Shown one piece after another: positions 1 through 64,000 of a stretch of DNA of 64,000 bases. A program made the translations under genes and the position numbers. Within the stretch, counting starts at the first letter, position 1, and every line of letters begins with the position of its first letter. The stretch is from Flavobacteriaceae bacterium EG-1. GTDB lineage: Bacteria > Bacteroidota > Bacteroidia > Flavobacteriales > Flavobacteriaceae. The stretch covers positions 1,740,760 through 1,804,759 of the forward strand of contig NZ_WJPK01000001.1 in the NCBI RefSeq assembly GCF_009649685.1, in the 5' to 3' direction. The notes under the pieces were generated by a model that did no database searches, had not been told where the DNA came from, and worked only from the letters and a program-made list of their open reading frames with translations.

Positions 1-331
1 GCACATCGAGCGCTCCAACTGTTTTAATTCCTAAATCGCGTTGAACCAATACTCCAGGTCCTGGAAAATAATAATCTGGACTTAATGTTGCAAAAACAAT
101 AAAATCGATATCATCTTTATCGATACCTGCTCTTTCTATAGCAATTTTAGCGGCCTTTACACCCATACTTGTTGTTGTGTCTTCTGGATCTGACACATGA
201 CGGCGTTCTTTTATACCCGTACGTTCTTGGATCCATTCGTCATTGGTATCCATAATTTTTGAGAGGTCATCATTAGTCACCACATTATCTGGGACATAAT
301 GCCCCAAACCTATTATTTTAGAATTGTACAT
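1..331 (-). CDS. 3-oxoacyl-ACP synthase III (KAS III) family protein, partial
   Basis: The first 110 codons of a minus-strand gene whose 3' part lies beyond the left edge. The translation begins MYNSKIIGLGHYVPDNVVTN and carries TNDEWIQERTGIKERR at residues 29-44, a hallmark of the FabH/KAS III thiolase fold. KAS III enzymes condense acetyl-CoA or another acyl-CoA with malonyl-ACP to start fatty acid synthesis. The catalytic Cys, expected near residue 110-120, is outside the window, so true FabH cannot be told from a KAS III-like paralogue. Start is the ATG at 329-331; no Shine-Dalgarno is seen, as is usual in this phylum. Confidence 0.85.
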   Translation of the reverse strand, partial: MYNSKIIGLGHYVPDNVVTNDDLSKIMDTNDEWIQERTGIKERRHVSDPEDTTTSMGVKAAKIAIERAGIDKDDIDFIVFATLSPDYYFPGPGVLVQRDLGIKTVGALDV

Positions 332-908
332 GATTATTAATTTTGAGTTTTTGGTTGATTTCCTACATGAGACTATATACATAATCTATGAGTCGTACCA
401 TCAAATCTATTATTCTAAGATAAAGAAACAAAATTAAAGTTTAGAAATAGTTCCAAAGTAACTAGTTCAAATACACATTAATATTTGTAAATATTAGTCT
501 TTGTTTTTAGTTTGAGATCAAATCTTTAAATTACATAATTGTGAACCACATATCATATAAACAAATTAAAATACTAATTATTAAACCTATCTAAGATTGA
601 TTTTTTTTATTAAAAACTGATAACCATAAGATTAGTTGATTTCTTACAAAGAAATTTTAAGGAGAATTCTGTATGCAACTTTCAATCAAAGTGTGTATTT
701 AGAAATATTAATAGAAATATGATATTAAAATTAAATAATGTCACCTAAGACTAAAGTGTCAGTTTGTCACTATTTCAAATTTGGTATTTTTTTTGACTTG
801 TAATATGCATTAGTTAAATAAATTTTGAAGTCTCTTTTTTGGCTTCAGTAACACAAAAGTTAAACAAGATTTCTTCATTTGAAGAAATGACGGTAAAATT
901 TAAATATT
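332..908. other. Intergenic region between divergent fabH-like gene and htpG
   Basis: This is a 577-base AT-rich gap with no credible coding frame. It must hold the promoters of both divergent genes. A near-match to the Bacteroidota -7 box (TAAATTTTG, one base too long for TAnnTTTG) lies about 85 bases before htpG. A perfect 8-bp inverted repeat with a 4-base loop (869-888, ATTTCTTC/GAAGAAAT) sits just upstream of the htpG start. I recognise nothing else. Confidence 0.5.
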
Positions 909-2798
909 ATGGCAAAAGGTAAAATCAATGTTTCAGTAGAAAACATTTTTCCTCTTATTAAAAAATTTCTATACAGTGATCACGAGATATTTCTTCGTGA
1001 ATTGATTTCCAACGCAACTGATGCAACATTAAAACTTAAACATTTAACGGCAATCGGAGAAGCCAAAGGCGTAGAATATGGCAATCCACAAATAGAGATT
1101 AAAGTAGACAAAGAAAATAATAAAATTCATGTCATTGACCAAGGCATTGGAATGACAGAAGATGAAGTAAAAAAATATATTAATGAACTAGCATTTTCAG
1201 GTGCTGAAGAATTTTTAAACAAATACGATGACACTGCTAAAGATGCAGGTATTATTGGCCATTTTGGTTTAGGTTTCTACTCTGCTTTTATGGTAGCTGA
1301 TAAGGTTGAGATAATTACAAAAAGTTTTAAAGACGAACCAGCTGTACATTGGTCTTGTGATGGTTCTCCGAACTTTACAATTAAAAAATCGAAAAAAGAG
1401 AATCGAGGTACAGAAATTATTCTTTCAATTGCAGAGGATTCTAAAGAATTTTTAGATGATTCTAAAATAACGGGCCTTTTGCAGAAGTATAATAAGTTTA
1501 TGCCTATTCCTATTAAATTTGGAATGCGTACTGAAACACTTCCTAAACCAGAAGATGCTAAAGAGGAAGATCCAGCCCCAACTCAAGAAGTTGATAATAT
1601 CATAAATAATCCGAGTCCTGCTTGGACAAAACAGCCCAAAGATTTAGAAGAAGCTGATTACAAATCTTTTTATAGAGAGTTGTATCCGATGCAGTTTGAA
1701 GAGCCCTTATTTCATATTCATTTAAATGTTGATTATCCGTTTAATTTGACAGGGATATTATATTTCCCTAAAATGACAAACGATATGAATCCGCAAAAAG
1801 ATAGAATACAACTCTATCAAAATCAGGTATTTGTAACTGATAATGTGGAAGGTATAGTTCCAGAATTTTTAACAATGTTACGTGGGGTTATTGACTCACC
1901 AGACATTCCTTTAAATGTATCTCGTTCTTATTTACAAGCAGATGGAGCAGTAAAAAAGATATCATCTTATATCACTAGAAAAGTTGGAGACAAGTTAAAT
2001 TCACTTTTCAAAAATAATAGAGAAGAGTTTGAGGCAAAATGGAATGACATTAAAATAGTAATTGAATACGGAATGCTTTCAGAAGATAAATTCTTTGAAA
2101 AAGCAGAGAAATTTGCATTATACCCTTCAGTAGATGGTGGATTCTTCACTTTTGATGAATTAAAAGAGAAAATTGCCCCAACCCAAACTGATAAAGATGA
2201 CAAGTTAGTAGTACTTTATGCTTCAGATAAAGTTGCTCAGCATAGTTATATTGAAGCAGCAAAGGCAAAGGGTTATGAAGTTCTATTAATGGATTCGCCC
2301 ATTATCGGACATTTAATGCAAAAGTTAGAAACATCAAACGATAAATTATCTTTTGCTCGCGTTGATGCTGACCACCTAGATAATCTTATTAAGAAGGAAG
2401 AGAATCAGATTTCTAAATTGTCTGATGAGGAGAAAGAAACTCTAAAAACAACATTAGAAGAAACGATTACCAATAAAAGCTATACAGTTCAATTAGAAGC
2501 TATGGATAGTGATGCTTCACCTTTTATTATTACCGAACCTGAATTTATGCGTAGAATGAAAGAAATGCAACAAACTGGTGGTGGTGGAATGTTCGGCATG
2601 GGCAATATGCCTGAAATGTATAATTTAATTGTGAACACTAATAGTCCTTTAGTTGGTGAAATTTTAAATACAAAAACTGCCAAAAAGAAAGAACGATTAA
2701 TTAATCAATCCTTAGATTTAGCCAGACTTTCAAAAGGTTTATTGAAAGGTGAAGAGTTAACAGAATTCATCAAACGCAGTTATGAAATGGTAAAATAA
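909..2798 (+). CDS. htpG: Molecular chaperone HtpG (Hsp90)
   Basis: Cytosolic ATP-dependent Hsp90 chaperone that remodels client proteins as a dimer. The 629-residue length is normal for HtpG. The N-terminal GHKL ATPase shows ELISNATDA (31-39, with catalytic Glu31 and Mg-binding Asn35), DQGIGMT (77-83) and GHFGLGFYS (117-125, the ATP lid). The middle domain contains the Arg of LNVSRSYLQ, which senses ATP gamma-phosphate. The C-terminal dimerisation region holds a Gly/Met-rich stretch GGGGMFGMGNMPEM. The gene is monocistronic, with its own terminator directly downstream. The ATG at 909 is the only start that gives the canonical N-terminus MAKGKINVSVENIFPL. Confidence 0.98.
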   Translation: MAKGKINVSVENIFPLIKKFLYSDHEIFLRELISNATDATLKLKHLTAIGEAKGVEYGNPQIEIKVDKENNKIHVIDQGIGMTEDEVKKYINELAFSGAEEFLNKYDDTAKDAGIIGHFGLGFYSAFMVADKVEIITKSFKDEPAVHWSCDGSPNFTIKKSKKENRGTEIILSIAEDSKEFLDDSKITGLLQKYNKFMPIPIKFGMRTETLPKPEDAKEEDPAPTQEVDNIINNPSPAWTKQPKDLEEADYKSFYRELYPMQFEEPLFHIHLNVDYPFNLTGILYFPKMTNDMNPQKDRIQLYQNQVFVTDNVEGIVPEFLTMLRGVIDSPDIPLNVSRSYLQADGAVKKISSYITRKVGDKLNSLFKNNREEFEAKWNDIKIVIEYGMLSEDKFFEKAEKFALYPSVDGGFFTFDELKEKIAPTQTDKDDKLVVLYASDKVAQHSYIEAAKAKGYEVLLMDSPIIGHLMQKLETSNDKLSFARVDADHLDNLIKKEENQISKLSDEEKETLKTTLEETITNKSYTVQLEAMDSDASPFIITEPEFMRRMKEMQQTGGGGMFGMGNMPEMYNLIVNTNSPLVGEILNTKTAKKKERLINQSLDLARLSKGLLKGEELTEFIKRSYEMVK

Positions 2799-2830
2799 AC
2801 TAAGATAATTCCTATAAAAAGGAAATTATT

Positions 2831-2864
2831 AAAACCGCTTTGTTTTATATAAAGCGGTTTTTTT
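2831..2864 (+). terminator. Rho-independent terminator of htpG
   Basis: An 11-bp perfect stem (AAAACCGCTTT at 2831-2841 with AAAGCGGTTTT at 2851-2861), a 9-base loop and a run of T. It begins 32 bases after the htpG stop. Confidence 0.9.
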
Positions 2865-2874
2865 AGATAAAAAC

Positions 2875-2892
2875 TACTGGTTTTCTGGTATT
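2875..2892. promoter_or_regulatory. Dyad motif, copy a (TACTGG-N4-CTGGTATT)
   Basis: The sequence TACTGGTTTTCTGGTATT matches 14 of 18 positions with each of the two related sites at 5711 and 6527. The ends form an imperfect ATAC/GTAT dyad, as expected for a dimeric DNA-binding protein. No gene start follows within 200 bases on the plus strand, so the role of this copy is unclear. Confidence 0.35.
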
Positions 2893-2968
2893 GTATAGCA
2901 ATTAATCCGTCATTAAATTTGTTATTCTCCATTTTACAGGAGACATTCCATTAACTATAGCTATAGTA

Positions 2969-3000
2969 CCCGTCCAAAGTGATTCTTTGGGCGGTTTTTT
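2969..3000 (+). terminator. Second terminator-like hairpin after htpG
   Basis: CCGTCCAAAG and CTTTGGGCGG form a 10-bp stem with one G-U pair and a short loop, followed by TTTTTT. It lies about 140 bases past the first htpG terminator, with no gene between them. It is either a backup terminator or the end of an undetected short transcript. Confidence 0.6.
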
Positions 3001-3084
3001 ACTTTAACGCGTCTTATTAAAGAATATAAAATCTTTATATTTGAGAAAAGAGGTCTTAAAGACTAATGCTTCGGTATTAGCGCA

Positions 3085-3118
3085 TAAAAAAAGCGAAACT
3101 TATTAAATTTCACTTTTC
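3085..3118 (-). terminator. Terminator of the inositol oxygenase gene
   Basis: On the minus strand, an AAGTGAAATTT-type arm pairs with AGTTTCGCTT through a stem containing G-U pairs, followed by a T-run. It starts about 25 bases beyond the stop of the gene at 3140-3955. Confidence 0.7.
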
Positions 3119-3139
3119 TAAAGAATGTTATATACGCAT

Positions 3140-3955
3140 CTACCAATAAATTGGCCCTGTACCCAAATACTTCTCAGCTATAGGTTTGTAATAATCAAGC
3201 ACCTCATCTAAATCATATAATTTCGGGCTCTTTGTATACAAATCATATTTATTAAAATCTCTTATAATCTCTAAGTATTGGGCATCTTTTTCATTCAACA
3301 ATTCGGTGTAACTACCTCCGGTATGCCAAGGATAAAATGAATGGTATCGTATCATTACCATAGCTTCTTCAGGTAGTTTATTTTCTTTATGGTTATTTAA
3401 TACCTGATACAAATATTCATCATGCCCCCAAGCCAAATCTACATTATCTATGCCACAACCTTTTTCATAAATACCCAAAGTAGTATTATATTTAGGATTA
3501 TCCATATCTTTATTAAGCGCATTAAATTCCGGGTATACACAAGAATCTGGCAATTTACAGCCAACGACAAATACGTCACCTACTAAACCCCATTGTTCGG
3601 CCTGACTTGTACCATCTTCGTCACTACCCCACATATACATAATTTTACCTAAATCGTGTATTAGACCAGTTAATTGCATCCAATCTGGTCTATTATCTGC
3701 TCTTAAACCTTCTGCACTTTGTATTAAGTGCTGGATGTTAGGTAAATCTAAGTCAGGATCACTAACATCAATTAATTTGTTTAAATGACGCATAGCTTCC
3801 CATAAATCCATTGGTTTATCAAACTTCAAATACTTTTTGTGCATGTTTTGCACATATTCTAAAGTTTGGTTCTGTCGCATTTTTCGGTAATGTTCTTTTA
3901 CGGCAACAGACACATCTGGAGCTTCATAATTTCTAAATGCTTTTTCTTCTTCCAT
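3140..3955 (-). CDS. miox: myo-Inositol oxygenase (MIOX)
   Basis: Di-iron enzyme that cleaves myo-inositol with O2 to D-glucuronate in the cytosol. The 271 residues align over their length with the animal/plant MIOX family. The iron ligands appear in family order: His76 (NIQHLIQSAE), His100-Asp101 (GLIHDLGK), His178 (WGHDEY), His205 (RYHSFYPWH) and Asp238 (NKYDLYTK). The C-terminus ends GTGPIYW, like the eukaryotic enzymes. The upstream same-strand gene (88 bases away) is an SLC5 symporter, which suggests an uptake-plus-oxidation pair for inositol. MIOX occurs in marine Bacteroidota but is not a universal bacterial gene. Confidence 0.93.
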   Translation of the reverse strand: MEEEKAFRNYEAPDVSVAVKEHYRKMRQNQTLEYVQNMHKKYLKFDKPMDLWEAMRHLNKLIDVSDPDLDLPNIQHLIQSAEGLRADNRPDWMQLTGLIHDLGKIMYMWGSDEDGTSQAEQWGLVGDVFVVGCKLPDSCVYPEFNALNKDMDNPKYNTTLGIYEKGCGIDNVDLAWGHDEYLYQVLNNHKENKLPEEAMVMIRYHSFYPWHTGGSYTELLNEKDAQYLEIIRDFNKYDLYTKSPKLYDLDEVLDYYKPIAEKYLGTGPIYW

Positions 3956-4043
3956 ACTAAATATAAATTGTTTGTTACAAACCTATTTCTTTCAATAGAT
4001 TCAATTTTTATACTTTAATTATTTAAAATGTACCATATACAAT

Positions 4044-5642
4044 CTAAACATTACCTAACACAAGGTACAAAATAACAGTAAATACCACCAAAAACAGACT
4101 AAAAGGCTTGGTATACTTCCAAGGTTTTAAATCTAGGACACCTGCATCTTTCATCTCAAACTTATTGTCATTAGGTATTAAAACAGACATCAAATGCATA
4201 AGCGCAATATTCAATACAAATTCAATTCCCCAGATATGTACAAAGTGTAAATTTACCTCAACTATATAATACATTATAACGTAGAAAAATAGTCCAAAAA
4301 TCAAGCCCACTTTCACTCCCGTTGCATTAACTTTTGGAAAAAGAAAACCAGCAATAACCACACTAGCAATTGGAATGAAAAAAATACCATTTAATTGCTG
4401 TAGAAGTTGGTAAAGTCCTTCAGGTGCATTTGCTACAAAAGGTGCGATACTAATTGCAAAGATTGCTAAAAGTGCAGAAGTCCATTTACCAATTTTTACC
4501 AATTTATTTTCACTAGCATTTTTGGAAATATAGCGTTTAAAAATTCCCAAACTGAAAACAGTAGCAGCGCTATTCAAAGCGCTGTTAAATGTACTTAAGA
4601 TTGCCCCCATCATTACCGCAACAAAAAATCCGGTTAACCAAAGTGGTAATACTTTTTTAACCAGCATTGGGTATACATTATCTGGATTATCATAGAGACT
4701 TTCACCAAAATAATAGAAACCAATTAATCCTGGTAACACTATAATGAGTGGAACCAAAATCTTTAACAAACCCGTAAACAACAATCCTTTTTGTGCTTCT
4801 TTAAGGTTTACAGCTCCAAGAACACGTTGAATAATAGATTGATGCATTGTCCAAAAATATAGTTGATTAACCATTAAACCTGTAAATAAAACCTCAAAAG
4901 GTAGAATGGCTGAACGAGCTCCTTCTCCAACTCCAGATTCTCTACTAACTACATTGAATTTTTCGGGACTATTATCGAAAACCATCCCCATACCATTGAA
5001 AAGATTTCCATCACCAATATTTAAAAGTGCAAGAATAGGAACTAATAATCCTGCTACAAGCAAACCAAAACCATTAATAGTATCGGTATAAGCGACCATT
5101 TTCAATCCGCCGAAAATGGCATAGATAGCTCCAATAATACCTACAATTAAAATGGTAATAAGTATACCTTGATCTTGGGATACATTGAGTAAATTTGAAA
5201 TTTCAAAAATAGCTTCAATATTCAGCGCACCTGTATATAACACAATTGGCAATAATGTTGCAACAAATGAAATTATTAAAAGCAATGCAACTAATGTTCT
5301 AGTGAGACCGTCAAATCGTTTTTCTAAAAATTCTGGAATAGTAGTTAACCCCATTTTAAGGTATTTCGGAGCAAAATAGAGTGCACCTATAACTAAAGCC
5401 AAGGCGGAAGTAACTTCCCAAGCAACAATAATAGCTCCATTTCTATATGAAGACCCATTCATACCCACCAAATGTTCAGTAGAAATGTTTGTTAGTAAGA
5501 GTGATCCCGCAATCACAATCCCCGTTAGCGATCTTCCACCCAAAAAATATCCATCACGAGTATCTAATCTATCTTTTCGCAATTTATAAGTTGCATAAAA
5601 CGCAACAAAACCTGTAAATAAAATAAAAGTCAGCAAAGCCAT
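4044..5642 (-). CDS. Sodium:solute symporter (SLC5/SSS family), likely inositol or sugar uptake
   Basis: Integral inner-membrane Na+-coupled symporter of 532 residues with about 13-14 hydrophobic segments. The N-terminal half has FLGGRSLTGIVIAGSLLLTN and ISTEHLVG, typical of SLC5 helix 1 where Na+ and substrate bind. I place the start at the ATG at 5642 (MALLTFILFTGF), not 36 bases further out at 5678, because the shorter form begins directly with helix 1. Being immediately upstream of MIOX on the same strand, it probably imports myo-inositol or a related cyclitol. The substrate is inferred from context only. A dyad motif lies 69-86 bases upstream. Confidence 0.85.
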   Translation of the reverse strand: MALLTFILFTGFVAFYATYKLRKDRLDTRDGYFLGGRSLTGIVIAGSLLLTNISTEHLVGMNGSSYRNGAIIVAWEVTSALALVIGALYFAPKYLKMGLTTIPEFLEKRFDGLTRTLVALLLIISFVATLLPIVLYTGALNIEAIFEISNLLNVSQDQGILITILIVGIIGAIYAIFGGLKMVAYTDTINGFGLLVAGLLVPILALLNIGDGNLFNGMGMVFDNSPEKFNVVSRESGVGEGARSAILPFEVLFTGLMVNQLYFWTMHQSIIQRVLGAVNLKEAQKGLLFTGLLKILVPLIIVLPGLIGFYYFGESLYDNPDNVYPMLVKKVLPLWLTGFFVAVMMGAILSTFNSALNSAATVFSLGIFKRYISKNASENKLVKIGKWTSALLAIFAISIAPFVANAPEGLYQLLQQLNGIFFIPIASVVIAGFLFPKVNATGVKVGLIFGLFFYVIMYYIVEVNLHFVHIWGIEFVLNIALMHLMSVLIPNDNKFEMKDAGVLDLKPWKYTKPFSLFLVVFTVILYLVLGNV

Positions 5643-5685
5643 AGCTTTAAAAATAGGAATAATACATGGATATAGCAATTAGTTA

Positions 5686-5728
5686 AATACTTGGTATTGT
5701 GTACAAAAAAATACTGGAAATCAGGTAT
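5686..5728. promoter_or_regulatory. Palindrome plus dyad motif, copy b, between divergent genes
   Basis: AATACTTGGTATT at 5686-5698 is a perfect AATAC/GTATT palindrome. ATACTGGAAATCAGGTAT at 5711-5728 is a longer dyad (ATACTGG against ATACCTG on the other strand). Both lie in the divergent intergenic region between the symporter (minus) and the duplicated secreted gene (plus), where an operator would be expected. The protein that might bind is unknown. Confidence 0.45.
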
Positions 5729-5782
5729 TTCATTAAAATACACCAATTTGTACTTTGGCATTGAATATTAATAACAACCAAT

Positions 5783-6502
5783 ATGAACCATTTTAACATT
5801 GTAATCTGCATTTCTTTAAGCGTATTTTTCCCTTCACTTGCCCAAACAACAAGCGCGAATACTAAATTACTTGCAGTAGGCACAACTTCGGAAGTTATTG
5901 AAAAAGAAGTTGGGCCTAATACAGTAATTTATAGTTACCGTCAGAAAGATCACAAGAATGATAAAATACGGGCTAACGATCACACAAATCACCTTATAAC
6001 CAACGAGAATGATTCTTTTGAATATCCTAGTATGAAGGTTAGTCATGGAGCTGTTCTTCCGTTTGAATTTATTTTTGACGGTTCTGCCAATTCACAAGCA
6101 GGAATAGAGGCGCAAGAATTCTATTTTAATACACTTATGAATGCTCCAGAGCTTAATAAGATTATCTACCAAGATATTGAAACAACACGCGAGCGATTAA
6201 ACAATGCAGGAATATATGATGCTAAAGATCTAAACTATTTTGATATGCCTTTAATTGCTAAAATAGTTGGAGCGGGAATTTTAGTAACAGCAAAAATAAC
6301 GATAAACACATCCAGCACAGCTGAATCTACCAATAACGATATACAGTTATATAACACAGAAACTATCTTTAAAATTTATAATAAAGATGGCAAACCAATT
6401 TTCTTTAAAAAGGAAGCACCATTTACACCAACATCGAAAAATAGTTACCAATTAGCTTTAAACTATTTTATGAAACAAACTCCTTATTACCACAAATTAT
6501 AA
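5783..6502 (+). CDS. Secreted protein of unknown function, shortened paralogue of the next gene
   Basis: A 239-residue protein starting with a hydrophobic export signal (MNHFNIVICISLSVFFPSLAQ). The C-terminal two thirds closely match the neighbour at 6593: FEYPSMK, LPFEFIFDGSA, GIEAQEFYF and IAKIVGAGILVTAKI occur in the same order. The N-terminal domain of the neighbour (a LSNGEIITATVKKV-type strand unit) is mostly lost here; only PNTVIYSY survives. This indicates tandem duplication followed by erosion or divergence. The IAK(I/L)xGAG-LVT(G/A)KI segment resembles CsgG/LpoB-type periplasmic domains, but that is a weak analogy. Function unknown. Confidence 0.8.
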   Translation: MNHFNIVICISLSVFFPSLAQTTSANTKLLAVGTTSEVIEKEVGPNTVIYSYRQKDHKNDKIRANDHTNHLITNENDSFEYPSMKVSHGAVLPFEFIFDGSANSQAGIEAQEFYFNTLMNAPELNKIIYQDIETTRERLNNAGIYDAKDLNYFDMPLIAKIVGAGILVTAKITINTSSTAESTNNDIQLYNTETIFKIYNKDGKPIFFKKEAPFTPTSKNSYQLALNYFMKQTPYYHKL

Positions 6503-6526
6503 TAACTAATAAGTCTCTAAATAAAA

Positions 6527-6544
6527 TACAGAGTATCTGGTATT
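6527..6544. promoter_or_regulatory. Dyad motif, copy c, upstream of second paralogue
   Basis: TACAGAGTATCTGGTATT shares 14 of 18 positions with the copy at 2875 and lies 49 bases before the start at 6593. Its outer halves (TACAGA / TCTGGTA) are inverted. With the copies at 5686-5728 it suggests that the two paralogues share a regulator. Confidence 0.4.
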
Positions 6545-6592
6545 TTAAAGCGTTAAAAACCAATATACTTTGAAAGACAAAAAAATAATAAC

Positions 6593-7414
6593 ATGAAACT
6601 TTCTTTATTAACTCTCTCATTTTTTTTAAGTATCATTTTTCAAGTAAGGGCTCAAAATGCTACAGATCAAATTTTCCTAAGCAATGGTGAAATAATAACT
6701 GCAACGGTTAAAAAGGTAGAACCGAATACTATAACGTATAGTTATTTGGGTGAGAATTTAGAAAATATAGTAGAAAAAACTGAGATAAATAAAATTGTTT
6801 TCAAAAGTGGACGTGAGCAAGTTTTCGCTGGAGAAAATACATCTAACAGAACAATAAATGCCAATTTCGAATATCCACCAATGAAATCTAACGAAGGTGC
6901 TATTTTACCTTTTGAATTTGTTTTTGATGGTTCAGCTGCTCCAGAAGAAGGAATTGAAGCTCAAGAATATTACTACCATAATCTAATGCGCAGACCAGAA
7001 CGAAACACCATATCGTATCAAGATGCAGAACTCACACGTAAAAGATTACGAGCTGCTGGAATTACAGAAGCAAACGATATGCGTGATTTTGAAATGGCTG
7101 AAATTGCAAAAATTGTTGGTGCTGGCATAATGGTAACAGGAAAAATTACAGTAGACTACAGAAGCACGAATTCGTCATCAACGGGTTCAACAACAACTAA
7201 GGTTGATACCAGAAAGAAAAAGGTAAAATCGTACTCTAGTGATTATAGTACTACTACTGATGAATTTGATACTAAAGTACTTTTTAGAATATATGACAAG
7301 AATGGTGATAAAATTGTTGATATACAACGAGTTCCTTTCTTGGCCACAACACGAGATAATTATGTAACTGCATTAAACTATTTAATGAAGCGTACACCTT
7401 ACTACGAAAAATAA
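6593..7414 (+). CDS. Secreted protein of unknown function, full-length member of tandem pair
   Basis: 273 residues with a clear signal peptide (MKLSLLTLSFFLSIIFQVRAQ). Residues about 25-80 form a short domain, IFLSNGEIITATVKKVEPNT then EINKIVFKSGREQ. This type of unit is common at the N-terminus of Bacteroidota periplasmic proteins. The following conserved core (FEYPPMK through IAKIVGAGIMVTGKI) is shared with the gene at 5783. A Ser/Thr/Lys-rich insertion (about residues 190-225) precedes the last strand region ending TPYYEK, where the shorter paralogue has only a brief loop. Probably periplasmic or outer-membrane associated; no catalytic motif is seen. Confidence 0.85.
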   Translation: MKLSLLTLSFFLSIIFQVRAQNATDQIFLSNGEIITATVKKVEPNTITYSYLGENLENIVEKTEINKIVFKSGREQVFAGENTSNRTINANFEYPPMKSNEGAILPFEFVFDGSAAPEEGIEAQEYYYHNLMRRPERNTISYQDAELTRKRLRAAGITEANDMRDFEMAEIAKIVGAGIMVTGKITVDYRSTNSSSTGSTTTKVDTRKKKVKSYSSDYSTTTDEFDTKVLFRIYDKNGDKIVDIQRVPFLATTRDNYVTALNYLMKRTPYYEK

Positions 7415-7776
7415 ACTTAAACCAGTATTATTACCCAAATTAAACATTAATAGAATTGGGCAATTAGTCTGTAGTTAATACTAAACAACTTACAATTAAC
7501 TAAAACATACTAAAATGTCACCAGTATATTTGGTGGCCAAAAATTACAAATAGCTCGCGTACCATAAGTTTTTATATTAAATATTTATCGTAGGAATTAT
7601 TATATGATGAGGGTTTACCAGAGCAAGTAACTACGACTAGCTTTAACTTTACCAGCAAAAGCATACTATATATGAGGTTTCATTTCCCTAAAAAGGGAAA
7701 CAAATTGAAACATAAACGGATTATTCGGTTTAGAGAAAACTATTAAATAAGTCTGTAGTTTTGCTATTTTTACACT
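7415..7776. other. Intergenic region before the MOSC gene
   Basis: This is a 362-base gap without a convincing reading frame; the best short frames end after fewer than 15 codons. A 7-bp hairpin TTTCCCT-AAAA-AGGGAAA lies at 7683-7700 but lacks a T-run. A consensus -7 element sits at the right end. The rest shows nothing I recognise. Confidence 0.5.
7756..7763 (+). promoter_or_regulatory. -7 promoter element (TAnnTTTG) of the MOSC gene
   Basis: TAGTTTTG fits the Bacteroidota sigma-ABfr -7 consensus TAnnTTTG and ends 13 bases before the ATG at 7777, implying a very short 5' leader. No good TTTG -33 box is visible. Confidence 0.5.
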
Positions 7777-8409
7777 ATGAAGGTAATTTCGACCAACTTA
7801 GGAAAACCAACAACATTCGAATGGAACGGTAAAAATGAACAAACAGGCATTTTTAAATATCCAGTTACTGATTCTTTATTTTTAGGCAAATCCGTAGTTC
7901 AAAATGATTCGGTAATTGATCGTAAACACCATGCAGGAGAACATAAAGCCTGCTATTTGTTTTCATCCAATCAATATGAATACTGGAAAGAAAAGTATCC
8001 AAATCTAGATTGGAATTGGGGTATGTTTGGGGAGAATTTAACGATTTCTGATTTTGATGAATCGGAGATTAGAATAGGAGATATTTTTAAAATAGGTGAT
8101 TCATTAGTACAAGTGTCACAGCCAAGAGAGCCCTGCTACAAATTAGGAATTCGATTTAAAAATCAACTAATTTTAAAACAATTTATTGAACATGCGTATT
8201 CTGGTACATACGTACGTATTTTAAAAGAAGGTAACGTTAAAGTAGATGACAAATTAGAATTGGTAGAACAATCAACAAATTCGTTAACAGTAAAGCAGAG
8301 TTTTGAAATAATATTAGCTCGAAAAAAAGATCCAAAAATTCTACAACTAGCTGTAGAAAATATGTCATTGCCACAATACAAACGTGATCGATTAAAAAAG
8401 TATTTGTAA
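7777..8409 (+). CDS. MOSC domain-containing protein (YiiM-like)
   Basis: A 210-residue protein matching the MOSC family, a beta-barrel related to the C-terminal domain of molybdenum cofactor sulfurase. Visible family landmarks are DRKHHAGEHKACYLFSSNQYEYW (residues 48-70, in part), the GENLTISD turn (85-92) and QVSQPREPCYKLG (112-124) with the conserved Cys120. E. coli YiiM reduces 6-N-hydroxylaminopurine using a molybdenum cofactor. That role is possible here but not shown. The final 50 residues form the helical extension seen in YiiM-type proteins. The DoxX-like gene follows after 59 bases. Confidence 0.88.
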   Translation: MKVISTNLGKPTTFEWNGKNEQTGIFKYPVTDSLFLGKSVVQNDSVIDRKHHAGEHKACYLFSSNQYEYWKEKYPNLDWNWGMFGENLTISDFDESEIRIGDIFKIGDSLVQVSQPREPCYKLGIRFKNQLILKQFIEHAYSGTYVRILKEGNVKVDDKLELVEQSTNSLTVKQSFEIILARKKDPKILQLAVENMSLPQYKRDRLKKYL

Positions 8410-8468
8410 TTGATTCTACAAAATTCCATATATTATAAGGCCTACTAAAGCAAATAACCGCCTTATTT

Positions 8469-8828
8469 ATGAAATTTCCATGGCATTTATATCTTATGGC
8501 TGCCACCTATATTGGTGCAGGTATTATGCATTTTGCGAAGCCAAAAATGTATCAACGTATATTGCCAAGCTATTTACCTGGACATAAACTATTGGTACTT
8601 TTTTCAGGCATGTTTGAGATAGTTTTAGGCTTTGCTATTTGTTTTACAGCAACTAAGAATATGGCATTATACTTAATAATAATTATGCTAGTTTTCTTTT
8701 TACCAGTTCATATTCATATGCTATATAATAAAAAGGCAGGTATGGGGATACCAAAATGGGTGCTTATTTGGCGCATACCATTACAATTTGCTTTAATGTT
8801 ATGGGCTTTTAGTTACTTAAAATATTGA
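8469..8828 (+). CDS. DoxX-like small membrane protein
   Basis: A 119-residue integral membrane protein with four hydrophobic helices (about residues 6-24, 42-60, 64-84 and 98-116). The sequence around YIGAGIMHFAKPKMYQRILP and the second-helix GMFEIVLGFA resemble the DoxX-like family (membrane subunits or redox-related proteins of uncertain biochemistry). The gene lies 59 bases after the MOSC gene on the same strand and may be cotranscribed. No specific function can be assigned. Confidence 0.75.
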   Translation: MKFPWHLYLMAATYIGAGIMHFAKPKMYQRILPSYLPGHKLLVLFSGMFEIVLGFAICFTATKNMALYLIIIMLVFFLPVHIHMLYNKKAGMGIPKWVLIWRIPLQFALMLWAFSYLKY

Positions 8829-8876
8829 ATTGACCACTTGATATTTAAAGAATAAAATTAAGTTAGTTTTATGCAG

Positions 8877-8910
8877 AAAAAAACCGAAGGCGCTCATACC
8901 TTCGGTTTTC
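8877..8910. terminator. Bidirectional terminator between convergent genes
   Basis: A strong hairpin of AAAACCGAAGG (ending at 8890) with CCTTCGGTTTT (8899-8909) and an 8-base loop. It is flanked by A-runs on the left and T-runs on the right, so it can serve both the DoxX-like gene (plus) and the 8943-9527 gene (minus). Confidence 0.88.
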
Positions 8911-8942
8911 ACTTTCAACTCAACTTAACTTAACTTAATCAA

Positions 8943-9527
8943 CTATTTTACAGAAACACCTTCGTAAAAAGTATCCGCGTCGCTTTTTACAACTATAGAA
9001 TACTCACCTTCAAAAGCGTTTTTGAAATTAAATACTTTTGCAACAGCCATTTCGTCTTCGAAAGTTTCTCTAAATAACTTACGGCCAGTTGCGCTATCAT
9101 AAACAAAAACTTCAACTGGTGCTTTAGAAACATTTAAGTAGTTCATATATACTACCCCTTCTTCTTTTCTAAATACAGGCTTTACTTTTTCTTTTTCACC
9201 AAGAATTAAAATATCTTTTTTAGTGATTTTAATCGAATATGTAATCTCTCTTATTGTATTATCAACAATTAAGTAATAATCACCTACTGCTAATGTTTCT
9301 AAATTGAACTTTTTAGCGTAATCTTCTACTGAAGTTACATAATCACTATATATTGTATTTCCTTCGCTATCAATAAAGCTTAAAGAAGTATTTGCCATGT
9401 TATCTTCCCATTCGAATACAACGCTCTTTGAAGTTTCATCAGTTACTAATTTTGGCTCTTTAGCCAAAACTGAAGTGCTAACGAATAATAACGCTACTGC
9501 TGCTACTGTTCTGATTACCTTTTTCAT
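8943..9527 (-). CDS. Secreted protein of unknown function
   Basis: 194 residues with a signal peptide (MKKVIRTVAAVALLFVSTSVLA, cleavage probably before KEPK). The mature part is rich in beta strands and acidic residues. It looks like two Ig-like/T9SS-CTD-like halves, with phrases such as GNTIYSDYV, LAVGDYYLIVDN and FEGEYSIVVKSD. Similar repeats occur in DUF3244-type Bacteroidota proteins, but I would not assign the family firmly. A consensus -7 box 59 bases upstream indicates its own promoter. Function unknown. Confidence 0.8.
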   Translation of the reverse strand: MKKVIRTVAAVALLFVSTSVLAKEPKLVTDETSKSVVFEWEDNMANTSLSFIDSEGNTIYSDYVTSVEDYAKKFNLETLAVGDYYLIVDNTIREITYSIKITKKDILILGEKEKVKPVFRKEEGVVYMNYLNVSKAPVEVFVYDSATGRKLFRETFEDEMAVAKVFNFKNAFEGEYSIVVKSDADTFYEGVSVK

Positions 9528-9542
9528 AATTTTTGCATTTAT

Positions 9543-9562
9543 ACTTACATTTTATTGTAAGT
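9543..9562. other. 5' leader hairpin of the secreted protein gene
   Basis: ACTTACA and TGTAAGT form a perfect 7-bp stem with a 6-base A/T loop inside the predicted leader of the 8943-9527 gene, between its -7 box and the start codon. It may stabilise the mRNA 5' end. Confidence 0.4.
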
Positions 9563-9585
9563 GGGTTAATGAATTATTTACACTA

Positions 9586-9593
9586 CAAACATA
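9586..9593 (-). promoter_or_regulatory. -7 promoter element of the secreted protein gene
   Basis: On the minus strand the sequence reads TATGTTTG, an exact TAnnTTTG match 59 bases before the start at 9527. It implies a leader of about 50 bases that contains the hairpin at 9543-9562. Confidence 0.5.
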
Positions 9594-9735
9594 CTCCGGT
9601 TCTGCAAGTTGAACTACCACAGATTTTCCCAATTTCTATGTTATATTAACACGATGTTAGGTTAATAAAGTACAAAGAGGTAATTTAGCACAAGTTTGAG
9701 GTAATTCTATAGAGATTTAGTTCTCCAGGTGTATT

Positions 9736-9743
9736 TAATTTTG
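9736..9743 (+). promoter_or_regulatory. -7 promoter element of the AraC-family gene
   Basis: TAATTTTG matches TAnnTTTG exactly. The predicted transcription start falls near 9750, which makes the TTG at 9752 an unlikely start codon and favours the ATG at 9761. Confidence 0.5.
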
Positions 9744-9760
9744 TATAAAAATTGTTATTT

Positions 9761-10633
9761 ATGATTAATCTTAAGCCAACCTACGAGGCGATAGAACCAA
9801 ATTTTGGTAATTCATTTACTTATCAAAGATTTGATAAAAACAGACGAAACAAAAACAATGTATGGCACTACCATCCAGAAATAGAGTTAGTTTATGTAAA
9901 TGGTGGTGCTGGTAAACGGCAAATTGGCAGTAACCTATCTTATTATACAAATGGTACCCTTATATTAATAGGTAGTAATTTACCGCATTGTGGATTTACA
10001 GATGAATTAACAGGTAATAGAAATGAGACTGTTATTCAAATGAAAAAGGATTTCTTAGGAAATGAGTTCTTTAGCATTCCTGAGATGGAAAATATTCAAA
10101 ACCTATTTGAAATTGCCAAAGCTGGAGTAGTTTTCTTTGGAGAAACGAAAAATAGGCTTGGTAAAATGATGGAAGAGTTAGAAGAGAAATCTAATTTTGA
10201 CCGTTTATTATCTATATTAAAGGTATTGAACTGCTTAAGCACTACTGAAGAACATCGCATATTAAATGCAACCGGTTTTTCAATGGCCGCAGATATAAAG
10301 GATAATGACCGTATAAATATAGTGTTCAATCACGTTAAGTCTAATTTTAAAGAAGAAATTACTTTAGATGAAATTTCGAATTTAGTGAGTATGACCATTC
10401 CTTCTTTTTGCAGATATTTCAAAAAAATTACAAATAAGACTTTTACGCAATTTGTAAATGAGTATCGTTTAGTGCACGCTTCAAAATTGTTAGCTGAGCA
10501 ACCATTAAGTATTACAGAAGTTTGTTTTGAATGCGGCTTTAACAATTTCTCACATTTTAATAAATCGTTTAAATCTTTTACAGGTCAGAATCCTTCGCAG
10601 TATCGCAATCAATTGCGACAAGTAATTACCTAA
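9761..10633 (+). CDS. AraC-family transcriptional regulator with cupin sensor domain
   Basis: Cytosolic DNA-binding regulator of 290 residues when started at the ATG at 9761 (MINLKPTYEAIEPNFG). The N-terminal half is a cupin-like sensor (WHYHPEIELVYVNGG, then LILIGSNLPHCG). The C-terminal 100 residues carry two helix-turn-helix motifs of the AraC/XylS type: ITLDEISNLVSMTIPSFCRY and ITEVCFECGFNNFSHFNKSF, with the family ending FTGQNPSQYR. A likely ligand is a sugar or other small molecule. The AlkB-like gene starts 3 bases after the stop, so they form one unit. I see no Ada-type methyltransferase Cys domain. Confidence 0.92.
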   Translation: MINLKPTYEAIEPNFGNSFTYQRFDKNRRNKNNVWHYHPEIELVYVNGGAGKRQIGSNLSYYTNGTLILIGSNLPHCGFTDELTGNRNETVIQMKKDFLGNEFFSIPEMENIQNLFEIAKAGVVFFGETKNRLGKMMEELEEKSNFDRLLSILKVLNCLSTTEEHRILNATGFSMAADIKDNDRINIVFNHVKSNFKEEITLDEISNLVSMTIPSFCRYFKKITNKTFTQFVNEYRLVHASKLLAEQPLSITEVCFECGFNNFSHFNKSFKSFTGQNPSQYRNQLRQVIT

Positions 10634-10636
10634 ATT

Positions 10637-11230
10637 TTGTTCGAGTTAAAGCCCAATAATTTAGCATTGCCAGATAGTGATATCATCTATTATGAGGAAT
10701 TTTTAAATTCAACTGAGTCTAATCAATTCTTTCAAAAATTGATGGAAGATGTTCCTTGGCAACAAGATTACATTAAAGTTTTTGGTAAAGTATATGCACA
10801 ACCAAGACTAACTGCGCTATATGCAAATAACGGAAAGCCATACTCCTACTCTAATATTACCATGCATCCAAATGTATTTTCAAATGTAATTTGTACTTTA
10901 AAACAAAAGGTGGAAGACTTGGTTAATACAGAATTTACAACATGTCTACTTAATCTTTACCGTAATGGTAAAGACAGTAATGGTTGGCATTCTGACAATG
11001 AGAAAGAGTTAGGACTAAACCCCGTAATCGCATCGTTATCTTTAGGAGAGGAACGTTTTTTTCATTTAAGACACATTAAAGACAAAACACTTAAACGTAA
11101 AATTCTTCTAAAAAATGGTAGTTTATTATTAATGAAAGGTGTAACGCAACATTATTGGCAACACCGAATTGCTAAAACTGCGAAACCTGTTTCAGAAAGA
11201 ATAAATCTCACTTTCAGAGTTATTAAATAA
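10637..11230 (+). CDS. AlkB-like 2-oxoglutarate/Fe(II) dioxygenase (ALKBH2/3 type)
   Basis: Predicted DNA/RNA repair enzyme that removes methyl groups from 1-meA and 3-meC by oxidative demethylation. Iron ligands are His118 and Asp120 (GWHSDNE) and His176 (YWQHRI); the 2-oxoglutarate-binding Arg pair is in ERINLTFR (188, 194). QPRLTALY at 55-62 is the substrate-lid motif of ALKBH2/3 proteins. At 197 residues it is a normal size. No in-frame ATG exists before residue 36, which lies inside the fold, so the TTG at 10637 is the likely start. It is 3 bases from the AraC stop, consistent with translational coupling. Confidence 0.88.
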   Translation: MFELKPNNLALPDSDIIYYEEFLNSTESNQFFQKLMEDVPWQQDYIKVFGKVYAQPRLTALYANNGKPYSYSNITMHPNVFSNVICTLKQKVEDLVNTEFTTCLLNLYRNGKDSNGWHSDNEKELGLNPVIASLSLGEERFFHLRHIKDKTLKRKILLKNGSLLLMKGVTQHYWQHRIAKTAKPVSERINLTFRVIK

Positions 11231-11270
11231 AAAGACGTCCGCTTGCTAAATGCAACCAGACGTCTTTTTA
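11229..11270 (+). terminator. Terminator of the AraC-AlkB operon
   Basis: AAAAAGACGTC (11229-11239) pairs perfectly with GACGTCTTTTT (11259-11269) around a 19-base loop. It follows the AlkB-like stop codon immediately. Confidence 0.85.
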
Positions 11271-11406
11271 TAACCATTTCTAATAAGTTGTGCACTATCT
11301 TTAATGTGTTGGTAAGTCATATTAATTTCCTCACACGCAACTTCTATATACACAATACAAATCGCATGCCAAAAAATGATTAAATTCTATTTATTAAGAT
11401 ATATTA

Positions 11407-12180
11407 CTAAAATAAATCGTTAAGCACCTTAGCCAATCGAAGTCCCCCCTTTTGCAATTGAGTTTCTACTGTACTCCACCACACATAGCTATAGCGGTAA
11501 TACAACTTATCTCCCATCTCCACCGAATCGTAAATTCGATCAGCAAGTATGTGAGACTCTTCAATCCAATCTAATATTTCTCCTTGTTGTATAGCATTGA
11601 CTTGTTTCTTATTAATCTTTGGTAATTTATCAGCTAATTCTGTATAACTCATTCCGTAATCATTAATCATATTACTATCCCAGACTCTATGGAGGTTAGT
11701 ACCTTGATTAAACCATTGCAATTGAATATCATTACCACCTTTATCTTCTAATCTTCCAATATGCATTGGCTGATGTAGGTCTCCAATAAAATGAATAAGT
11801 AATTTTAAATAAAATGTCTTATCTGCTTTAGAACTATTTTCATCTTTTATTATTTTTTTACATTCATTTATTGCTGTAACTAAATCTCCATAACTATTTG
11901 GCTTATCATCTCCATAAACTTTTCCTTTACCAATATTAGCATAGTGCCAAGCATTATATTTTCTATAAATAGAATCCGCCTTTATTTCATCTGCAAAATT
12001 AGAAACGGCAGCTAAACTCTGTCCGTTTAATAAATCTCGCAAAGCCTTTTTAGTTTTTCCTTTTAAATGTTGTTGTGCAACTTCACCAATAGTTCTGTGC
12101 CCCGTTTTAGACCATACCGGTACTTCGGCGAATGAAAATTGAATAGAAAATAGTAAAAGGAAAATAGTTTTTTTCATCAT
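11407..12180 (-). CDS. S1/P1-type zinc-dependent nuclease
   Basis: Exported single-strand nuclease/3'-nucleotidase family, 257 residues with a signal peptide (about 1-18, MMKKTIFLLLFSIQFSFA). Expected zinc and active-site motifs appear in order: WSKTGHRTIGEVA near the mature N-terminus, NFADEI, AWHYANI, FIGDLHQPMHIGR and GGNDIQLQWF, then NLHRVWDSNMI. In P1 nuclease the mature N-terminal Trp is itself a zinc ligand; here the matching Trp is residue 23, so cleavage should fall just before it or a few residues earlier. The gene likely acts in periplasmic or extracellular nucleic acid scavenging. Monocistronic. Confidence 0.92.
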   Translation of the reverse strand: MMKKTIFLLLFSIQFSFAEVPVWSKTGHRTIGEVAQQHLKGKTKKALRDLLNGQSLAAVSNFADEIKADSIYRKYNAWHYANIGKGKVYGDDKPNSYGDLVTAINECKKIIKDENSSKADKTFYLKLLIHFIGDLHQPMHIGRLEDKGGNDIQLQWFNQGTNLHRVWDSNMINDYGMSYTELADKLPKINKKQVNAIQQGEILDWIEESHILADRIYDSVEMGDKLYYRYSYVWWSTVETQLQKGGLRLAKVLNDLF

Positions 12181-12386
12181 ATACTTTTCGTGTCACAAAT
12201 TATGCTCTTAAAGTAAGCTAAAATAATTCATTTAATAATTAACTGTTTTATTTGATCTTTAGATATCTCAATTATTATCATCTTAATATTTTCTAAATTT
12301 TAATAAAGAATTAAAATCTATTGTTAAGATAATACCGCATTCAAAAATTTAATTTGATCTTGCAGTATTAATTCATTATAAAAACG

Positions 12387-14630
12387 TTGAAAAAGAAACT
12401 TTTTAAATATTTTACGATAATCTGTTTAACAGGCTTTATCATAGGTATCTTATTTGTATTTAGTATTCGATTTGGATTATGGGGAGCATTACCCACGAAA
12501 AGTGAACTTTCTCATTTTCAATACCAAAGAGCATCTGAAGTTTATTCAGCAGACAGTGTATTAATAGGTAAATACTATCTTTTTGATAGGCAACCAATTG
12601 AATTTGAAAAAATTCCAACCCATTTAATTCAAGCATTAGTAGCAATTGAAGATGAACGTTTTTATCAACATACAGGAATAGACTATACCAGTTTAATGCG
12701 CGTAGCTATAAAAACTTTGCTATTACAAGACCAATCTGCTGGGGGCGGTAGCACACTCACACAACAGTTGGCAAAAAATCTTTATCCACGACGAGAGCGT
12801 AAAAAAACGAATATAGCCGTCAATAAAGTTAAAGAGATGTTTATAGCCAACCGTTTGGAGGAGCTATATACTAAAGATGAAATTATTACGCATTACCTAA
12901 ATACGGTTTCTTTTGGCGATAATTCATTTGGTATCGAAAGTGCTTCATTAAAGTTTTTCAATAAAAAAGCACAACAACTAAATATCGAAGAATCGGCAGT
13001 TTTAGTTGGTATGTTAAAAGCTACCTACGGGTATAATCCTCGTATATTTCCAGAGAAAAGTTTAGAAAGGCGCAATTTGGTTATTAGCTCTATGGCTAAA
13101 AACAACTTTATTTCGGAAGAAGAAAAAATAAGCCTTATTGCCAAACCAATAAATTTAGATTATCGTGATTTTGATTATTCTGATGGTTTAGCGCCCTATT
13201 TCCGTGAAGAAGTTCGAAAAAAATTGCTGCAGTGGACAAACAAACAAAAAGAAGAAGGCAACGATTACAACATTTATACATCTGGACTAAAAATTTATAC
13301 TACGTTAGACTCTAAAATGCAGCGTTTTGCAGAAGAAGCAATGGTAAAACACATGTCTTCTTTACAACAGAAATTTGAAAAAAGTTATGGTAAAAACGCT
13401 CCTTGGAAAAGAGATAAAAAATTGATTAATAAACTTGTTAAGCGCACAAACATATATAAAAGATTAAAAAAGTCTGGGTTAAATGAATCTCAAATTATGG
13501 ATTCACTTGTCATAAAAAAACCAACATCTTTAACGGATTGGAGCGGCGATAAAACTATTAATGCAAGTGTTATTGATAGCATACAACATTATATGAAGTT
13601 TTTAAATACTGGGTCTTTAGCAATTGACTCTAAAACCGGTGCAGTAAAAACCTGGATTGGTGGAATTGATTTTAAACATTTTAAATTTGACCATGTGGCC
13701 CAAAGTAAAAGACAAGTTGGGTCCACTTTTAAACCAATTGTTTACACCGCAGCTTTAGAGATTGGAATATCACCTTGTACTTACTTTTCAGCAGACGAAG
13801 TTGAATATGATAACTTAAAAGGGTGGTCTCCTAGCAATTCTGGTGATAAAGACGAGAAATACCTTAATTATTCTATGGAAATGGCCTTAAGCAATTCTGT
13901 AAATACAGTGGCAGTAAAAGTTTTAGAAAAAACGGGTATAAATAATGTTTTGGTTCAAGCAAAAAATATGGGGGTGTTTTCAGAATTACCGAAACAACCT
14001 TCTTTAGCTTTAGGTACTGGTGAAATCTATGTAAATGAGCTAGCTGGTGCATATGCCAGTTACGTTAATAATGGAAAAGCAGTTTTACCTTATCTAATTG
14101 AAAAAATAACTAACCAAAAAGATTCAATTTTAACAAGTTTTGAACCAAAAAGGGCAGTTAAAAGTGCTTTTTCGAAAGAAACTGGTCAAATTATGCTTGA
14201 AATGATGAAGTCGACAATAAATCATGGAACTGCATCTCGACTGCGAACAAGCTACAATTTAAAAAATGACATTGCAGGAAAAACAGGAACTACTCAAAAT
14301 AATAAAGATGCTTGGTTTGTAGCGCTCACACCAAAATTAGTACACGTAACTTGGGTAGGTTTAGACAACCACGAAATAGGCTTTAAAAGTACAAGTTTAG
14401 GTCAAGGTGCTAATGCTGCCCTGCCGCTATTTGCCCTTTGGATGCAAAAAATGAATAAGGCTCCTGAATTTAATTATATTACTCAAGCCCGTTTTCCCAA
14501 ACCAAACAATTTAGTATTGAGAAGTCTTGATTGCGAACCCATTAAACGTGATGGGTTTTTTAAGCGCCTTTTTAAGAATCCAAATAAGAAAAAAGTAAAG
14601 AAATTTAGATCCAAAAATTCTAGTTCATAA
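12387..14630 (+). CDS. Class A penicillin-binding protein 1A (bifunctional transglycosylase/transpeptidase)
   Basis: Cell-wall synthase of 747 residues anchored by one membrane helix (about 11-32). The GT51 glycosyltransferase domain shows IEDERFYQHTGID (87-99, catalytic Glu88) and GGSTLTQQLAKN (120-131). The transpeptidase domain has the Ser-x-x-Lys motif STFK (446-449), SVN (504-506) and KTGT (632-635). A basic tail (KKKVKKFRSKNSSS) ends the protein. There is no ATG before residue 101, so translation must begin at the TTG at 12387, giving MKKKLFKYFTIICL, an orthodox cytoplasmic tail plus anchor. Monocistronic; upstream DNA is very AT-rich. Confidence 0.95.
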   Translation: MKKKLFKYFTIICLTGFIIGILFVFSIRFGLWGALPTKSELSHFQYQRASEVYSADSVLIGKYYLFDRQPIEFEKIPTHLIQALVAIEDERFYQHTGIDYTSLMRVAIKTLLLQDQSAGGGSTLTQQLAKNLYPRRERKKTNIAVNKVKEMFIANRLEELYTKDEIITHYLNTVSFGDNSFGIESASLKFFNKKAQQLNIEESAVLVGMLKATYGYNPRIFPEKSLERRNLVISSMAKNNFISEEEKISLIAKPINLDYRDFDYSDGLAPYFREEVRKKLLQWTNKQKEEGNDYNIYTSGLKIYTTLDSKMQRFAEEAMVKHMSSLQQKFEKSYGKNAPWKRDKKLINKLVKRTNIYKRLKKSGLNESQIMDSLVIKKPTSLTDWSGDKTINASVIDSIQHYMKFLNTGSLAIDSKTGAVKTWIGGIDFKHFKFDHVAQSKRQVGSTFKPIVYTAALEIGISPCTYFSADEVEYDNLKGWSPSNSGDKDEKYLNYSMEMALSNSVNTVAVKVLEKTGINNVLVQAKNMGVFSELPKQPSLALGTGEIYVNELAGAYASYVNNGKAVLPYLIEKITNQKDSILTSFEPKRAVKSAFSKETGQIMLEMMKSTINHGTASRLRTSYNLKNDIAGKTGTTQNNKDAWFVALTPKLVHVTWVGLDNHEIGFKSTSLGQGANAALPLFALWMQKMNKAPEFNYITQARFPKPNNLVLRSLDCEPIKRDGFFKRLFKNPNKKKVKKFRSKNSSS

Positions 14631-14724
14631 TGTATTTTTTAGCTGAACTTAAAAAAATTTGGTCTTTAATCATTTATTTTGATATATTTATGATATCATT
14701 TTAATATCACTTAAATTAAACATT

Positions 14725-15579
14725 ATGACGAACGAAAAAGAAATTAGCCCAATGAATGGCTATACAATGGCGCTCCTTTTTATTGTGCTTTTAGCCGGAG
14801 GAAGTTTTGCGATTCTACGGTTTCCACCCTTCATACCTTTATTGGTAATTGCAATTCTAATGTTACCAGGTTTTGTATTAGTAAATCCAAACAGTTCAAG
14901 AGTATTATTATTATTCGGAAAATATGTAGGCACTATAAAGAAGAATGGATTTTTTTGGATAAATCCATTCTATTCTAAGAAAAAAATATCATTAAGAGCG
15001 AGCAACTTTGATAGTGAACGTTTAAAAGTAAATGACAAGTTAGGTAACCCAATTATGATTAGCACCATTCTTGTCTGGCGCGTAACAGATACTTACAAAG
15101 CAGCTTTTGATGTAGACGATTACCAAAATTTTGTTCGTGTACAAACAGATGCAGCAGTCCGCAAACTTGCAAGTATGTATCCGTATGATAATTTTGCAGA
15201 TGAGGGTCTTGATGAAGATATTACCTTAAGATCTAGTTTAAATGAAGTAAGTGTAGCTTTAGAAAAAGAGCTACAAGAACGTTTGTCAATGGCAGGAATT
15301 GAAGTATTAGAAGCAAGAATAGGTTATTTAGCTTATGCGCAAGAAATTGCAAACGCCATGTTGAAAAGGCAACAAGCAACGGCAATAGTGGCTGCAAGAC
15401 ATAAAATTGTAGAAGGAGCTGTTAGTATGGTAGAAATGGCATTAGAAGAGCTAAATAAAAAAGGAGTGGTAGATTTAGATGAGGAAAGAAAGGCAGCTAT
15501 GGTAAGTAATTTAATGGTAGTATTATGCTCAGACAAAGACGCTGCACCTGTTGTAAATACTGGCACTCTAAATCATTAA
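14725..15579 (+). CDS. SPFH/Band 7 domain membrane protein
   Basis: A 284-residue member of the stomatin/prohibitin/flotillin group. Two close hydrophobic segments (about 14-30 and 35-52) anchor it. The SPFH domain follows (VLVNPNSSRVLLLFGKYVGT to about residue 210), with an alanine-rich helical tail AQEIANAMLKRQQATAIVAARHKIVEGAV typical of oligomerising SPFH proteins. Such proteins form membrane microdomain scaffolds. The next two genes, a small PH-like membrane protein (3 bases later) and a tiny Arc-like protein, form one operon with it. SPFH plus a short Arc-like gene is a pairing I recall from other bacteria. Confidence 0.9.
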   Translation: MTNEKEISPMNGYTMALLFIVLLAGGSFAILRFPPFIPLLVIAILMLPGFVLVNPNSSRVLLLFGKYVGTIKKNGFFWINPFYSKKKISLRASNFDSERLKVNDKLGNPIMISTILVWRVTDTYKAAFDVDDYQNFVRVQTDAAVRKLASMYPYDNFADEGLDEDITLRSSLNEVSVALEKELQERLSMAGIEVLEARIGYLAYAQEIANAMLKRQQATAIVAARHKIVEGAVSMVEMALEELNKKGVVDLDEERKAAMVSNLMVVLCSDKDAAPVVNTGTLNH

Positions 15580-15582
15580 AAT

Positions 15583-16077
15583 ATGCGAGTTTTTAATGAA
15601 ACGCAACGGTTTAACCAATGGTGGTTATGGCTTTTACTCTTAGCCATTTTGGGGTTGGTTATTTACCAAAGTTATCATCATTTTTCTAATTTTGAAGAAT
15701 CTGTTAAAAATTCAGTTGGTTTAATTATTGGCATATTCACTATCGTACCTGTGATACTATTATTCGTTTCAATGCGATTAATAACTGCTATTGATGAGGT
15801 TGGTATTCATTATCAATTTATACCATTTCAATTTTCTAAAAAAACTATTAGATGGTCAGAAATTATAGAATGTTACATTCGCAAATACAAGCCTATAAGT
15901 GAATATGGAGGATGGGGATTTCGAGGCACATTCAGCAAAAACAAAGCTTACAATGTTCGCGGCAATAAAGGCATACAAATTGAATTAAAAACCAAAGAAA
16001 AAATTCTTATTGGCACTCAGAATGAAAAAGAAGTAGAACAGGTAATTCACCGATATTTTAATAAAGGGAATGAGTAA
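15583..16077 (+). CDS. Two-helix membrane protein with PH-like C-terminal domain
   Basis: 164 residues with two hydrophobic segments (about 13-29 and 44-66). A C-terminal region follows whose pattern (ITAIDEVGIHYQFIPFQ, IRWSEIIECYIRKY, KGIQIELKTKEKILIGTQ, EVEQVIHRYF) resembles bacterial PH-like domains (bPH). It lies 3 bases after the SPFH gene and overlaps the next start by 8 bases, so it is surely cotranslated with them. Role unknown; probably a membrane partner of the SPFH protein. Confidence 0.8.
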   Translation: MRVFNETQRFNQWWLWLLLLAILGLVIYQSYHHFSNFEESVKNSVGLIIGIFTIVPVILLFVSMRLITAIDEVGIHYQFIPFQFSKKTIRWSEIIECYIRKYKPISEYGGWGFRGTFSKNKAYNVRGNKGIQIELKTKEKILIGTQNEKEVEQVIHRYFNKGNE

Positions 16078-16234
16078 GAAAAAAGCTTTTGCACTACGTT
16101 TGAATGAAGATATGCTTAAAGCTATTGAAAAATGGGCTGCGGATGAATTTCGCAGTACTAATGGACAAATAGAATGGATGCTGATGAAGACTTTAAAAGA
16201 GGCAAAAAGGAATCCCAAAGATAAAAACAACTAA
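16070..16234 (+). CDS. Small Arc-like ribbon-helix-helix protein, 54 residues
   Basis: This short frame starts with ATG at 16070, overlapping the previous gene by 8 bases, and ends TAA at 16232-16234. The protein begins MSKKKAFALRLNEDMLKAIE, followed by KWAADEFRSTNGQIEWMLMK. The pattern of a basic start, one beta strand (FALRLN) and two helices separated by a turn (FRSTNGQI) is that of Arc/MetJ ribbon-helix-helix proteins, which bind DNA as dimers. The position directly behind an SPFH gene matches the known co-occurrence of SPFH proteins with Arc-like small proteins. Whether it binds DNA or acts at the membrane is unknown. Confidence 0.82.
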   Translation: MSKKKAFALRLNEDMLKAIEKWAADEFRSTNGQIEWMLMKTLKEAKRNPKDKNN

Positions 16235-16249
16235 ATCCACACCATTCGT

Positions 16250-17050
16250 ATGAATTTTAAAATACTCTGTTCAGATTTAGATGGAACGCTGCTTACTACA
16301 AAAAACGATGTTTCAGATTTTACTATTTCTGAGATTAAAAGAATTAAAGAAAGGATGAAAGTAATTTTGGTTTCAGCCCGAATGCCGCAATCCATGAGAT
16401 ATCTTCAAAAAAGATTATCAATTGAAAATCAACCTATAATATGTTACAATGGTGCATTAATTATTGATAGAACAACTGAAATATTTTCAAATACAATCAA
16501 TTTTAATGCAGTACAAAAAATACATCAACTAGCAGAAAATGAAAGCATTAAACTTGGACTATATTACAATCAAGAATGGTATGTAGAAGAATCATCTGAG
16601 CGAGTTGAAAAAGAAATAAAATATACACGTACATCACCTACTTTCAGAAATACATATGAAACATTGGCCGATTGGCAGTCACGAAATATTAGTGCACATA
16701 AAATTATGATGATGGGTACTAAAACATCGGCTGATATAATATTTCCGATACTTAATGAAGAATTTAGTAAACAATTAAACATATATCGTTCAAACGATAC
16801 TCTGATAGAATTAGCACCAAAATCAGTTTCAAAATTATCTGCTATTCAACTTTTATTATCTAAAGAAGAAACATTATCTGAGGTAATTTCTTTTGGTGAT
16901 AATTACAATGATTTCGAAATGCTTCAACATTCTGGTTTGGGAGTAGCAGTAGCAAATGGTAGAGAAGAAATTAAAGCTATTGCTGATTTTACTACATTAA
17001 AAAATACAGAAGACGGGGTTGCCCATTTTATAAAGGAACATCTAATTTGA
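16250..17050 (+). CDS. HAD-IIB (Cof-type) phosphatase
   Basis: Cytosolic haloacid-dehalogenase superfamily hydrolase of 266 residues, probably acting on sugar phosphates, flavin or pyridoxal phosphates like other Cof proteins. The nucleophile motif is SDLDGTLLT (Asp9, Asp11). Motif II is the Ser in ILVSARMP. Motif III Lys is in SVSKLSAIQLL, and motif IV is GDNYNDFEML. The IIB cap lies between motifs II and III. It starts 15 bases after the Arc-like gene and may be part of that operon. Substrate not predictable. Confidence 0.92.
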   Translation: MNFKILCSDLDGTLLTTKNDVSDFTISEIKRIKERMKVILVSARMPQSMRYLQKRLSIENQPIICYNGALIIDRTTEIFSNTINFNAVQKIHQLAENESIKLGLYYNQEWYVEESSERVEKEIKYTRTSPTFRNTYETLADWQSRNISAHKIMMMGTKTSADIIFPILNEEFSKQLNIYRSNDTLIELAPKSVSKLSAIQLLLSKEETLSEVISFGDNYNDFEMLQHSGLGVAVANGREEIKAIADFTTLKNTEDGVAHFIKEHLI

Positions 17051-17083
17051 GTATATTTGAGATTGAAGTAATTACAATTTTAA

Positions 17084-18361
17084 ATGACCGATAAAATAAT
17101 ACTCGAACCATTAATATCTGACGACACTATTGTATTTGGCCTTTTGGCACTTTGTCTCGGATTTGTCTTTTATACTTCCTCTATAAAAACTGGATTTTGG
17201 CGAAAATTCTATGGCGTTGTCCCTACGGTATTAATGTGTTATTTACTTCCAGGAATTCTAACTAGTCTAGGAATTATTTCTGATGAAACTTCAAATTTAT
17301 ATTATATGGCAAGCCGGTATTTATTACCGGCCGCATTAGTTTTAATGACCTTAAGTATTGATTTAAAAGGTATTATTAACTTAGGTCCGAAAGCACTAAT
17401 AATGTTTTTTACAGGTACTATTGGCATTATGGTTGGCGGACCATTGGCAATTTTAGTAGTTTCTGTTTTCTCTCCTGAAACTGTTGGAGGCAGTGGACCT
17501 GATGCAATTTGGAGAGGTCTTTCAACCATAGCAGGTAGTTGGATTGGTGGTGGTGCAAATCAAGCGGCGATGTACGAAATTTTTAAATACAATCCTGATA
17601 AATTCGGAGGAATGGTTCTTGTAGATATCGTTGTAGCAAATCTTTGGATGGCCATAATCTTATTAGGAGTAGGTAAAACACAGAAAATTGACAATTGGCT
17701 AAAAGCTGATACCTCATCAATTGAAAAATTGAAAATAAAAGTTTCTGAACATACTGCAAAAATTACACGTGTAACTACGCTACCAGATTATATTATCATG
17801 CTCTCGCTGTCTTTTACTGCCGTGGGGCTAGCACATTTCTTAGGAAATCACTTTTCAATTTTCTTAGAAAATACTTTTGAAGTAATTCGAGATAAAGACA
17901 ATTTTTTCTCTTCTTTAAGCTCTAAATTTCTTTGGATGGTAGTTTTCGCTACAGCAGTAGGAATAGCGCTATCATTTACGAAGGCAAAAAATTATGAAGG
18001 TGCTGGTGCCAGTAAAATTGGAGGAATGTTTATTTATATATTGGTAGCCACTATTGGTATGCAAATGGATTTAGGAAAAGTATTAGAAAACCCCGGACTT
18101 ATTGTTATCGGACTATTATGGATTACCGTTCACGCTAGCCTTTTAATCGTAGTTGCTAAACTAATTAAAGCGCCTTATTTCTTTTTAGCTGTTGGTAGCC
18201 AAGCAAATGTTGGTGGGGCGGCATCAGCACCAGTTGTTGCTGCAGAATTTCACCCGTCATTAACATCTGTAGGTATTCTATTAGCGGTTTTCGGGTATGT
18301 AGTAGGCACTGCAGGCGCCTATATTTGTGCATTGCTCATGGAAGTAGCGTCGCAGGTCTAG
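17084..18361 (+). CDS. DUF819 family integral membrane protein
   Basis: 425 residues, about 11-12 transmembrane helices, matching the YjcL/DUF819 family. Conserved phrases are GLSTIAGSWIGGGANQAAMYEIF and VGSQANVGGAASAPVVAAEFHP, two inverted glycine-rich segments that recall the discontinuous helices of sodium/bile-acid or CPA-type transporters. Residues are arranged in two halves separated by a soluble loop (about 205-225, TQKIDNWLKADTSSIEKLK). Substrate unknown. It lies 33 bases after the HAD gene on the same strand. Confidence 0.87.
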   Translation: MTDKIILEPLISDDTIVFGLLALCLGFVFYTSSIKTGFWRKFYGVVPTVLMCYLLPGILTSLGIISDETSNLYYMASRYLLPAALVLMTLSIDLKGIINLGPKALIMFFTGTIGIMVGGPLAILVVSVFSPETVGGSGPDAIWRGLSTIAGSWIGGGANQAAMYEIFKYNPDKFGGMVLVDIVVANLWMAIILLGVGKTQKIDNWLKADTSSIEKLKIKVSEHTAKITRVTTLPDYIIMLSLSFTAVGLAHFLGNHFSIFLENTFEVIRDKDNFFSSLSSKFLWMVVFATAVGIALSFTKAKNYEGAGASKIGGMFIYILVATIGMQMDLGKVLENPGLIVIGLLWITVHASLLIVVAKLIKAPYFFLAVGSQANVGGAASAPVVAAEFHPSLTSVGILLAVFGYVVGTAGAYICALLMEVASQV

Positions 18362-18427
18362 AATTTAAACAGAAGCATTATAAATCTAAATTATTTCATG
18401 ATATTTGCGGCCTATTAAAAAAGACAA

Positions 18428-19135
18428 ATGAAAAAGTTCGTAGTTTTATTAAGTTTTGTAATTGCAGTTATTTCTTGTCAGGAAGATAATAAGAAAGAAA
18501 CAATGACTGTTTCTGGCAACATTAAAGGTCTTAAAAAAGGCACATTATATTTACAACATTTAAAAGACACTACATTAATTACTGTAGATTCATTAGAAAT
18601 TTCTGGAGATGGCAATTATTCTTTAAAAGCTGATTTGGATAGTCCGGAATTTTATTATTTATACCTAAATAAAAAGGATAACAATGATATCAACGATAGA
18701 ATTACCTTTTTTGCAGAACCAGGTGCGATAACCATTAATACTAATTGGAATACTTTTGATACAAATGCAAAAATTGAAGGGTCTGCAACACAAAAGAAAT
18801 GGGAAGAATATCAAAAAACCATGTCAGAATTCAATAAGAAGGATTTAGAAATTCTTCAATATGCTAATAATTCTGAATTAGAATTAAACGCCTCCCTAGT
18901 AGATTCATTAATTAAATTAAATGAAAAGAATGTTTTAAGAAGTTACTTGTATGCTCTTAATTTTGCATTAAATAATTCTGATTCATATATAGCACCTTAC
19001 ATTGCTTTAAACGAAGTGGCTGATGCTAATAAAATATATTTAGATTCTATAGCTAATACGATGACTCCTGAAGTAGCTAAATCTAAATACGGAAAAGCTT
19101 TATCTAAGCATTTGGAAAGTTTGGACAAAAAATAA
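18428..19135 (+). CDS. DUF4369 domain lipoprotein
   Basis: A 235-residue protein with a lipoprotein signal (MKKFVVLLSFVIAVISCQ; lipidated Cys17). The mature part is the DUF4369 beta domain, MTVSGNIKGLKKGTLYLQHL with DSLEISGDGNYSLKADLDSP. This domain normally forms the N-terminus of Bacteroidota TlpA-like thiol-disulfide reductases. The thioredoxin domain is absent; instead the second half is helical (about 115-235). Likely sits on the periplasmic face of a membrane. Function unknown. Confidence 0.85.
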   Translation: MKKFVVLLSFVIAVISCQEDNKKETMTVSGNIKGLKKGTLYLQHLKDTTLITVDSLEISGDGNYSLKADLDSPEFYYLYLNKKDNNDINDRITFFAEPGAITINTNWNTFDTNAKIEGSATQKKWEEYQKTMSEFNKKDLEILQYANNSELELNASLVDSLIKLNEKNVLRSYLYALNFALNNSDSYIAPYIALNEVADANKIYLDSIANTMTPEVAKSKYGKALSKHLESLDKK

Positions 19136-19160
19136 GAGACTGTTTATAAAACAGTCTCTC
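19136..19160 (-). terminator. Terminator for the idi-manA operon
   Basis: GAGACTGTTT and AAACAGTCTC make a 10-bp hairpin between convergent genes. On the minus strand it is followed by TTATTTTT, so it ends the minus-strand transcript. On the plus side there is no T-run. Confidence 0.75.
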
Positions 19161-19178
19161 AAAATACTTTTAAGAAAA

Positions 19179-19448
19179 TTATCCTAATTTATTTACTTGC
19201 TCAACTAAATCACGTGCTTTTGTCTCAAGCTCATTTTTAACGTTATTAAGATGTGCTTTTCTGTTCTCTACTTTTCTTTGATTTACTTTAGCAATTAAAT
19301 CTTCGAATGTACTGAAAACATTATCTATAATACCTTCACCTTCCTTTGATATCGTAGTACCATTACTAGCTTCTACTATATAAACCGCTTCTATGATATC
19401 ACCTAATACATTATTGATATCTTTCTTTAAACCTCTAACACTTGCCAT
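19179..19448 (-). CDS. Small helical protein of unknown function
   Basis: 89 residues, soluble and predicted almost wholly helical. It begins MASVRGLKKDINNVLGDIIE, with heptad-like charge patterns later (VNQRKVENRKAHLNNVKNEL) suggesting a coiled coil. It is the last gene of the idi-queD-manA unit, 44 bases after manA. No motif gives a role; it looks like a conserved flavobacterial small protein. Confidence 0.8.
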   Translation of the reverse strand: MASVRGLKKDINNVLGDIIEAVYIVEASNGTTISKEGEGIIDNVFSTFEDLIAKVNQRKVENRKAHLNNVKNELETKARDLVEQVNKLG

Positions 19449-19492
19449 AGTTACATAAATTTTTACAAAAATACAGCTAAAAAATGGACTCC

Positions 19493-20461
19493 TTAAATGG
19501 TTATCTCCAAAAGTTTAGCACCAGATGTAAGAATATTAATTGAAGTACTATTAGCAGGTATCAAAAGTGTTTCTCCTTTCTTAATGGATGCCATGCCACC
19601 TTCATTTTCTATTGAAGCATGTCCATCAACACACATATAAATAGTAAAAGAGTCTCTTTCAGTTACATCTTGCTTTAAATCTTGAGTAAGATTAAGATAC
19701 TTGGTATTAAAATAAGGACAATCTACCATCCCATTTACGCAGTTAACAGCTTTCTCATAGTATACTTTAAAATCATCCTTTTTTTGATAATCAATTGCAT
19801 CTAACGCTTGTTCGGTATGTAATTCACGTAGTTTTCCTTCCTTATCTCGTCTATTAAAATCGAATACCCTATAGGTAATATCAGATGTCTGTTGAATTTC
19901 AGCTAACATTACCCCTGCTCCAATGGCATGTATTTTACCAGTATTTATGAAAAATGTATCGCCTTCTTTAACTTTTTCATAATTTAATAGCTCAAGTAAT
20001 TTATCTTCTTTTAGACTGCGAGCATATTCTTCTTTGGTAACATCTTTATTAAAACCAACTATTAAATTAGCATCGTCATCGGCATCCATAATATACCACA
20101 TTTCAGTTTTTCCGAAAGAATTATGACGTTCTTTTGCAAGCTCATCATTTGGATGTAGTTGAATTGAAAGGTCTAGTTTTGCATCAATGAATTTAATTAG
20201 TATTGGAAATTCCTTACCAAATCTTTGATATACACTTTTTCCTAATAAATCTTCTGGGTAATTATCAATTAACTCTTGCAGTGTTTTACCTAAAAGATTT
20301 CCGTTAGAAACAGTAGACACATCACCTGTGACAGTAGAAACTTCCCAACTCTCACCAGTAATATCATTAGATATATTCTTATTAAGTACAGTATTTAATT
20401 TTTTACCGCCCCATAGACGTTCTTTTAAAATCGGATGGAATTTTAACGGATATGAATTCAT
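19493..20461 (-). CDS. manA: Mannose-6-phosphate isomerase, class I
   Basis: Zinc-dependent cytosolic isomerase interconverting fructose-6-P and mannose-6-P, feeding GDP-mannose and surface glycan synthesis. The 322 residues match the short type I form. The start PLKFHPILKERLWGG is diagnostic. Zinc ligands lie in SIQLHPNDELAKE and GKTEMWYI (Gln, His, Glu), plus the His of FFINTGKIHAIGAG. The conserved EIQQTSDITYRVFDFNR follows. It sits 66 bases downstream of queD in a minus-strand unit. Confidence 0.94.
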   Translation of the reverse strand: MNSYPLKFHPILKERLWGGKKLNTVLNKNISNDITGESWEVSTVTGDVSTVSNGNLLGKTLQELIDNYPEDLLGKSVYQRFGKEFPILIKFIDAKLDLSIQLHPNDELAKERHNSFGKTEMWYIMDADDDANLIVGFNKDVTKEEYARSLKEDKLLELLNYEKVKEGDTFFINTGKIHAIGAGVMLAEIQQTSDITYRVFDFNRRDKEGKLRELHTEQALDAIDYQKKDDFKVYYEKAVNCVNGMVDCPYFNTKYLNLTQDLKQDVTERDSFTIYMCVDGHASIENEGGMASIKKGETLLIPANSTSINILTSGAKLLEITI

Positions 20462-20527
20462 ACTGTTTATTTAAATTGAAAATTTATATTTATTAAGAAT
20501 ATTAACGTATTTTCCTACATTTTATTT

Positions 20528-20938
20528 TTAACCTGAATACATAACAAAATTTCTAGGGGTCTCGTAAAGTGTTATCTCCAACTCTTTATCCAATGCAATA
20601 TGAGGCCTTAACTTATTAAAAATAAATACGGCTATATTTTCAGCAGTAGGATTCAAACTTTTAAATTCCTCCACTTCAATATTTAAGTTTTTATGATCTA
20701 GTGTTTCTTCTACTTCAATCTTTATTAAATCTTTTAAGATTTTCATATCCATTACGAAACCTGTTTCAGGATCAATTTTTCCAGAAACACTAACAATTAA
20801 TTCATAATTATGTCCATGATAATTTGGGTTACTACATTTACCAAAAATAGAGGTGTTTTTTTCATCGCTCCAATCTTTACGAAAGAGTCGATGAGCAGCA
20901 TTAAAATGGGCTTTTCTACTAACTTTGACTTTAGACAT
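20528..20938 (-). CDS. queD: 6-pyruvoyl-tetrahydropterin synthase family protein (QueD-like)
   Basis: 136-residue T-fold enzyme. Zinc-binding His residues are in AHFNAAHRL and NYHGHNYEL. The catalytic Cys is in FGKCSNPNYHGH, and a Glu near the C-terminus (LYETPRNF) anchors the pterin. The likely reaction is 7,8-dihydroneopterin triphosphate to 6-carboxy-tetrahydropterin, in queuosine biosynthesis. A PTPS role in another pterin pathway cannot be excluded, since no other queuosine genes are in view. The gene starts 11 bases after idi and is cotranscribed with it. Confidence 0.88.
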   Translation of the reverse strand: MSKVKVSRKAHFNAAHRLFRKDWSDEKNTSIFGKCSNPNYHGHNYELIVSVSGKIDPETGFVMDMKILKDLIKIEVEETLDHKNLNIEVEEFKSLNPTAENIAVFIFNKLRPHIALDKELEITLYETPRNFVMYSG

Positions 20939-20949
20939 AATTATATATT

Positions 20950-21465
20950 TTAATTTATGTGTTCGTAAAAACGTTCAAAAATTATCTTGAACCAAGCTGT
21001 ATATTTTTCAGGGAATTTTTCGATATCTTCTTTAATCAATGCTGGTTTCATCCATTGCCAATTTGCAACTTCATTGGTATTTATTTTTGGTTCATTATTA
21101 TAATAACCCATCATCACATGATCAAGTTCATGTTCGGTTAAACCATTATCGAAAGGAGCCTTGTAAACAAAAGAAAATAATTCTTTAAGTTCTGTGTCAA
21201 AACCCATTTCTTCTTGAAGTCTCCTTCTACCAGCTTCAATATTTGATTCTCCTATTCTTTGATGACTACAACAAGTATTTGTCCATAATAGTGGTGAATG
21301 ATATTTATCTGCAGCCCGCTGTTGTAACATAGTCTCCCCATTATTATTCATAATAAAAACTGAAAAAGCTCTATGCAGAACCGCTTTTTCATGGGCTTCC
21401 ATTTTAGGCATTGTACCTAACTCTTCATTGTTCTCATTTACTAGGATAACTACTTCTTCATTCAT
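20950..21465 (-). CDS. idi: Isopentenyl-diphosphate delta-isomerase, type I
   Basis: Cytosolic Nudix-fold isomerase converting IPP to DMAPP for isoprenoids such as menaquinone and carotenoids. Of 171 residues, the key motif is LWTNTCCSHQRIGES, containing the catalytic Cys and a metal-binding His. The Nudix-like Glu stretch RRRLQEEMGFDTELKEL and EHELDHVMMG complete the active site. It is first gene of the idi-queD-manA unit. Confidence 0.95.
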   Translation of the reverse strand: MNEEVVILVNENNEELGTMPKMEAHEKAVLHRAFSVFIMNNNGETMLQQRAADKYHSPLLWTNTCCSHQRIGESNIEAGRRRLQEEMGFDTELKELFSFVYKAPFDNGLTEHELDHVMMGYYNNEPKINTNEVANWQWMKPALIKEDIEKFPEKYTAWFKIIFERFYEHIN

Positions 21466-21610
21466 GTAACAAAAATAACGTGTTTATATCATTAAAAAAA
21501 AACGACCAACAATGTTACAAACGACGGTCATTTTATTGCTTTTATTTTTAAATAACCTATAAAACCAATAATATTTAAACTCTAAAAAGTAGCTATTTAT
21601 GAGGTAAAAA

Positions 21611-21656
21611 TTAGAAACAAAAAAAACGGCATTAAAGCCGTTTTTTTTGTTTCTAA
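21611..21656 (-). terminator. Strong terminator of the OmpA/adhesin operon
   Basis: A perfect 20-bp inverted repeat around a 6-base loop: the left arm ends AAAAACGGC (21630), and the right arm starts GCCGTTTTT (21637). It lies 16 bases after the stop of the OmpA-family gene. Its A/T tracts allow it to act in both directions. Confidence 0.92.
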
Positions 21657-21671
21657 TTTATTCAAAGATTA

Positions 21672-23612
21672 TTATTCTATTATAATAAATTCCGACCTTC
21701 TATTAAGTTCATGATTTTTAGCAGAACATTTAACACCATTAGCACATTCATTAACTAATTTAGTTTCACCAAAACCTTCGCCTTGCAGTCTAGATTCATC
21801 TATCCCTTTTGAAACCATGTAATTAACTGTAGATTCAGCTCTTTTTTGGGACAACCACAAGTTGTATGAATCTTTACCTCTACTATCAGTATGCGAATTT
21901 ACCTTAATTTTTAAGCTAGGATACTTTTCCATAGCCGCTATAACCTTTTCTACTTCAATTTCAGAATCTTTTCTAATATTGTATTTATCGAAATCAAAAT
22001 ATATTGTACTAAGTTGCAGCAATTTAGCTAAATCATCTCCAAACCCAGCAGTTACAGTATCGCGTTCCAGATAAAAATCAATAATCTTGGGCTTTCCATC
22101 TGACTTACCTATATATTCTTCTGAAGGTACATATCCTTGAATTTGCGCTCTAACAAAGTTTCCTTGGTTACAGTCTAATACTAGTGAATATTTACCTTCT
22201 GAATCTGTTATTGTAGACAATATCTCTTGGTTATCTTCATCAATTACCATAACAGTAGCACCTACCAATACTTCATTTGAAATTTTATCTCTTACAGTAC
22301 CAGTAATTTCTTGTTGACAATCGAAAACCAGTGGTTTCGTCTCTGTAAAACTGTATATGTCATCAGCTCCTCTACCTTCGAGTCTATTTGAAGCAAAATA
22401 TCCTTTTTTGGATGTTTCATCTATTATAAAAGTGAAGTCATCCATTTTACTATTTATAGGCTCACCAACATTTAAGATAGCTCCATCATACTTATTATCA
22501 GCTATTTTAGTACCAAAAACATCTAAACCACCTAAACCCGGATGACCGTCAGAAGAAAAATATAAAATCTCTTCACTGGTTACAAACGGAAAGGTTTCTC
22601 TAGCCTCTGTATTAATATTATTACCTAAGTTAACAGGATCACCGAAACTTCCGTCATCATTTATTGAAACTTTGAAAATATCAGATTCACCTAAACTACC
22701 TTTCATATCCGATGCAAAATACATGGTTTTTTCATCTGGACTTAAAACTGGATGTGCAACGGAATAAGAATCACTATTAAAAGACAAGTCTTCAATATCT
22801 TGCCAAACCCCTTCTTTAAGGCTAGCCTTAAATATTTTCAATCTTATTACACCATTTTCATCTTTTATATACTTACCTCCTTTAAAATTATTTCTAGTGA
22901 AATACATAGTATTTCCATCTTTTGTGGTAATAGATGTAGATTCATGTAAACGTGTATTAACTTCTTTACTAAGTTTGGTTACCGTATTATCGGAAACGCT
23001 ATCTGCATTAACTTTATATAAATCCAAAAAATCTTTAGAATTCCAAGTGTGTCGATATCTTGCCAAATTACCTGTATCTCTATCTGAAGAGAATATTAAA
23101 CCTTCTTTATAAAAAGCAGGAGCAAATTCAGAATAAGGCGAGTTATATTCAAAAGGCCCTACATTATATCTACCAGAATTTCTTTTAATTTCAGCAATAT
23201 AATCTTTATCATTCTGATACATAACAGCTCTATTATCATCGGAAGTTAATTCCGTAAATTTAGCCATCATTGCATTTGAATCATCATACTGACCGATTGA
23301 TTTCAAACATTGAGCATATCTAAAATAGTGCTCCGGACCTACATCATTTGAATAAGAGTCAATTAACTTCTTATAAGAATCTGCTGCTTCAACATAATCT
23401 GCATTGAAGTAATATGAGTTACCCAATTTTTTTAGCAAGTCTGCAGAAACATATCCTTTATCCATTACTCTTTTATAGATATCTATCGCAGGTTTAAAAG
23501 AATATGCATCATAATCTACATCCGCTTTATTGATTAAGCGTTCTTGACTATGCCCTGAAAAATTTGTTATGAGGACTAAAAACGTAACTAATAGTGTAAT
23601 TTTTCTATTCAT
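21672..23612 (-). CDS. OmpA-family outer-membrane protein with TPR, WD40-like and carboxypeptidase-regulatory-like domains
   Basis: 646 residues with a signal peptide (about 1-22). Domains in order: TPR-like helical repeats (30-140), a PD40/WD40-like beta-propeller region (about 150-430, with repeated FSSDRD, YFASDMKG and YFSSDGHPGLGG blades), a carboxypeptidase-regulatory-like beta domain (VRDKISNEVLVGATVMVIDE, about 435-510) and a C-terminal OmpA peptidoglycan-binding domain (IYFDFDKYNIRKDS through LNRRSEFIIIE). This architecture is usual for the OmpA partner coded beside PorP/SprF in T9SS adhesin loci, where it may link the adhesin to peptidoglycan. Last gene of the operon. Confidence 0.9.
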   Translation of the reverse strand: MNRKITLLVTFLVLITNFSGHSQERLINKADVDYDAYSFKPAIDIYKRVMDKGYVSADLLKKLGNSYYFNADYVEAADSYKKLIDSYSNDVGPEHYFRYAQCLKSIGQYDDSNAMMAKFTELTSDDNRAVMYQNDKDYIAEIKRNSGRYNVGPFEYNSPYSEFAPAFYKEGLIFSSDRDTGNLARYRHTWNSKDFLDLYKVNADSVSDNTVTKLSKEVNTRLHESTSITTKDGNTMYFTRNNFKGGKYIKDENGVIRLKIFKASLKEGVWQDIEDLSFNSDSYSVAHPVLSPDEKTMYFASDMKGSLGESDIFKVSINDDGSFGDPVNLGNNINTEARETFPFVTSEEILYFSSDGHPGLGGLDVFGTKIADNKYDGAILNVGEPINSKMDDFTFIIDETSKKGYFASNRLEGRGADDIYSFTETKPLVFDCQQEITGTVRDKISNEVLVGATVMVIDEDNQEILSTITDSEGKYSLVLDCNQGNFVRAQIQGYVPSEEYIGKSDGKPKIIDFYLERDTVTAGFGDDLAKLLQLSTIYFDFDKYNIRKDSEIEVEKVIAAMEKYPSLKIKVNSHTDSRGKDSYNLWLSQKRAESTVNYMVSKGIDESRLQGEGFGETKLVNECANGVKCSAKNHELNRRSEFIIIE

Positions 23613-23623
23613 TGTTCCCGATT

Positions 23624-24589
23624 TTAGAAGAATCGTGGTGAAACTAGTTTCTGGAATGATTTGACTAACTCAAATCTTAGAAACACTTCAAAAGACCCAT
23701 CGTTAAACTGTGTTCCACCTAATTCTGTGGTTTCTCGGTCATATGCTAAACCTAACATAAACTGATCTGTAATTTGAAACCCAGCTATGGCACTAACGGC
23801 AGCATCCCAACGGTAAGCTGCACCAAAATTAAATTTATCATTAAACAAGAAATTCGCAGATATATCTACTTGCAACGGTGCTCCGCTAACAACTTTCGTT
23901 AAAAGTGCTGGCTTAAATTTAAAATTATTATTTAGGTCAAAAACGTACCCCGTGATTAAGTAAAAATTCATTCGTTCTTTAGAAAGGAAATCTACTGCAT
24001 CATCATCGGTTCCTGAACGATCAAAATGTTCTGTTTCCAATAAGTTAGGTGCTGAAAGACCAGCATAAAATTTATCGGTATGATAATATACTCCAAGTCC
24101 AAAATTTGGTGAGAATTTATTTTGTATATCATCTGTATTTATTGATTCACGAAAATTCTCATCATCACGTTGTCTTAGACCTTCAAAATCTAAGTTTAAT
24201 AAATTACCACCGGCTTTTAAACCAAAGGAAAGTTTACCATCTAATGAAACATCTATAGTATAAGATAAAACAGCATCAAAATAAGTTTCTTGTACTACAC
24301 CTTCTCCTATTTTATCATTAACTATAGAAACACCATAACCTAAATTACTATTTCTAATAGGCGAATGTAAATTAAGTGTTTGAGTCACTGGCCCACCTTC
24401 TAAGCCTACCCATTGTGATCTATGCAATGCCGCTGCACTAAATTGCCCTCTAGACCCTGCATAAGCTGGGTTAACACTCATTGTATTGAACATATATTGG
24501 GTGTACTGTGCATCTTGTTGTGCATTAGCTGTCTCCCAAAAAATCAACAATAAAAATAAGGATGCGAGGAAACTCTTTTTTACTTTCAT
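23624..24589 (-). CDS. PorP/SprF family type IX secretion membrane protein
   Basis: Outer-membrane beta-barrel of 321 residues with a signal peptide (to about residue 23, ETANAQQ). The opening AQQDAQYTQYMFNTMSVNPA and AYAGSRGQFSAAALHRSQWVG is the family signature, and the C-terminus ends in an aromatic (VSPRFF). SprF of Flavobacterium johnsoniae is needed for export and attachment of the SprB adhesin whose gene lies beside it. Here the adhesin gene is 14 bases upstream, so this protein probably serves it. The OmpA gene follows after 11 bases. Confidence 0.92.
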   Translation of the reverse strand: MKVKKSFLASLFLLLIFWETANAQQDAQYTQYMFNTMSVNPAYAGSRGQFSAAALHRSQWVGLEGGPVTQTLNLHSPIRNSNLGYGVSIVNDKIGEGVVQETYFDAVLSYTIDVSLDGKLSFGLKAGGNLLNLDFEGLRQRDDENFRESINTDDIQNKFSPNFGLGVYYHTDKFYAGLSAPNLLETEHFDRSGTDDDAVDFLSKERMNFYLITGYVFDLNNNFKFKPALLTKVVSGAPLQVDISANFLFNDKFNFGAAYRWDAAVSAIAGFQITDQFMLGLAYDRETTELGGTQFNDGSFEVFLRFELVKSFQKLVSPRFF

Positions 24590-24603
24590 AAGTCAGTAAT
24601 AAA

Positions 24604-27600
24604 TTATTCGCTTATATAAATATATCCACTATTGGTTATATCATTTTCACTTGCTGTGTTATACTCAAAGATATAAAAATATACCCCTGCTGGTAAATAT
24701 TCACCTGAGTTCACGGTAGTTCTACCTTTCGATCTACCATCAAAAACATTATTTTGATTGTTATAATTTTCTCCTTCATAAACAGTTATACCCCATCTAT
24801 TAAAGATTCTAAGGTGATTATCCAATGCAAGATCTACATTTTCAATCCATAAAAATTCATTTTTACCATCGCCATTTGGTGTAACCATCTGCATAACAAT
24901 AATATCTGTATTGGCTGGTTTTGGGTCTAAATAATCTGGAATACCATCGCCATTAGAATCATCATTGGTTGGATTTCCATCACCATCAGCATCTTCAGAA
25001 GGAGTATCAATACCATCACCATCATCATCAAGATCTCTATAATTTACATCTTCTGTTCCATCAGTATCAGGTAAATCATTTGCTGGATCATCAATTTCAT
25101 CATTTACATCAAAACCATCATTAATGTTACTTCCTTCATATCCGTCATCAAGTCCATCACCATCAGCGTCAGTTCCTAAATAGGATTGGTCAGGAATACC
25201 ATCAAAATTAAAATCATTGCCTTCATTATTATCTGGAACCCAATCATTATCGCTATCTAAATCAATATAATCTGGAGTATCAGTACCATCATGATTATTT
25301 GGAGTAATGCCATCTGGCAAGTATGCACTATTTAATCCATTGTTTGCTTCATACGTAGCGGCATCATCTTCATTAGGAGCAATATAACCTTCTGTTGTCT
25401 GTCCTTCCACATTATCAGGAAGACCATCATTATCAGCGTCAATATCTAAATGATTAGGAATACCATCACCATCAGTATCAAGTGGATTTGTTAATGGATC
25501 ATTATCACCATCTGTATTAGGGTCTTCAACAGTATCTAATATACCATCGTTATCATCATCTAAATCTGTATTATCTGGTACGCCATCACCATCTGTATCT
25601 GGACTATCATCATTTATTGGATCTAAATAATCGGGTGTTCCATCACCATCTGTATCATCATTAGTTGGGTCGCCATCACCATCAGCATCTTCATCAGGAG
25701 TATCAATACCATCACCATCATCATCAATATCTCTATAATTGACATCTTCTGTACCATCAGTATCTGGTAAATCATTTGCGGGATCATCAATTTCATCGTT
25801 CACATCGAAACCATCATTAATATCACTTCCTTCATATCCATCGTCAAGACCATCATTATCCGTATCTACACCAGTATATGTTTGATCCGGGATACCGTCA
25901 AAATTGAAGTCATTTCCTTCATTATTATCAGGCACTAAATCATTATCACTATCTAAATCGATATAATCTGGTGTGTCAATTTTATCATGATTCACTGGTA
26001 TTAGTCCATCTGGCAAATAAGCACTATTTAAACCATTGTTAGCATCATATGTTGCAGCATCATCTTCATTAGGGGCAATATATCCTTCTGTAGTCTGCGC
26101 CTCTACATTGTCTGGAATACCGTCGTTATCTGCATCAATATCTAAATGATTAGGAATTCCATCATTGTCAGTATCAACTGGGTTCGTTAGTGGGTCATTA
26201 TCACTATCTAAATTTGAATCTTCAACAGTATCTAATATGCCATCATTATCATCATCTAAATCAGTTGCATCTGGCACGCCATCACCATCTGTATCTGGCC
26301 CATTGTCATTAATTGGGTCTAGGTAGTCAGGTGTACCATCGCCGTCTGTATCATCATTTGTTGGATCACCATCATTATTTGCATCTTCATTAGGTGTATC
26401 TATACCATCACCATCATCATCAATATCTCTATAATTTACATCTTCTGTACCATCTGTGTCCGGCAAATCATTGGCAGGGTCATCAATTTCATCATTTATA
26501 TCATAACCATCATTGACATTGCTACCTTCATACCCATCATCAAGACCATCACCATCCGTATCAATTCCAGTAAAAATTTGATCTGGAATACCATCAAAAT
26601 TGAAGTCATTTCCTTCATTATTATCAGGCACTAGGTCATTATCACTATCTAAATCGATATAATCTGGAGTATCTGTACCATCTGTATTAACAGGAGTTAA
26701 ACCTTCATTTCCAGAACCTTCATATGCATCATCAAGACCATCATTATCCACATCAATTCCAGATGGCGGAATATAACCCTCTGTTGGTTGCGCCTCAACA
26801 TTATCAGGAATACCATCATTATCAGCATCAATATCTAAATTATCAGGAGTTCCATCACCATCGGTATCAGGACAAGCATTAGGTTGTAATAACAAGCGAA
26901 TACCATTTTGAATATGATCCGAATTGGTATAAAATTGAATTTCAGTTACTGTAGATTGAGATACCCATGTGGCTCTTTCTGGCTCATCAATACCACTATT
27001 AGTTATATTTTCAACATAATAATCATTGCCCATACTACCTTCAACAATACCAGTTGGCAAAGTTGTAGTTTGATCATAAATAGTTCCATCTAAGGCAACA
27101 ATACCATCTCTACTTAAGGCGGCTAAATTTGGTGAGTGTCTTGCAACAACATTCACAGGTGTAGTTCCAGAAATGTAAAAAGTAACAGGTAGATTATTTT
27201 CAACTGAGAAAAAAGGTCCTGTTGAACTTGTACTAACACCTGTAACAGTAACGATAACACTCCCTGCTGGTAGTCCCCATTTCGAACTTAAATCGACATC
27301 TGAAGCTGATAGACTACCATCTCTTATTCCTTCTGGAAAACCAAAGTCAGTAATAAAGACTTCTTTTAACTCTAAAGTTGAACATTCTTCAGAATCTAAT
27401 ATACCATCGTTATCATCATCTAAATCAGTCTCATCTGGTACTCCATCTCCATCCGTATCAGTTGGCGATTGTAAAACCAATGTTCTATCTAAATCCGTAT
27501 AAGCTTCAGAAGAAGCTACACCAAATAAAACAAAAGCCATTAACAAAGTGAAAAAAGTAGTTCCTTTTTTGTTAAAACGAGGGGTAGTAATCTTGTCCAT
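24604..27600 (-). CDS. Large T9SS type B (gliding-motility-associated) adhesin with thrombospondin type 3 repeats
   Basis: 998-residue secreted protein. N-terminal signal about 1-34. A first beta domain (about 75-240) is flanked by calcium-binding TSP3 repeats of the form DxDxDGxPDxxDxDxDNDG. Residues about 240-895 are three long acidic modules repeating near every 230 residues, each with [11 protein letters not shown] and [10 protein letters not shown]. The C-terminus (about 900-998; [35 protein letters not shown]) is the type B sorting domain recognised by T9SS with a PorP/SprF partner, coded next. The acidic repeats should bind much Ca2+ in seawater. Role: surface adhesion or gliding; the ligand is unknown. 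Confidence 0.92.
24910..26875. repeat. Three long in-frame tandem repeats inside the adhesin gene
   Basis: DNA coding for the acidic modules repeats about every 690 bases. Copies run roughly 24910-25605, 25606-26300 and 26301-26875, the last shorter. The anchors coding [11 protein letters not shown] recur near 25189-25221, 25880-25915 and 26578-26612 with high nucleotide identity. The copies could recombine with each other. Confidence 0.85.
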
Positions 27601-27991
27601 AAAGATAGTTTTCTATTAAACTTATCCCATGGCAATGCAGGTGAATATTAAAGTAAGACGTTTGGGACGGCTTGTAATAACATGCAAGATATAGCGAAAA
27701 ATTTGATCCTCAAATTCTTTTCAATCTTGTTATTCTTATTTATCTACCAAAAACCAGTTTACTCGATAAATAACAATATTTCAGTTATTTAAGACAAAAT
27801 AAATACGATAATTTAAACTAAATAGATTATACAAAATAATGAAATCGATATAATATGTAGTTTATCGTACTTTTTATCTGTTGGGGTTAAAAACGATAGT
27901 ATACACCCGATATTGCATTAATATCACTTAAAAAAAAATAAAATGTTATGGTCATCTAAATCTAGTATAAATCTTTATTTAAACTATTTTT
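27601..27991. other. Divergent intergenic region between the adhesin operon and prfC
   Basis: This is a 391-base AT-rich gap. It contains no credible reading frame. It must hold the adhesin operon promoter (minus), which I could not place with confidence, and the prfC promoter (plus), whose -7 box is at 27985. Confidence 0.5.
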
Positions 27992-27992
27992 G
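27985..27992 (+). promoter_or_regulatory. -7 promoter element of prfC
   Basis: TATTTTTG matches TAnnTTTG. It overlaps a GTG at 27992 that would otherwise extend the prfC frame by 5 codons. This argues that the real start is the ATG at 28007, 14 bases after the box. Confidence 0.5.
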
Positions 27993-28006
27993 TGGAAATT
28001 TTCATA

Positions 28007-29596
28007 ATGGATTTTAAAGAAGAAATAGCAAGAAGAAGGACATTTGGTATTATTTCTCACCCAGATGCTGGTAAAACCACATTAACAGAGAAACTTTTGC
28101 TATTTGGTGGAGCTATACAAGAGGCCGGTGCTGTTAAGAATAATAAAATAAAAAAGACTGCCACTAGTGATTTTATGGAGATTGAAAGACAGCGTGGTAT
28201 ATCTGTAGCAACGTCTGTATTAGCCTTTATTTATAGAGATAAAAAAATAAATATTCTAGACACACCAGGGCATAAAGATTTTGCTGAAGACACTTTTAGA
28301 ACACTTACAGCAGTTGATAGTGTAATTGTTGTTATTGATGTCGCAAAAGGGGTTGAAGACCAAACAGAAAAATTGGTTGAAGTATGCCGCATGCGAAATA
28401 TTCCAATGATTGTTTTTATTAATAAATTAGATAGAGAAGGTAAAGATGCTTTTGATTTACTTGATGAAGTTGAACAAAAATTAGGTCTTAGTGTTACGCC
28501 ATTAAGTTTCCCTATAGGTATGGGTTATGACTTTAAAGGCATTTATAACCTTTACGAAAAAAATATAAACCTCTTTAGTGGAGATAATAAAAAGAACATT
28601 GAAGAGACTATTGCTTTTGATAATCTTGAAAGCGAAGAGTTAGAAAAAATTATTGGTAGCCAAGCAGCAGAAGAGCTACGTGACAACTTAGAATTGGTTA
28701 ATGGAGTTTATCCTCCATTTAATAAGGAAGATTATTTAAATGCCAAACAGCAACCTGTATTCTTTGGTTCTGCATTAAATAATTTTGGCGTTAGAGAGTT
28801 ACTCGATTGTTTCGTTGATATAGCTCCTGCCCCACTTGCTAAAAAAGCCGAAGAACGTCGGGTTATGGCAAATGAAAAGGAAATGACTGGATTTGTTTTT
28901 AAGATACATGCCAATATGGATCCAAAACACAGAGATAGACTTGCTTTTGTTAAGGTCGTTTCAGGAACATTTGAACGTAACAAACCATATTTACATGTTA
29001 GACAAAACAAAAAATTAAAATTTTCCAGTCCGAATGCATTTTTTGCAGAGAAAAAGGAAATTGTAGATATTTCTTATCCTGGTGACATCGTTGGGCTTCA
29101 TGATACTGGAAATTTCAAAATTGGCGATACTTTAACAGAAGGTGAAAAATTAAATTATAAAGGGATACCTAGTTTTTCACCAGAACATTTTAGATATATA
29201 AATAATGCAGACCCTATGAAGTCTAAACAACTATATAAGGGGATTGACCAGTTAATGGATGAAGGAGTTGCCCAACTTTTTACTTTAGAGATTAATGGCA
29301 GAAAAGTAGTGGGCACAGTTGGAGCATTACAATTTGAAGTTATACAATATCGATTAGAACATGAGTATGGCGCAAAATGCACCTACGAAAATTTTCCGGT
29401 TCACAAAGCATGTTGGGTAGATCCTAGTGATAAAAAAAATGAGGAGTTTAAAGAATTTAAACGAGTGAAACAGAAATTCTTAGCTAAAGATAAAAGAGGA
29501 CAATTAGTCTTCCTAGCTGATTCGCAATTCTCACTTCAAATGACACAACAAAAATATCCTTCAGTAAAATTACATTTCACTTCTGAATTTGAGTAA
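28007..29596 (+). CDS. prfC: Peptide chain release factor 3 (RF3)
   Basis: Translational GTPase that recycles RF1/RF2 from terminating ribosomes. With the ATG at 28007 it has 529 residues, typical of RF3. G1 is HPDAGKTTLTEK, followed by the RF3-specific LLLFGGAIQEAGAVK. G2/switch I is in DFMEIERQRGISV, G3 is DTPGHKDF and G4 is NKLDRE. Domains II and III follow. EF-G-type domain IV is absent, which separates RF3 from EF-G. Monocistronic, convergent with the DUF3467 gene. Confidence 0.96.
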   Translation: MDFKEEIARRRTFGIISHPDAGKTTLTEKLLLFGGAIQEAGAVKNNKIKKTATSDFMEIERQRGISVATSVLAFIYRDKKINILDTPGHKDFAEDTFRTLTAVDSVIVVIDVAKGVEDQTEKLVEVCRMRNIPMIVFINKLDREGKDAFDLLDEVEQKLGLSVTPLSFPIGMGYDFKGIYNLYEKNINLFSGDNKKNIEETIAFDNLESEELEKIIGSQAAEELRDNLELVNGVYPPFNKEDYLNAKQQPVFFGSALNNFGVRELLDCFVDIAPAPLAKKAEERRVMANEKEMTGFVFKIHANMDPKHRDRLAFVKVVSGTFERNKPYLHVRQNKKLKFSSPNAFFAEKKEIVDISYPGDIVGLHDTGNFKIGDTLTEGEKLNYKGIPSFSPEHFRYINNADPMKSKQLYKGIDQLMDEGVAQLFTLEINGRKVVGTVGALQFEVIQYRLEHEYGAKCTYENFPVHKACWVDPSDKKNEEFKEFKRVKQKFLAKDKRGQLVFLADSQFSLQMTQQKYPSVKLHFTSEFE

Positions 29597-29817
29597 ATAA
29601 TTAGCAAATTTATTCGAAATTATCCGACTAGTAATTATATACGCATACTGTACCTATAAGTATGGAAGAATTTATTATGAGAGAATTATCCTAATCCGCT
29701 GTTTTTCACTTCTGTATATAAGACAAACATTAAATCGAATGGAAGTAAATAAAAGAATCGAAGGTGTATTAAAGTCAATTCATATTTACTAAAAATGTTT
29801 ATCTGAACGAGGCTATT

Positions 29818-30132
29818 TTAAGCCTCCCCTGTAGGACCAAAATTTAGTGGAATTGCAGGCTGCTCATAATCTTTAATAGTACCGTGTGCCTTTTCAAATC
29901 GATTAACATTATCATTAAGTGCCTTTAAAAATTTCTTCGCATGCTGTGGAGTTAATACAATTCTACTTTTTACTTTTGCTTTCGGAGCACCCGGCATCAT
30001 ACTAATAAAATCAACAACGAATTCGGAAACCGAATGATTAATAATAGCTAGGTTTGAATACGTACCTTCTGCTATTTTTTCATCCAATTCAATATTAATC
30101 TGCTTTTGTCCTTTTTTCTGGTTATCGCTCAT
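29818..30132 (-). CDS. DUF3467 domain protein
   Basis: A 104-residue soluble protein matching DUF3467: INIELDEKIAEGTYSNLAII, then SEFVVDFISMMPGAPKAKVKSRIVLTP with HAKKFLKALNDNV. Its place directly after rpoC is conserved in Flavobacteria. A terminator-like hairpin between rpoC and this gene (30167-30197) suggests that it is expressed by read-through or from its own promoter. Biochemical role unknown. Confidence 0.88.
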   Translation of the reverse strand: MSDNQKKGQKQINIELDEKIAEGTYSNLAIINHSVSEFVVDFISMMPGAPKAKVKSRIVLTPQHAKKFLKALNDNVNRFEKAHGTIKDYEQPAIPLNFGPTGEA

Positions 30133-30166
30133 CTAGTTATTTAATGAAATGAGATTTTTTATAAAA

Positions 30167-30197
30167 AATAACCCTCGATATAAAATCGAGGGTTATT
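30167..30197 (-). terminator. Terminator after rpoC
   Basis: AATAACCCTCGAT and ATCGAGGGTTATT form a 13-bp perfect stem with a 5-base loop. On the minus strand it is followed by TTTTTTAT. It begins a few bases beyond the rpoC stop and separates the beta/beta' operon from the DUF3467 gene. Confidence 0.88.
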
Positions 30198-30202
30198 ATA
30201 AT

Positions 30203-33200
30203 TTAGAATTTTAAAGCTTCTTTACGCGCCATAATTTCATCGTATTCTTCTTTAGAGCCTACTATGATATTATCATAATTACGCATACCTGTACCCGCAG
30301 GAATCTTATGACCGACAATTACATTTTCTTTCAAGCCTTCTAAAGTATCTATCTTACCACTTACAGCAGCTTCGTTTAACACTTTAGTAGTTTCTTGGAA
30401 CGACGCAGCCGAAATAAATGATTTCGTTTGTAGCGAAGCCCTCGTTATACCTTGTAAGATTGGTGTTGCCGTGGCTGCAACAGCATCTCTTGCAGAAACT
30501 ATTGCTTTATCAGCTCTTTTAAGAATTGAATTTTCATCACGCAATTCTCTAGCTGTAATAATTTGACCCGCTTTAAGGTTTTCAGAATCTCCAGCTTCTT
30601 CAACAACCTTTTTGCCAAAAATCTCATCATTCTCAGTTATGAAATCAGATTTATGTACAAGTTGGTTTTCTAAGAAAACCGTATCACCCGAATCTTGAAT
30701 ACGAACTTTACGCATCATTTGTCTAACAACAACCTCAAAATGCTTATCATTAATCTTAACACCTTGTAGTCGGTAAACTTCTTGAACTTCATTTACCAAA
30801 TATTGTTGAACAGCAGATGGACCTTTTATAGCTAAAATATCTTCAGGAGTGATTGAACCATCAGACAATGGCATACCTGCACGAACATAATCGTTTTCTT
30901 GAACTAAGATTTGATTAGAAAGTTTAACTAGATATTTTTTAACCTCTCCTAATTTCGATTCTATAATTATTTCACGGTTACCTCTCTTGATTTTTCCAAA
31001 AGAAACAACTCCATCTATTTCAGAAACTACGGCAGGGTTAGAAGGGTTACGAGCCTCAAACAACTCCGTAACTCTTGGTAAACCACCCGTAATATCACCA
31101 GCTTTAGCAGACTTTCGTGGAATTTTAACCAAAATCTTACCTTCTTTAATTTTCTCACCATCATCAACCATAATGTGAGAACCTACAGGAAGGTTATAAG
31201 ATCTTAAAGTTTCTCCTTTATTATCTTGTATCAATAAAGTTGGTATTAATTTTTTGTTTCTAGATTCAGAAATAACTTTTTCTTGGAAACCAGTTTGCTC
31301 ATCAATTTCTACTTGATAAGTAACGCCTTGATCAATATTCTCGTAAGCAATTTTACCAGGGAATTCAGAAACGATAACACCATTATATGGATCCCACTGA
31401 CAAATTACATCGTCAACTTTAATCTTGGCTCCATTCTTCACAAATATCTGTGAACCATATGGAATGTTATTTGTACTAAGTGTAATACCAGTTTTGGTAT
31501 CAACAATCTTAATTTCCGATGTTCTTGAAATTACAACATCAGTGGCATTACCTTCTGAATCTTCACTTTTTACAAGTCTAAGATCCTCAATTTCAGCAAC
31601 ACCTTCGAACTTAGCAATTAACTTATTTTCTTCAGAAATGTTACCGGCAATACCACCCACGTGGAATGTACGAAGTGTTAATTGGGTACCAGGCTCACCA
31701 ATTGACTGAGCTGCTACAACACCAACCGCTTCACCTCTTTGAACCATTTTATTGGTTGAAAGATTTCTGCCGTAACACTTAGAACATATTCCTTTTGGTG
31801 CTTCACATGTAAGAGCAGATCGAACTTCAACTTTATCAATTGGAGAAGCCTCAACACGTTTCGCATCTGCTTCCATAATTTGCTCACCCGCTTTTAGAAG
31901 TAATTCTTCTGTAACAGGATTGTATACATCATGAAGTGAAACTCTACCTAAGATTCTTTCACCAAGAGTCTCAACTACTTCTTCATTTTTCTTAAGTGGA
32001 GATACTTCAATTCCTCTCAAAGTACCACAATCTTCAATGTTCACAATTACATCTTGCGACACATCAACCAATCGACGAGTTAAGTAACCTGCATCGGCAG
32101 TTTTTAAAGCGGTATCTGCAAGACCTTTACGAGCACCGTGAGTAGAAATAAAGTACTCAAGAATTGAAAGACCTTCTTTAAAGTTAGATAAAATTGGGTT
32201 TTCAATAATTTCACCACCACCAGCAGTAGATTTTTTAGGCTTGGCCATCAGACCACGCATACCCGTCAACTGTCTAATTTGCTCTTTAGATCCCCTTGCA
32301 CCTGAGTCAAGCATCATGTACACGGAATTAAATCCTTGTTGATCCTCACGAATTCGCTTCATAGCTAACTCAGTAAGCATAGCATTGGTAGAAGTCCAAA
32401 CATCAATAACCTGATTGTAACGTTCGTTGTTCGTAATAAGACCCATGTTATAATTGGCCATAATACCATCAACTTGTCCGTTAGCTTCAGCAATCATCTC
32501 ATGCTTCTCTTGCGGTATAATAATATCACCAAGGCTAAATGAAAGTCCACCTTTAAAGGCAAACTCATAACCCATAGTTTTAATCTTATCTAAGAATGCT
32601 GCAGTAGTAGGTACATCAGTTACAGCCAATATTTGACCGATAATATCACGTAAAGATTTTTTATTCAATACGTCATTAACATAACCCGCTTGTTCTGGCA
32701 CTTCCATATTGAAAAGTACTCTACCAACGGTAGTAGGTATAATCTGATTTACTAGCTCTCCGTTTTCATTAAAATCTTTAGCACGAACTTTTATACCCGC
32801 GTTAAGACTAACCATTCCTTCATTAAAAGCTATTTCTACTTCTTCATATGAATAGAATGTCAAACCTTCACCTTTAATAGGTACTTCAGGTGTTGATTTT
32901 CTTTCCTTAGTCATATAATACAAACCAAGGACCATATCTTGAGAAGGTACTGTTATCGGTGAACCGTTAGCTGGATTTAAAATATTATGAGAAGCTAACA
33001 TTAATAATTGTGCTTCTAATATTGCTTCTGGTCCTAACGGTAAATGAACAGCCATTTGATCCCCATCAAAATCTGCATTAAATGCAGTACATACTAAAGG
33101 ATGTAAACGTATCGCTTTACCTTCAATTAATTTAGGTTGAAATGCTTGAATACCTAAACGGTGTAATGTTGGAGCCCTATTCAATAAAACAGGGTGACCT

Positions 33201-34501
33201 TTTAATACATTTTCAAGAATATCCCAAACAACAGGCTCCTTTTTGTCTATTATTTTCTTAGCCGATTTTACAGTTTTTACAATACCTCTTTCAATCAACT
33301 TACGAATAACAAAAGGTTTGTACAATTCCGCAGCCATATCTTTTGGAAGACCGCATTCAAACAATTTCAATTCTGGTCCAACAACAATTACTGAACGCGC
33401 AGAATAATCAACACGTTTACCTAGTAAGTTTTGACGGAAACGTCCTTGTTTACCCTTTAAAGAATCTGAAAGTGATTTTAAAGGTCTATTCGATTCAGTT
33501 TTAACTGCAGAAGCTTTTCTTGTATTATCAAAAAGTGAGTCTACCGCTTCTTGAAGCATACGTTTCTCATTTCTAAGAATTACTTCTGGAGCCTTAATCT
33601 CTACCAACCTTTTTAATCGATTGTTACGAATAATAACTCTTCTGTAAAGGTCATTTAAATCTGAAGTTGCAAAACGACCACCATCTAATGGTACTAACGG
33701 ACGTAATTCAGGTGGAATTACTGGTACCACTTTCATAATCATCCACTCTGGTCTATTATCCCTATTATCTTGAGATTCACGCAAAGCTTCTACAACTTGT
33801 AGTCTTTTTAAAGCCTCAGTTTTACGTTGTTTTGACGTTTCTGTATTTGCTTTGTGTCGCAATTGATAAGATAAATCCTTTAAATCAATACGAGCTAAAA
33901 GATCTATCAAACATTCTGCACCCATCTTAGCGATGAATTTGTTTGGATCAGTATCCTCAAGATATTGATTTTCAGGTGGAATAGTTTCCAAAATATTTAG
34001 GTACTCTTCTTCAGTAAGGAAATCCATTTTCTGAACTTCTTCACCTTCAGGACCTTTTGCGATACCTGGTTGTATAACCACGTATCTTTCATAATAGATA
34101 ATCATATCTAATTTCTTGGATGGCAATCCAAGTAGATATCCAATTTTATTTGGTAAAGAACGGAAGTACCAGATATGAGCCACAGGAACAACCAAATTAA
34201 TATGCCCTACTCTATCTCTTCTTACCTTCTTTTCAGTTACCTCTACCCCACATCGATCACAAACAATTCCTCGATATCTGATACGCTTGTACTTTCCACA
34301 AGCACATTCGTAATCCTTTACAGGGCCAAAGATGCGCTCACAAAATAAACCGTCACGTTCAGGTTTATGAGTTCTATAGTTAATGGTCTCAGGTTTAAGA
34401 ACTTCTCCTCTTGACTCTGCCAAAATTGCTTCTGGTGATGCCAATCCGATAGAAATTTTATCAAACCTCTTTTGAGGGGTATTATCGTTTATTCTAGCCA
34501 T
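30203..34501 (-). CDS. rpoC: DNA-directed RNA polymerase beta' subunit
   Basis: 1432-residue catalytic subunit of RNA polymerase. The N-terminal zinc ribbon has Cys66, Cys68, Cys81 and Cys84 ([19 protein letters not shown]). The Mg-chelating active-site loop [12 protein letters not shown] is near residue 470-480. The second zinc site includes ICSKCYG. The bridge helix/trigger loop area ([21 protein letters not shown]) is intact. A long insertion between conserved blocks in the C-terminal third (about residues 1000-1150) is usual for Bacteroidota. The start lies 39 bases after rpoB. Confidence 0.98.
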
Positions 34502-34540
34502 AATATACTATGCTACTAAATTATAATGTGTGTTCTAAAA

Positions 34541-37500
34541 CTATTCTTCCAATCTAATATCTAAGCCTAAACCTTTAAGTTCATGCATTAATACGTTGAA
34601 AGATTCCGGTAAACCGGGTTCTGGCATTGTCTCTCCTTTTACGATAGATTCGTAGGTCTTAGCTCTTCCGATTACATCATCCGACTTCACAGTCAATATC
34701 TCACGTAAAGTTGCTGAGGCACCGTATGCTTCTAGAGCCCAAACTTCCATTTCTCCAAAACGTTGACCACCAAATTGTGCTTTACCACCTAATGGTTGTT
34801 GTGTAATCAATGAATATGGACCAATAGAACGAGCATGCATTTTATCATCTACCATGTGTCCTAATTTCAACATGTAAATAACACCAACCGTTGCAGGTTG
34901 ATCAAAACGCTGACCAGTTCCACCATCAAAAAGATAAGTATGTCCAAATCTTGGAATTCCAGCTTCATCGGTATAACCATTGATTTGATCTAAGGTAGCA
35001 CCATCAAAAATTGGAGTTCCAAACTTCTTTCCAAGTTTTAAACCAGCCCAACCTAAAACAGTTTCATAGATCTGCCCAATATTCATACGAGAAGGTACAC
35101 CAAGTGGGTTCAATACAATATCAACAGGAGTTCCATCTTCCAAGAAAGGCATATCTTCATGACGTACGATTCTAGAAACAATACCCTTGTTACCGTGACG
35201 ACCTGCCATCTTATCACCTACTTTAAGTTTACGTTTTTTAGCTACGTAAACTTTAGCTAATTTCATAATACCTGCAGGTAATTCATCACCAACAGAAATA
35301 GTAAACTTATCTCTTCTTAAATTACCCTGAAGATCATTTAATTTAATCTTGTAGTTGTGAAGTAAATCCGCAACAGCAGAATTAGTAGACTTATCTGTAG
35401 TCCAACTTCCTCCAACTAAATGCGCATAGTCATCTACAGAATTAAGCATTTTTTGAGTATACTTTTTTCCTTTAGGAAGAACCTCTTCACCTAAATCATT
35501 CATTACACCCTGAGATGTTTTACCACCTACTAATGTGAACAATTTATCAAGCAAAACATCTTTAAGTTCCTGAAACTTAACTTCGTATTCAAGTTCCAAC
35601 TTATTCAACTCTTCTTTATCCTCAGAGCGTCTTCGCTTGTCTTTTACAGAACGAGAAAACAATTTCTTTTCAATAACTACACCTCTAAGTGAAGGAGAAG
35701 CTTTTAATGAAGCATCTTTCACGTCACCAGCTTTATCACCAAAAATTGCACGAAGTAATTTTTCTTCTGGTGTTGGATCGGACTCTCCTTTTGGGGTAAT
35801 CTTACCAATTAAAATATCACCAGGTTTTACTTCAGCACCAATACGAATCATTCCATTCTCATCAAGATCCTTTGTTGCTTCTTCCGAAACATTAGGAATA
35901 TCATGAGTTAATTCTTCAGCTCCTAATTTGGTATCTCTAACTTCAAGAGAGTACTCATCTACATGGATAGATGTAAAAATATCTTCGCGAACTACTTTTT
36001 CCGAGATTACAATCGCATCTTCAAAGTTATACCCTTTCCATGGCATAAAAGCTACAGTAAGGTTTCTACCCAGAGCTAACTCACCTTTTTCCGTTGCATA
36101 ACCTTCACAAAGTACTTGACCCTTTTTTACCTTATCACCTCTTCTAACAATAGGTTTTAAGTTAATACTTGTACCTTGGTTAGTTTTTCTAAACTTCACC
36201 AATTGATACGTTTTAGAATCATCCTCAAAGCTAATTAAACGCTCCGCATCAGTTCTATCATATTTAATAGTAATCTTTTGAGAATCTACATACTCAATTG
36301 TACCATCACCTTCAGCATTAATTAAAACTCTAGAGTCAGATGCAACCTGTCTTTCAAGACCTGTCCCAACGATAGGAGACTGAGGTCTCAATAAAGGAAC
36401 TGCCTGGCGCATCATGTTAGAACCCATCAATGCACGGTTTGCATCATCATGCTCCAAGAATGGAATTAATGATGCAGAAATTGAAGCAATTTGATTTGGT
36501 GCAACATCCGTATAATTAATTTCACTAGGATCTACAACTGGGAAATCACCTTCTTCTCTGGCAATTACCTTATCATTTTTTATCGCACCATCATCTTTAA
36601 GAGGAATATTAGCTTGTGCTATTTTCATTCCTTCTTCCTCTTCAGCACTTAAATATCTAAAGTTTTCAGTATCAACTTTTCCATTTTCTACCGAACGATA
36701 AGGTGTTTCTAAAAAGCCCATAGGATTTACCTTAGCAAAAACCGCTAAAGAAGAAATTAAACCAATATTTGGACCTTCAGGAGTTTCAATAGGACATAAT
36801 CTACCATAGTGTGTATAGTGAACATCTCGAACTTCGAAACCTGCTCTTTCACGAGAAAGACCACCTGGTCCTAAAGCTGATAATCTTCTCTTATGAGTAA
36901 TCTCTGCTAATGGATTCGTTTGATCCATGAACTGAGATAATTGATTAGTTCCAAAGAAAGAATTAATTACAGAAGACAAGGTCTTTGCATTAATTAAGTC
37001 AATAGGTGTAAAAACTTCATTATCACGAACATTCATACGTTCACGAATAGTTCTTGCCATACGAGCAAGACCTACACCAAACTGAGATGAAAGTTGTTCT
37101 CCAACAGTACGTACACGACGATTAGAAAGGTGATCGATATCATCAATTTCTGCTTTAGAATTGATAAGTTCAATCAAATATTTAATAATTGTAATGATAT
37201 CTTCTTTAGTCAAGACTTGCTTGTCCATTCCAATATCCAATTGCAATTTCTTATTCATTCTATAACGTCCAACTTCACCTAAGTTATATCGTTGATCCGA
37301 GAAGAATAATTTATCAATAATACCACGAGCAGTTTCCTCATCGGGTGGCTCGGCATTACGTAATTGACGATAGATGTGTTCAACAGCTTCTTTTTCAGAG
37401 TTCGTTGGATCTTTCTGCAATGTATTATGGATAATAGAATAATCTGATTGCCCATTATTATCCTTATGCAATAATACTGACTTTACATCAGCTTCAATAA

Positions 37501-38350
37501 TTTGCTCAATATGTTCCTTTTCTAAAATCGTATCACGATCAAGTACGATTTCATTTCTTTCAATTGAAACAACTTCACCTGTATCTTCATCCACAAAATC
37601 TTCATGCCATGTATTTAAAACACGTGCAGCCAATTTGCGGCCTAAAACTTTTTTCAAGCCAGCATTAGAAACTTTAACCTCTTCCGATAAATCAAAAATT
37701 TCTAAAATATCCTTATCCCGCTCAAATCCGATAGCTCTAAAAAGAGTAGTAACTGGTAATTTTTTCTTACGGTCGATGTACGCAAACATTACGCCATTGA
37801 TATCCGTTGCAAATTCTATCCAAGAACCTTTAAAAGGTATTACTCTCGCTGAATATAATTTAGTTCCATTTGCATGGAAAGATTGTCCGAAGAAAACCCC
37901 TGGAGACCTATGTAACTGAGATACAACCACACGTTCAGCACCATTGATTACAAACGTACCACTAGGCGTCATATAAGGTATAGTACCTAAATATACATCT
38001 TGAACGATAGTTTCAAAATCTTCATGCTCTTCGTCTGTACAGTACAACTTTAACCTAGCTTTCAATGGAACGCTATGTGTTAATCCACGTTCAATACATT
38101 CTTGTATAGAATATCTTGGTGGATCTATAAAGTAGTCTAAAAATTCGAGTACGAACTGATTTCTTGTGTCCGTAATCGGGAAGTTTTCCATGAAGGTATT
38201 GTATAATCCTTCATTGCCCCTTTCGTCAGATTTTGTTTCAAGTTGAAAGAAGTCTTGAAATGATTTAATCTGAATGTCTAAGAAATCCGGGTATTCCGGT
38301 GTATTCTTAGCGGATGCAAAATTTATTCTTTCAGTCTGTTTTGTCAACAT
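34541..38350 (-). CDS. rpoB: DNA-directed RNA polymerase beta subunit
   Basis: 1269-residue subunit forming much of the RNA polymerase active cleft and the rifampicin pocket. The Rif region is seen as [34 protein letters not shown] (in part). [12 protein letters not shown] and the C-terminal [24 protein letters not shown] clamp motif are also clear. The wild-type-like residues at Rif positions ([12 protein letters not shown]) give no hint of resistance. It lies 131 bases after rplL, with a strong hairpin in the gap. Confidence 0.98.
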
Positions 38351-38419
38351 CTATGATAAAATTTTGATCGTGAATATTAATTGGTAATCTACATTGTGTA
38401 GATGTAATACTTATAAATA

Positions 38420-38458
38420 GGTTTAGGTCTATCCATAATGCACGGAAAGACCTAAACC
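38420..38458 (-). promoter_or_regulatory. Hairpin in the rplL-rpoB gap
   Basis: GGTTTAGGTCT (38420-38430) pairs perfectly with AGACCTAAACC (38448-38458) around a 17-base loop. There is no T-run on the minus strand, so it is not a plain terminator. In E. coli the same gap holds an attenuator and an RNase III site that set the L12:beta ratio; a similar task is inferred here. Confidence 0.6.
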
Positions 38459-38481
38459 AAATGTGCTATTAGTTGTTGCTC

Positions 38482-38859
38482 TTACTTAAGCTCAACTTCT
38501 GCTCCTGCTTCTTCTAAAGATTTTTTGATACCTTCAGCTTCATCTTTTGCTACTCCTTCTTTAACTGCCTTTGGTGCACTATCAACAATATCTTTAGCAT
38601 CTTTTAAGCCAAGTCCTGTTAATTCTTTCACCAATTTAACAACAGCTAATTTAGAAGCACCTGCTGCTTTCAAAATTACGTCAAATTCTGATTTTTCTTC
38701 AGCAGCTTCACCACCTTCAGCACCTCCACCAGCAGCAACAGCTACAGCTGCAGCAGCAGGCTCAATACCATACTCTTCTTTTAATATATCAGCTAATTCA
38801 TTAACCTCTTTTACGGTTAAGTTAACCAACTGTTCTGCGAAATCTTTTAATTCTGCCAT
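38482..38859 (-). CDS. rplL: 50S ribosomal protein L7/L12 (bL12)
   Basis: 125-residue stalk protein that recruits translation GTPases. The N-terminal dimerisation helices ([23 protein letters not shown]) are followed by an Ala/Gly hinge ([21 protein letters not shown]). The C-terminal factor-binding domain has [20 protein letters not shown] and [17 protein letters not shown]. The length is normal. It follows rplJ after 52 bases, as in most bacteria, so L10 and L12 are made together. Confidence 0.97.
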
Positions 38860-38911
38860 TTTTCTATCGTTTAATAAAATTTTAAAATATAATTGTTTTT
38901 AGTGCGCAAAT

Positions 38912-39427
38912 TTATCTTTCTGATAATGTCTTAAGAATACCTGCAAGTTTACCACCACCAGATTTAAGACCAGAGATAACATTTTTGGCTGGTGATTGTA
39001 ATAAGCCAATGATTTCTCCAATCATTTCCTCCTTAGATTTGATACTTGCAAGAGCATCTAAATTATCATCCCCTACAAAAATCGCCTCCTCTATAAAAGC
39101 ACCTTTCAATAAGGGTTTTTCGGATTTCTTTCTGAAATTCTTAATTACTTTAGCTGGACCATTACCAACCTCTGAGAACATCAGTGAAGTGTTTCCTTTT
39201 AATACAGCTGGAAGCTCACCAAAATCTTTTTCAGCAGCATCCATAGCTTTCGCTAATAGTGTATTTTTGACTACAGACAATTGTATATTAGACTTAAAAC
39301 AAGCTCTTCTTAAATCAGAAGTTGTTTGTGCATCTAATCCTGAAATATCCGCTAAATAAATTATCGAACTTTCAGCTAACTGCTTTGTCAAATCTTCTAT
39401 AACGACTCCTTTTTCTTCTTTTGTCAT
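38912..39427 (-). CDS. rplJ: 50S ribosomal protein L10 (uL10)
   Basis: 171-residue base of the ribosomal stalk; its C-terminal helix binds L12 dimers. Recognisable are the start MTKEEKGVVIEDLTKQLAES, then YLADISGLDAQTTSDLRRAC and VVKNTLLAKAMD. It lies 22 bases after rplA, much less than the long rplJ leader of E. coli, so the classical L10-binding leader has no room here. Confidence 0.96.
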   Translation of the reverse strand: MTKEEKGVVIEDLTKQLAESSIIYLADISGLDAQTTSDLRRACFKSNIQLSVVKNTLLAKAMDAAEKDFGELPAVLKGNTSLMFSEVGNGPAKVIKNFRKKSEKPLLKGAFIEEAIFVGDDNLDALASIKSKEEMIGEIIGLLQSPAKNVISGLKSGGGKLAGILKTLSER

Positions 39428-39449
39428 GATTAAATTATTTGACTATCAG

Positions 39450-40139
39450 TTATACTGTCTTAGGATCTAATTGAATACTAGGGCTCATAGTACTAGACAT
39501 GAAAATACTTTTCATATAAATACCTTTTGCCGAAGATGGTTTCAATTTATTTAAAGTTTCAAGAAGCTCAATGGCATTACCTGCAATTTTATCAGCTGAG
39601 AAAGAAGCCTTTCCAATAGCTGCATGCACAATACCTGTCTTATCTACTTTGAAATCTATTTTACCGGCCTTAACCTCAGATACTGCTTTTGCAACATCCA
39701 TAGTAACCGTTCCTGTTTTTGGATTTGGCATTAATCCTCTTGGTCCTAAAACTCGTCCCAAAGGTCCTAATTTACCCATAACGCTAGGCATTGTGATGAT
39801 AACATCAACATCTGTCCAACCTCCTTTAATTTTATCCAAATACTCATCTAATCCAACAAAATCAGCTCCAGCTTCAGTAGCTTCAGCCTCTTTGTCAGGT
39901 GTAACCAATGCCAAAACCTTGACATCTTTACCAGTTCCGTTCGGTAATGTAACAACACCACGAACCATTTGATCCGCCTTTCTAGGATCCACTCCTAAAC
40001 GAACCGCAATATCAACAGACGCATCAAACTTCGCATTGGTAATTTCTTTTACCAAAGCTGAAGCTTCTTGAATCGAGTATAATTTATCCTTCTCGATTTT
40101 AGATTGCGCCTCTTTTTGCTTTTTTGTCAACTTTGCCAT
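39450..40139 (-). CDS. rplA: 50S ribosomal protein L1 (uL1)
   Basis: 229-residue protein of the mobile L1 stalk, contacting E-site tRNA. Family motifs are [20 protein letters not shown] and the [20 protein letters not shown] block, then [11 protein letters not shown]. In other bacteria L1 represses its own rplKA mRNA. It starts 20 bases after rplK. Length is standard. Confidence 0.97.
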
Positions 40140-40159
40140 TTAAATTGCTTTATAAGATT

Positions 40160-40597
40160 TTAAAAAGGTCTTTTTCCTGCTACCTTAAGGCCCATTGACC
40201 TTGCAGTACCCGCAATCATACTCATAGCTGATTCAACAGTAAATGCATTTAAATCTACCATTTTATCTTCAGCTATAGTTTTAACCTGATCCCAGGAAAC
40301 ACTTCCATTTTTTACTCGGTTCGGTTCGCCAGATCCTTTTTTAATCTTAGCTGCTTCCATAAGTTGAACTGCCGCTGGCGGTGTTTTTACAAGAAAGTCA
40401 AAAGACTTGTCTTTATAGACGGTGATAACAACTGGTAAAACTTTACCTGGTTTATCCTGCGTACGAGCATTAAACTGCTTACAGAATTCCATGATGTTAA
40501 CGCCGGCAGCACCTAAGGCGGGTCCAACCGGTGGCGATGGATTCGCTGCACCTCCCCTAACTTGTAGTTTAACTACTTTACCTACTTCTTTAGCCAT
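40160..40597 (-). CDS. rplK: 50S ribosomal protein L11 (uL11)
   Basis: 145-residue protein of the GTPase-associated centre that binds 23S rRNA with L10/L12. [22 protein letters not shown] (in part) and the [22 protein letters not shown] region are diagnostic. The C-terminal [12 protein letters not shown] is complete. It follows nusG with a 90-base gap that contains a small hairpin. Confidence 0.97.
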
Positions 40598-40617
40598 TGT
40601 TTTAAATTAAATTCAAA

Positions 40618-40640
40618 TTGTGTTATTGGAAGCAACACAA
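40618..40640 (-). promoter_or_regulatory. Hairpin in the leader of rplK
   Basis: TTGTGTT and AACACAA make a 7-bp stem with a 9-base loop, 20 bases before rplK. By position it could be the L1 target for autogenous control of rplKA, but the sequence does not clearly show the L1-binding consensus. Low confidence in the role. Confidence 0.35.
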
Positions 40641-40687
40641 CTTATAACTATGTAACAATTATTTTATGCCATTTACTTAAAATGGTC

Positions 40688-41239
40688 TTATATTTTCTCT
40701 ACTTGCATATAACTTAACTCTAATGGCGTCTTTCTTCCGAAAATTTTCACCATTACCTCAAGCTTACGCTTTTCTTCATTAATTTTTTCAACGGTACCAT
40801 TAAAACCATTAAATGGACCATCAATTACCTTAACAGTCTCACCAAAAACAAATGGTATAGCCACTGCATCAGTATTAACAGCTAACTCATCTACTTTACC
40901 TAACATTCTATTAACTTCTGATTTTCTAAGCGGTACTGGATCACCACCTTTCGTCTCACCCAAAAATCCGATAACATTGGTAATGGATCTAATGATATGA
41001 ATCATTTCACCAGCCAAATTAGCTTTAATCATAATATAACCCGGAAAATAAACACGCTCTTTATTTATCTTCTTACCGTTTCTTATTTGAACAACTTTTT
41101 CAGTTGGCACTAAGACATCTTCTAAATAATCAGAAAAACCATGACGCTCTACTTCACTCTCAATATAGCCTTTGATTTTATTCTCTTGACCACTGACCGC
41201 TCTAACCACATACCACTTTTTTTCTAACACTTCCGACAT
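40688..41239 (-). CDS. nusG: Transcription termination/antitermination factor NusG
   Basis: 183-residue elongation factor that contacts RNA polymerase and couples it to the ribosome or Rho. The NGN domain starts KKWYVVRAVSGQENKIKGYI and includes VYFPGYIMIKANL. The C-terminal KOW domain is FVFGETVKVIDGPFNGFNGT. It starts 8 bases from the secE stop, so the two are tightly coupled. Confidence 0.97.
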   Translation of the reverse strand: MSEVLEKKWYVVRAVSGQENKIKGYIESEVERHGFSDYLEDVLVPTEKVVQIRNGKKINKERVYFPGYIMIKANLAGEMIHIIRSITNVIGFLGETKGGDPVPLRKSEVNRMLGKVDELAVNTDAVAIPFVFGETVKVIDGPFNGFNGTVEKINEEKRKLEVMVKIFGRKTPLELSYMQVEKI

Positions 41240-41247
41240 AGTGACTT

Positions 41248-41436
41248 TTAATTTAATATGTTATTAAAATACAATTTCACCAATTTACCAAAAAGCGAAT
41301 CAACACCCCATGTGGCCAAAGCGAAAATTATAGAAAAAACAGCTACTACAACCATCAAATTAGTTGACTCTGCCTTTGGCGGCAAAGTAACATTATTTTT
41401 CAATTCGTCTATAGACTCTTTAATATAGGTAAACAT
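41248..41436 (-). CDS. secE: Preprotein translocase subunit SecE
   Basis: 62-residue single-pass membrane protein of the Sec translocon, starting MFTYIKESIDELKNNVTLPP with the conserved amphipathic helix. One transmembrane segment follows (LMVVVAVFSIIFALATWGVDSLF, in part). I choose the ATG at 41434-41436. A longer in-frame reading would run through the tRNA-Trp gene and is not credible. It lies between tRNA-Trp and nusG, the usual SecE position. Confidence 0.94.
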   Translation of the reverse strand: MFTYIKESIDELKNNVTLPPKAESTNLMVVVAVFSIIFALATWGVDSLFGKLVKLYFNNILN

Positions 41437-41524
41437 ATCTAGTGTTTTTAATATTCTCTTTAAATTAAAATCCATTCTATATATAAATAGAAAGAATTTA
41501 AATCTACCACATCGGATTATTTTG

Positions 41525-41597
41525 CACGGGAGGAGAGACTCGAACTCCCGACACCTGGTTTTGGAGACCAGTGCTCTACCAACTGAGCTACACCCGT
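41525..41597 (-). tRNA. tRNA-Trp (anticodon CCA)
   Basis: 73 nucleotides on the minus strand, beginning ACGGGTGTAGCTCAGTTGGT. The anticodon arm CTGGTCTCCAAAACCAG presents CCA. The T-arm has GGGAG-TTCGAGT-CTCTC with one G-U pair. The acceptor stem contains a U6.U67 mismatch; its other pairs are normal. CCA is not encoded. It sits between tuf and secE. Confidence 0.96.
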
Positions 41598-41614
41598 ATT
41601 TATTTACATTGAAA

Positions 41615-41638
41615 GGTATCCGTCTTTCGACGGACACC
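41615..41638 (-). promoter_or_regulatory. Hairpin between tuf and tRNA-Trp
   Basis: On the minus strand GGTGTCCGTC pairs with GACGGATACC (one G-U) around a GAAA tetraloop. Only a short TTTC follows, so it may be a weak terminator or an RNA processing/stability element at the 3' end of tuf mRNA. Confidence 0.55.
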
Positions 41639-41664
41639 CTTAATATAAACTATCTTATATAATC

Positions 41665-42852
41665 TTAATCTAAAATCTTAGTAACCTGACCAGCACCAAC
41701 TGTTCTACCACCTTCACGAATCGCAAAACGTAAACCTACGCTTAAAGCAATTGGAGATAAAAGATCAACAGTAATAGTTAAGTTATCACCAGGCATTACC
41801 ATTTCAACTCCACTTGGCAAATTAATAGTACCTGTAACATCTGTAGTTCTTACATAGAACTGTGGACGATAGTTATTATGGAATGGTGTGTGACGACCAC
41901 CTTCTTCTTTTTTAAGAATATAAACCTCAGCTTCAAATTTAGCATGAGGTGTTACAGATCCCGGCTTACAAATAACCATACCTCTTTTGATATCGGTTTT
42001 TTCAATACCTCTTAATAAGATACCAACATTATCACCAGCTTCACCTCTATCCAATATCTTACGAAACATCTCAACACCAGTTACAGTAGAAGAAAGCTTT
42101 TCAGCCCCCATACCAATAATATCAACAGCATCACCTGTATTAGCAACACCAGTTTCTATACGACCAGTAGCAACAGTACCACGACCAGTAATAGTAAACA
42201 CATCTTCTACTGGCATTAAGAAATCCTTATCAACATCTCTTTTTGGAAGCTCGATCCAATCATCAACAGCAGCCATTAATTCCATTACTGTATCAACCCA
42301 TTTTTGCTCACCATTAAGTGCACCAAGGGCAGAACCAGCAATAACAGGACCATTATCACCATCATACTCATAGAATGACAATAATTCTCTGATTTCCATT
42401 TCAACAAGCTCTAAAAGCTCTTCATCGTCAACCATGTCAACTTTATTCATGAAAACAACAATTCTAGGAATACCAACTTGACGTCCTAAAAGTATGTGCT
42501 CACGAGTTTGTGGCATTGGACCATCAGTTGCAGCAACAACCAATATAGCACCATCCATCTGAGCAGCACCTGTAACCATGTTCTTTACATAATCCGCGTG
42601 ACCAGGACAGTCAACGTGCGCATAGTGACGATTTGCAGTTTGATACTCAACATGCGATGTATTAATAGTAATACCTCTTTCTTTTTCCTCAGGAGCGTTA
42701 TCGATAGAATCGAAACTTCTCAATTCAGAAAGTCCTGCATTTGCTAATACCGTAGTAATAGCAGCAGTTAATGTAGTTTTACCGTGATCAACGTGTCCAA
42801 TAGTACCAATATTTAAGTGCGGTTTGGAACGATCAAAAGTTTCCTTTGCCAT
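41665..42852 (-). CDS. tuf: Translation elongation factor Tu
   Basis: 395-residue GTPase that delivers aminoacyl-tRNA to the ribosome. G-motifs: GHVDHGKTT (G1), DCPGHADYV (G3), NKVDM (G4) and GSALG (G5). The effector region contains [15 protein letters not shown]. The C-terminus [20 protein letters not shown] is intact. The upstream gene is tRNA-Thr(GGT) and downstream lies tRNA-Trp, so the mRNA is probably cut from a mixed tRNA/tuf transcript. Confidence 0.98.
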
Positions 42853-42911
42853 TTTAAATGAATTTTAATCTTAGTTTATATTAGTGTACAATAAATAATA
42901 CCTCTTTAATA

Positions 42912-42930
42912 AGAATCGACAAACGATTCT
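42912..42930 (-). promoter_or_regulatory. Hairpin between tRNA-Thr(GGT) and tuf
   Basis: AGAATCG and CGATTCT form a 7-bp stem with a 5-base loop in the 91-base gap. It is probably part of tRNA 3' processing or the tuf mRNA leader; no T-run of terminator length follows. Confidence 0.45.
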
Positions 42931-42943
42931 GTAATCTTTTTTG

Positions 42944-43015
42944 AGCCAACGACGAGATTTGAACTCGTGACCTCTTCCTTACCAAGGAAACGCTCTACCC
43001 CTGAGCTACGCCGGC
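42944..43015 (-). tRNA. tRNA-Thr (anticodon GGT)
   Basis: 72 nucleotides on the minus strand starting GCCGGCGTAGCTCAGGGGTA. The anticodon loop TTGGTAA presents GGT. The acceptor stem GCCGGCG/CGTTGGC closes with two G-U pairs. The discriminator base is U and CCA is not encoded. It is the last tRNA before tuf, like thrT of E. coli. Confidence 0.96.
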
Positions 43016-43057
43016 GTAAAGTGTTTAACACTTATTCCTTAATTATAAAGAAATAAG

Positions 43058-43077
43058 ATTCCTGCCTTCGCAGGAAT
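43058..43077. repeat. REP-like inverted repeat between tRNA genes
   Basis: ATTCCTGC and GCAGGAAT form a perfect 8-bp stem with a 4-base loop. I remember sequences of this kind (TTCCTGC...GCAGGAA) as common intergenic inverted repeats in Flavobacteriia. It may also serve as a processing or weak terminator hairpin in the tRNA transcript. Confidence 0.5.
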
Positions 43078-43208
43078 TACAAAGTGCCTTTTTGAATAAC
43101 AAGCAATGATTTACAAAACTGAAACCAAATACAAATTTCACTTGCATAACTTATTCAAATCGCTCAAATAACATTTAAGGAAAAACAAATTCCCAAAAAA
43201 ATATTTTG

Positions 43209-43281
43209 AGCGGGAGACCGGGTTCGAACCGGCGACATTCAGCTTGGAAGGCTGACGCTCTACCAACTGAGCTACTCCCGC
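43209..43281 (-). tRNA. tRNA-Gly (anticodon TCC)
   Basis: 73 nucleotides on the minus strand starting GCGGGAGTAGCTCAGTTGGT. The arm CAGCCTTCCAAGCTG gives anticodon TCC. Acceptor stem GCGGGAG/CTCCCGC is perfect; discriminator U. The gene corresponds to glyT in the E. coli thrU-tyrU-glyT-thrT cluster. Confidence 0.97.
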
Positions 43282-43347
43282 AATTATTTTCAATTCAAAT
43301 TACAATAAATCTTAAAATTCTAATTTCTCTTTATAAAAATTAAAATC

Positions 43348-43367
43348 TTACATTTTAAAAAATGTAA
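43348..43367. repeat. A/T hairpin between tRNA-Tyr and tRNA-Gly
   Basis: TTACATTTT and AAAATGTAA form a 9-bp inverted repeat with a 2-base centre. It is a likely processing or spacer structure in the tRNA precursor. Very AT-rich, so chance occurrence is possible. Confidence 0.35.
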
Positions 43368-43377
43368 TCTAAAAAAG

Positions 43378-43459
<82 letters not shown>

Positions 43460-43484
43460 AAACCCACTATTTTAAAGACCTTAG

Positions 43485-43558
43485 AGCCGATGGAGGGACT
43501 CGAACCCACGACCTGCTGATTACAAATCAGCTGCTCTAGCCAGCTGAGCTACATCGGC
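43485..43558 (-). tRNA. tRNA-Thr (anticodon TGT)
   Basis: 74 nucleotides on the minus strand starting GCCGATGTAGCTCAGCTGGC. The arm CTGATTTGTAATCAG gives TGT. It is the first tRNA of the cluster that ends with tuf, the counterpart of thrU. Confidence 0.97.
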
Positions 43559-43578
43559 AATTTATGTACATTTTAGCA

Positions 43579-43607
43579 CAAAAAAAGCCCGCTATTTCTA
43601 ACGGACT
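43579..43607 (-). terminator. Terminator between hpf and the tRNA cluster
   Basis: On the minus strand AGTCCGTTA pairs with TAGCGGGCT (including G-U pairs) around a 4-base loop, followed by TTTTTTT. It ends the hpf transcript, so the tRNA-tuf cluster needs its own promoter in the short gap to 43558. Confidence 0.75.
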
Positions 43608-43659
43608 GCAAATGTATATGTTTTTTTGTTTAATCAAAAACAATTATGAAAAATTTTAA

Positions 43660-43962
43660 TCAAGCATATGCTCTCATTTTTTCTTTCTTTTTTACAAGCA
43701 AACGCTCTAAGGAACTACAAGCCGAATCAATAGCCTCTTCAAAAGACTTACATTGCTTTTTAACAACTAGCTTATCTTTTGGTATATGTATACTGATTTC
43801 CACAATCTTATTAAGTTTTGAGCTTGTATTTTCTACTTTCAAATAAGTATCAGAGCTAACAATTTTGTCATAAAAGACTTCTAACTTATTTAATCGATTT
43901 TGAACAAAATCAATTAATTCTCTATCCGCGTTAAAATTTACTGATTGTGTATTTACTTTCAT
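43660..43962 (-). CDS. Ribosome hibernation factor, short HPF/RaiA type
   Basis: 100-residue cytosolic protein that binds the 30S A/P-site region and silences ribosomes in stationary phase. It starts MKVNTQSVNFNADRELIDFV and has the beta-alpha-beta-beta-beta-alpha pattern of the family, with a basic C-terminal helix and tail (CSSLERLLVKKKEKMRAYA). The C-terminal dimerisation domain of long HPF is absent. It lies upstream of the tRNA-tuf cluster and downstream of xerC. Confidence 0.9.
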   Translation of the reverse strand: MKVNTQSVNFNADRELIDFVQNRLNKLEVFYDKIVSSDTYLKVENTSSKLNKIVEISIHIPKDKLVVKKQCKSFEEAIDSACSSLERLLVKKKEKMRAYA

Positions 43963-44087
43963 TTATTTTAATTTTAATGTTAATAAAAGTGTTAGAACCT
44001 ACACCTCTGTTTAGACAGCAAGGTTTATTAAGAACAAAATTTGCTTATAATTATTTCATAGGTAATATTTAAATATTGTTAAATAGA

Positions 44088-44978
44088 TTAATTTTTATTT
44101 CTAGGATGACTCATAGCATGAATTTTTTTTAATTCAGAAATACTATTATGTGTATAAATTTGTGTTGATGCCAAACTAGAATGACCCAACAATTCTTTAA
44201 CTGAATTTAAATCAGCTCCTTTATTAAGTAAGTGCGTTGCAAAGGTATGGCGCAATATATGTGGACTCCTTTTAACCTTACTCGAAACCTTACTAAGGTA
44301 GTAATTTATCACTCGATAGACAAGAGTGCCGTAAACTTTATTACCTGAGTTTGAAAGAAAAATATACGGATGGTCATTTATTATTTCAAGCGATTCTCTT
44401 TCTTTTAAATATTTATTGAACAAGACTATCGTTTTCGGCAATAACGGAATAAGGCGTTCTTTATTTCTTTTACCCAGCACTTTAACCATCCTATTATTTA
44501 AATCTACATTACTAACCTTAAGATTAACCAATTCCGCTCTCCGCATACCCGTTGCATATAATAACTCAATAATCAAATTATCTCTAACACCTTCAAAACT
44601 CTCTTCAAAGACCATCTGAGATAATACATGAGTCATTTCGTCTTCAGAAAAAGGCACCTCTATCTTTTTTGGTGTTTTTAAGGCTTTATGTTTTGATAGT
44701 GGATTTGCCTCAATTAAACCAATTCGCTGCAGAAACTTAAAATAAGATTTTAGTGAGGCGGTCTTTCTATTTATAGACCTATTAGAAACATCATCATCTA
44801 CAAGTGCTACAACCCAACTTCTAACTATACTGTAGTTAATACAATCAATATCTTCGATTGCATATTCCGTTTTACAGAAATTTGCAAAAATTTCAATATC
44901 CTTTTGGTACGCATTAACGGTATGAATAGAATAATTCTTTTCATGCAAAAGGTAATCTACAAAAGCTTGAATAGACAT
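44088..44978 (-). CDS. xerC: Tyrosine recombinase XerC/XerD type
   Basis: 296-residue site-specific recombinase that likely resolves chromosome dimers at dif. N-terminal SAM-like domain: FVDYLLHEKNYSIHTVNAYQ. The catalytic residues are seen in ATGMRRAEL (Arg), GKRNKERLIP (Lys), SPHILRHTFATH (His, Arg) and LLGHSS (His), and the nucleophile Tyr is in STQIYTH. The length and housekeeping neighbours (rpsU, hpf) argue for Xer rather than a phage integrase. Whether it is XerC or XerD cannot be settled from the sequence alone. Confidence 0.88.
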   Translation of the reverse strand: MSIQAFVDYLLHEKNYSIHTVNAYQKDIEIFANFCKTEYAIEDIDCINYSIVRSWVVALVDDDVSNRSINRKTASLKSYFKFLQRIGLIEANPLSKHKALKTPKKIEVPFSEDEMTHVLSQMVFEESFEGVRDNLIIELLYATGMRRAELVNLKVSNVDLNNRMVKVLGKRNKERLIPLLPKTIVLFNKYLKERESLEIINDHPYIFLSNSGNKVYGTLVYRVINYYLSKVSSKVKRSPHILRHTFATHLLNKGADLNSVKELLGHSSLASTQIYTHNSISELKKIHAMSHPRNKN

Positions 44979-45065
44979 AAAACAAAGTTACTAAAGTTTC
45001 AACTATAGCTTAGAAACCTAACTTCGAAAACAATTCATATTTACACAACAACATAATATATTACA

Positions 45066-45102
45066 ATAAAAAATCTCACCAGTCTTTCGACTAATGAGAT
45101 TT
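45066..45102 (-). terminator. Terminator of rpsU
   Basis: On the minus strand AAATCTCATTAGTC pairs along 14 positions (two G-U) with GACTGGTGAGATTT around a GAAA tetraloop, then TTTTTT. It lies 23 bases after the rpsU stop. Confidence 0.9.
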
Positions 45103-45125
45103 AATATTATTTAAATACAAGGCTT

Positions 45126-45320
45126 TTAAATATCCTCTTGATCTCGCAATCCCTGTATATACTGTGCTTTCTGAATCTGTGCTCTACGAACTACAGATGG
45201 TTTAGAAAATTGTTGACGTTTACGCAATTGACGCATCGTACCAGTTTTATCAAATTTACGCTTGAAACGTTTCAAAGCTCTATCGATATTCTCTCCTTCT
45301 TTAATCGGTATTATTAACAT
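45126..45320 (-). CDS. rpsU: 30S ribosomal protein S21 (bS21)
   Basis: 64-residue protein of the 30S platform starting MLIIPIKEGENIDRALKRFK. In Bacteroidota, bS21 with bS18 and bS6 holds the 3' end of 16S rRNA so that the anti-Shine-Dalgarno is hidden. The C-terminal region here has Tyr54 (KAQYIQGL), the residue I recall as part of that pocket. Unlike its neighbours, this gene has a strong Shine-Dalgarno 8 bases before the ATG, fitting an autoregulatory model in which ribosomes lacking bS21 favour rpsU mRNA. It has its own promoter and terminator. Confidence 0.97.
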   Translation of the reverse strand: MLIIPIKEGENIDRALKRFKRKFDKTGTMRQLRKRQQFSKPSVVRRAQIQKAQYIQGLRDQEDI

Positions 45321-45328
45321 AGGCTACA

Positions 45329-45337
45329 ACCTCCTTT
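45329..45337 (-). promoter_or_regulatory. Strong Shine-Dalgarno of rpsU
   Basis: AAAGGAGGT on the minus strand, separated from the ATG by 8 bases (TGTAGCCT). It is fully complementary to the usual 16S rRNA tail. It is the only such site I noticed in the gene starts I checked in this window. Confidence 0.88.
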
Positions 45338-45349
45338 CTTTAGAATTAT

Positions 45350-45369
45350 CTCCGTTTTAAAAACGGGAG
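45350..45369 (-). promoter_or_regulatory. Hairpin at the predicted 5' end of rpsU mRNA
   Basis: CTCCGTTTTA and TAAAACGGAG arms (one extra base in one arm) form a 10-bp stem placed between the -7 box and the Shine-Dalgarno. It could protect the mRNA 5' end or take part in bS21 feedback. Confidence 0.55.
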
Positions 45370-45371
45370 TG

Positions 45372-45379
45372 CAAATATA
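45372..45379 (-). promoter_or_regulatory. -7 promoter element of rpsU
   Basis: TATATTTG on the minus strand, an exact TAnnTTTG. It implies a leader of about 45 bases that contains the hairpin and the Shine-Dalgarno. No clear -33 TTTG is seen. Confidence 0.55.
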
Positions 45380-45405
45380 TATTTAATTAATGGATTAGTT
45401 GGGTT

Positions 45406-46569
45406 TTACTTCAAAATATTTTTAGCAATAACTATTTTTTGAATTTCAGTTGTTCCTTCTCCAATAGTACATAGTTTTGCATCTCTATAAAACTTTTCAA
45501 CTGGAAAGTCTTTAGTAAACCCGTAACCCCCGTGTATTTGCACAGCTTCATTTGCTGCCCTTACACATAGTTCTGAGGCATACATTTTAGCCATTGCACC
45601 AATTTTAGTAACTTTTTCCCCTTTATTTTTCATGAATGCGGCTTTGTGTAATAAAAGCTCAGCAGCCTCTATTTCAGTAGCCATATCTGCCAATTTGAAT
45701 GAAATACCTTGAAATTCACATATAGGCTTACCAAATTGAACTCGTTCCTTAGAATATTTTAATGCAGCTTCATAAGCTCCTTTTGCCGTACCTAATGAAA
45801 GTGCGGCAATAGAAATCCTACCACCATCTAGTACTTTCATACTTTGAATAAATCCTGCTCCAACTTCACCAAGTCTATTTTGATCAGAAATTACACAATT
45901 ATCAAAAATTAATTCAGCTGTTTCACTTGCACGCATTCCTAACTTATCTTCCTTTTTACCACTTGTAAAACCAGAAGTGCCCATTTCAACAACAAAGGCA
46001 GTCATTCCATGGCTATCACCTTTTTCACCAGTTCTTGCAATTACAACAGCAACATCACCACTTTTACCATGGGTGATAAAATTCTTAGCTCCGTTTAGAA
46101 TCCAATTATCACCATCCTTAACAGCAGTGGTATTCATTCCACCTGCATCAGACCCCGTATTATGTTCAGTTAAACCCCAAGCCCCAATAAATTCACCTGT
46201 CGCTAATTTCGGAAGCCACTTTCGTTTTTGTTCTTCGTTTCCAAAAGTTAATATATGATTAGTACATAAAGAATTATGTGCCGCAACAGACAGACCTATA
46301 GACGGGTCAACTTTAGAAATTTCTTCAAGAATAGCAATATATTCGTGATATCCTAGACCAGATCCACCATAAATTTCAGGCACTAAAATCCCCATAAAAC
46401 CCATTTCACCAGCTTTTTTAAAAAGATCAACAGGGAATGTTTGAGCTTCATCCCAAAGCATAACATTTGGGCGAATATGCTGTTCTGCAAACTCTTTTGC
46501 CGAAACAGCAACCATCTGTTGTGTTTCAGAATACTCAAAATTCATTTGCGATTCTATATCAACTTTCAT
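45406..46569 (-). CDS. Acyl-CoA dehydrogenase
   Basis: FAD-dependent cytosolic dehydrogenase of 387 residues, introducing the alpha-beta double bond of acyl-CoA in beta-oxidation or branched-chain amino acid breakdown. Signatures: GAWGLTEHNTGSDAGG (flavin region), QFGKPICEFQGISFKLADMA, the QIHGGYGFTKDFPVEKFYRDAK block and GEGTTEIQK, whose Glu is the usual catalytic base. The start could also be the ATG eight codons later (MNFEYSETQQM), which fits family N-termini slightly better. The exact chain-length preference is unknown. Confidence 0.93.
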   Translation of the reverse strand: MKVDIESQMNFEYSETQQMVAVSAKEFAEQHIRPNVMLWDEAQTFPVDLFKKAGEMGFMGILVPEIYGGSGLGYHEYIAILEEISKVDPSIGLSVAAHNSLCTNHILTFGNEEQKRKWLPKLATGEFIGAWGLTEHNTGSDAGGMNTTAVKDGDNWILNGAKNFITHGKSGDVAVVIARTGEKGDSHGMTAFVVEMGTSGFTSGKKEDKLGMRASETAELIFDNCVISDQNRLGEVGAGFIQSMKVLDGGRISIAALSLGTAKGAYEAALKYSKERVQFGKPICEFQGISFKLADMATEIEAAELLLHKAAFMKNKGEKVTKIGAMAKMYASELCVRAANEAVQIHGGYGFTKDFPVEKFYRDAKLCTIGEGTTEIQKIVIAKNILK

Positions 46570-46581
46570 TTCTAGGCATTT

Positions 46582-47484
46582 CTATTTAAGAGACAAATAT
46601 AGCTGAATTATATCCAATTTTTTTGCTGGAAATCCTTCGATAACAGCTAATTGATCAAACGATATAAAATGTCCGTTAGTATCTCTATAATTAACAATTT
46701 CCGAGGCTAAATCATAATTAAAATATACCAATTTTGTTAAATCTTCTATGGCGGCCTCGTTTATATTAATCTTTTTTACTGTCGGAACTGTCTTAATTTT
46801 AAATTTTTTAAATAGCCTTTCTACTACTTCTGATTCTAAGCCATATACATGGTACAATTGTTCTTTAACAATAAATCCACCTAATCGATCACGAAATTTA
46901 ATAATGCGTTTAGACAACTTCTCTCCTATTCCATTTATTACTTGCAAATCTCTTACCGTTGCCAAGTTTAAATCATATAGCACTACATTTTTCTTATTAT
47001 TAAATTCTGTACTATTTTGACTTGTTCTATAATTTTTTTCGCTAATTTCTGATTTTATAGCGTTTTTCTTCACCCAGTTTGGAAATTTAAAATAAGGGGC
47101 AATTTCATTCAAAAGACTGTCTGAGACCTTAGTTATCTGCTGAAATTCTTCTTTAGAGTTAACGAAGTTATTTCCACTTCGAAAATTATGCAGTCTATCT
47201 ATTTCTTTAACGGATAATCCTAATGCATATCCTTTATAATCAGTAATAAAATTAGGGTTGAAAGGATAGATTTTTAGCGTATCCTTTTGACTTGCTTTTT
47301 CTTTTAATAACTCTATTTTGTTTTGCGTTTCGGTATCTAAATTTAATATATTAACGGGTTTACTATTTGAATAATGTAACCAACTTAAGTAGCCTAATTG
47401 AACCAATACAATAAACAAGAGTAAAAAGAAAATCCCACTCCGTTCTTGTTTACTGAACGTAAAGTGGGATTTAAATTTTTTCAA
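46582..47484 (-). CDS. Helix-hairpin-helix (ComEA-like) membrane-anchored protein
   Basis: 300 residues with one N-terminal transmembrane helix (about 17-37, SGIFFLLLFIVLVQLGYLSW) and three or four helix-hairpin-helix units: a partial one near 88-98, LQVINGIGEKLSKRIIKFRD (about 181-200), an INEAAIEDLTKL unit and one ending FPAKKLDIIQLYL. HhH pairs of this kind bind DNA without sequence preference in ComEA uptake proteins. The protein is longer than ComEA. The likely role is DNA binding on the membrane surface. It lies between the ACAD and the AGCS symporter on the same strand. Confidence 0.85.
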   Translation of the reverse strand: MKKFKSHFTFSKQERSGIFFLLLFIVLVQLGYLSWLHYSNSKPVNILNLDTETQNKIELLKEKASQKDTLKIYPFNPNFITDYKGYALGLSVKEIDRLHNFRSGNNFVNSKEEFQQITKVSDSLLNEIAPYFKFPNWVKKNAIKSEISEKNYRTSQNSTEFNNKKNVVLYDLNLATVRDLQVINGIGEKLSKRIIKFRDRLGGFIVKEQLYHVYGLESEVVERLFKKFKIKTVPTVKKININEAAIEDLTKLVYFNYDLASEIVNYRDTNGHFISFDQLAVIEGFPAKKLDIIQLYLSLK

Positions 47485-47490
47485 TTGTTC

Positions 47491-49095
47491 CTATTTTACA
47501 CGTTTAATTGCTTCTAAATACTTAATTAATTGTTGTTTTACTACAGGAAACAAGAAATATAATCCAATCATATTTGGAAACACCATAGCAAAAATCATAG
47601 CATCAGAGAAATCCCATATAGACTTCATACTAGCAGCTGCCCCAATTACTATAAACATTAAAAATAATAGTTTATAAACCATATCCGCTGTCTTGCCTCT
47701 TCCAAATAAAAACTTCCACGACTGAAGTCCGTAATAAGACCAAGATATCATAGTAGAAACAGCAAATAGAACCACAGCTATTGTTAAAAACACATTTGAA
47801 TATGGAATATATTTGGCAAAAGCCATTGAAGTAATGCCAGCTCCCTCATAAGAAACACCGTCAATTAAAACGGCACCACTACCATCTCCACCATACTCAA
47901 AATAACCTCCAAAATTAAAAATTATAATCACCAAAGCTGTCATTGTACATATAACAACGGTATCAATAAATGGCTCTAAAAGTGCTACCAAACCCTCTGA
48001 TGCTGAATATTTAGTTTTTACAGCTGAATGCGCTATAGATGCCGAACCTGCCCCAGCCTCATTGGAAAACGCTGCTCTTTTAAAACCAACTAAAAGCACG
48101 CCAATTACACTGCCCACCCCTACTGCCGTAGGATTAAAAGCCTCCGATATAATTAAACCGATGGCATCATCTACCATTGAAAAATTACTAAATATAATGT
48201 ACAAACAAGCTAACAAATACATAACTGCCATAAATGGCACTACTTTTTCAGTAACAGATGCAATCCTCTTAATTCCACCAATAATAATAATGCCAACCAA
48301 AATAGCCAAGACAATCCCGATAAGCGCCCCAGCACTGGTACTTTCAAACCCCATAAGTTCTTTAAGGACAATTGTCGCTTGATTTGATTGTGCTGCATTT
48401 CCACCTCCAAAAGACCCACCGATACAGAAAACCGCAAAGATTCCGGCTGCTATTTTACCTACCGTTTTAAAGCCCCTATCTTTTAGGCCTTTACTTAAAT
48501 AATACATCGGACCTCCATAAACAGTACCATCTTCACCTACGTCTCTATATTCTACCCCCAATGTACATTCAACAAATTTTGTAGACATTCCGAGTAATCC
48601 ACATATAATCATCCAAAAAGTGGCACCTGGCCCACCTAAAGCTATTGCCAAAGCTACACCTGCAATATTACCATTACCCACCGTACCAGAAACTGCAGTT
48701 GCCAAAGCTTGAAAGTGACTTACTTCACCTTCTTCACTTTCATCACGAATAGTGTCCGGAATATCACCATCAATTGCTAAATCCGATTTTTCAACACCAT
48801 GTCCTTCAGGCATTTCAATTTCATCATATTTACCTCGAACGGTATTTATAGCTTTACCAAAATATCGAATATTCGGAAATCCAAAGTAAATTGTAAAAAA
48901 CAATGCACTTAAAACAAGTAAAATTAATACGAAAGGAATACCAGCTATTTCAAAAAATATAACAGCTGAGAAAAAATCAGAAACTGGCTTAAAAGCTTGG
49001 TCTATTTGCTGATCTAGACCTAATTCTGTGGCTTCTTGTGCATTGGTCAAAATTGGTAAAAAGGTGGCGATAATAAAAAGAAGCCTGTATTTCAT
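47491..49095 (-). CDS. Alanine/glycine:cation symporter (AGCS family)
   Basis: 534-residue multi-pass inner-membrane protein taking up alanine or glycine with Na+. An N-terminal signal-like segment (MKYRLLFIIATFLPILTNAQ) precedes the first family helix. The family block ALGGPGATFWMIICGLLGMS followed by KFVECTLGVEYRD is clear, as are KRAAFSNEAGAGSASIAHSA and VGNGNIAGVALAIALG. The length is near the usual 450-550. It starts 102 bases downstream of the K+ channel stop. Confidence 0.92.
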   Translation of the reverse strand: MKYRLLFIIATFLPILTNAQEATELGLDQQIDQAFKPVSDFFSAVIFFEIAGIPFVLILLVLSALFFTIYFGFPNIRYFGKAINTVRGKYDEIEMPEGHGVEKSDLAIDGDIPDTIRDESEEGEVSHFQALATAVSGTVGNGNIAGVALAIALGGPGATFWMIICGLLGMSTKFVECTLGVEYRDVGEDGTVYGGPMYYLSKGLKDRGFKTVGKIAAGIFAVFCIGGSFGGGNAAQSNQATIVLKELMGFESTSAGALIGIVLAILVGIIIIGGIKRIASVTEKVVPFMAVMYLLACLYIIFSNFSMVDDAIGLIISEAFNPTAVGVGSVIGVLLVGFKRAAFSNEAGAGSASIAHSAVKTKYSASEGLVALLEPFIDTVVICTMTALVIIIFNFGGYFEYGGDGSGAVLIDGVSYEGAGITSMAFAKYIPYSNVFLTIAVVLFAVSTMISWSYYGLQSWKFLFGRGKTADMVYKLLFLMFIVIGAAASMKSIWDFSDAMIFAMVFPNMIGLYFLFPVVKQQLIKYLEAIKRVK

Positions 49096-49197
49096 AAGTT
49101 ATAATTTGGTTATCTTAATGTAAGGTTAGGCCAACAATATCCTAAAAAATCGCAACACTATCAAGTATTAAGCGAAGTATTAACTTTTTACAATCAA

Positions 49198-50205
49198 TTA
49201 TTCTATATTGAACATTTGATTCAACTTTTTTATTTGATTAGGATTACCTAAGACAATAACTTTACTTTTAGGTTCTAGAATCAATTCAGGCTCAGGGTTT
49301 ATTATATAAGTACCGTTTGGAGCAACATAGCCAATTATTGTACATCCTGTTTTTTTTCTTAAATCTAAGTCGTAAATAGAATTACAATCCAATTTATCTT
49401 GCAATTCCTCAATCGCAACTTCTTCTAAATTTGGGGTACCATCGGCAACATTAGAAATTCGATCCATAAAATCTATAAGATCGGGGTTTACAACTAAAGC
49501 AGCCATATGATCACCACCAACCTTATCTGGCATAATAACCTTATCTGCACCAGCTAATCTTAGTTTTTTTTGCGAATTAATTTGTGAGGCCCTACTTATG
49601 ATAAATAGTTTTTGATTAAGTTGTTTAGCCGACAGCACTACAAATAAGTTGTCTGAATCATCGGGCAATGCCGCTATTAAATATTTTGCCTTTTCTATTC
49701 CTGCTCGTTGTAAAACCTCATCTTCATTAGCATCTCCTTCGATAAAAAGAAAATCATCCTCAAATTTTTCAATAATTTCTCTATCACGTTCAACCACCAC
49801 AAAAGGTCGTTTATAGTTCGCTAGACTTAATGCTGCTTGAGAACCATTTCTACCAAACCCACAAATTATGATATGACCATTAAGTGATTCAATTCTATTT
49901 TTCACTTTTTTCTTTTTAAGTATTTGTAAAGTATTTCTACTAAGAATATATTCTGTAATTACAGAAATAGCAAAACCTATTATAAAGATACTAGTAATGA
50001 TTAATAATATGGTGAAGATTTTTGCCGAATCACCTAACGGGTTCACCTCATTATAACCTACTGTGGTGATTGTTATTATGGTCATATAAAATGCATCTAA
50101 CCAATCAAAATCATAAAAAAAATGAAAACCAAAAACACCAATAAGCACTACGGTAACCAATAAAAAAATAGCCAGATATATTTTAGAACGAAATAGCTTT
50201 AGCAT
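49198..50205 (-). CDS. Potassium channel with RCK/TrkA-N regulatory domain
   Basis: 335 residues. Two transmembrane helices (about 8-26 and 62-84) surround a pore loop with TTVGYNEV. The usual K+ filter TVGYG has Asn instead of the last Gly here. A Rossmann-fold RCK domain follows (IIICGFGRNGSQAALSLANY, about 112-131; VVVERDREIIEKF), then a TrkA-C-like end. It should form a tetramer gated by ligand on the RCK ring. It sits one base after the PspC-like gene. Confidence 0.9.
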   Translation of the reverse strand: MLKLFRSKIYLAIFLLVTVVLIGVFGFHFFYDFDWLDAFYMTIITITTVGYNEVNPLGDSAKIFTILLIITSIFIIGFAISVITEYILSRNTLQILKKKKVKNRIESLNGHIIICGFGRNGSQAALSLANYKRPFVVVERDREIIEKFEDDFLFIEGDANEDEVLQRAGIEKAKYLIAALPDDSDNLFVVLSAKQLNQKLFIISRASQINSQKKLRLAGADKVIMPDKVGGDHMAALVVNPDLIDFMDRISNVADGTPNLEEVAIEELQDKLDCNSIYDLDLRKKTGCTIIGYVAPNGTYIINPEPELILEPKSKVIVLGNPNQIKKLNQMFNIE

Positions 50206-50206
50206 A

Positions 50207-50434
50207 TTAAAGGTCGAATACTGAGGTTCTTTTAGTATAAATTAAATCTTTAATCTTAAGTAAAAATGTAAGAAATAAATAAAGTGCAAAACCGAAGCCC
50301 AATGTAGCAAAAGTTAGATAAATAAAAGAGGTTCTTACTACCCTTGCTCGAATACCCATTCGTTCTGCAATTCTTCTACAAACTTCGAAGCCTCTTTTTT
50401 GAAAATAATATAGAATATTGTAGAAAAAATTCAT
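50207..50434 (-). CDS. Short PspC-domain membrane protein
   Basis: 75 residues. The segment VCRRIAERMGIRARVVRTSFIYL with one following transmembrane helix (about 38-64) is the PspC signature. PspC proteins sense membrane stress, but this short form lacks the other Psp parts, so the role is uncertain. It lies between DUF2851 (9 bases) and the K+ channel (1 base), so it belongs to that operon. Confidence 0.8.
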   Translation of the reverse strand: MNFFYNILYYFQKRGFEVCRRIAERMGIRARVVRTSFIYLTFATLGFGFALYLFLTFLLKIKDLIYTKRTSVFDL

Positions 50435-50443
50435 TTTATAAAG

Positions 50444-51775
50444 CTAATTAATTCCTTTCAATAATTCTACACCTACAGTGCATTGTAAACATTTGTTTTT
50501 TGTACAATAGTGATTATACATTTGCAAAATTGCTTGACTATCTAAAGCATTTTTCACATCCACTTTTAATTGAGAAAAACCGGAAATAATCGAATTTTCT
50601 TCTCTTTTAATCTGAGACAGTATACTAACAATCAACTCATTAATATCTTTTCCAAGGTATTTTGCATAGCATAATCTTAATGGCAAAATAGTGTTTATCA
50701 GCAACAAATCAACAAATTTTATAGAAAGTTTTTTTACACTTTTATTTGAAGATTTACCAAATGTATAATGAGTACTCCAATAATCGCTCGCTTTTACATC
50801 AAACAGTTTGTAATACCCTAATAATTCATTACAATTAGTAATAGAGCTAAAAATATTCTGATTTTCAACATATAAATTAGCCAGTTGAGATAATCTTATA
50901 GTAGGAAAATTTGACGGTCTTAGTTTAAAAAATTCAGGTTTTAATACTCCTGAATTCTCCAAATTAAATTTATTCTTCTGATATAGGTACTCCTTTTTTA
51001 GCCTAACATAATAATCATCTACAATATGGTTGCTTTCCAACAAATGAGACATACCAAACAAAACACTTTCTAAAGAATTTAAATCTCCTGTTAACTTTTT
51101 TAGAGTAGAAAAATCAATAGCCTCAGACAAGGTCATAAAAGCCTCTCCATTAATTTTTAAGCCGAAATTTTTTAGCAATAATTTAAACAGTGTTTGCTCC
51201 CAGTCATTATTAGATTTATTTAGTAATTCAAGAATAAATTCTGATTTACTTTCTAATCTTTCAAAAAACATTCTTTCTTTCCAATTACTGAATTGAAAAG
51301 AATTTATACCGGCAATTTCTTGTTCACAATTAATGAAGGTCTTATTACGCTGTCTAAATAATTTCTTATAATTATCTAATAAAGAAGTTGATATATAATG
51401 CCTTAATTCTAAAGTTGGAATTTTTGAACCATCACTTCTAAAAACTTGAGCATCGTCTTGCCATACAACATGCAGAATTACATTATTATAATTTTGATCT
51501 TGCTCATGATTATGAGCAAACCAGTCAGAAGATTTAATATGAATTTCAACATTACCGGCCCAGACCTGATTATCAATTTCAACTTTAGCATTAAAAAAAT
51601 CGGGACCAGAATGAAGGTTGTGTGAACCGACATCAATAATATGAATACCCTCATTATCGGAAGTTGTCAATTCCTCCAACTGAAGTTTCCTATACTTCCA
51701 TATAAAATGTAATAAGTCTTCTCGCAATTTATATTGGTTAGGTGTAAACAGAACATCATGCAAATTAAGTCTCAA
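50444..51775 (-). CDS. DUF2851 family protein
   Basis: 443-residue soluble protein. The conserved N-terminal block includes IDVGSHNLHSGPDFFNAKV, EIHIKSSDWFAHNHEQDQNYNNVILHVVW (in part) and IPTLELRHYIS. These are nuclease-like or amidase-like in appearance, but no activity has been assigned in my knowledge. The C-terminus has a Cys pair, NKCLQCTVG. The family is common in Bacteroidota. First gene of the minus-strand unit with the PspC-like and K+ channel genes. Confidence 0.88.
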   Translation of the reverse strand: MRLNLHDVLFTPNQYKLREDLLHFIWKYRKLQLEELTTSDNEGIHIIDVGSHNLHSGPDFFNAKVEIDNQVWAGNVEIHIKSSDWFAHNHEQDQNYNNVILHVVWQDDAQVFRSDGSKIPTLELRHYISTSLLDNYKKLFRQRNKTFINCEQEIAGINSFQFSNWKERMFFERLESKSEFILELLNKSNNDWEQTLFKLLLKNFGLKINGEAFMTLSEAIDFSTLKKLTGDLNSLESVLFGMSHLLESNHIVDDYYVRLKKEYLYQKNKFNLENSGVLKPEFFKLRPSNFPTIRLSQLANLYVENQNIFSSITNCNELLGYYKLFDVKASDYWSTHYTFGKSSNKSVKKLSIKFVDLLLINTILPLRLCYAKYLGKDINELIVSILSQIKREENSIISGFSQLKVDVKNALDSQAILQMYNHYCTKNKCLQCTVGVELLKGIN

Positions 51776-51824
51776 AATTAGACTAAAATTAACACCACTA
51801 CCTACCGCTATTTATTACGTGGAA

Positions 51825-52136
51825 CTATTCGGCTACTTCACCCTCCCAGTTCATAAAACCACCTTCTAAATTGTAGGCGTTTTCAATGCCAAGACTGCCC
51901 AATATTGCACAAGCCTGACCACTTCTATTTCCACTTCTACAGTAAACATAGTAGTTTTTACTCTTATCTAACTTTTCAACTTCATCAATAAATCCTTGTC
52001 CTTTATAAATATCAATATGAATAGAATTAGGTATATACCCTTCATCAACTTCTTCTTGCGTTCGAACATCTAAGATAATAGCGTTATCATCTGCTTCTAA
52101 TTGTTCCTCCCACTCTAGTTGTGATAAATCCGACAT
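51825..52136 (-). CDS. Rhodanese-like domain protein
   Basis: 103-residue single rhodanese domain. The active-site loop is YCRSGNRSGQA with catalytic Cys. The CH2-type motif LDVRTQEEVDEGYIPNSIHI is at 22-41. It may carry sulfane sulfur to targets. Its promoter region faces the MarR gene and is covered by a MarR-type palindrome. Confidence 0.92.
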   Translation of the reverse strand: MSDLSQLEWEEQLEADDNAIILDVRTQEEVDEGYIPNSIHIDIYKGQGFIDEVEKLDKSKNYYVYCRSGNRSGQACAILGSLGIENAYNLEGGFMNWEGEVAE

Positions 52137-52160
52137 AATTTTTTCTTAAGATTTGCAATT

Positions 52161-52168
52161 CAAAAATA
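52161..52168 (-). promoter_or_regulatory. -7 promoter element of the rhodanese gene
   Basis: On the minus strand TATTTTTG, an exact TAnnTTTG, 25 bases before the start at 52136. The palindrome at 52165-52181 overlaps it. Confidence 0.5.
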
Positions 52169-52181
52169 CATTAATTGTATT
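52165..52181. promoter_or_regulatory. Palindrome 1, likely MarR operator
   Basis: AATACATTAATTGTATT is a perfect 6+5+6 inverted repeat. It covers the -7 box of the rhodanese gene. Its half TTGTAT is shared with the palindromes at 52256, hence the same regulator is inferred. Confidence 0.55.
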
Positions 52182-52250
52182 AAAAGTACTCTCAAAAAAT
52201 AATTAACAATTAATTGGCTATAATTTTAAGCTGCAATATAAAAATAACAA

Positions 52251-52258
52251 TACATTTG
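52251..52258 (+). promoter_or_regulatory. -7 promoter element of the MarR gene
   Basis: TACATTTG, an exact TAnnTTTG, 22 bases before the MarR ATG. The palindrome at 52256 begins within it. Confidence 0.5.
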
Positions 52259-52275
52259 TATATACAATAATTGTA
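52256..52275. promoter_or_regulatory. Palindrome 2, likely MarR operator (two overlapping inverted repeats)
   Basis: TTGTATATACAA (52256-52267) is a perfect 12-base palindrome. It overlaps TACAATAATTGTA (52263-52275), another inverted repeat with a 1-base centre. They cover the promoter and start site of the MarR gene, as expected for autorepression. Confidence 0.6.
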
Positions 52276-52280
52276 GAGAC

Positions 52281-52727
52281 ATGAATGTTGAGGAAATTTT
52301 ACAAACCGAAAGTCAAATACCCCTAGAAAGCAGAACTATTATTCACTTTTTACTGGTGAACAATAAAATAAATGAATCTATTTCAAATGTTTTAAAACCT
52401 TTTGATATCTCTCCTCAGCAATTTAACGTATTACGAATTTTAAGAGGACAAAATGGAACTCCAGCAAATTTATCTACATTAAATGATCGTATGATAACTA
52501 AAATGAGTAATACCACAAGACTTGTAGATAAATTAATTATTAAGGGTTATGTAGATAGAATTACATGCCCGTCTAATCGCAGAAAAGTTGAGATAAATAT
52601 TACGGAAACAGGTAAAAAGGAGCTAAAAAAAATGGATATTGCCATGAGTAATGCGGAAAAAAAAATTCTTAAAAACTTATCAAAATCAGAATTAAAAGAA
52701 TTGAACAATTTATTCAACAAGTTATAA
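52281..52727 (+). CDS. MarR-family transcriptional regulator
   Basis: 148-residue winged-helix repressor that works as a dimer. The helix-turn-helix runs FNVLRILRGQNGTPANLSTL, then TKMSNTTRLVDKLIIKGYVD (recognition helix), and the wing is CPSNRRKVEINITETG. Palindromic operator candidates lie at its own promoter. Downstream it is followed by a YceI gene after 101 bases, divergent from a rhodanese gene. A common theme is response to redox or organic stress. Confidence 0.93.
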   Translation: MNVEEILQTESQIPLESRTIIHFLLVNNKINESISNVLKPFDISPQQFNVLRILRGQNGTPANLSTLNDRMITKMSNTTRLVDKLIIKGYVDRITCPSNRRKVEINITETGKKELKKMDIAMSNAEKKILKNLSKSELKELNNLFNKL

Positions 52728-52828
52728 TGCCTAAAAATTCGGCACATTAATTGAATTAAATAGAGTAAAATACAACACATTATTAACTAGTTCCAGTAAA
52801 TTCTGGATAAACACAAATTTGAAAAATT

Positions 52829-53407
52829 ATGAAAAAAACAGTATTAAGTTTAGCGTTAGCATTAGTATTCGGAGCAACTGCTACCGCAACAGAACCAATT
52901 GTAAATGAAAAAAAAGAAATTAAACCCGAATCAAGTACAATTAATTGGAAAGCTTACAAAGTTACTGGTGGTCATGAAGGTATGGTTAAGTTAAAATCTG
53001 GATATTTAGAATTTAATGGTAAAAAATTAACTGGTGGCGAGTTTGAGGTTGATATGACAACGCTAGTAGCTACAGATCTCGATGGAGAGATGAAGGGTAA
53101 ATTAGAAGGACATTTAAAGTCTGACGACTTTTTTGGAGTTGAAAATCACAAAACTTCAACCTTAAAAATTACAAGTGTTAAACCATTTAATGATAAATCG
53201 TATACAGCAACTGGAGATTTAACGATAAAAGGTATTACAAAGCCAATAACTTTTGTAATTTCATTATTCGAAAATAAGGCTACTGCAACTTTAAAAGTGG
53301 ATCGTACTAAATATGATATAAAATATAATTCAGGTAATTTCTTTGAAAACCTTGGCGACAAAACAATTTACGACGAATTCGACCTTGTTGTTGATTTAGC
53401 GTATTAA
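52829..53407 (+). CDS. YceI-family periplasmic protein
   Basis: 192 residues with a signal peptide (MKKTVLSLALALVFGATATA). The lipocalin-like YceI fold binds polyisoprenoid-type lipids. Clear motifs are STINWKAYKVTGGHEGMVKL, GGEFEVDMTTLVATD, LKSDDFFGVENHKTSTLKI (in part) and GDLTIKGITKPITF. It is next to a MarR gene, a pair often seen in Bacteroidota. It has its own strong terminator. Confidence 0.93.
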   Translation: MKKTVLSLALALVFGATATATEPIVNEKKEIKPESSTINWKAYKVTGGHEGMVKLKSGYLEFNGKKLTGGEFEVDMTTLVATDLDGEMKGKLEGHLKSDDFFGVENHKTSTLKITSVKPFNDKSYTATGDLTIKGITKPITFVISLFENKATATLKVDRTKYDIKYNSGNFFENLGDKTIYDEFDLVVDLAY

Positions 53408-53429
53408 GTAAACTTGACCTCACAAGTTT

Positions 53430-53462
53430 AACCCCGTTTCTTATTTGAAACGGGGTTTTTTA
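53430..53462 (+). terminator. Terminator of the yceI gene
   Basis: AACCCCGTTTC and GAAACGGGGTT make an 11-bp perfect stem with a 6-base loop, followed by TTTTTATTT. It also insulates the trp promoter 11 bases further on. Confidence 0.92.
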
Positions 53463-53472
53463 TTTGAATTAA

Positions 53473-53503
53473 TTTGCAAGTTTAAAAATGATTTCTATAT
53501 TTG
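53473..53503 (+). promoter_or_regulatory. trp operon promoter (TTTG-N19-TATATTTG)
   Basis: A -33 box TTTG (53473-53476), a spacer of exactly 19 bases and a -7 box TATATTTG (53496-53503) fit the Bacteroidota consensus perfectly. Transcription should start near 53509-53511. Confidence 0.85.
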
Positions 53504-53520
53504 AACCAATGAATATTTAC

Positions 53521-53565
53521 ATGACAAAAATATGGTGGTGGTACAACTCTCGAAAAAAATCGTGA
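53521..53565 (+). CDS. trpL: trp leader peptide (MTKIWWWYNSRKKS)
   Basis: A 14-codon frame with three consecutive Trp codons (TGG at 53533-53541) ends in TGA 28 bases before the attenuator hairpin. This is the classical design of a trp attenuator: ribosomes stall at the Trp codons when Trp-tRNA is scarce and so prevent terminator formation. An in-frame ATG 12 bases further up (53509, giving MNIYMTKIWWWYNSRKKS) coincides with the predicted transcription start and would need leaderless initiation. Both starts end at the same stop. Not a gene with a stable product. Confidence 0.88.
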   Translation: MTKIWWWYNSRKKS

Positions 53566-53593
53566 GCTGAGCATTGCTATAGTCAAACTATAT

Positions 53594-53622
53594 AAGGCCT
53601 GTCTTCACGACAGGCCTTTTTT
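53594..53622 (+). terminator. trp attenuator terminator
   Basis: AAGGCCTGTC and GACAGGCCTT form a 10-bp stem with loop TTCAC, followed by TTTTTTAATT. It lies between the Trp-rich leader peptide and trpE. A competing hairpin is possible with TATAGtcaaaCTATA at about 53578-53592, but it overlaps the terminator only slightly; I did not find a strong antiterminator by eye. Confidence 0.88.
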
Positions 53623-53636
53623 AATTAATATGTTTT

Positions 53637-55034
53637 ATGATGTACCCATTAAAGACCACTTATAAAAAAATACTTGCAGACACCATTACACCAGTAAGTG
53701 TTTATCTAAAAATTAGAGACCGTTTTCCAAATAGTATTTTATTGGAAAGTAGTGATTACCATGCAAATGATAATAGCTTTTCGTATATCTGTTGTAATCC
53801 TATTGCATCAATAAAAGTTGAAAATGAAGTTATTATCGAAAATTTTCCTAATGGTAGTTCAAAAGAAACTGAGATTAATGAAAATACAAATGTAGTAGCA
53901 ATAATTGATGGTTTCAGCAATAATTTTACCACCGAAACCAACGATTTTAAATTTATAAATAACGGCCTATTTGGCTACATGGCATACAACGCAGTTCGCT
54001 ATTACGAAGATGTAACCATAGCTAAAAAAGAGAATTCATTAGAAATACCTGATATATACTATGCTGTATATCAAAATATCATTGCAATAAATCATTTTAA
54101 AAATGAAGCTTACATTTTCGCTCATTGTTATAATAAAGAAGCCAACATTGCAGAAATTGAACAAATTTTAAATGTTCGAAATTTTGCTTCCTACAACTTT
54201 TCAATGGAAGGTGGTGTTGTATCAAATTTAAAAGATGAAGAATATAAGGAGCATGTACGTTTAGCCAAGAAACATTGTCAACGCGGCGATGTTTTTCAAC
54301 TTGTACTTTCGCGGAGATTTTCACAGAGTTTTAAGGGCGATGAATTCAATGTATATCGTGCTTTACGATCAGTAAATCCATCACCTTATTTATTTTATTT
54401 TGATTATGGTGATTTTAAAATCTTTGGCAGTTCTCCAGAGGCGCAATTGATAGTAAAAAATGGTTCTGCCGAAATTCATCCTATTGCTGGAACTTTTAAA
54501 AGAACAGGAAACGACGAAAAGGATGCGATATTAGCCAAAGAATTATCAGAAGACGACAAAGAAAATAGCGAGCACGTAATGCTTGTAGACCTAGCTAGAA
54601 ATGACTTAAGTAGAAACGGAAATATGGTAAAAGTTGCTAATTACCGTGAAGTGCAATTTTTCTCACATGTAATTCATTTAGTTTCTAAAGTTGTGGGTCA
54701 AAAGAAAAAAAACATACCTACAATGAAAGTAGTTGCAGACACTTTTCCAGCGGGTACTTTAAGTGGAGCTCCAAAACATATGGCCATGCAGTTAATTGAG
54801 AAATATGAAAAAACCAGTCGTGGATATTATGGAGGTGCTATCGGTTTTATGGACTTTAATGGCAATTTTAATCATGCAATAATGATACGGACTTTTTTAA
54901 GTAAAAATCATCAACTACATTATCAAGCAGGAGCAGGTTTAGTAGCTGCTTCAGACCCAGAAACTGAATTACAGGAGACTTACCATAAATTAGGTGCTCT
55001 AACAAAAGCTATGGAGATTGCTGAAAATATTTAA
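53637..55034 (+). CDS. trpE: Anthranilate synthase component I
   Basis: Cytosolic chorismate-utilising subunit, 465 residues, making anthranilate with TrpG-derived ammonia. The N-terminal LLES motif (ILLESSDY) is the known Trp-binding element for feedback inhibition. The catalytic part shows RRFSQSFKGDEF, FGSSPEAQLIVKNG, HPIAGTFKRTGNDEKDA and AGTLSGAPKHMAMQLI. It is first structural gene behind the attenuator. Confidence 0.96.
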   Translation: MMYPLKTTYKKILADTITPVSVYLKIRDRFPNSILLESSDYHANDNSFSYICCNPIASIKVENEVIIENFPNGSSKETEINENTNVVAIIDGFSNNFTTETNDFKFINNGLFGYMAYNAVRYYEDVTIAKKENSLEIPDIYYAVYQNIIAINHFKNEAYIFAHCYNKEANIAEIEQILNVRNFASYNFSMEGGVVSNLKDEEYKEHVRLAKKHCQRGDVFQLVLSRRFSQSFKGDEFNVYRALRSVNPSPYLFYFDYGDFKIFGSSPEAQLIVKNGSAEIHPIAGTFKRTGNDEKDAILAKELSEDDKENSEHVMLVDLARNDLSRNGNMVKVANYREVQFFSHVIHLVSKVVGQKKKNIPTMKVVADTFPAGTLSGAPKHMAMQLIEKYEKTSRGYYGGAIGFMDFNGNFNHAIMIRTFLSKNHQLHYQAGAGLVAASDPETELQETYHKLGALTKAMEIAENI

Positions 55035-55040
55035 AAGGCC

Positions 55041-55068
55041 GATAATCCTTCTTTCAAGAAGGGGATTA
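55041..55068 (+). repeat. Hairpin in the trpE-trpG gap
   Basis: TAATCCTTCTT pairs with AAGAAGG..GGATTA around a 2-base centre with a 2-base G bulge. It sits in the 45-base gap without a T-run long enough for termination. It may be a stability element or a REP-like remnant. Confidence 0.45.
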
Positions 55069-55079
55069 AAAAAATACAA

Positions 55080-55697
55080 ATGAATAATAAAAATACAGAT
55101 ACTACTAATAATTCTTTGACCACTAAACAAGTTGGGATTAAGGTTTTAGTAATTGATAATTACGATAGTTTCACCTATAATCTCGTACATTACTTAGAAG
55201 ATTTAGGGTGCAGTGTAGTTGTAAAAAGAAACGACCAACTTACTATAAAAGAAGTTGAAGCTTTTAATAAAATAGTTCTATCTCCAGGACCTGGAATTCC
55301 AGAAGAGGCAGGTTTATTAAAAGAAATAATAGCTACATATGCAGCAACCAAGAGCATTTTTGGCGTTTGTTTAGGCCAACAAGCAATTGCCGAAGTATTT
55401 GGAGGTTCTTTAGTGAATTTAGATAAGGTATATCATGGAACAGCAACTAAAATAAAAATTATTAAAGACGACATCCTTTTTAATACCTTACCAAAAGAAA
55501 TTGAAGTCGGCCGTTATCATTCTTGGGTGGTTAGCAAAAATTTGCCGCAAAATTTAATTGCAACTTCAATTGATGAAAATGGTCAAATTATGTCACTTCG
55601 TCATAAAAAATACGATGTAAGTGCAGTGCAATTCCATCCAGAATCAGTTTTAACTCCAAACGGAAAAGTGATTTTAAAAAATTGGTTAGAAAGCTAA
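55080..55697 (+). CDS. trpG: Anthranilate synthase component II (glutamine amidotransferase)
   Basis: 205-residue class I glutamine amidotransferase giving ammonia to TrpE. The catalytic Cys is in FGVCLGQQAIAEVFGG, and the His-Glu pair in VQFHPESVLTPNG. An N-terminal extension of about 20 polar residues precedes VLVIDNYDSFTYNLVHYL. No later ATG precedes the fold, so the ATG at 55080 is taken. It could also support PabB-type folate synthesis, but its place in the operon argues for Trp. Confidence 0.95.
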   Translation: MNNKNTDTTNNSLTTKQVGIKVLVIDNYDSFTYNLVHYLEDLGCSVVVKRNDQLTIKEVEAFNKIVLSPGPGIPEEAGLLKEIIATYAATKSIFGVCLGQQAIAEVFGGSLVNLDKVYHGTATKIKIIKDDILFNTLPKEIEVGRYHSWVVSKNLPQNLIATSIDENGQIMSLRHKKYDVSAVQFHPESVLTPNGKVILKNWLES

Positions 55698-55765
55698 TAC
55701 CAAAAAGCCAAATATAAAAACCTTCAGTTCTCTTAGTACGAAGCACTTAAATTAATAAAACAAAA

Positions 55766-56761
55766 ATGAAAACAACTCTTAATAAGCTCATTAATCATGA
55801 AATTCTAGCAAAAGAAGATGCAAAACAGATTTTGGTAAATATTGCTAAAGGTGATTATAATACGAGTCAAATAGCTGCTTTTTTAACAGTGTATATGATG
55901 CGTAGTATAACAATTGAAGAACTTGAAGGATTTAGAGATGCGCTATTAGAACTTTGTTTAGCCGTAGACTTATCTGAATACAACCCCATAGATTTATGTG
56001 GTACAGGTGGTGATGGAAAAGATACCTTTAACATCTCAACTTTAGCATCGTTTGTAACCGCGGGAGCCGATGTAAAAGTTACAAAACATGGTAATTATGG
56101 TGTATCCTCTAAATGTGGAAGTAGTAATGTAATGGAATTCTTAGGAATTAAATTCAGTAATGAAACTGACTTTTTAAAAAGGTCAATAGACGAGGCAGGA
56201 ATCTGCGTCTTGCATGCTCCCCTATTCCATCCAGCCATGAAAAATGTTGCACCCATACGGCGAGAATTGGGAGTGAAAACGTTCTTTAATATGCTCGGAC
56301 CTATGGTAAATCCCGCATTTCCAAAAAATCAAATGGTTGGCGTATTTAATTTAGAATTGGCTAGAATGTATGGTTATCTTTATCAAAATACAGATAAAAA
56401 TTTTACCGTTTTACATGCCCTCGATGGTTATGATGAAATTTCGCTAACTGGAAATACAAAAACCATTTCTAACAATACTGAAAGTATGCTTAAACCTGAA
56501 GATTTTGGTGTCAAAAAAATATTGCAATCAGAAATTATTGGTGGTGAAGATATAGCAGAATCTGCTCAGATTTTTATGAATGTATTACAAGGCAAAGGAA
56601 GTATAGCACAAAACAACGTAGTTTGTGCCAACGCGGGCATCGCTATAGCCACGGTTAAAAATTTAAATCCGAAAGAAGGTTTTGAGCAAGCAAAAGAATC
56701 ATTACTTAACGGAAGTGGCTTAAAAGCCCTAAGAAAATTACAAGAATTAAGTGCAAATTAA
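55766..56761 (+). CDS. trpD: Anthranilate phosphoribosyltransferase
   Basis: 331-residue enzyme joining anthranilate and PRPP. The PRPP-binding glycine loop GTGGDGKDTFNIST is at 79-92, and KHGNYGVSSKCGSSNVMEFLG (in part) and the anthranilate-binding region RRELGVKTFFNMLGPMVNP are typical. It lies 68 bases after trpG. Confidence 0.96.
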   Translation: MKTTLNKLINHEILAKEDAKQILVNIAKGDYNTSQIAAFLTVYMMRSITIEELEGFRDALLELCLAVDLSEYNPIDLCGTGGDGKDTFNISTLASFVTAGADVKVTKHGNYGVSSKCGSSNVMEFLGIKFSNETDFLKRSIDEAGICVLHAPLFHPAMKNVAPIRRELGVKTFFNMLGPMVNPAFPKNQMVGVFNLELARMYGYLYQNTDKNFTVLHALDGYDEISLTGNTKTISNNTESMLKPEDFGVKKILQSEIIGGEDIAESAQIFMNVLQGKGSIAQNNVVCANAGIAIATVKNLNPKEGFEQAKESLLNGSGLKALRKLQELSAN

Positions 56762-56764
56762 AAG

Positions 56765-57547
56765 ATGAACATACTTGATAGAATAGTAAGCGATAAAAGA
56801 AAAGAGGTAAGCTTAAAAAAATCGGTGATATCCATTTCTCAGTTTGAGCAATCAGAACTGTTTAATCGCGGAAATAATTCGTTAGCAGAAGCACTTCGAA
56901 ACAGCAATACGGGTATAATTGCTGAACATAAAAGACGTTCTCCTTCAAAGTCTACCATTAACCAAAACACAAATGTAGGTCAAGTAGCAAAGGAATATGA
57001 AAATGCTGGAGTTTGTGGTATGAGCGTGCTTACAGATATAAAATATTTTGGCGGCTCATTAGAAGATTTGATTTTGGCACGAGCTTGTGTTCGGATGCCT
57101 CTGTTGCGTAAGGAGTTCATAATTGATGAATATCAAATCATTGAAGCTAAAGCACATGGTGCAGATGTAATTTTATTAATAGCAGCAATCTTATCATCTG
57201 AAGAAATAAAAAGGTATTCAGAATTAGCTAAATCTTTGAATCTAGATGTACTCTTAGAAGTACATAATGAAAAGGAATTACATAAATCTCTTATGCCTAG
57301 TATAGATATGTTAGGTGTTAACAATAGAAATTTAAAAACCTTTGATGTTGATTTAAAAACTAGCAAAGATCTATCTAAATTAATACCCGACGAATTTGTA
57401 AAAGTATCAGAAAGTGGTATTAGTTCAATCGAGGCAATCCAAGATTTAAAACAGTTTGGATATCAGGGTTTTTTAATTGGTGAAAACTTTATGAAAACCG
57501 ATAACCCGGGCAAAAGTGCAACAGCATTTATTAAAAAATTAAATTAA
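56765..57547 (+). CDS. trpC: Indole-3-glycerol phosphate synthase
   Basis: 260-residue TIM-barrel enzyme. IIAEHKRRSPSKSTIN holds the catalytic Lys; LLRKEFIIDEYQIIEAKAHGAD and the Asn/Glu of GVNNRNLKTF and VSESGISS complete the active site. It begins 3 bases after trpD. It is a single-domain TrpC, not a TrpC-TrpF fusion. Confidence 0.96.
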   Translation: MNILDRIVSDKRKEVSLKKSVISISQFEQSELFNRGNNSLAEALRNSNTGIIAEHKRRSPSKSTINQNTNVGQVAKEYENAGVCGMSVLTDIKYFGGSLEDLILARACVRMPLLRKEFIIDEYQIIEAKAHGADVILLIAAILSSEEIKRYSELAKSLNLDVLLEVHNEKELHKSLMPSIDMLGVNNRNLKTFDVDLKTSKDLSKLIPDEFVKVSESGISSIEAIQDLKQFGYQGFLIGENFMKTDNPGKSATAFIKKLN

Positions 57548-57590
57548 TTTTTTGGACTATCACTATTCAAATACCAAAAATCAACCCATC

Positions 57591-58250
57591 ATGAAACCCA
57601 AATCATTTAAATTAAAAGTTTGTGGTATGAATAAAAACACAATAGATGTGGGTTTATTAAAGCCAGACTTTTTGGGTTTTATATTTTGGAAACCATCTAA
57701 AAGATATTTCGATGGTGAGATGCCCAATTTACCACATAGTATAAAAAAAGTTGGAGTTTTTGTAGATGCAAGTATTGCCGAAATAAAAGCATTAACTAAA
57801 CAATACGGACTTCTTTATACTCAGTTACATGGTAATGAAAGTCCCGCATTTTGTGATGAATTAAAAAAGCAAATACCTCAAATAAAAATTATAAAAGTAT
57901 TTTCTATTAAAGATAGTTTCGATTTTAAGCAATTAAGGCAATTTGAAGATGTTTGCGACTATTATTTATTTGATACAAAAGGCAAGTTACCCGGAGGTAA
58001 TGGATATTCCTTTGATTGGAAATTATTAAAAAAATATCCCTCAACCAAACCATTTTTTCTAAGTGGGGGAATTGGGTTAGAAGAATTAGATTCTATACTT
58101 GAATTTGCAAAAAAACCTGAATCAAAATATTGTTTTGCAATTGACGTGAACAGTAAGTTCGAAGATGAACCTGGTTTAAAAAATATAGAAAAATTGAATG
58201 AATTTAAAAAATTGCTAACAGACAACAGTCAACTAAAAACTGACAATTAA
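57591..58250 (+). CDS. trpF: Phosphoribosylanthranilate isomerase
   Basis: 219-residue TIM-barrel isomerase. The catalytic Cys is in LKVCGMNK and the catalytic Asp in DYYLFDTKGKLPGGNG. SGGIGLEELDSIL is the phosphate-binding end. I use the ATG at 57591 (MKPKSFKLKVCGM); a TTG 39 bases upstream gives a longer but less typical N-terminus. The stop is followed directly by the trpB start. Confidence 0.94.
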   Translation: MKPKSFKLKVCGMNKNTIDVGLLKPDFLGFIFWKPSKRYFDGEMPNLPHSIKKVGVFVDASIAEIKALTKQYGLLYTQLHGNESPAFCDELKKQIPQIKIIKVFSIKDSFDFKQLRQFEDVCDYYLFDTKGKLPGGNGYSFDWKLLKKYPSTKPFFLSGGIGLEELDSILEFAKKPESKYCFAIDVNSKFEDEPGLKNIEKLNEFKKLLTDNSQLKTDN

Positions 58251-59435
58251 ATGAGTTATCAAGCAGATGAAAAAGGATATTATGGTGAATTTGGAGGAGC
58301 ATTTATTCCTGAAATGCTTTATCCAAATTGCGAAGAGTTAAGGCAAAATTATATTCGGATAATGCAGGAAGAATCCTTTAAACAAGAATTTGACCAATTA
58401 TTAAAGGATTATGTAGGCCGCCCTACTCCATTATATTTTGCCGAACGTCTTTCAAAAAAATACAACACCAAAATTTATCTCAAAAGGGAAGATTTATGTC
58501 ATACAGGAGCACATAAAGTAAATAATACTATTGGGCAGATTTTGATGGCAAAAAAATTAGGCAAAAACAGAATTATTGCTGAAACGGGTGCTGGCCAACA
58601 TGGTGTAGCAACTGCAACAGTTTGTGCCTTAATGGGTATAGAATGTGTAGTTTATATGGGTGAGATAGATATAGCCCGACAAGCACCAAATGTAGCACGT
58701 ATGAAAATGCTAGGTGCAGAAGTTCGTCCAGCACTTTCTGGTAGTCGCACATTAAAAGACGCTACAAATGAAGCTATACGCGATTGGATAAACAACCCTG
58801 TAGACACGCATTACATAATTGGATCGGTAGTTGGCCCACACCCCTACCCAGATATGGTAGCGCGTTTTCAATCCGTTATTTCTGAGGAAATAAAATGGCA
58901 ATTAAAAGAAAAAGAGGGACGTGAAAAACCCGATTTTGTTATAGCTTGTGTTGGTGGCGGAAGTAATGCTGCAGGTGCATATTATCATTTCTTAGATGAA
59001 ACCGAAGTTGGGATTATAGCCGTTGAAGCTGCCGGACATGGTATAGATTCAGGAGAGAGTGCTGCAACCTCAGCATTGGGTAAAATAGGAATTATTCATG
59101 GTAGTAAAACCCTATTAATGCAAACTCCAGATGGTCAAATAACAGAACCATATTCAATCTCAGCCGGATTAGACTACCCAGGAGTAGGCCCTATGCATGC
59201 AAATCTATTCGCAACTGGAAGAGGTGAATTTATTTCAATTACAGATGATGATGCAATGAAAGCTGGTCTAATGTTATCTAAGTTAGAGGGTATTATTCCA
59301 GCAATTGAATCATCACATGCATTTGCGATTTTTGAAGATAGAAAATTCAAAGAAAATGATATAGTTGTGGTGAATTTATCTGGTCGAGGAGATAAGGATT
59401 TAAACACCTTTATTGATTATTTTAAGTTAGCATAA
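58251..59435 (+). CDS. trpB: Tryptophan synthase beta chain
   Basis: 394-residue PLP enzyme joining indole and serine. Lys89 of HTGAHKVNN binds PLP. The phosphate loop [13 protein letters not shown] and the catalytic Glu in [15 protein letters not shown]-like [15 protein letters not shown] are intact. It begins directly at the trpF stop and pairs with trpA two bases after its end, which suits the alpha2beta2 complex. Confidence 0.98.
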
Positions 59436-59437
59436 TT

Positions 59438-60202
59438 ATGAATAATAGAATTACAAACAAGCTTCAAGAAGACAAAAAACTTCTTTCCATATATTTTACA
59501 GCAGGTTATCCAGCATTAAACAACACCGTTACAATAATACAAGAATTAGAAAAAAACGGAGTTGACATGATAGAAATCGGATTACCATTTAGTGACCCCC
59601 TTGCAGACGGCCCTACCATTCAATCTAGTTCTACAACTGCACTTAAGAACGGTATGACTACAGAAGTGCTTTTTAAGCAACTAGCTGACATTAGAAAAAG
59701 TGTTTCTATTCCTTTGATTATAATGGGGTACTTTAATCCAATGATGCAATATGGTATTGAAAATTTCTGTAAAAAATGTAAAGAAATTGGAATTGATGGT
59801 TTAATAATCCCTGATTTACCAGTAGATGTTTACCAGGAAAAATATCGTAAAACATTTGAAAAAAACAATTTAAAAAATGTGTTCTTGATTACACCCCAAA
59901 CTTCAGAGGATCGTATTCAATTTATAGATTCTGTTTCAGATGGATTTATTTATATGGTGAGTTCGGCAAGTGTAACAGGTTCGAAATCAGGATTTGGTGA
60001 TGAACAAACAGATTATTTTGAACGCATTGCTGCAATGAATTTGAATAATCCGCTTATCGTTGGTTTTGGAATTAAAGATTCAGAAACTTTTCAGCAAGCT
60101 ACTAAAAGCACAAAAGGAGCAATAATCGGATCAGCATTTATAAAGCACCTCACAAAAAAAGGAATCAATTCAGTCGCTGAATTTACTACCACTATCCGCT
60201 AA
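59438..60202 (+). CDS. trpA: Tryptophan synthase alpha chain
   Basis: 254-residue TIM-barrel lyase splitting indole-3-glycerol phosphate. Catalytic Glu46 (MIEIGLPFSDP) and Asp57 (LADGPTIQ) are present, as is the phosphate-binding VGFGIKDSETF. Start 2 bases after trpB. The channel interface loop with TrpB (PLADGPTIQSSS) is normal. Confidence 0.97.
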   Translation: MNNRITNKLQEDKKLLSIYFTAGYPALNNTVTIIQELEKNGVDMIEIGLPFSDPLADGPTIQSSSTTALKNGMTTEVLFKQLADIRKSVSIPLIIMGYFNPMMQYGIENFCKKCKEIGIDGLIIPDLPVDVYQEKYRKTFEKNNLKNVFLITPQTSEDRIQFIDSVSDGFIYMVSSASVTGSKSGFGDEQTDYFERIAAMNLNNPLIVGFGIKDSETFQQATKSTKGAIIGSAFIKHLTKKGINSVAEFTTTIR

Positions 60203-60203
60203 C

Positions 60204-60428
60204 ATGTCCAGCATAATAAATAATTGGAAAATAATTTTGCCATTATGCCTCACATTAGGCTTGGCACCATTTATTCCGGAGCCTCATTTATGGGGTAAAT
60301 TAAAATGGGTATTCGGTGGTGCCATAGGTATGAATTTTCAAGATTGGTTTGATATTGTTTTACATGGATTTCCTTTTGTCTTATTACTTCGTTTGTTAAT
60401 CTTAAAATCAAAAAAAAACATAAAGTAG
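60204..60428 (+). CDS. Small membrane protein at the end of the trp operon
   Basis: 74 residues starting one base after the trpA stop. It has two hydrophobic segments (about 8-24 and 51-67) around a polar loop, LWGKLKWVFGGAIGMNFQDW. The very tight spacing argues for cotranslation with trpA. I recall similar short proteins in Bacteroidota, but know no function; a role in Trp uptake or envelope biology is speculation. No clear terminator follows. Confidence 0.82.
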   Translation: MSSIINNWKIILPLCLTLGLAPFIPEPHLWGKLKWVFGGAIGMNFQDWFDIVLHGFPFVLLLRLLILKSKKNIK

Positions 60429-60785
60429 TCCTTAAACAAATTACTGTCAATAAATTCAAGATCAGTTAAAAATCAACACAAATCAATATTATACATTATC
60501 TCTTATTCCCACTACGATAAAAAATCAAAAGGCTACTAGTTGTACATTATTTTTACATAAAAATTAAGACAATGTAATATTGATATCGGCTATAAGAATA
60601 ATGTACCCTCCTTTATTGTAAGATATTTACATCTACAAGTAATCATTATTTTACACTAATTAACTTCCCACGTAGTTTATCGTTAATTATTGCGATTCAA
60701 CACATTACACGTTAGAAATAAGTTAAAATATTCTTTATTTACTTCCCGAATTTTCCGTGTTAACCACTTAGTTGATACTATTAAG
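60429..60785. other. Intergenic region after the trp operon
   Basis: This is a 357-base AT-rich gap without a credible reading frame. It must contain the end of the trp transcript and the promoter of the 60786 gene. I found neither an exact TAnnTTTG box nor a convincing terminator. Confidence 0.45.
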
Positions 60786-63700
60786 ATGAAAAAACACTAC
60801 AATCTACGTACAGTAGCAATATTGCTATTGTCTATTATTTTAATGTCAGCAGTACCATTTATTTTTGGTTCAGGTCTTACTAAAGCGGAGCCTATTGGTA
60901 AATACTTAAATGGAAACTTTCCCGGTTCTCTACCTCAAGGTTTACCTTACCAGCCTGTATTTCCTAATATAACCTTCGATTCTCCATTAACGTTTAATGA
61001 AGTTCCAAACAGTAATAAAATAATTATTGGCCAACGTGATGGTAAAATATTTTGGTTTGACAAAGACCCAAATGTAACTGTTAAAAATTCGATGATAGAT
61101 TTATCTGAAAAGGTAGGTCTTGTATGGGATGGTGGCTTTTTAGGCTTGGCATTACATCCACAATTTGGAACCACTGGAAAAAATTATTTCTATGTTTGGT
61201 ATACCACGGAAGATGCAAATAGCAATGATTTCCCTAACCGGTATACTGTGCAAAACTGCGATAGCGAAGAGTACTGGGGTAATTTTTTAATTCTTGCCAG
61301 ATACGAGGCAAATCCTAATACTTTAAGCGTTCAACCATCTTCCGAACAAATAATGTTAAAACTTAGAATGTATGGTACAACACACAGAGGTGGTGGACTT
61401 TTATTTGGTGACGATGGATTTTTATATTTAACTACAGGCGATCAAACAGCTTTTAAGAAAGCACAAGACATAAATAACAATCTTGACGGAGGAGTGTTAC
61501 GTTTAGATGTTGATAAAAATACCACTAAAAGTCATGCACCTATTAGAACCATGCCTGATGACCATGGATATTCTGACGAAATCACGGGCATTGGTTATTG
61601 GATTCCAAATGATAATCCTTTTCTAAGTCCTACAGGAGCAAATTTTGAAGAATATTATAGCATGGGGCACAGAAATCCTCATAGAATGACAAAAGACCGT
61701 GAAACTGGCGAATTATTCGTTGGCGAAATCGGTGGTGGAAGACATGAAGAAATAAACATTGTAAAAAAAGGAAAAAACTATGGGTGGCCACTTTATGAAG
61801 GTCTATACAAAAGTACAGTTTGTGTTCAGGAATTACACAATAATATGTCTCATGAACAACCATTAGTAGCTTTTCCCCGTTCAGAAGCAAATGCAATTAT
61901 TGGTGGTTATGTTTATCGCGGAAATGAAGTTCCCGAATTAGTTGGCAAATATATTTGTGCTGATTATGGTATCGGTGAAGAAATTTTCACAGTAGATATA
62001 AATAATGGCACCTATGAGCAATATGGAAATTTCACTTCAACCAATATAATATCTTTTGGAGAGGACAAAGAAGGCGAGCTCTACATAATGAAACAGGGTG
62101 TTTCTTCCTTATATAAAATAACTTCTAAAAACACAGGATTTGGCACTACCCCTCAATTATTATCGCAAACAGGTGCTTTTTCAGATATTGAGAATTTAAC
62201 ACCCACAGATGGACTAATCCCTTATGACCTTGTTGAATCTTTCTGGTCTGATGGGGCAGAAAAAAAGCGATGGATGGCAATTCCTAATGATGGAAATCAC
62301 AATGCAACTGATGAGAAAATAAAATATACTGATGTTGATGATTGGGATTTTCCTATAGGATCGGTTTTGGTAAAACACTTTGAACTACCAATCGACGAAA
62401 GAAATCCGACAATTACAAAGCGATTAGAGACACGATTTTCTATAAAAGCTAGTGATGGTAATTTTTATTTTGTTACTTACAAATGGAACGAAGAACAAAC
62501 TGACGCCACTTTATTAACCAGTGGTTTAGAGGAGAATATAAGAATCACAAAGGCCAATGGTAGCTCTGAAACACAAACATGGAGCTATCCTAGTACCATA
62601 GATTGTGTAAGTTGCCACAATCCAACTACGGGCGGTGTTATTGGAGCAAAATCTAGGTTTTTAAACAAAGACTACACCTACCCAAAAACGGGTAATACAG
62701 GAAATCAATTAGTAACTTTAAGTCATTTAGGTATTTTAGACCAGGCCATTACCGATGCAGACACAAACGGTATTTTAACATCAAAATCTATCGATGATGC
62801 CACTGCCAGTTTAGATGAAAAAGCACGATCTTATTTAGATCTAAATTGTGCATATTGCCATAGACCAGGTACAGGAAATCGAGGCGATTTTGATCTTCGA
62901 CTTAACCTAGATCTAGTACAAACTGGTGTTCTATCAGCTTCACCTTATATTCCCTTAGGTATACCAAATGAAAAAATAGTTGCGGCGGGCGATGTTGGCA
63001 GCTCTATCCTCTACCATCGCATGAATAGCATTGATCCTGCTATTAAAATGCCTCCAATATCAAAAAATAAAATTGATATCAAAGCTGTAACCTTAATCAA
63101 TGAATGGATTGGTCAATTAGACCCAGACCCATGTGCTGATCGCATTATTATGGAAACATTTAATAATATACCTGGCACAACTATAGCTGAATTAAAAAAT
63201 GAAGCAATCTTTCCAGATACACCAAGTTCCGTTAAAGAACTTAATGAATTTCGTATACCAATTAATGTTGGTGATGATTATGGCGTACGAGTAAAAGGTT
63301 TATTAAAAGCACCAGAAACTGGAACATACTATTTTTGGGTTGCTGGAGATGACAATGTTGAGTTAAATTTAAGTACCGACGCATCTGAAATTAATAAAAC
63401 AAGAATAGCGTACCACAATGGTTGGTCTTACGATGTAGAATGGGATAAATTTTCTACACAGAAATCAGTAGGAATAGAACTTGTAGCTGGTGAAAATTAT
63501 TATCTCGAAGCATTAATGAACGAACGTGGTGGTGGTGATAATTTAGCAGTTGGATGGCGTAAACCAAGCAATGGTAATGGCACTTCTCCTTTTCAAGTTA
63601 TCCCATGTACTGCTTTTGATGAATTTAATGAAACTCCTGTAGTTAAGGTAACAGGTGTAACGTTAGACGAAACTACGGCAACTATAGATGTTGGCGCCTT

Positions 63701-64000
63701 GCAACAACTTATTGCTCACGTAAGTCCAAGTAATGCTGATGACACATCGGTATCATGGAAATCTTCTAATACTAATATCGCTACTGTAGATAGTAATGGA
63801 TTAGTAACAGCAATAGCAAAAGGAAATGCTACTATTACAGTTACAACAACCGATGGATCATTTGTTGCTCAATCCGTAATAAATGTAAATATGCCCGTAA
63901 CTGGCATTCTAATGAATCCGGCTACCGCCTCGTTAGAAGTAGACCAAACAATAACTATTGAAGCTATTATATCACCTTCTAACGCTAGTGATAAATCCGT
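60786..64000 (+). CDS. Large secreted PQQ sugar-dehydrogenase-like/cytochrome c/PA14/Big2 protein, partial
   Basis: At least 1071 codons, cut at the right edge; the frame is open throughout. A signal anchor (about 1-30, AILLLSIILMSAVPFIFGSG) is followed by a glucose/sorbosone dehydrogenase-type beta-propeller (about 55-455; GQRDGKIFWFD, GLALHPQFG, THRGGGLLFGDDG, YYSMGHRNPHRM, GKNYGWPLYEG). A linker region contains two haem c sites, C607VSCH and C688AYCH. A PA14 carbohydrate-binding type domain comes at about 790-945 (GVRVKGLLKAPETGTYYFWVAG). Bacterial Ig-like (Big2) repeats start near 953 (VTGVTLDETTATIDVG). It may oxidise a sugar and pass electrons through its own haems. Function inferred from domains only. 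Confidence 0.87.
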   Translation, partial: MKKHYNLRTVAILLLSIILMSAVPFIFGSGLTKAEPIGKYLNGNFPGSLPQGLPYQPVFPNITFDSPLTFNEVPNSNKIIIGQRDGKIFWFDKDPNVTVKNSMIDLSEKVGLVWDGGFLGLALHPQFGTTGKNYFYVWYTTEDANSNDFPNRYTVQNCDSEEYWGNFLILARYEANPNTLSVQPSSEQIMLKLRMYGTTHRGGGLLFGDDGFLYLTTGDQTAFKKAQDINNNLDGGVLRLDVDKNTTKSHAPIRTMPDDHGYSDEITGIGYWIPNDNPFLSPTGANFEEYYSMGHRNPHRMTKDRETGELFVGEIGGGRHEEINIVKKGKNYGWPLYEGLYKSTVCVQELHNNMSHEQPLVAFPRSEANAIIGGYVYRGNEVPELVGKYICADYGIGEEIFTVDINNGTYEQYGNFTSTNIISFGEDKEGELYIMKQGVSSLYKITSKNTGFGTTPQLLSQTGAFSDIENLTPTDGLIPYDLVESFWSDGAEKKRWMAIPNDGNHNATDEKIKYTDVDDWDFPIGSVLVKHFELPIDERNPTITKRLETRFSIKASDGNFYFVTYKWNEEQTDATLLTSGLEENIRITKANGSSETQTWSYPSTIDCVSCHNPTTGGVIGAKSRFLNKDYTYPKTGNTGNQLVTLSHLGILDQAITDADTNGILTSKSIDDATASLDEKARSYLDLNCAYCHRPGTGNRGDFDLRLNLDLVQTGVLSASPYIPLGIPNEKIVAAGDVGSSILYHRMNSIDPAIKMPPISKNKIDIKAVTLINEWIGQLDPDPCADRIIMETFNNIPGTTIAELKNEAIFPDTPSSVKELNEFRIPINVGDDYGVRVKGLLKAPETGTYYFWVAGDDNVELNLSTDASEINKTRIAYHNGWSYDVEWDKFSTQKSVGIELVAGENYYLEALMNERGGGDNLAVGWRKPSNGNGTSPFQVIPCTAFDEFNETPVVKVTGVTLDETTATIDVGALQQLIAHVSPSNADDTSVSWKSSNTNIATVDSNGLVTAIAKGNATITVTTTDGSFVAQSVINVNMPVTGILMNPATASLEVDQTITIEAIISPSNASDKS

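Follow-up and report, generated by a model that had tools for sequence, protein, structure and literature searches.

The trp operon of Flavobacteriaceae bacterium EG-1 is preceded, at 53473–53640 of the window (the whole 64,000-nucleotide stretch of DNA that was analyzed), by a short reading frame with three tandem Trp codons and an intrinsic terminator. The locus raises the question of which RNA strand opposes the terminator and how a translating ribosome would govern that choice. In the E. coli trp leader (trpL), tandem Trp codons lie ahead of an intrinsic terminator that precedes trpE, the position of the ribosome selects between mutually exclusive RNA pairings, and the antiterminator pairs with the 5′ arm of the terminator. 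A preliminary description of the window proposed a similar logic here, and the promoter, Trp-codon reading frame, 10-bp terminator, and trpE that it listed are all present in the sequence, in that order and place. Neither the element nor its gene context is new, nor is the idea of attenuation. What is put forward as new, from comparison and folding, is a switch geometry that would differ from the E. coli type. The features of the locus are as follows.

53473–53476, plus strand: −33 element TTTG, separated by N19 from the −7 box (sequence)
53496–53503, plus strand: −7 element TATATTTG (sequence; consensus as given in the accessible part of PMC6847099)
53508–53509, plus strand: predicted transcription start, 4–5 nt past the G of the −7 box
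53509–53565, plus strand: leader ORF of 18 codons, MNIYMTKIWWWYNSRKKS and stop, with its first in-frame ATG at 53509 and a second, internal one at 53521
53533–53541, plus strand: three tandem Trp codons, TGG TGG TGG (sequence)
53547–53553, plus strand: E1, CUCUCGA, a proposed anti-antiterminator segment in the ORF that resembles E3 (folds, shuffles)
53560–53566, plus strand: E2, UCGUGAG, the putative switching strand, made up of the last codon, the stop codon, and the next base (comparison)
53563–53565, plus strand: leader stop codon TGA (sequence)
53578–53592, plus strand: central antiterminator hairpin UAUAGU CAA ACUAUA (predicted fold, window only)
53594–53618, plus strand: intrinsic terminator of 10 bp with the 5-nt loop UUCAC (terminator scan, alignment)
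53604–53610, plus strand: E3, UUCACGA, the putative partner of E2, which combines the loop of the terminator with the two leading bases of its 3′ arm (comparison, folds)
53617–53622, plus strand: terminator U-run (sequence)
53637–55034, plus strand: trpE, first gene of trpE-G-D-C-F-B-A (ORF, NCBIfam)
53637–60202, plus strand: ORFs of trpE, G, D, C, F, B, and A (ORFs, NCBIfam)

A stretch of 1.2 kb contains three terminator-like sites, whereas shuffled sequence gives 0.2 on average; the other two are the terminator of the upstream gene and the same hairpin read on the opposite strand. The RNA from 53509 to 53660 folds with −40.7 kcal/mol (z = −4.42), and none of 200 shuffles was equally stable. 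The Trp triplet was rejected as evidence by itself, as TGGTGGTGG occurs seven times in the window against 0.12 expected. The weight rests on the combination of the leader parts and on their conservation.

Gene context and family of the leader

The start of trpE lies 18 nt past the terminator. NCBIfam models for trpG, trpD, trpC, trpB, and trpA score above their cut-offs, while the best models for trpE (431 bits, cut-off 518) and trpF (132 bits, cut-off 216) match strongly, below theirs. The genome is 4.45 Mb in size, and in the nearest named relative found, Aurantibacter crassamenti, trpE is 92% identical. Immediately 5′ of the trp region, at 52281–53407, are two genes with weak NCBIfam matches, one for a MarR-like regulator and one YceI-like; the match of the YceI-like gene falls below the cut-off, and this gene has its own terminator at 53430–53457. 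YceI-like C-termini are also seen by eye upstream of the leader at L007, L017, and L024. On the other side, a 74-aa ORF directly follows trpA (60204–60428); it appears membrane-like by eye, and no NCBIfam model matched it at E 0.001.

The Rfam family RF01692 (Bacteroid-trp) matches 53489–53603 with 50.4 bits (cut-off 49). Members of this family carry a short, stop-terminated ORF in which two or more Trp codons occur, as is the case in the window, and the match lies upstream of a tryptophan biosynthesis gene, the first of a run of seven trp genes. The window shares with the model its place before trp genes, the short tandem-Trp ORF, the leader hairpin, which is only partly kept (several pairs are marked non-standard), and the terminator 5′ arm at the model end. 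The model stops at this arm, however, and its structure line leaves out the terminator as well as E2:E3, so that E2:E3, the mimicry of E3 by E1, and the start-codon spacing go beyond it.

The family originates from Weinberg et al. 2010 (PMC2864571), the accessible part of which names it once in the main text, in a table. According to the portions consulted of two later reports, the element was noted in F. psychrophilum, ahead of its trp operon, and likened to E. coli attenuation (PMC6414381), and “strong clues” of leader-peptide attenuation were reported before amino-acid operons of that species (PMC9723704). A description of the antiterminator of Bacteroid-trp was not found in the literature searched; it may be drawn in the supplements of PMC2864571 and PMC9723704, as the other features beyond the model may be in that of PMC2864571. 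The family, which the Rfam release used holds without terminator or antiterminator, would now gain a concrete switch whose strands are named and show compensatory changes in nature.

Of 60 family genomes sampled, one per genus, 54 have a trpE match at E < 1e-140, and a WW or WWW leader lies upstream of trpE in 53 of these (51 by script, L026 and L049 by eye); the sole exception is L177/G035. The element is therefore ordinary for Flavobacteriaceae, and a lack of conservation of the Trp codons in relatives, which the preliminary description had named as a finding that would speak against its proposal, is not observed. RF01692 reaches its cut-off in 37 of the 60 family genomes with filters that lose weak matches, and in 38 of 395 phylum genomes with stricter filters that likewise lose them.

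The comparison draws on 187 loci, reduced to 160 unique leaders by counting 17 identical duplicates once and by 10 loci that the script did not pick. The Trp run has three codons in 151 of the 160 and two in the remaining 9. Outside the 160, leaders were recognized by reading at L026, L049, L079, L120, L135, and L168; L131 has a WWW leader whose terminator region reads as N, and no leader was found at L124 and L125, where the contig begins near trpE. Two wider probes were set aside. The pattern CGTGA-N20-50-TCACGACAAGCC is too strict for the phylum (16 of 395 genomes), misses the window, and matches G259, G302, and G446 without trp-leader context. A purpose-built model of 98 positions, R1, gave matches in 31 of 119 genomes of the order, a count that was rejected because three weaker matches (L210, L212, and L214) are plain terminators.

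Promoter spacing and the start codon

A TAnnTTTG box with an in-frame leader start 3′ of it is present in 153 of the 160 unique leaders. In 137 of these 153, codon 9 is the first to encode Trp, a distance that stays constant despite varying promoter spacing, and an ATG stands exactly 8 codons ahead of the first Trp in 140 of the 160. The gap from the G of the box to the start codon has two peaks, at 4–7 nt (57/153) and at 16–19 nt (59/153); in the window, ATG 53509 lies 5 nt past the −7 box. The spacing rule behind the predicted transcription start comes from the accessible parts of two reports, in which the box G lies at −5 in F. johnsoniae and boxes 4 or 5 nt from a start site count as probable promoters (PMC6847099), and in which the box spans −12 to −5 (PMC9723704). 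Given the gap of 5, the mRNA 5′ end is therefore predicted at, or one base before, ATG 53509, so that the mRNA would have almost no 5′ leader.

The preliminary description had allowed translation to start at either 53509 or 53521 and had counted 14 codons. The leader start codon is probably 53509, which fits the promoter-to-ATG spacing in relatives and is favored over 53521 because the codon spacing to the first Trp is conserved; the count of 14 is correct for the ORF from the second ATG, while conservation favors the ORF of 18 codons. A peptide from 53521 (MTKIWWW..., 14 codons) is unlikely, even though this ATG is in frame and the 5′ leader of about 13 nt would come closer to the median of 24 nt given for F. 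psychrophilum in the accessible part of PMC9723704. An ATG in the same place, 4 codons ahead of the first Trp, recurs in 10 of the 160 leaders, namely the window, L051, and eight outside the window's genus, including Flavobacterium L155, L160, and L161. However, all ten also have the outer ATG, the inner one alone occurs in none, and L052, the third genome of the genus, has the outer ATG only.

No purine-rich stretch of the Shine–Dalgarno type precedes ATG 53509 or ATG 53521, which together with the probable near-leaderless start sets this leader apart from that of E. coli. Enrichment of TAnnTTTG-N5-ATG as a sign of widespread leaderless starts was absent from the window's own genome (95 occurrences vs 111 of the reversed pattern) and was dropped. 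Since, in addition, leaderless mRNAs make up 5.5% in F. psychrophilum (PMC9723704, as far as accessible), the arrangement looks clade-specific to this leader and not like a habit of the genome. The leader thereby bears on the coupling to transcription of ribosomes that start without Shine–Dalgarno pairing, a coupling that would have to be close enough for attenuation.

Pairing of E2 with the terminator loop

The antiterminator was not obvious to the preliminary description, which suspected that the mechanism differs from that of E. coli in detail. The comparison is in line with this suspicion and makes a probable strand identifiable. With the relatives set side by side, most of the leaders listed have UCGUGA 3′ of the Trp run, and their terminator loop contains UCACGA. 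E2:E3 forms at least 6 continuous bp in 151 of the 160 unique leaders, compared with a mean of 13.2 and a maximum of 18 over 20 rounds with composition-shuffled middle regions. E2 starts 16–22 nt past the Trp run in 149 of the 151, and CGUGA starts at codon position 2, 3, or 1 in 114, 24, and 1 of 139 rows, respectively. Its occurrence in several reading frames suggests that the RNA rather than the peptide is conserved.

Leaders that depart from the consensus provide a more stringent comparison. In the 24 such leaders, the summed score of each E2 with its own E3 is 347.6, against 285.7 ± 12.0 when the E3s are exchanged, and none of 2000 exchanges scored as high. In 18 of the 24, the consensus E3 would pair less well than the leader's own, whereas in six (L012, L034, L042, L164, L165, and L166) the own E3 has no such advantage. 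Compensated E2/E3 pairs include UCGCAAU/AUUGCGA (L043), UCGCGA/UCGCGA (L046), GGAUUCAG/CUGAAUCC (L048), and GCGAG/CUCGC (L174). E2:E3 also fits at L053 and L163, outside Flavobacteriaceae, while L042, L165, and L166 are exceptions with just 3 bp.

An alignment of trpE leaders, a kind of check that had been suggested, was made with MAFFT from 72 of the 160 leaders, less than 85% alike. Double-sided changes occur at 6 of 8 E2:E3 pairs, with 23 double-changed cells against 5.4 in shuffles (0/500), and 83.4% of the cells are paired against 18.8–50.4% in slid registers. In a few rows (L050, L173–L176) MAFFT misplaces E2, which biases the result against E2:E3 pairing. The terminator stem is paired in 99.4% of cells, with double-sided changes at 10 of 10 pairs; part of the E2:E3 covariation is shared with this stem because the last two bases of E3 pair there too. 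What sequence comparison shows is conservation of the Trp codons and of their placement, the presence of the terminator, and covariation in E2:E3.

Among loci outside the 160, GUCGUGAG:CUUACGAC at L079 was equaled by 0 of 200 shuffles, as were the pairings at L026, L120, and L135; GUCGUAG:CUGCGAC (L207) was equaled by 2, CCGUGA:UCACGG (L208) by 9, and the weak pairing at L168 by 15 of 200. At L049, E2:E3 is no better than in shuffles (69/200).

Folding with and without a ribosome footprint on the Trp codons, another of the suggested checks, gives a three-state result in the model. The ribosome was represented by a mask of assumed size, from −14 to +15 of the P-site. An RNA polymerase protects some 14 RNA bases, which places the end of the exposed RNA at about 53610 when the polymerase is at the U-run. 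For window RNA exposed to 53610, E2:E3 reaches 0.82–0.84 with the ribosome stalled at any of the three Trp codons and at most 0.01 without a ribosome or with the ribosome at the stop codon. When 53614 is instead the last exposed base, E2:E3 depends on which Trp codon occupies the A site, with 0.01 for the first, 0.44 for the second, and 0.72 for the third, such that in the model the third alone gives a clear E2:E3. With RNA exposed to 53618, E2:E3 is 0.00 and the terminator forms in every state. Because the terminator wins in all full-length states, antitermination would have to be kinetic, with E2 taking the loop before the stem closes.

In the modeled stalled state, 70 of the 72 non-redundant leaders pair E2:E3 (12–24 in shuffles), and 52 of the 72 show the full three-state switch (5–16 in shuffles; 10 rounds with dinucleotide-shuffled middles). 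In the 157 of 160 leaders with at least 5 pairs, E2:E3 exceeds 0.5 in 154 when stalled, in 47 without a ribosome, and in none at the stop codon; from the 47, the model predicts read-through in about three in ten leaders if translation fails to start. E2:E3 does not form in the stalled model at L058 and L164. The pairing E1:E2 reaches 0.83–0.84 in window folds without a ribosome and lies above shuffles (11.9 vs 8.6). On the alignment it is paired in 56.3% of cells against 55.8% in the slid control, and the protector E1 is the weakest part of the model because the alignment does not single out the E1:E2 register.

A model of the switch and other leaders

Comparison and folding together make a ribosome-mediated transcription attenuator of the Bacteroid-trp family with an E2:E3 three-state switch the best explanation of the locus, with a probability of roughly 0.78, and the attenuation proposed earlier is retained in this form. 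Transcription would begin at about 53508, and a ribosome would initiate on the nearly leaderless AUG at 53509. When charged tRNA-Trp is available, the ribosome is predicted to reach the stop codon and cover E2, allowing the terminator to form and transcription to end before trpE. In the second predicted state, with no ribosome present, E1 and the Trp-codon region would hold E2, and the terminator would again form. When Trp-tRNA is short, a ribosome presumably stalls on the Trp codons, E1:E2 is broken, and E2 is free; as the terminator loop emerges from the polymerase, E2 may then pair with E3 before the hairpin closes, resulting in read-through into trpE.

As in E. coli, tandem Trp codons, exclusive pairings decided by the ribosome, and an intrinsic terminator before trpE would act together, and a mutually exclusive antiterminator freed by a stall on the Trp codons is indicated by comparison and folding. 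The predicted differences are that the antiterminator of the window is directed chiefly at the loop of the terminator and the upper end of its 3′ arm, and less at the 5′ arm, and that the proposed protector is a short segment 6–12 nt past the Trp codons.

The evidence leans toward a wider proposal, namely that in Flavobacteriaceae and some other Bacteroidota the antiterminator works by loop capture, E2 seizing the loop of the terminator, together with the initial bases of its 3′ arm, while these emerge from the polymerase. The choice would be purely kinetic and decided at the U-run, the clade of the window would combine it with an almost leaderless leader peptide, and the genome's own his and phe leaders would keep the classical 5′-arm topology. 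If loop capture holds, antitermination need not compete for the 5′ arm and can act last, on the loop.

Two other leaders of the same genome bear on this topology. Before hisG, L188:1195–1306 encodes the His leader peptide MRNINTHHHFYDCAQAR, ended by a stop codon, ahead of a terminator, and is probably a his attenuator. Before pheA (L189, minus strand), the Phe leader peptide MNTQFFFNGFFFYFFFKRGAGLL, likewise ended by a stop codon, has nine Phe codons, and a terminator lies at 2097–2073. Both resemble the trp leader in their tandem His or Phe codons, their terminator, and an upstream strand able to pair with it. In the his leader this strand pairs over 8 bp, CTCAAGCG:CGTTTGAG, with the 5′ arm and loop of the terminator, and in the phe leader over 8 bp with the 5′ arm, with at most 5 bp in either to the loop and 3′ arm. 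The trp leader, in contrast, has 7 bp to the loop and 3′ arm and 5 bp to the 5′ arm and loop. The his and phe leaders thus follow the classical 5′-arm topology, whereas the trp leader is directed to the loop and 3′ arm. By eye, the trp leaders at L164, from the same order, with a weak E2:E3 match of 6 bp, and at L165 and L166, from the same class, seem to be of the 5′-arm type.

The same attenuator could operate differently, with E2:E3 serving as a loop contact (a pseudoknot) that aids termination or pausing and with antitermination achieved by an imperfect pairing of 53566–53576 to the terminator 5′ arm. A 5-bp contact with a closed hairpin is thinkable, E3 being mostly loop, and the predicted antiterminator engages the 5′ arm as well (53597–53599 paired at 0.67–0.96). 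The 5′ arm is, moreover, the pairing partner in this genome's his and phe leaders and apparently in L164–L166. This arrangement is nonetheless improbable, given that the trp leader offers no more than 4 continuous bp to the 5′ arm alone, whereas E2:E3 has 7 bp. All 7 bp of E2:E3 beside the full stem would be sterically unlikely because no linker to the 3′ arm would be left, and, as modeled for the window, E2 becomes available to E3 solely when the ribosome is stalled. Control of the terminator by something other than a ribosome (a T-box, a TRAP-like protein, or a riboswitch), with incidental Trp codons, is very improbable, as RF01692 is the sole cis-regulatory Rfam family to reach its cut-off in the window and the Trp codons are conserved together with their distances to the start codon and to E2.

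Before ilvD (L190 and L191), no Ile/Val/Leu leader peptide was recognized in the stretch read. Two serial trp leaders precede trpE at L209:100–360 and at L213 (minus strand), in two genomes of one genus from another family of the order; they lie 136 and 151 nt apart, start to start, and each comprises a WWW ORF and a terminator. E2:E3 is no better than in shuffles in the first leaders (83/200 at L209, 59/200 at L213), and in the second leaders it was equaled by 1 of 200 shuffles for UGCGGGA at L209 and by 0 of 200 for UGUGGG:CCCACA at L213.
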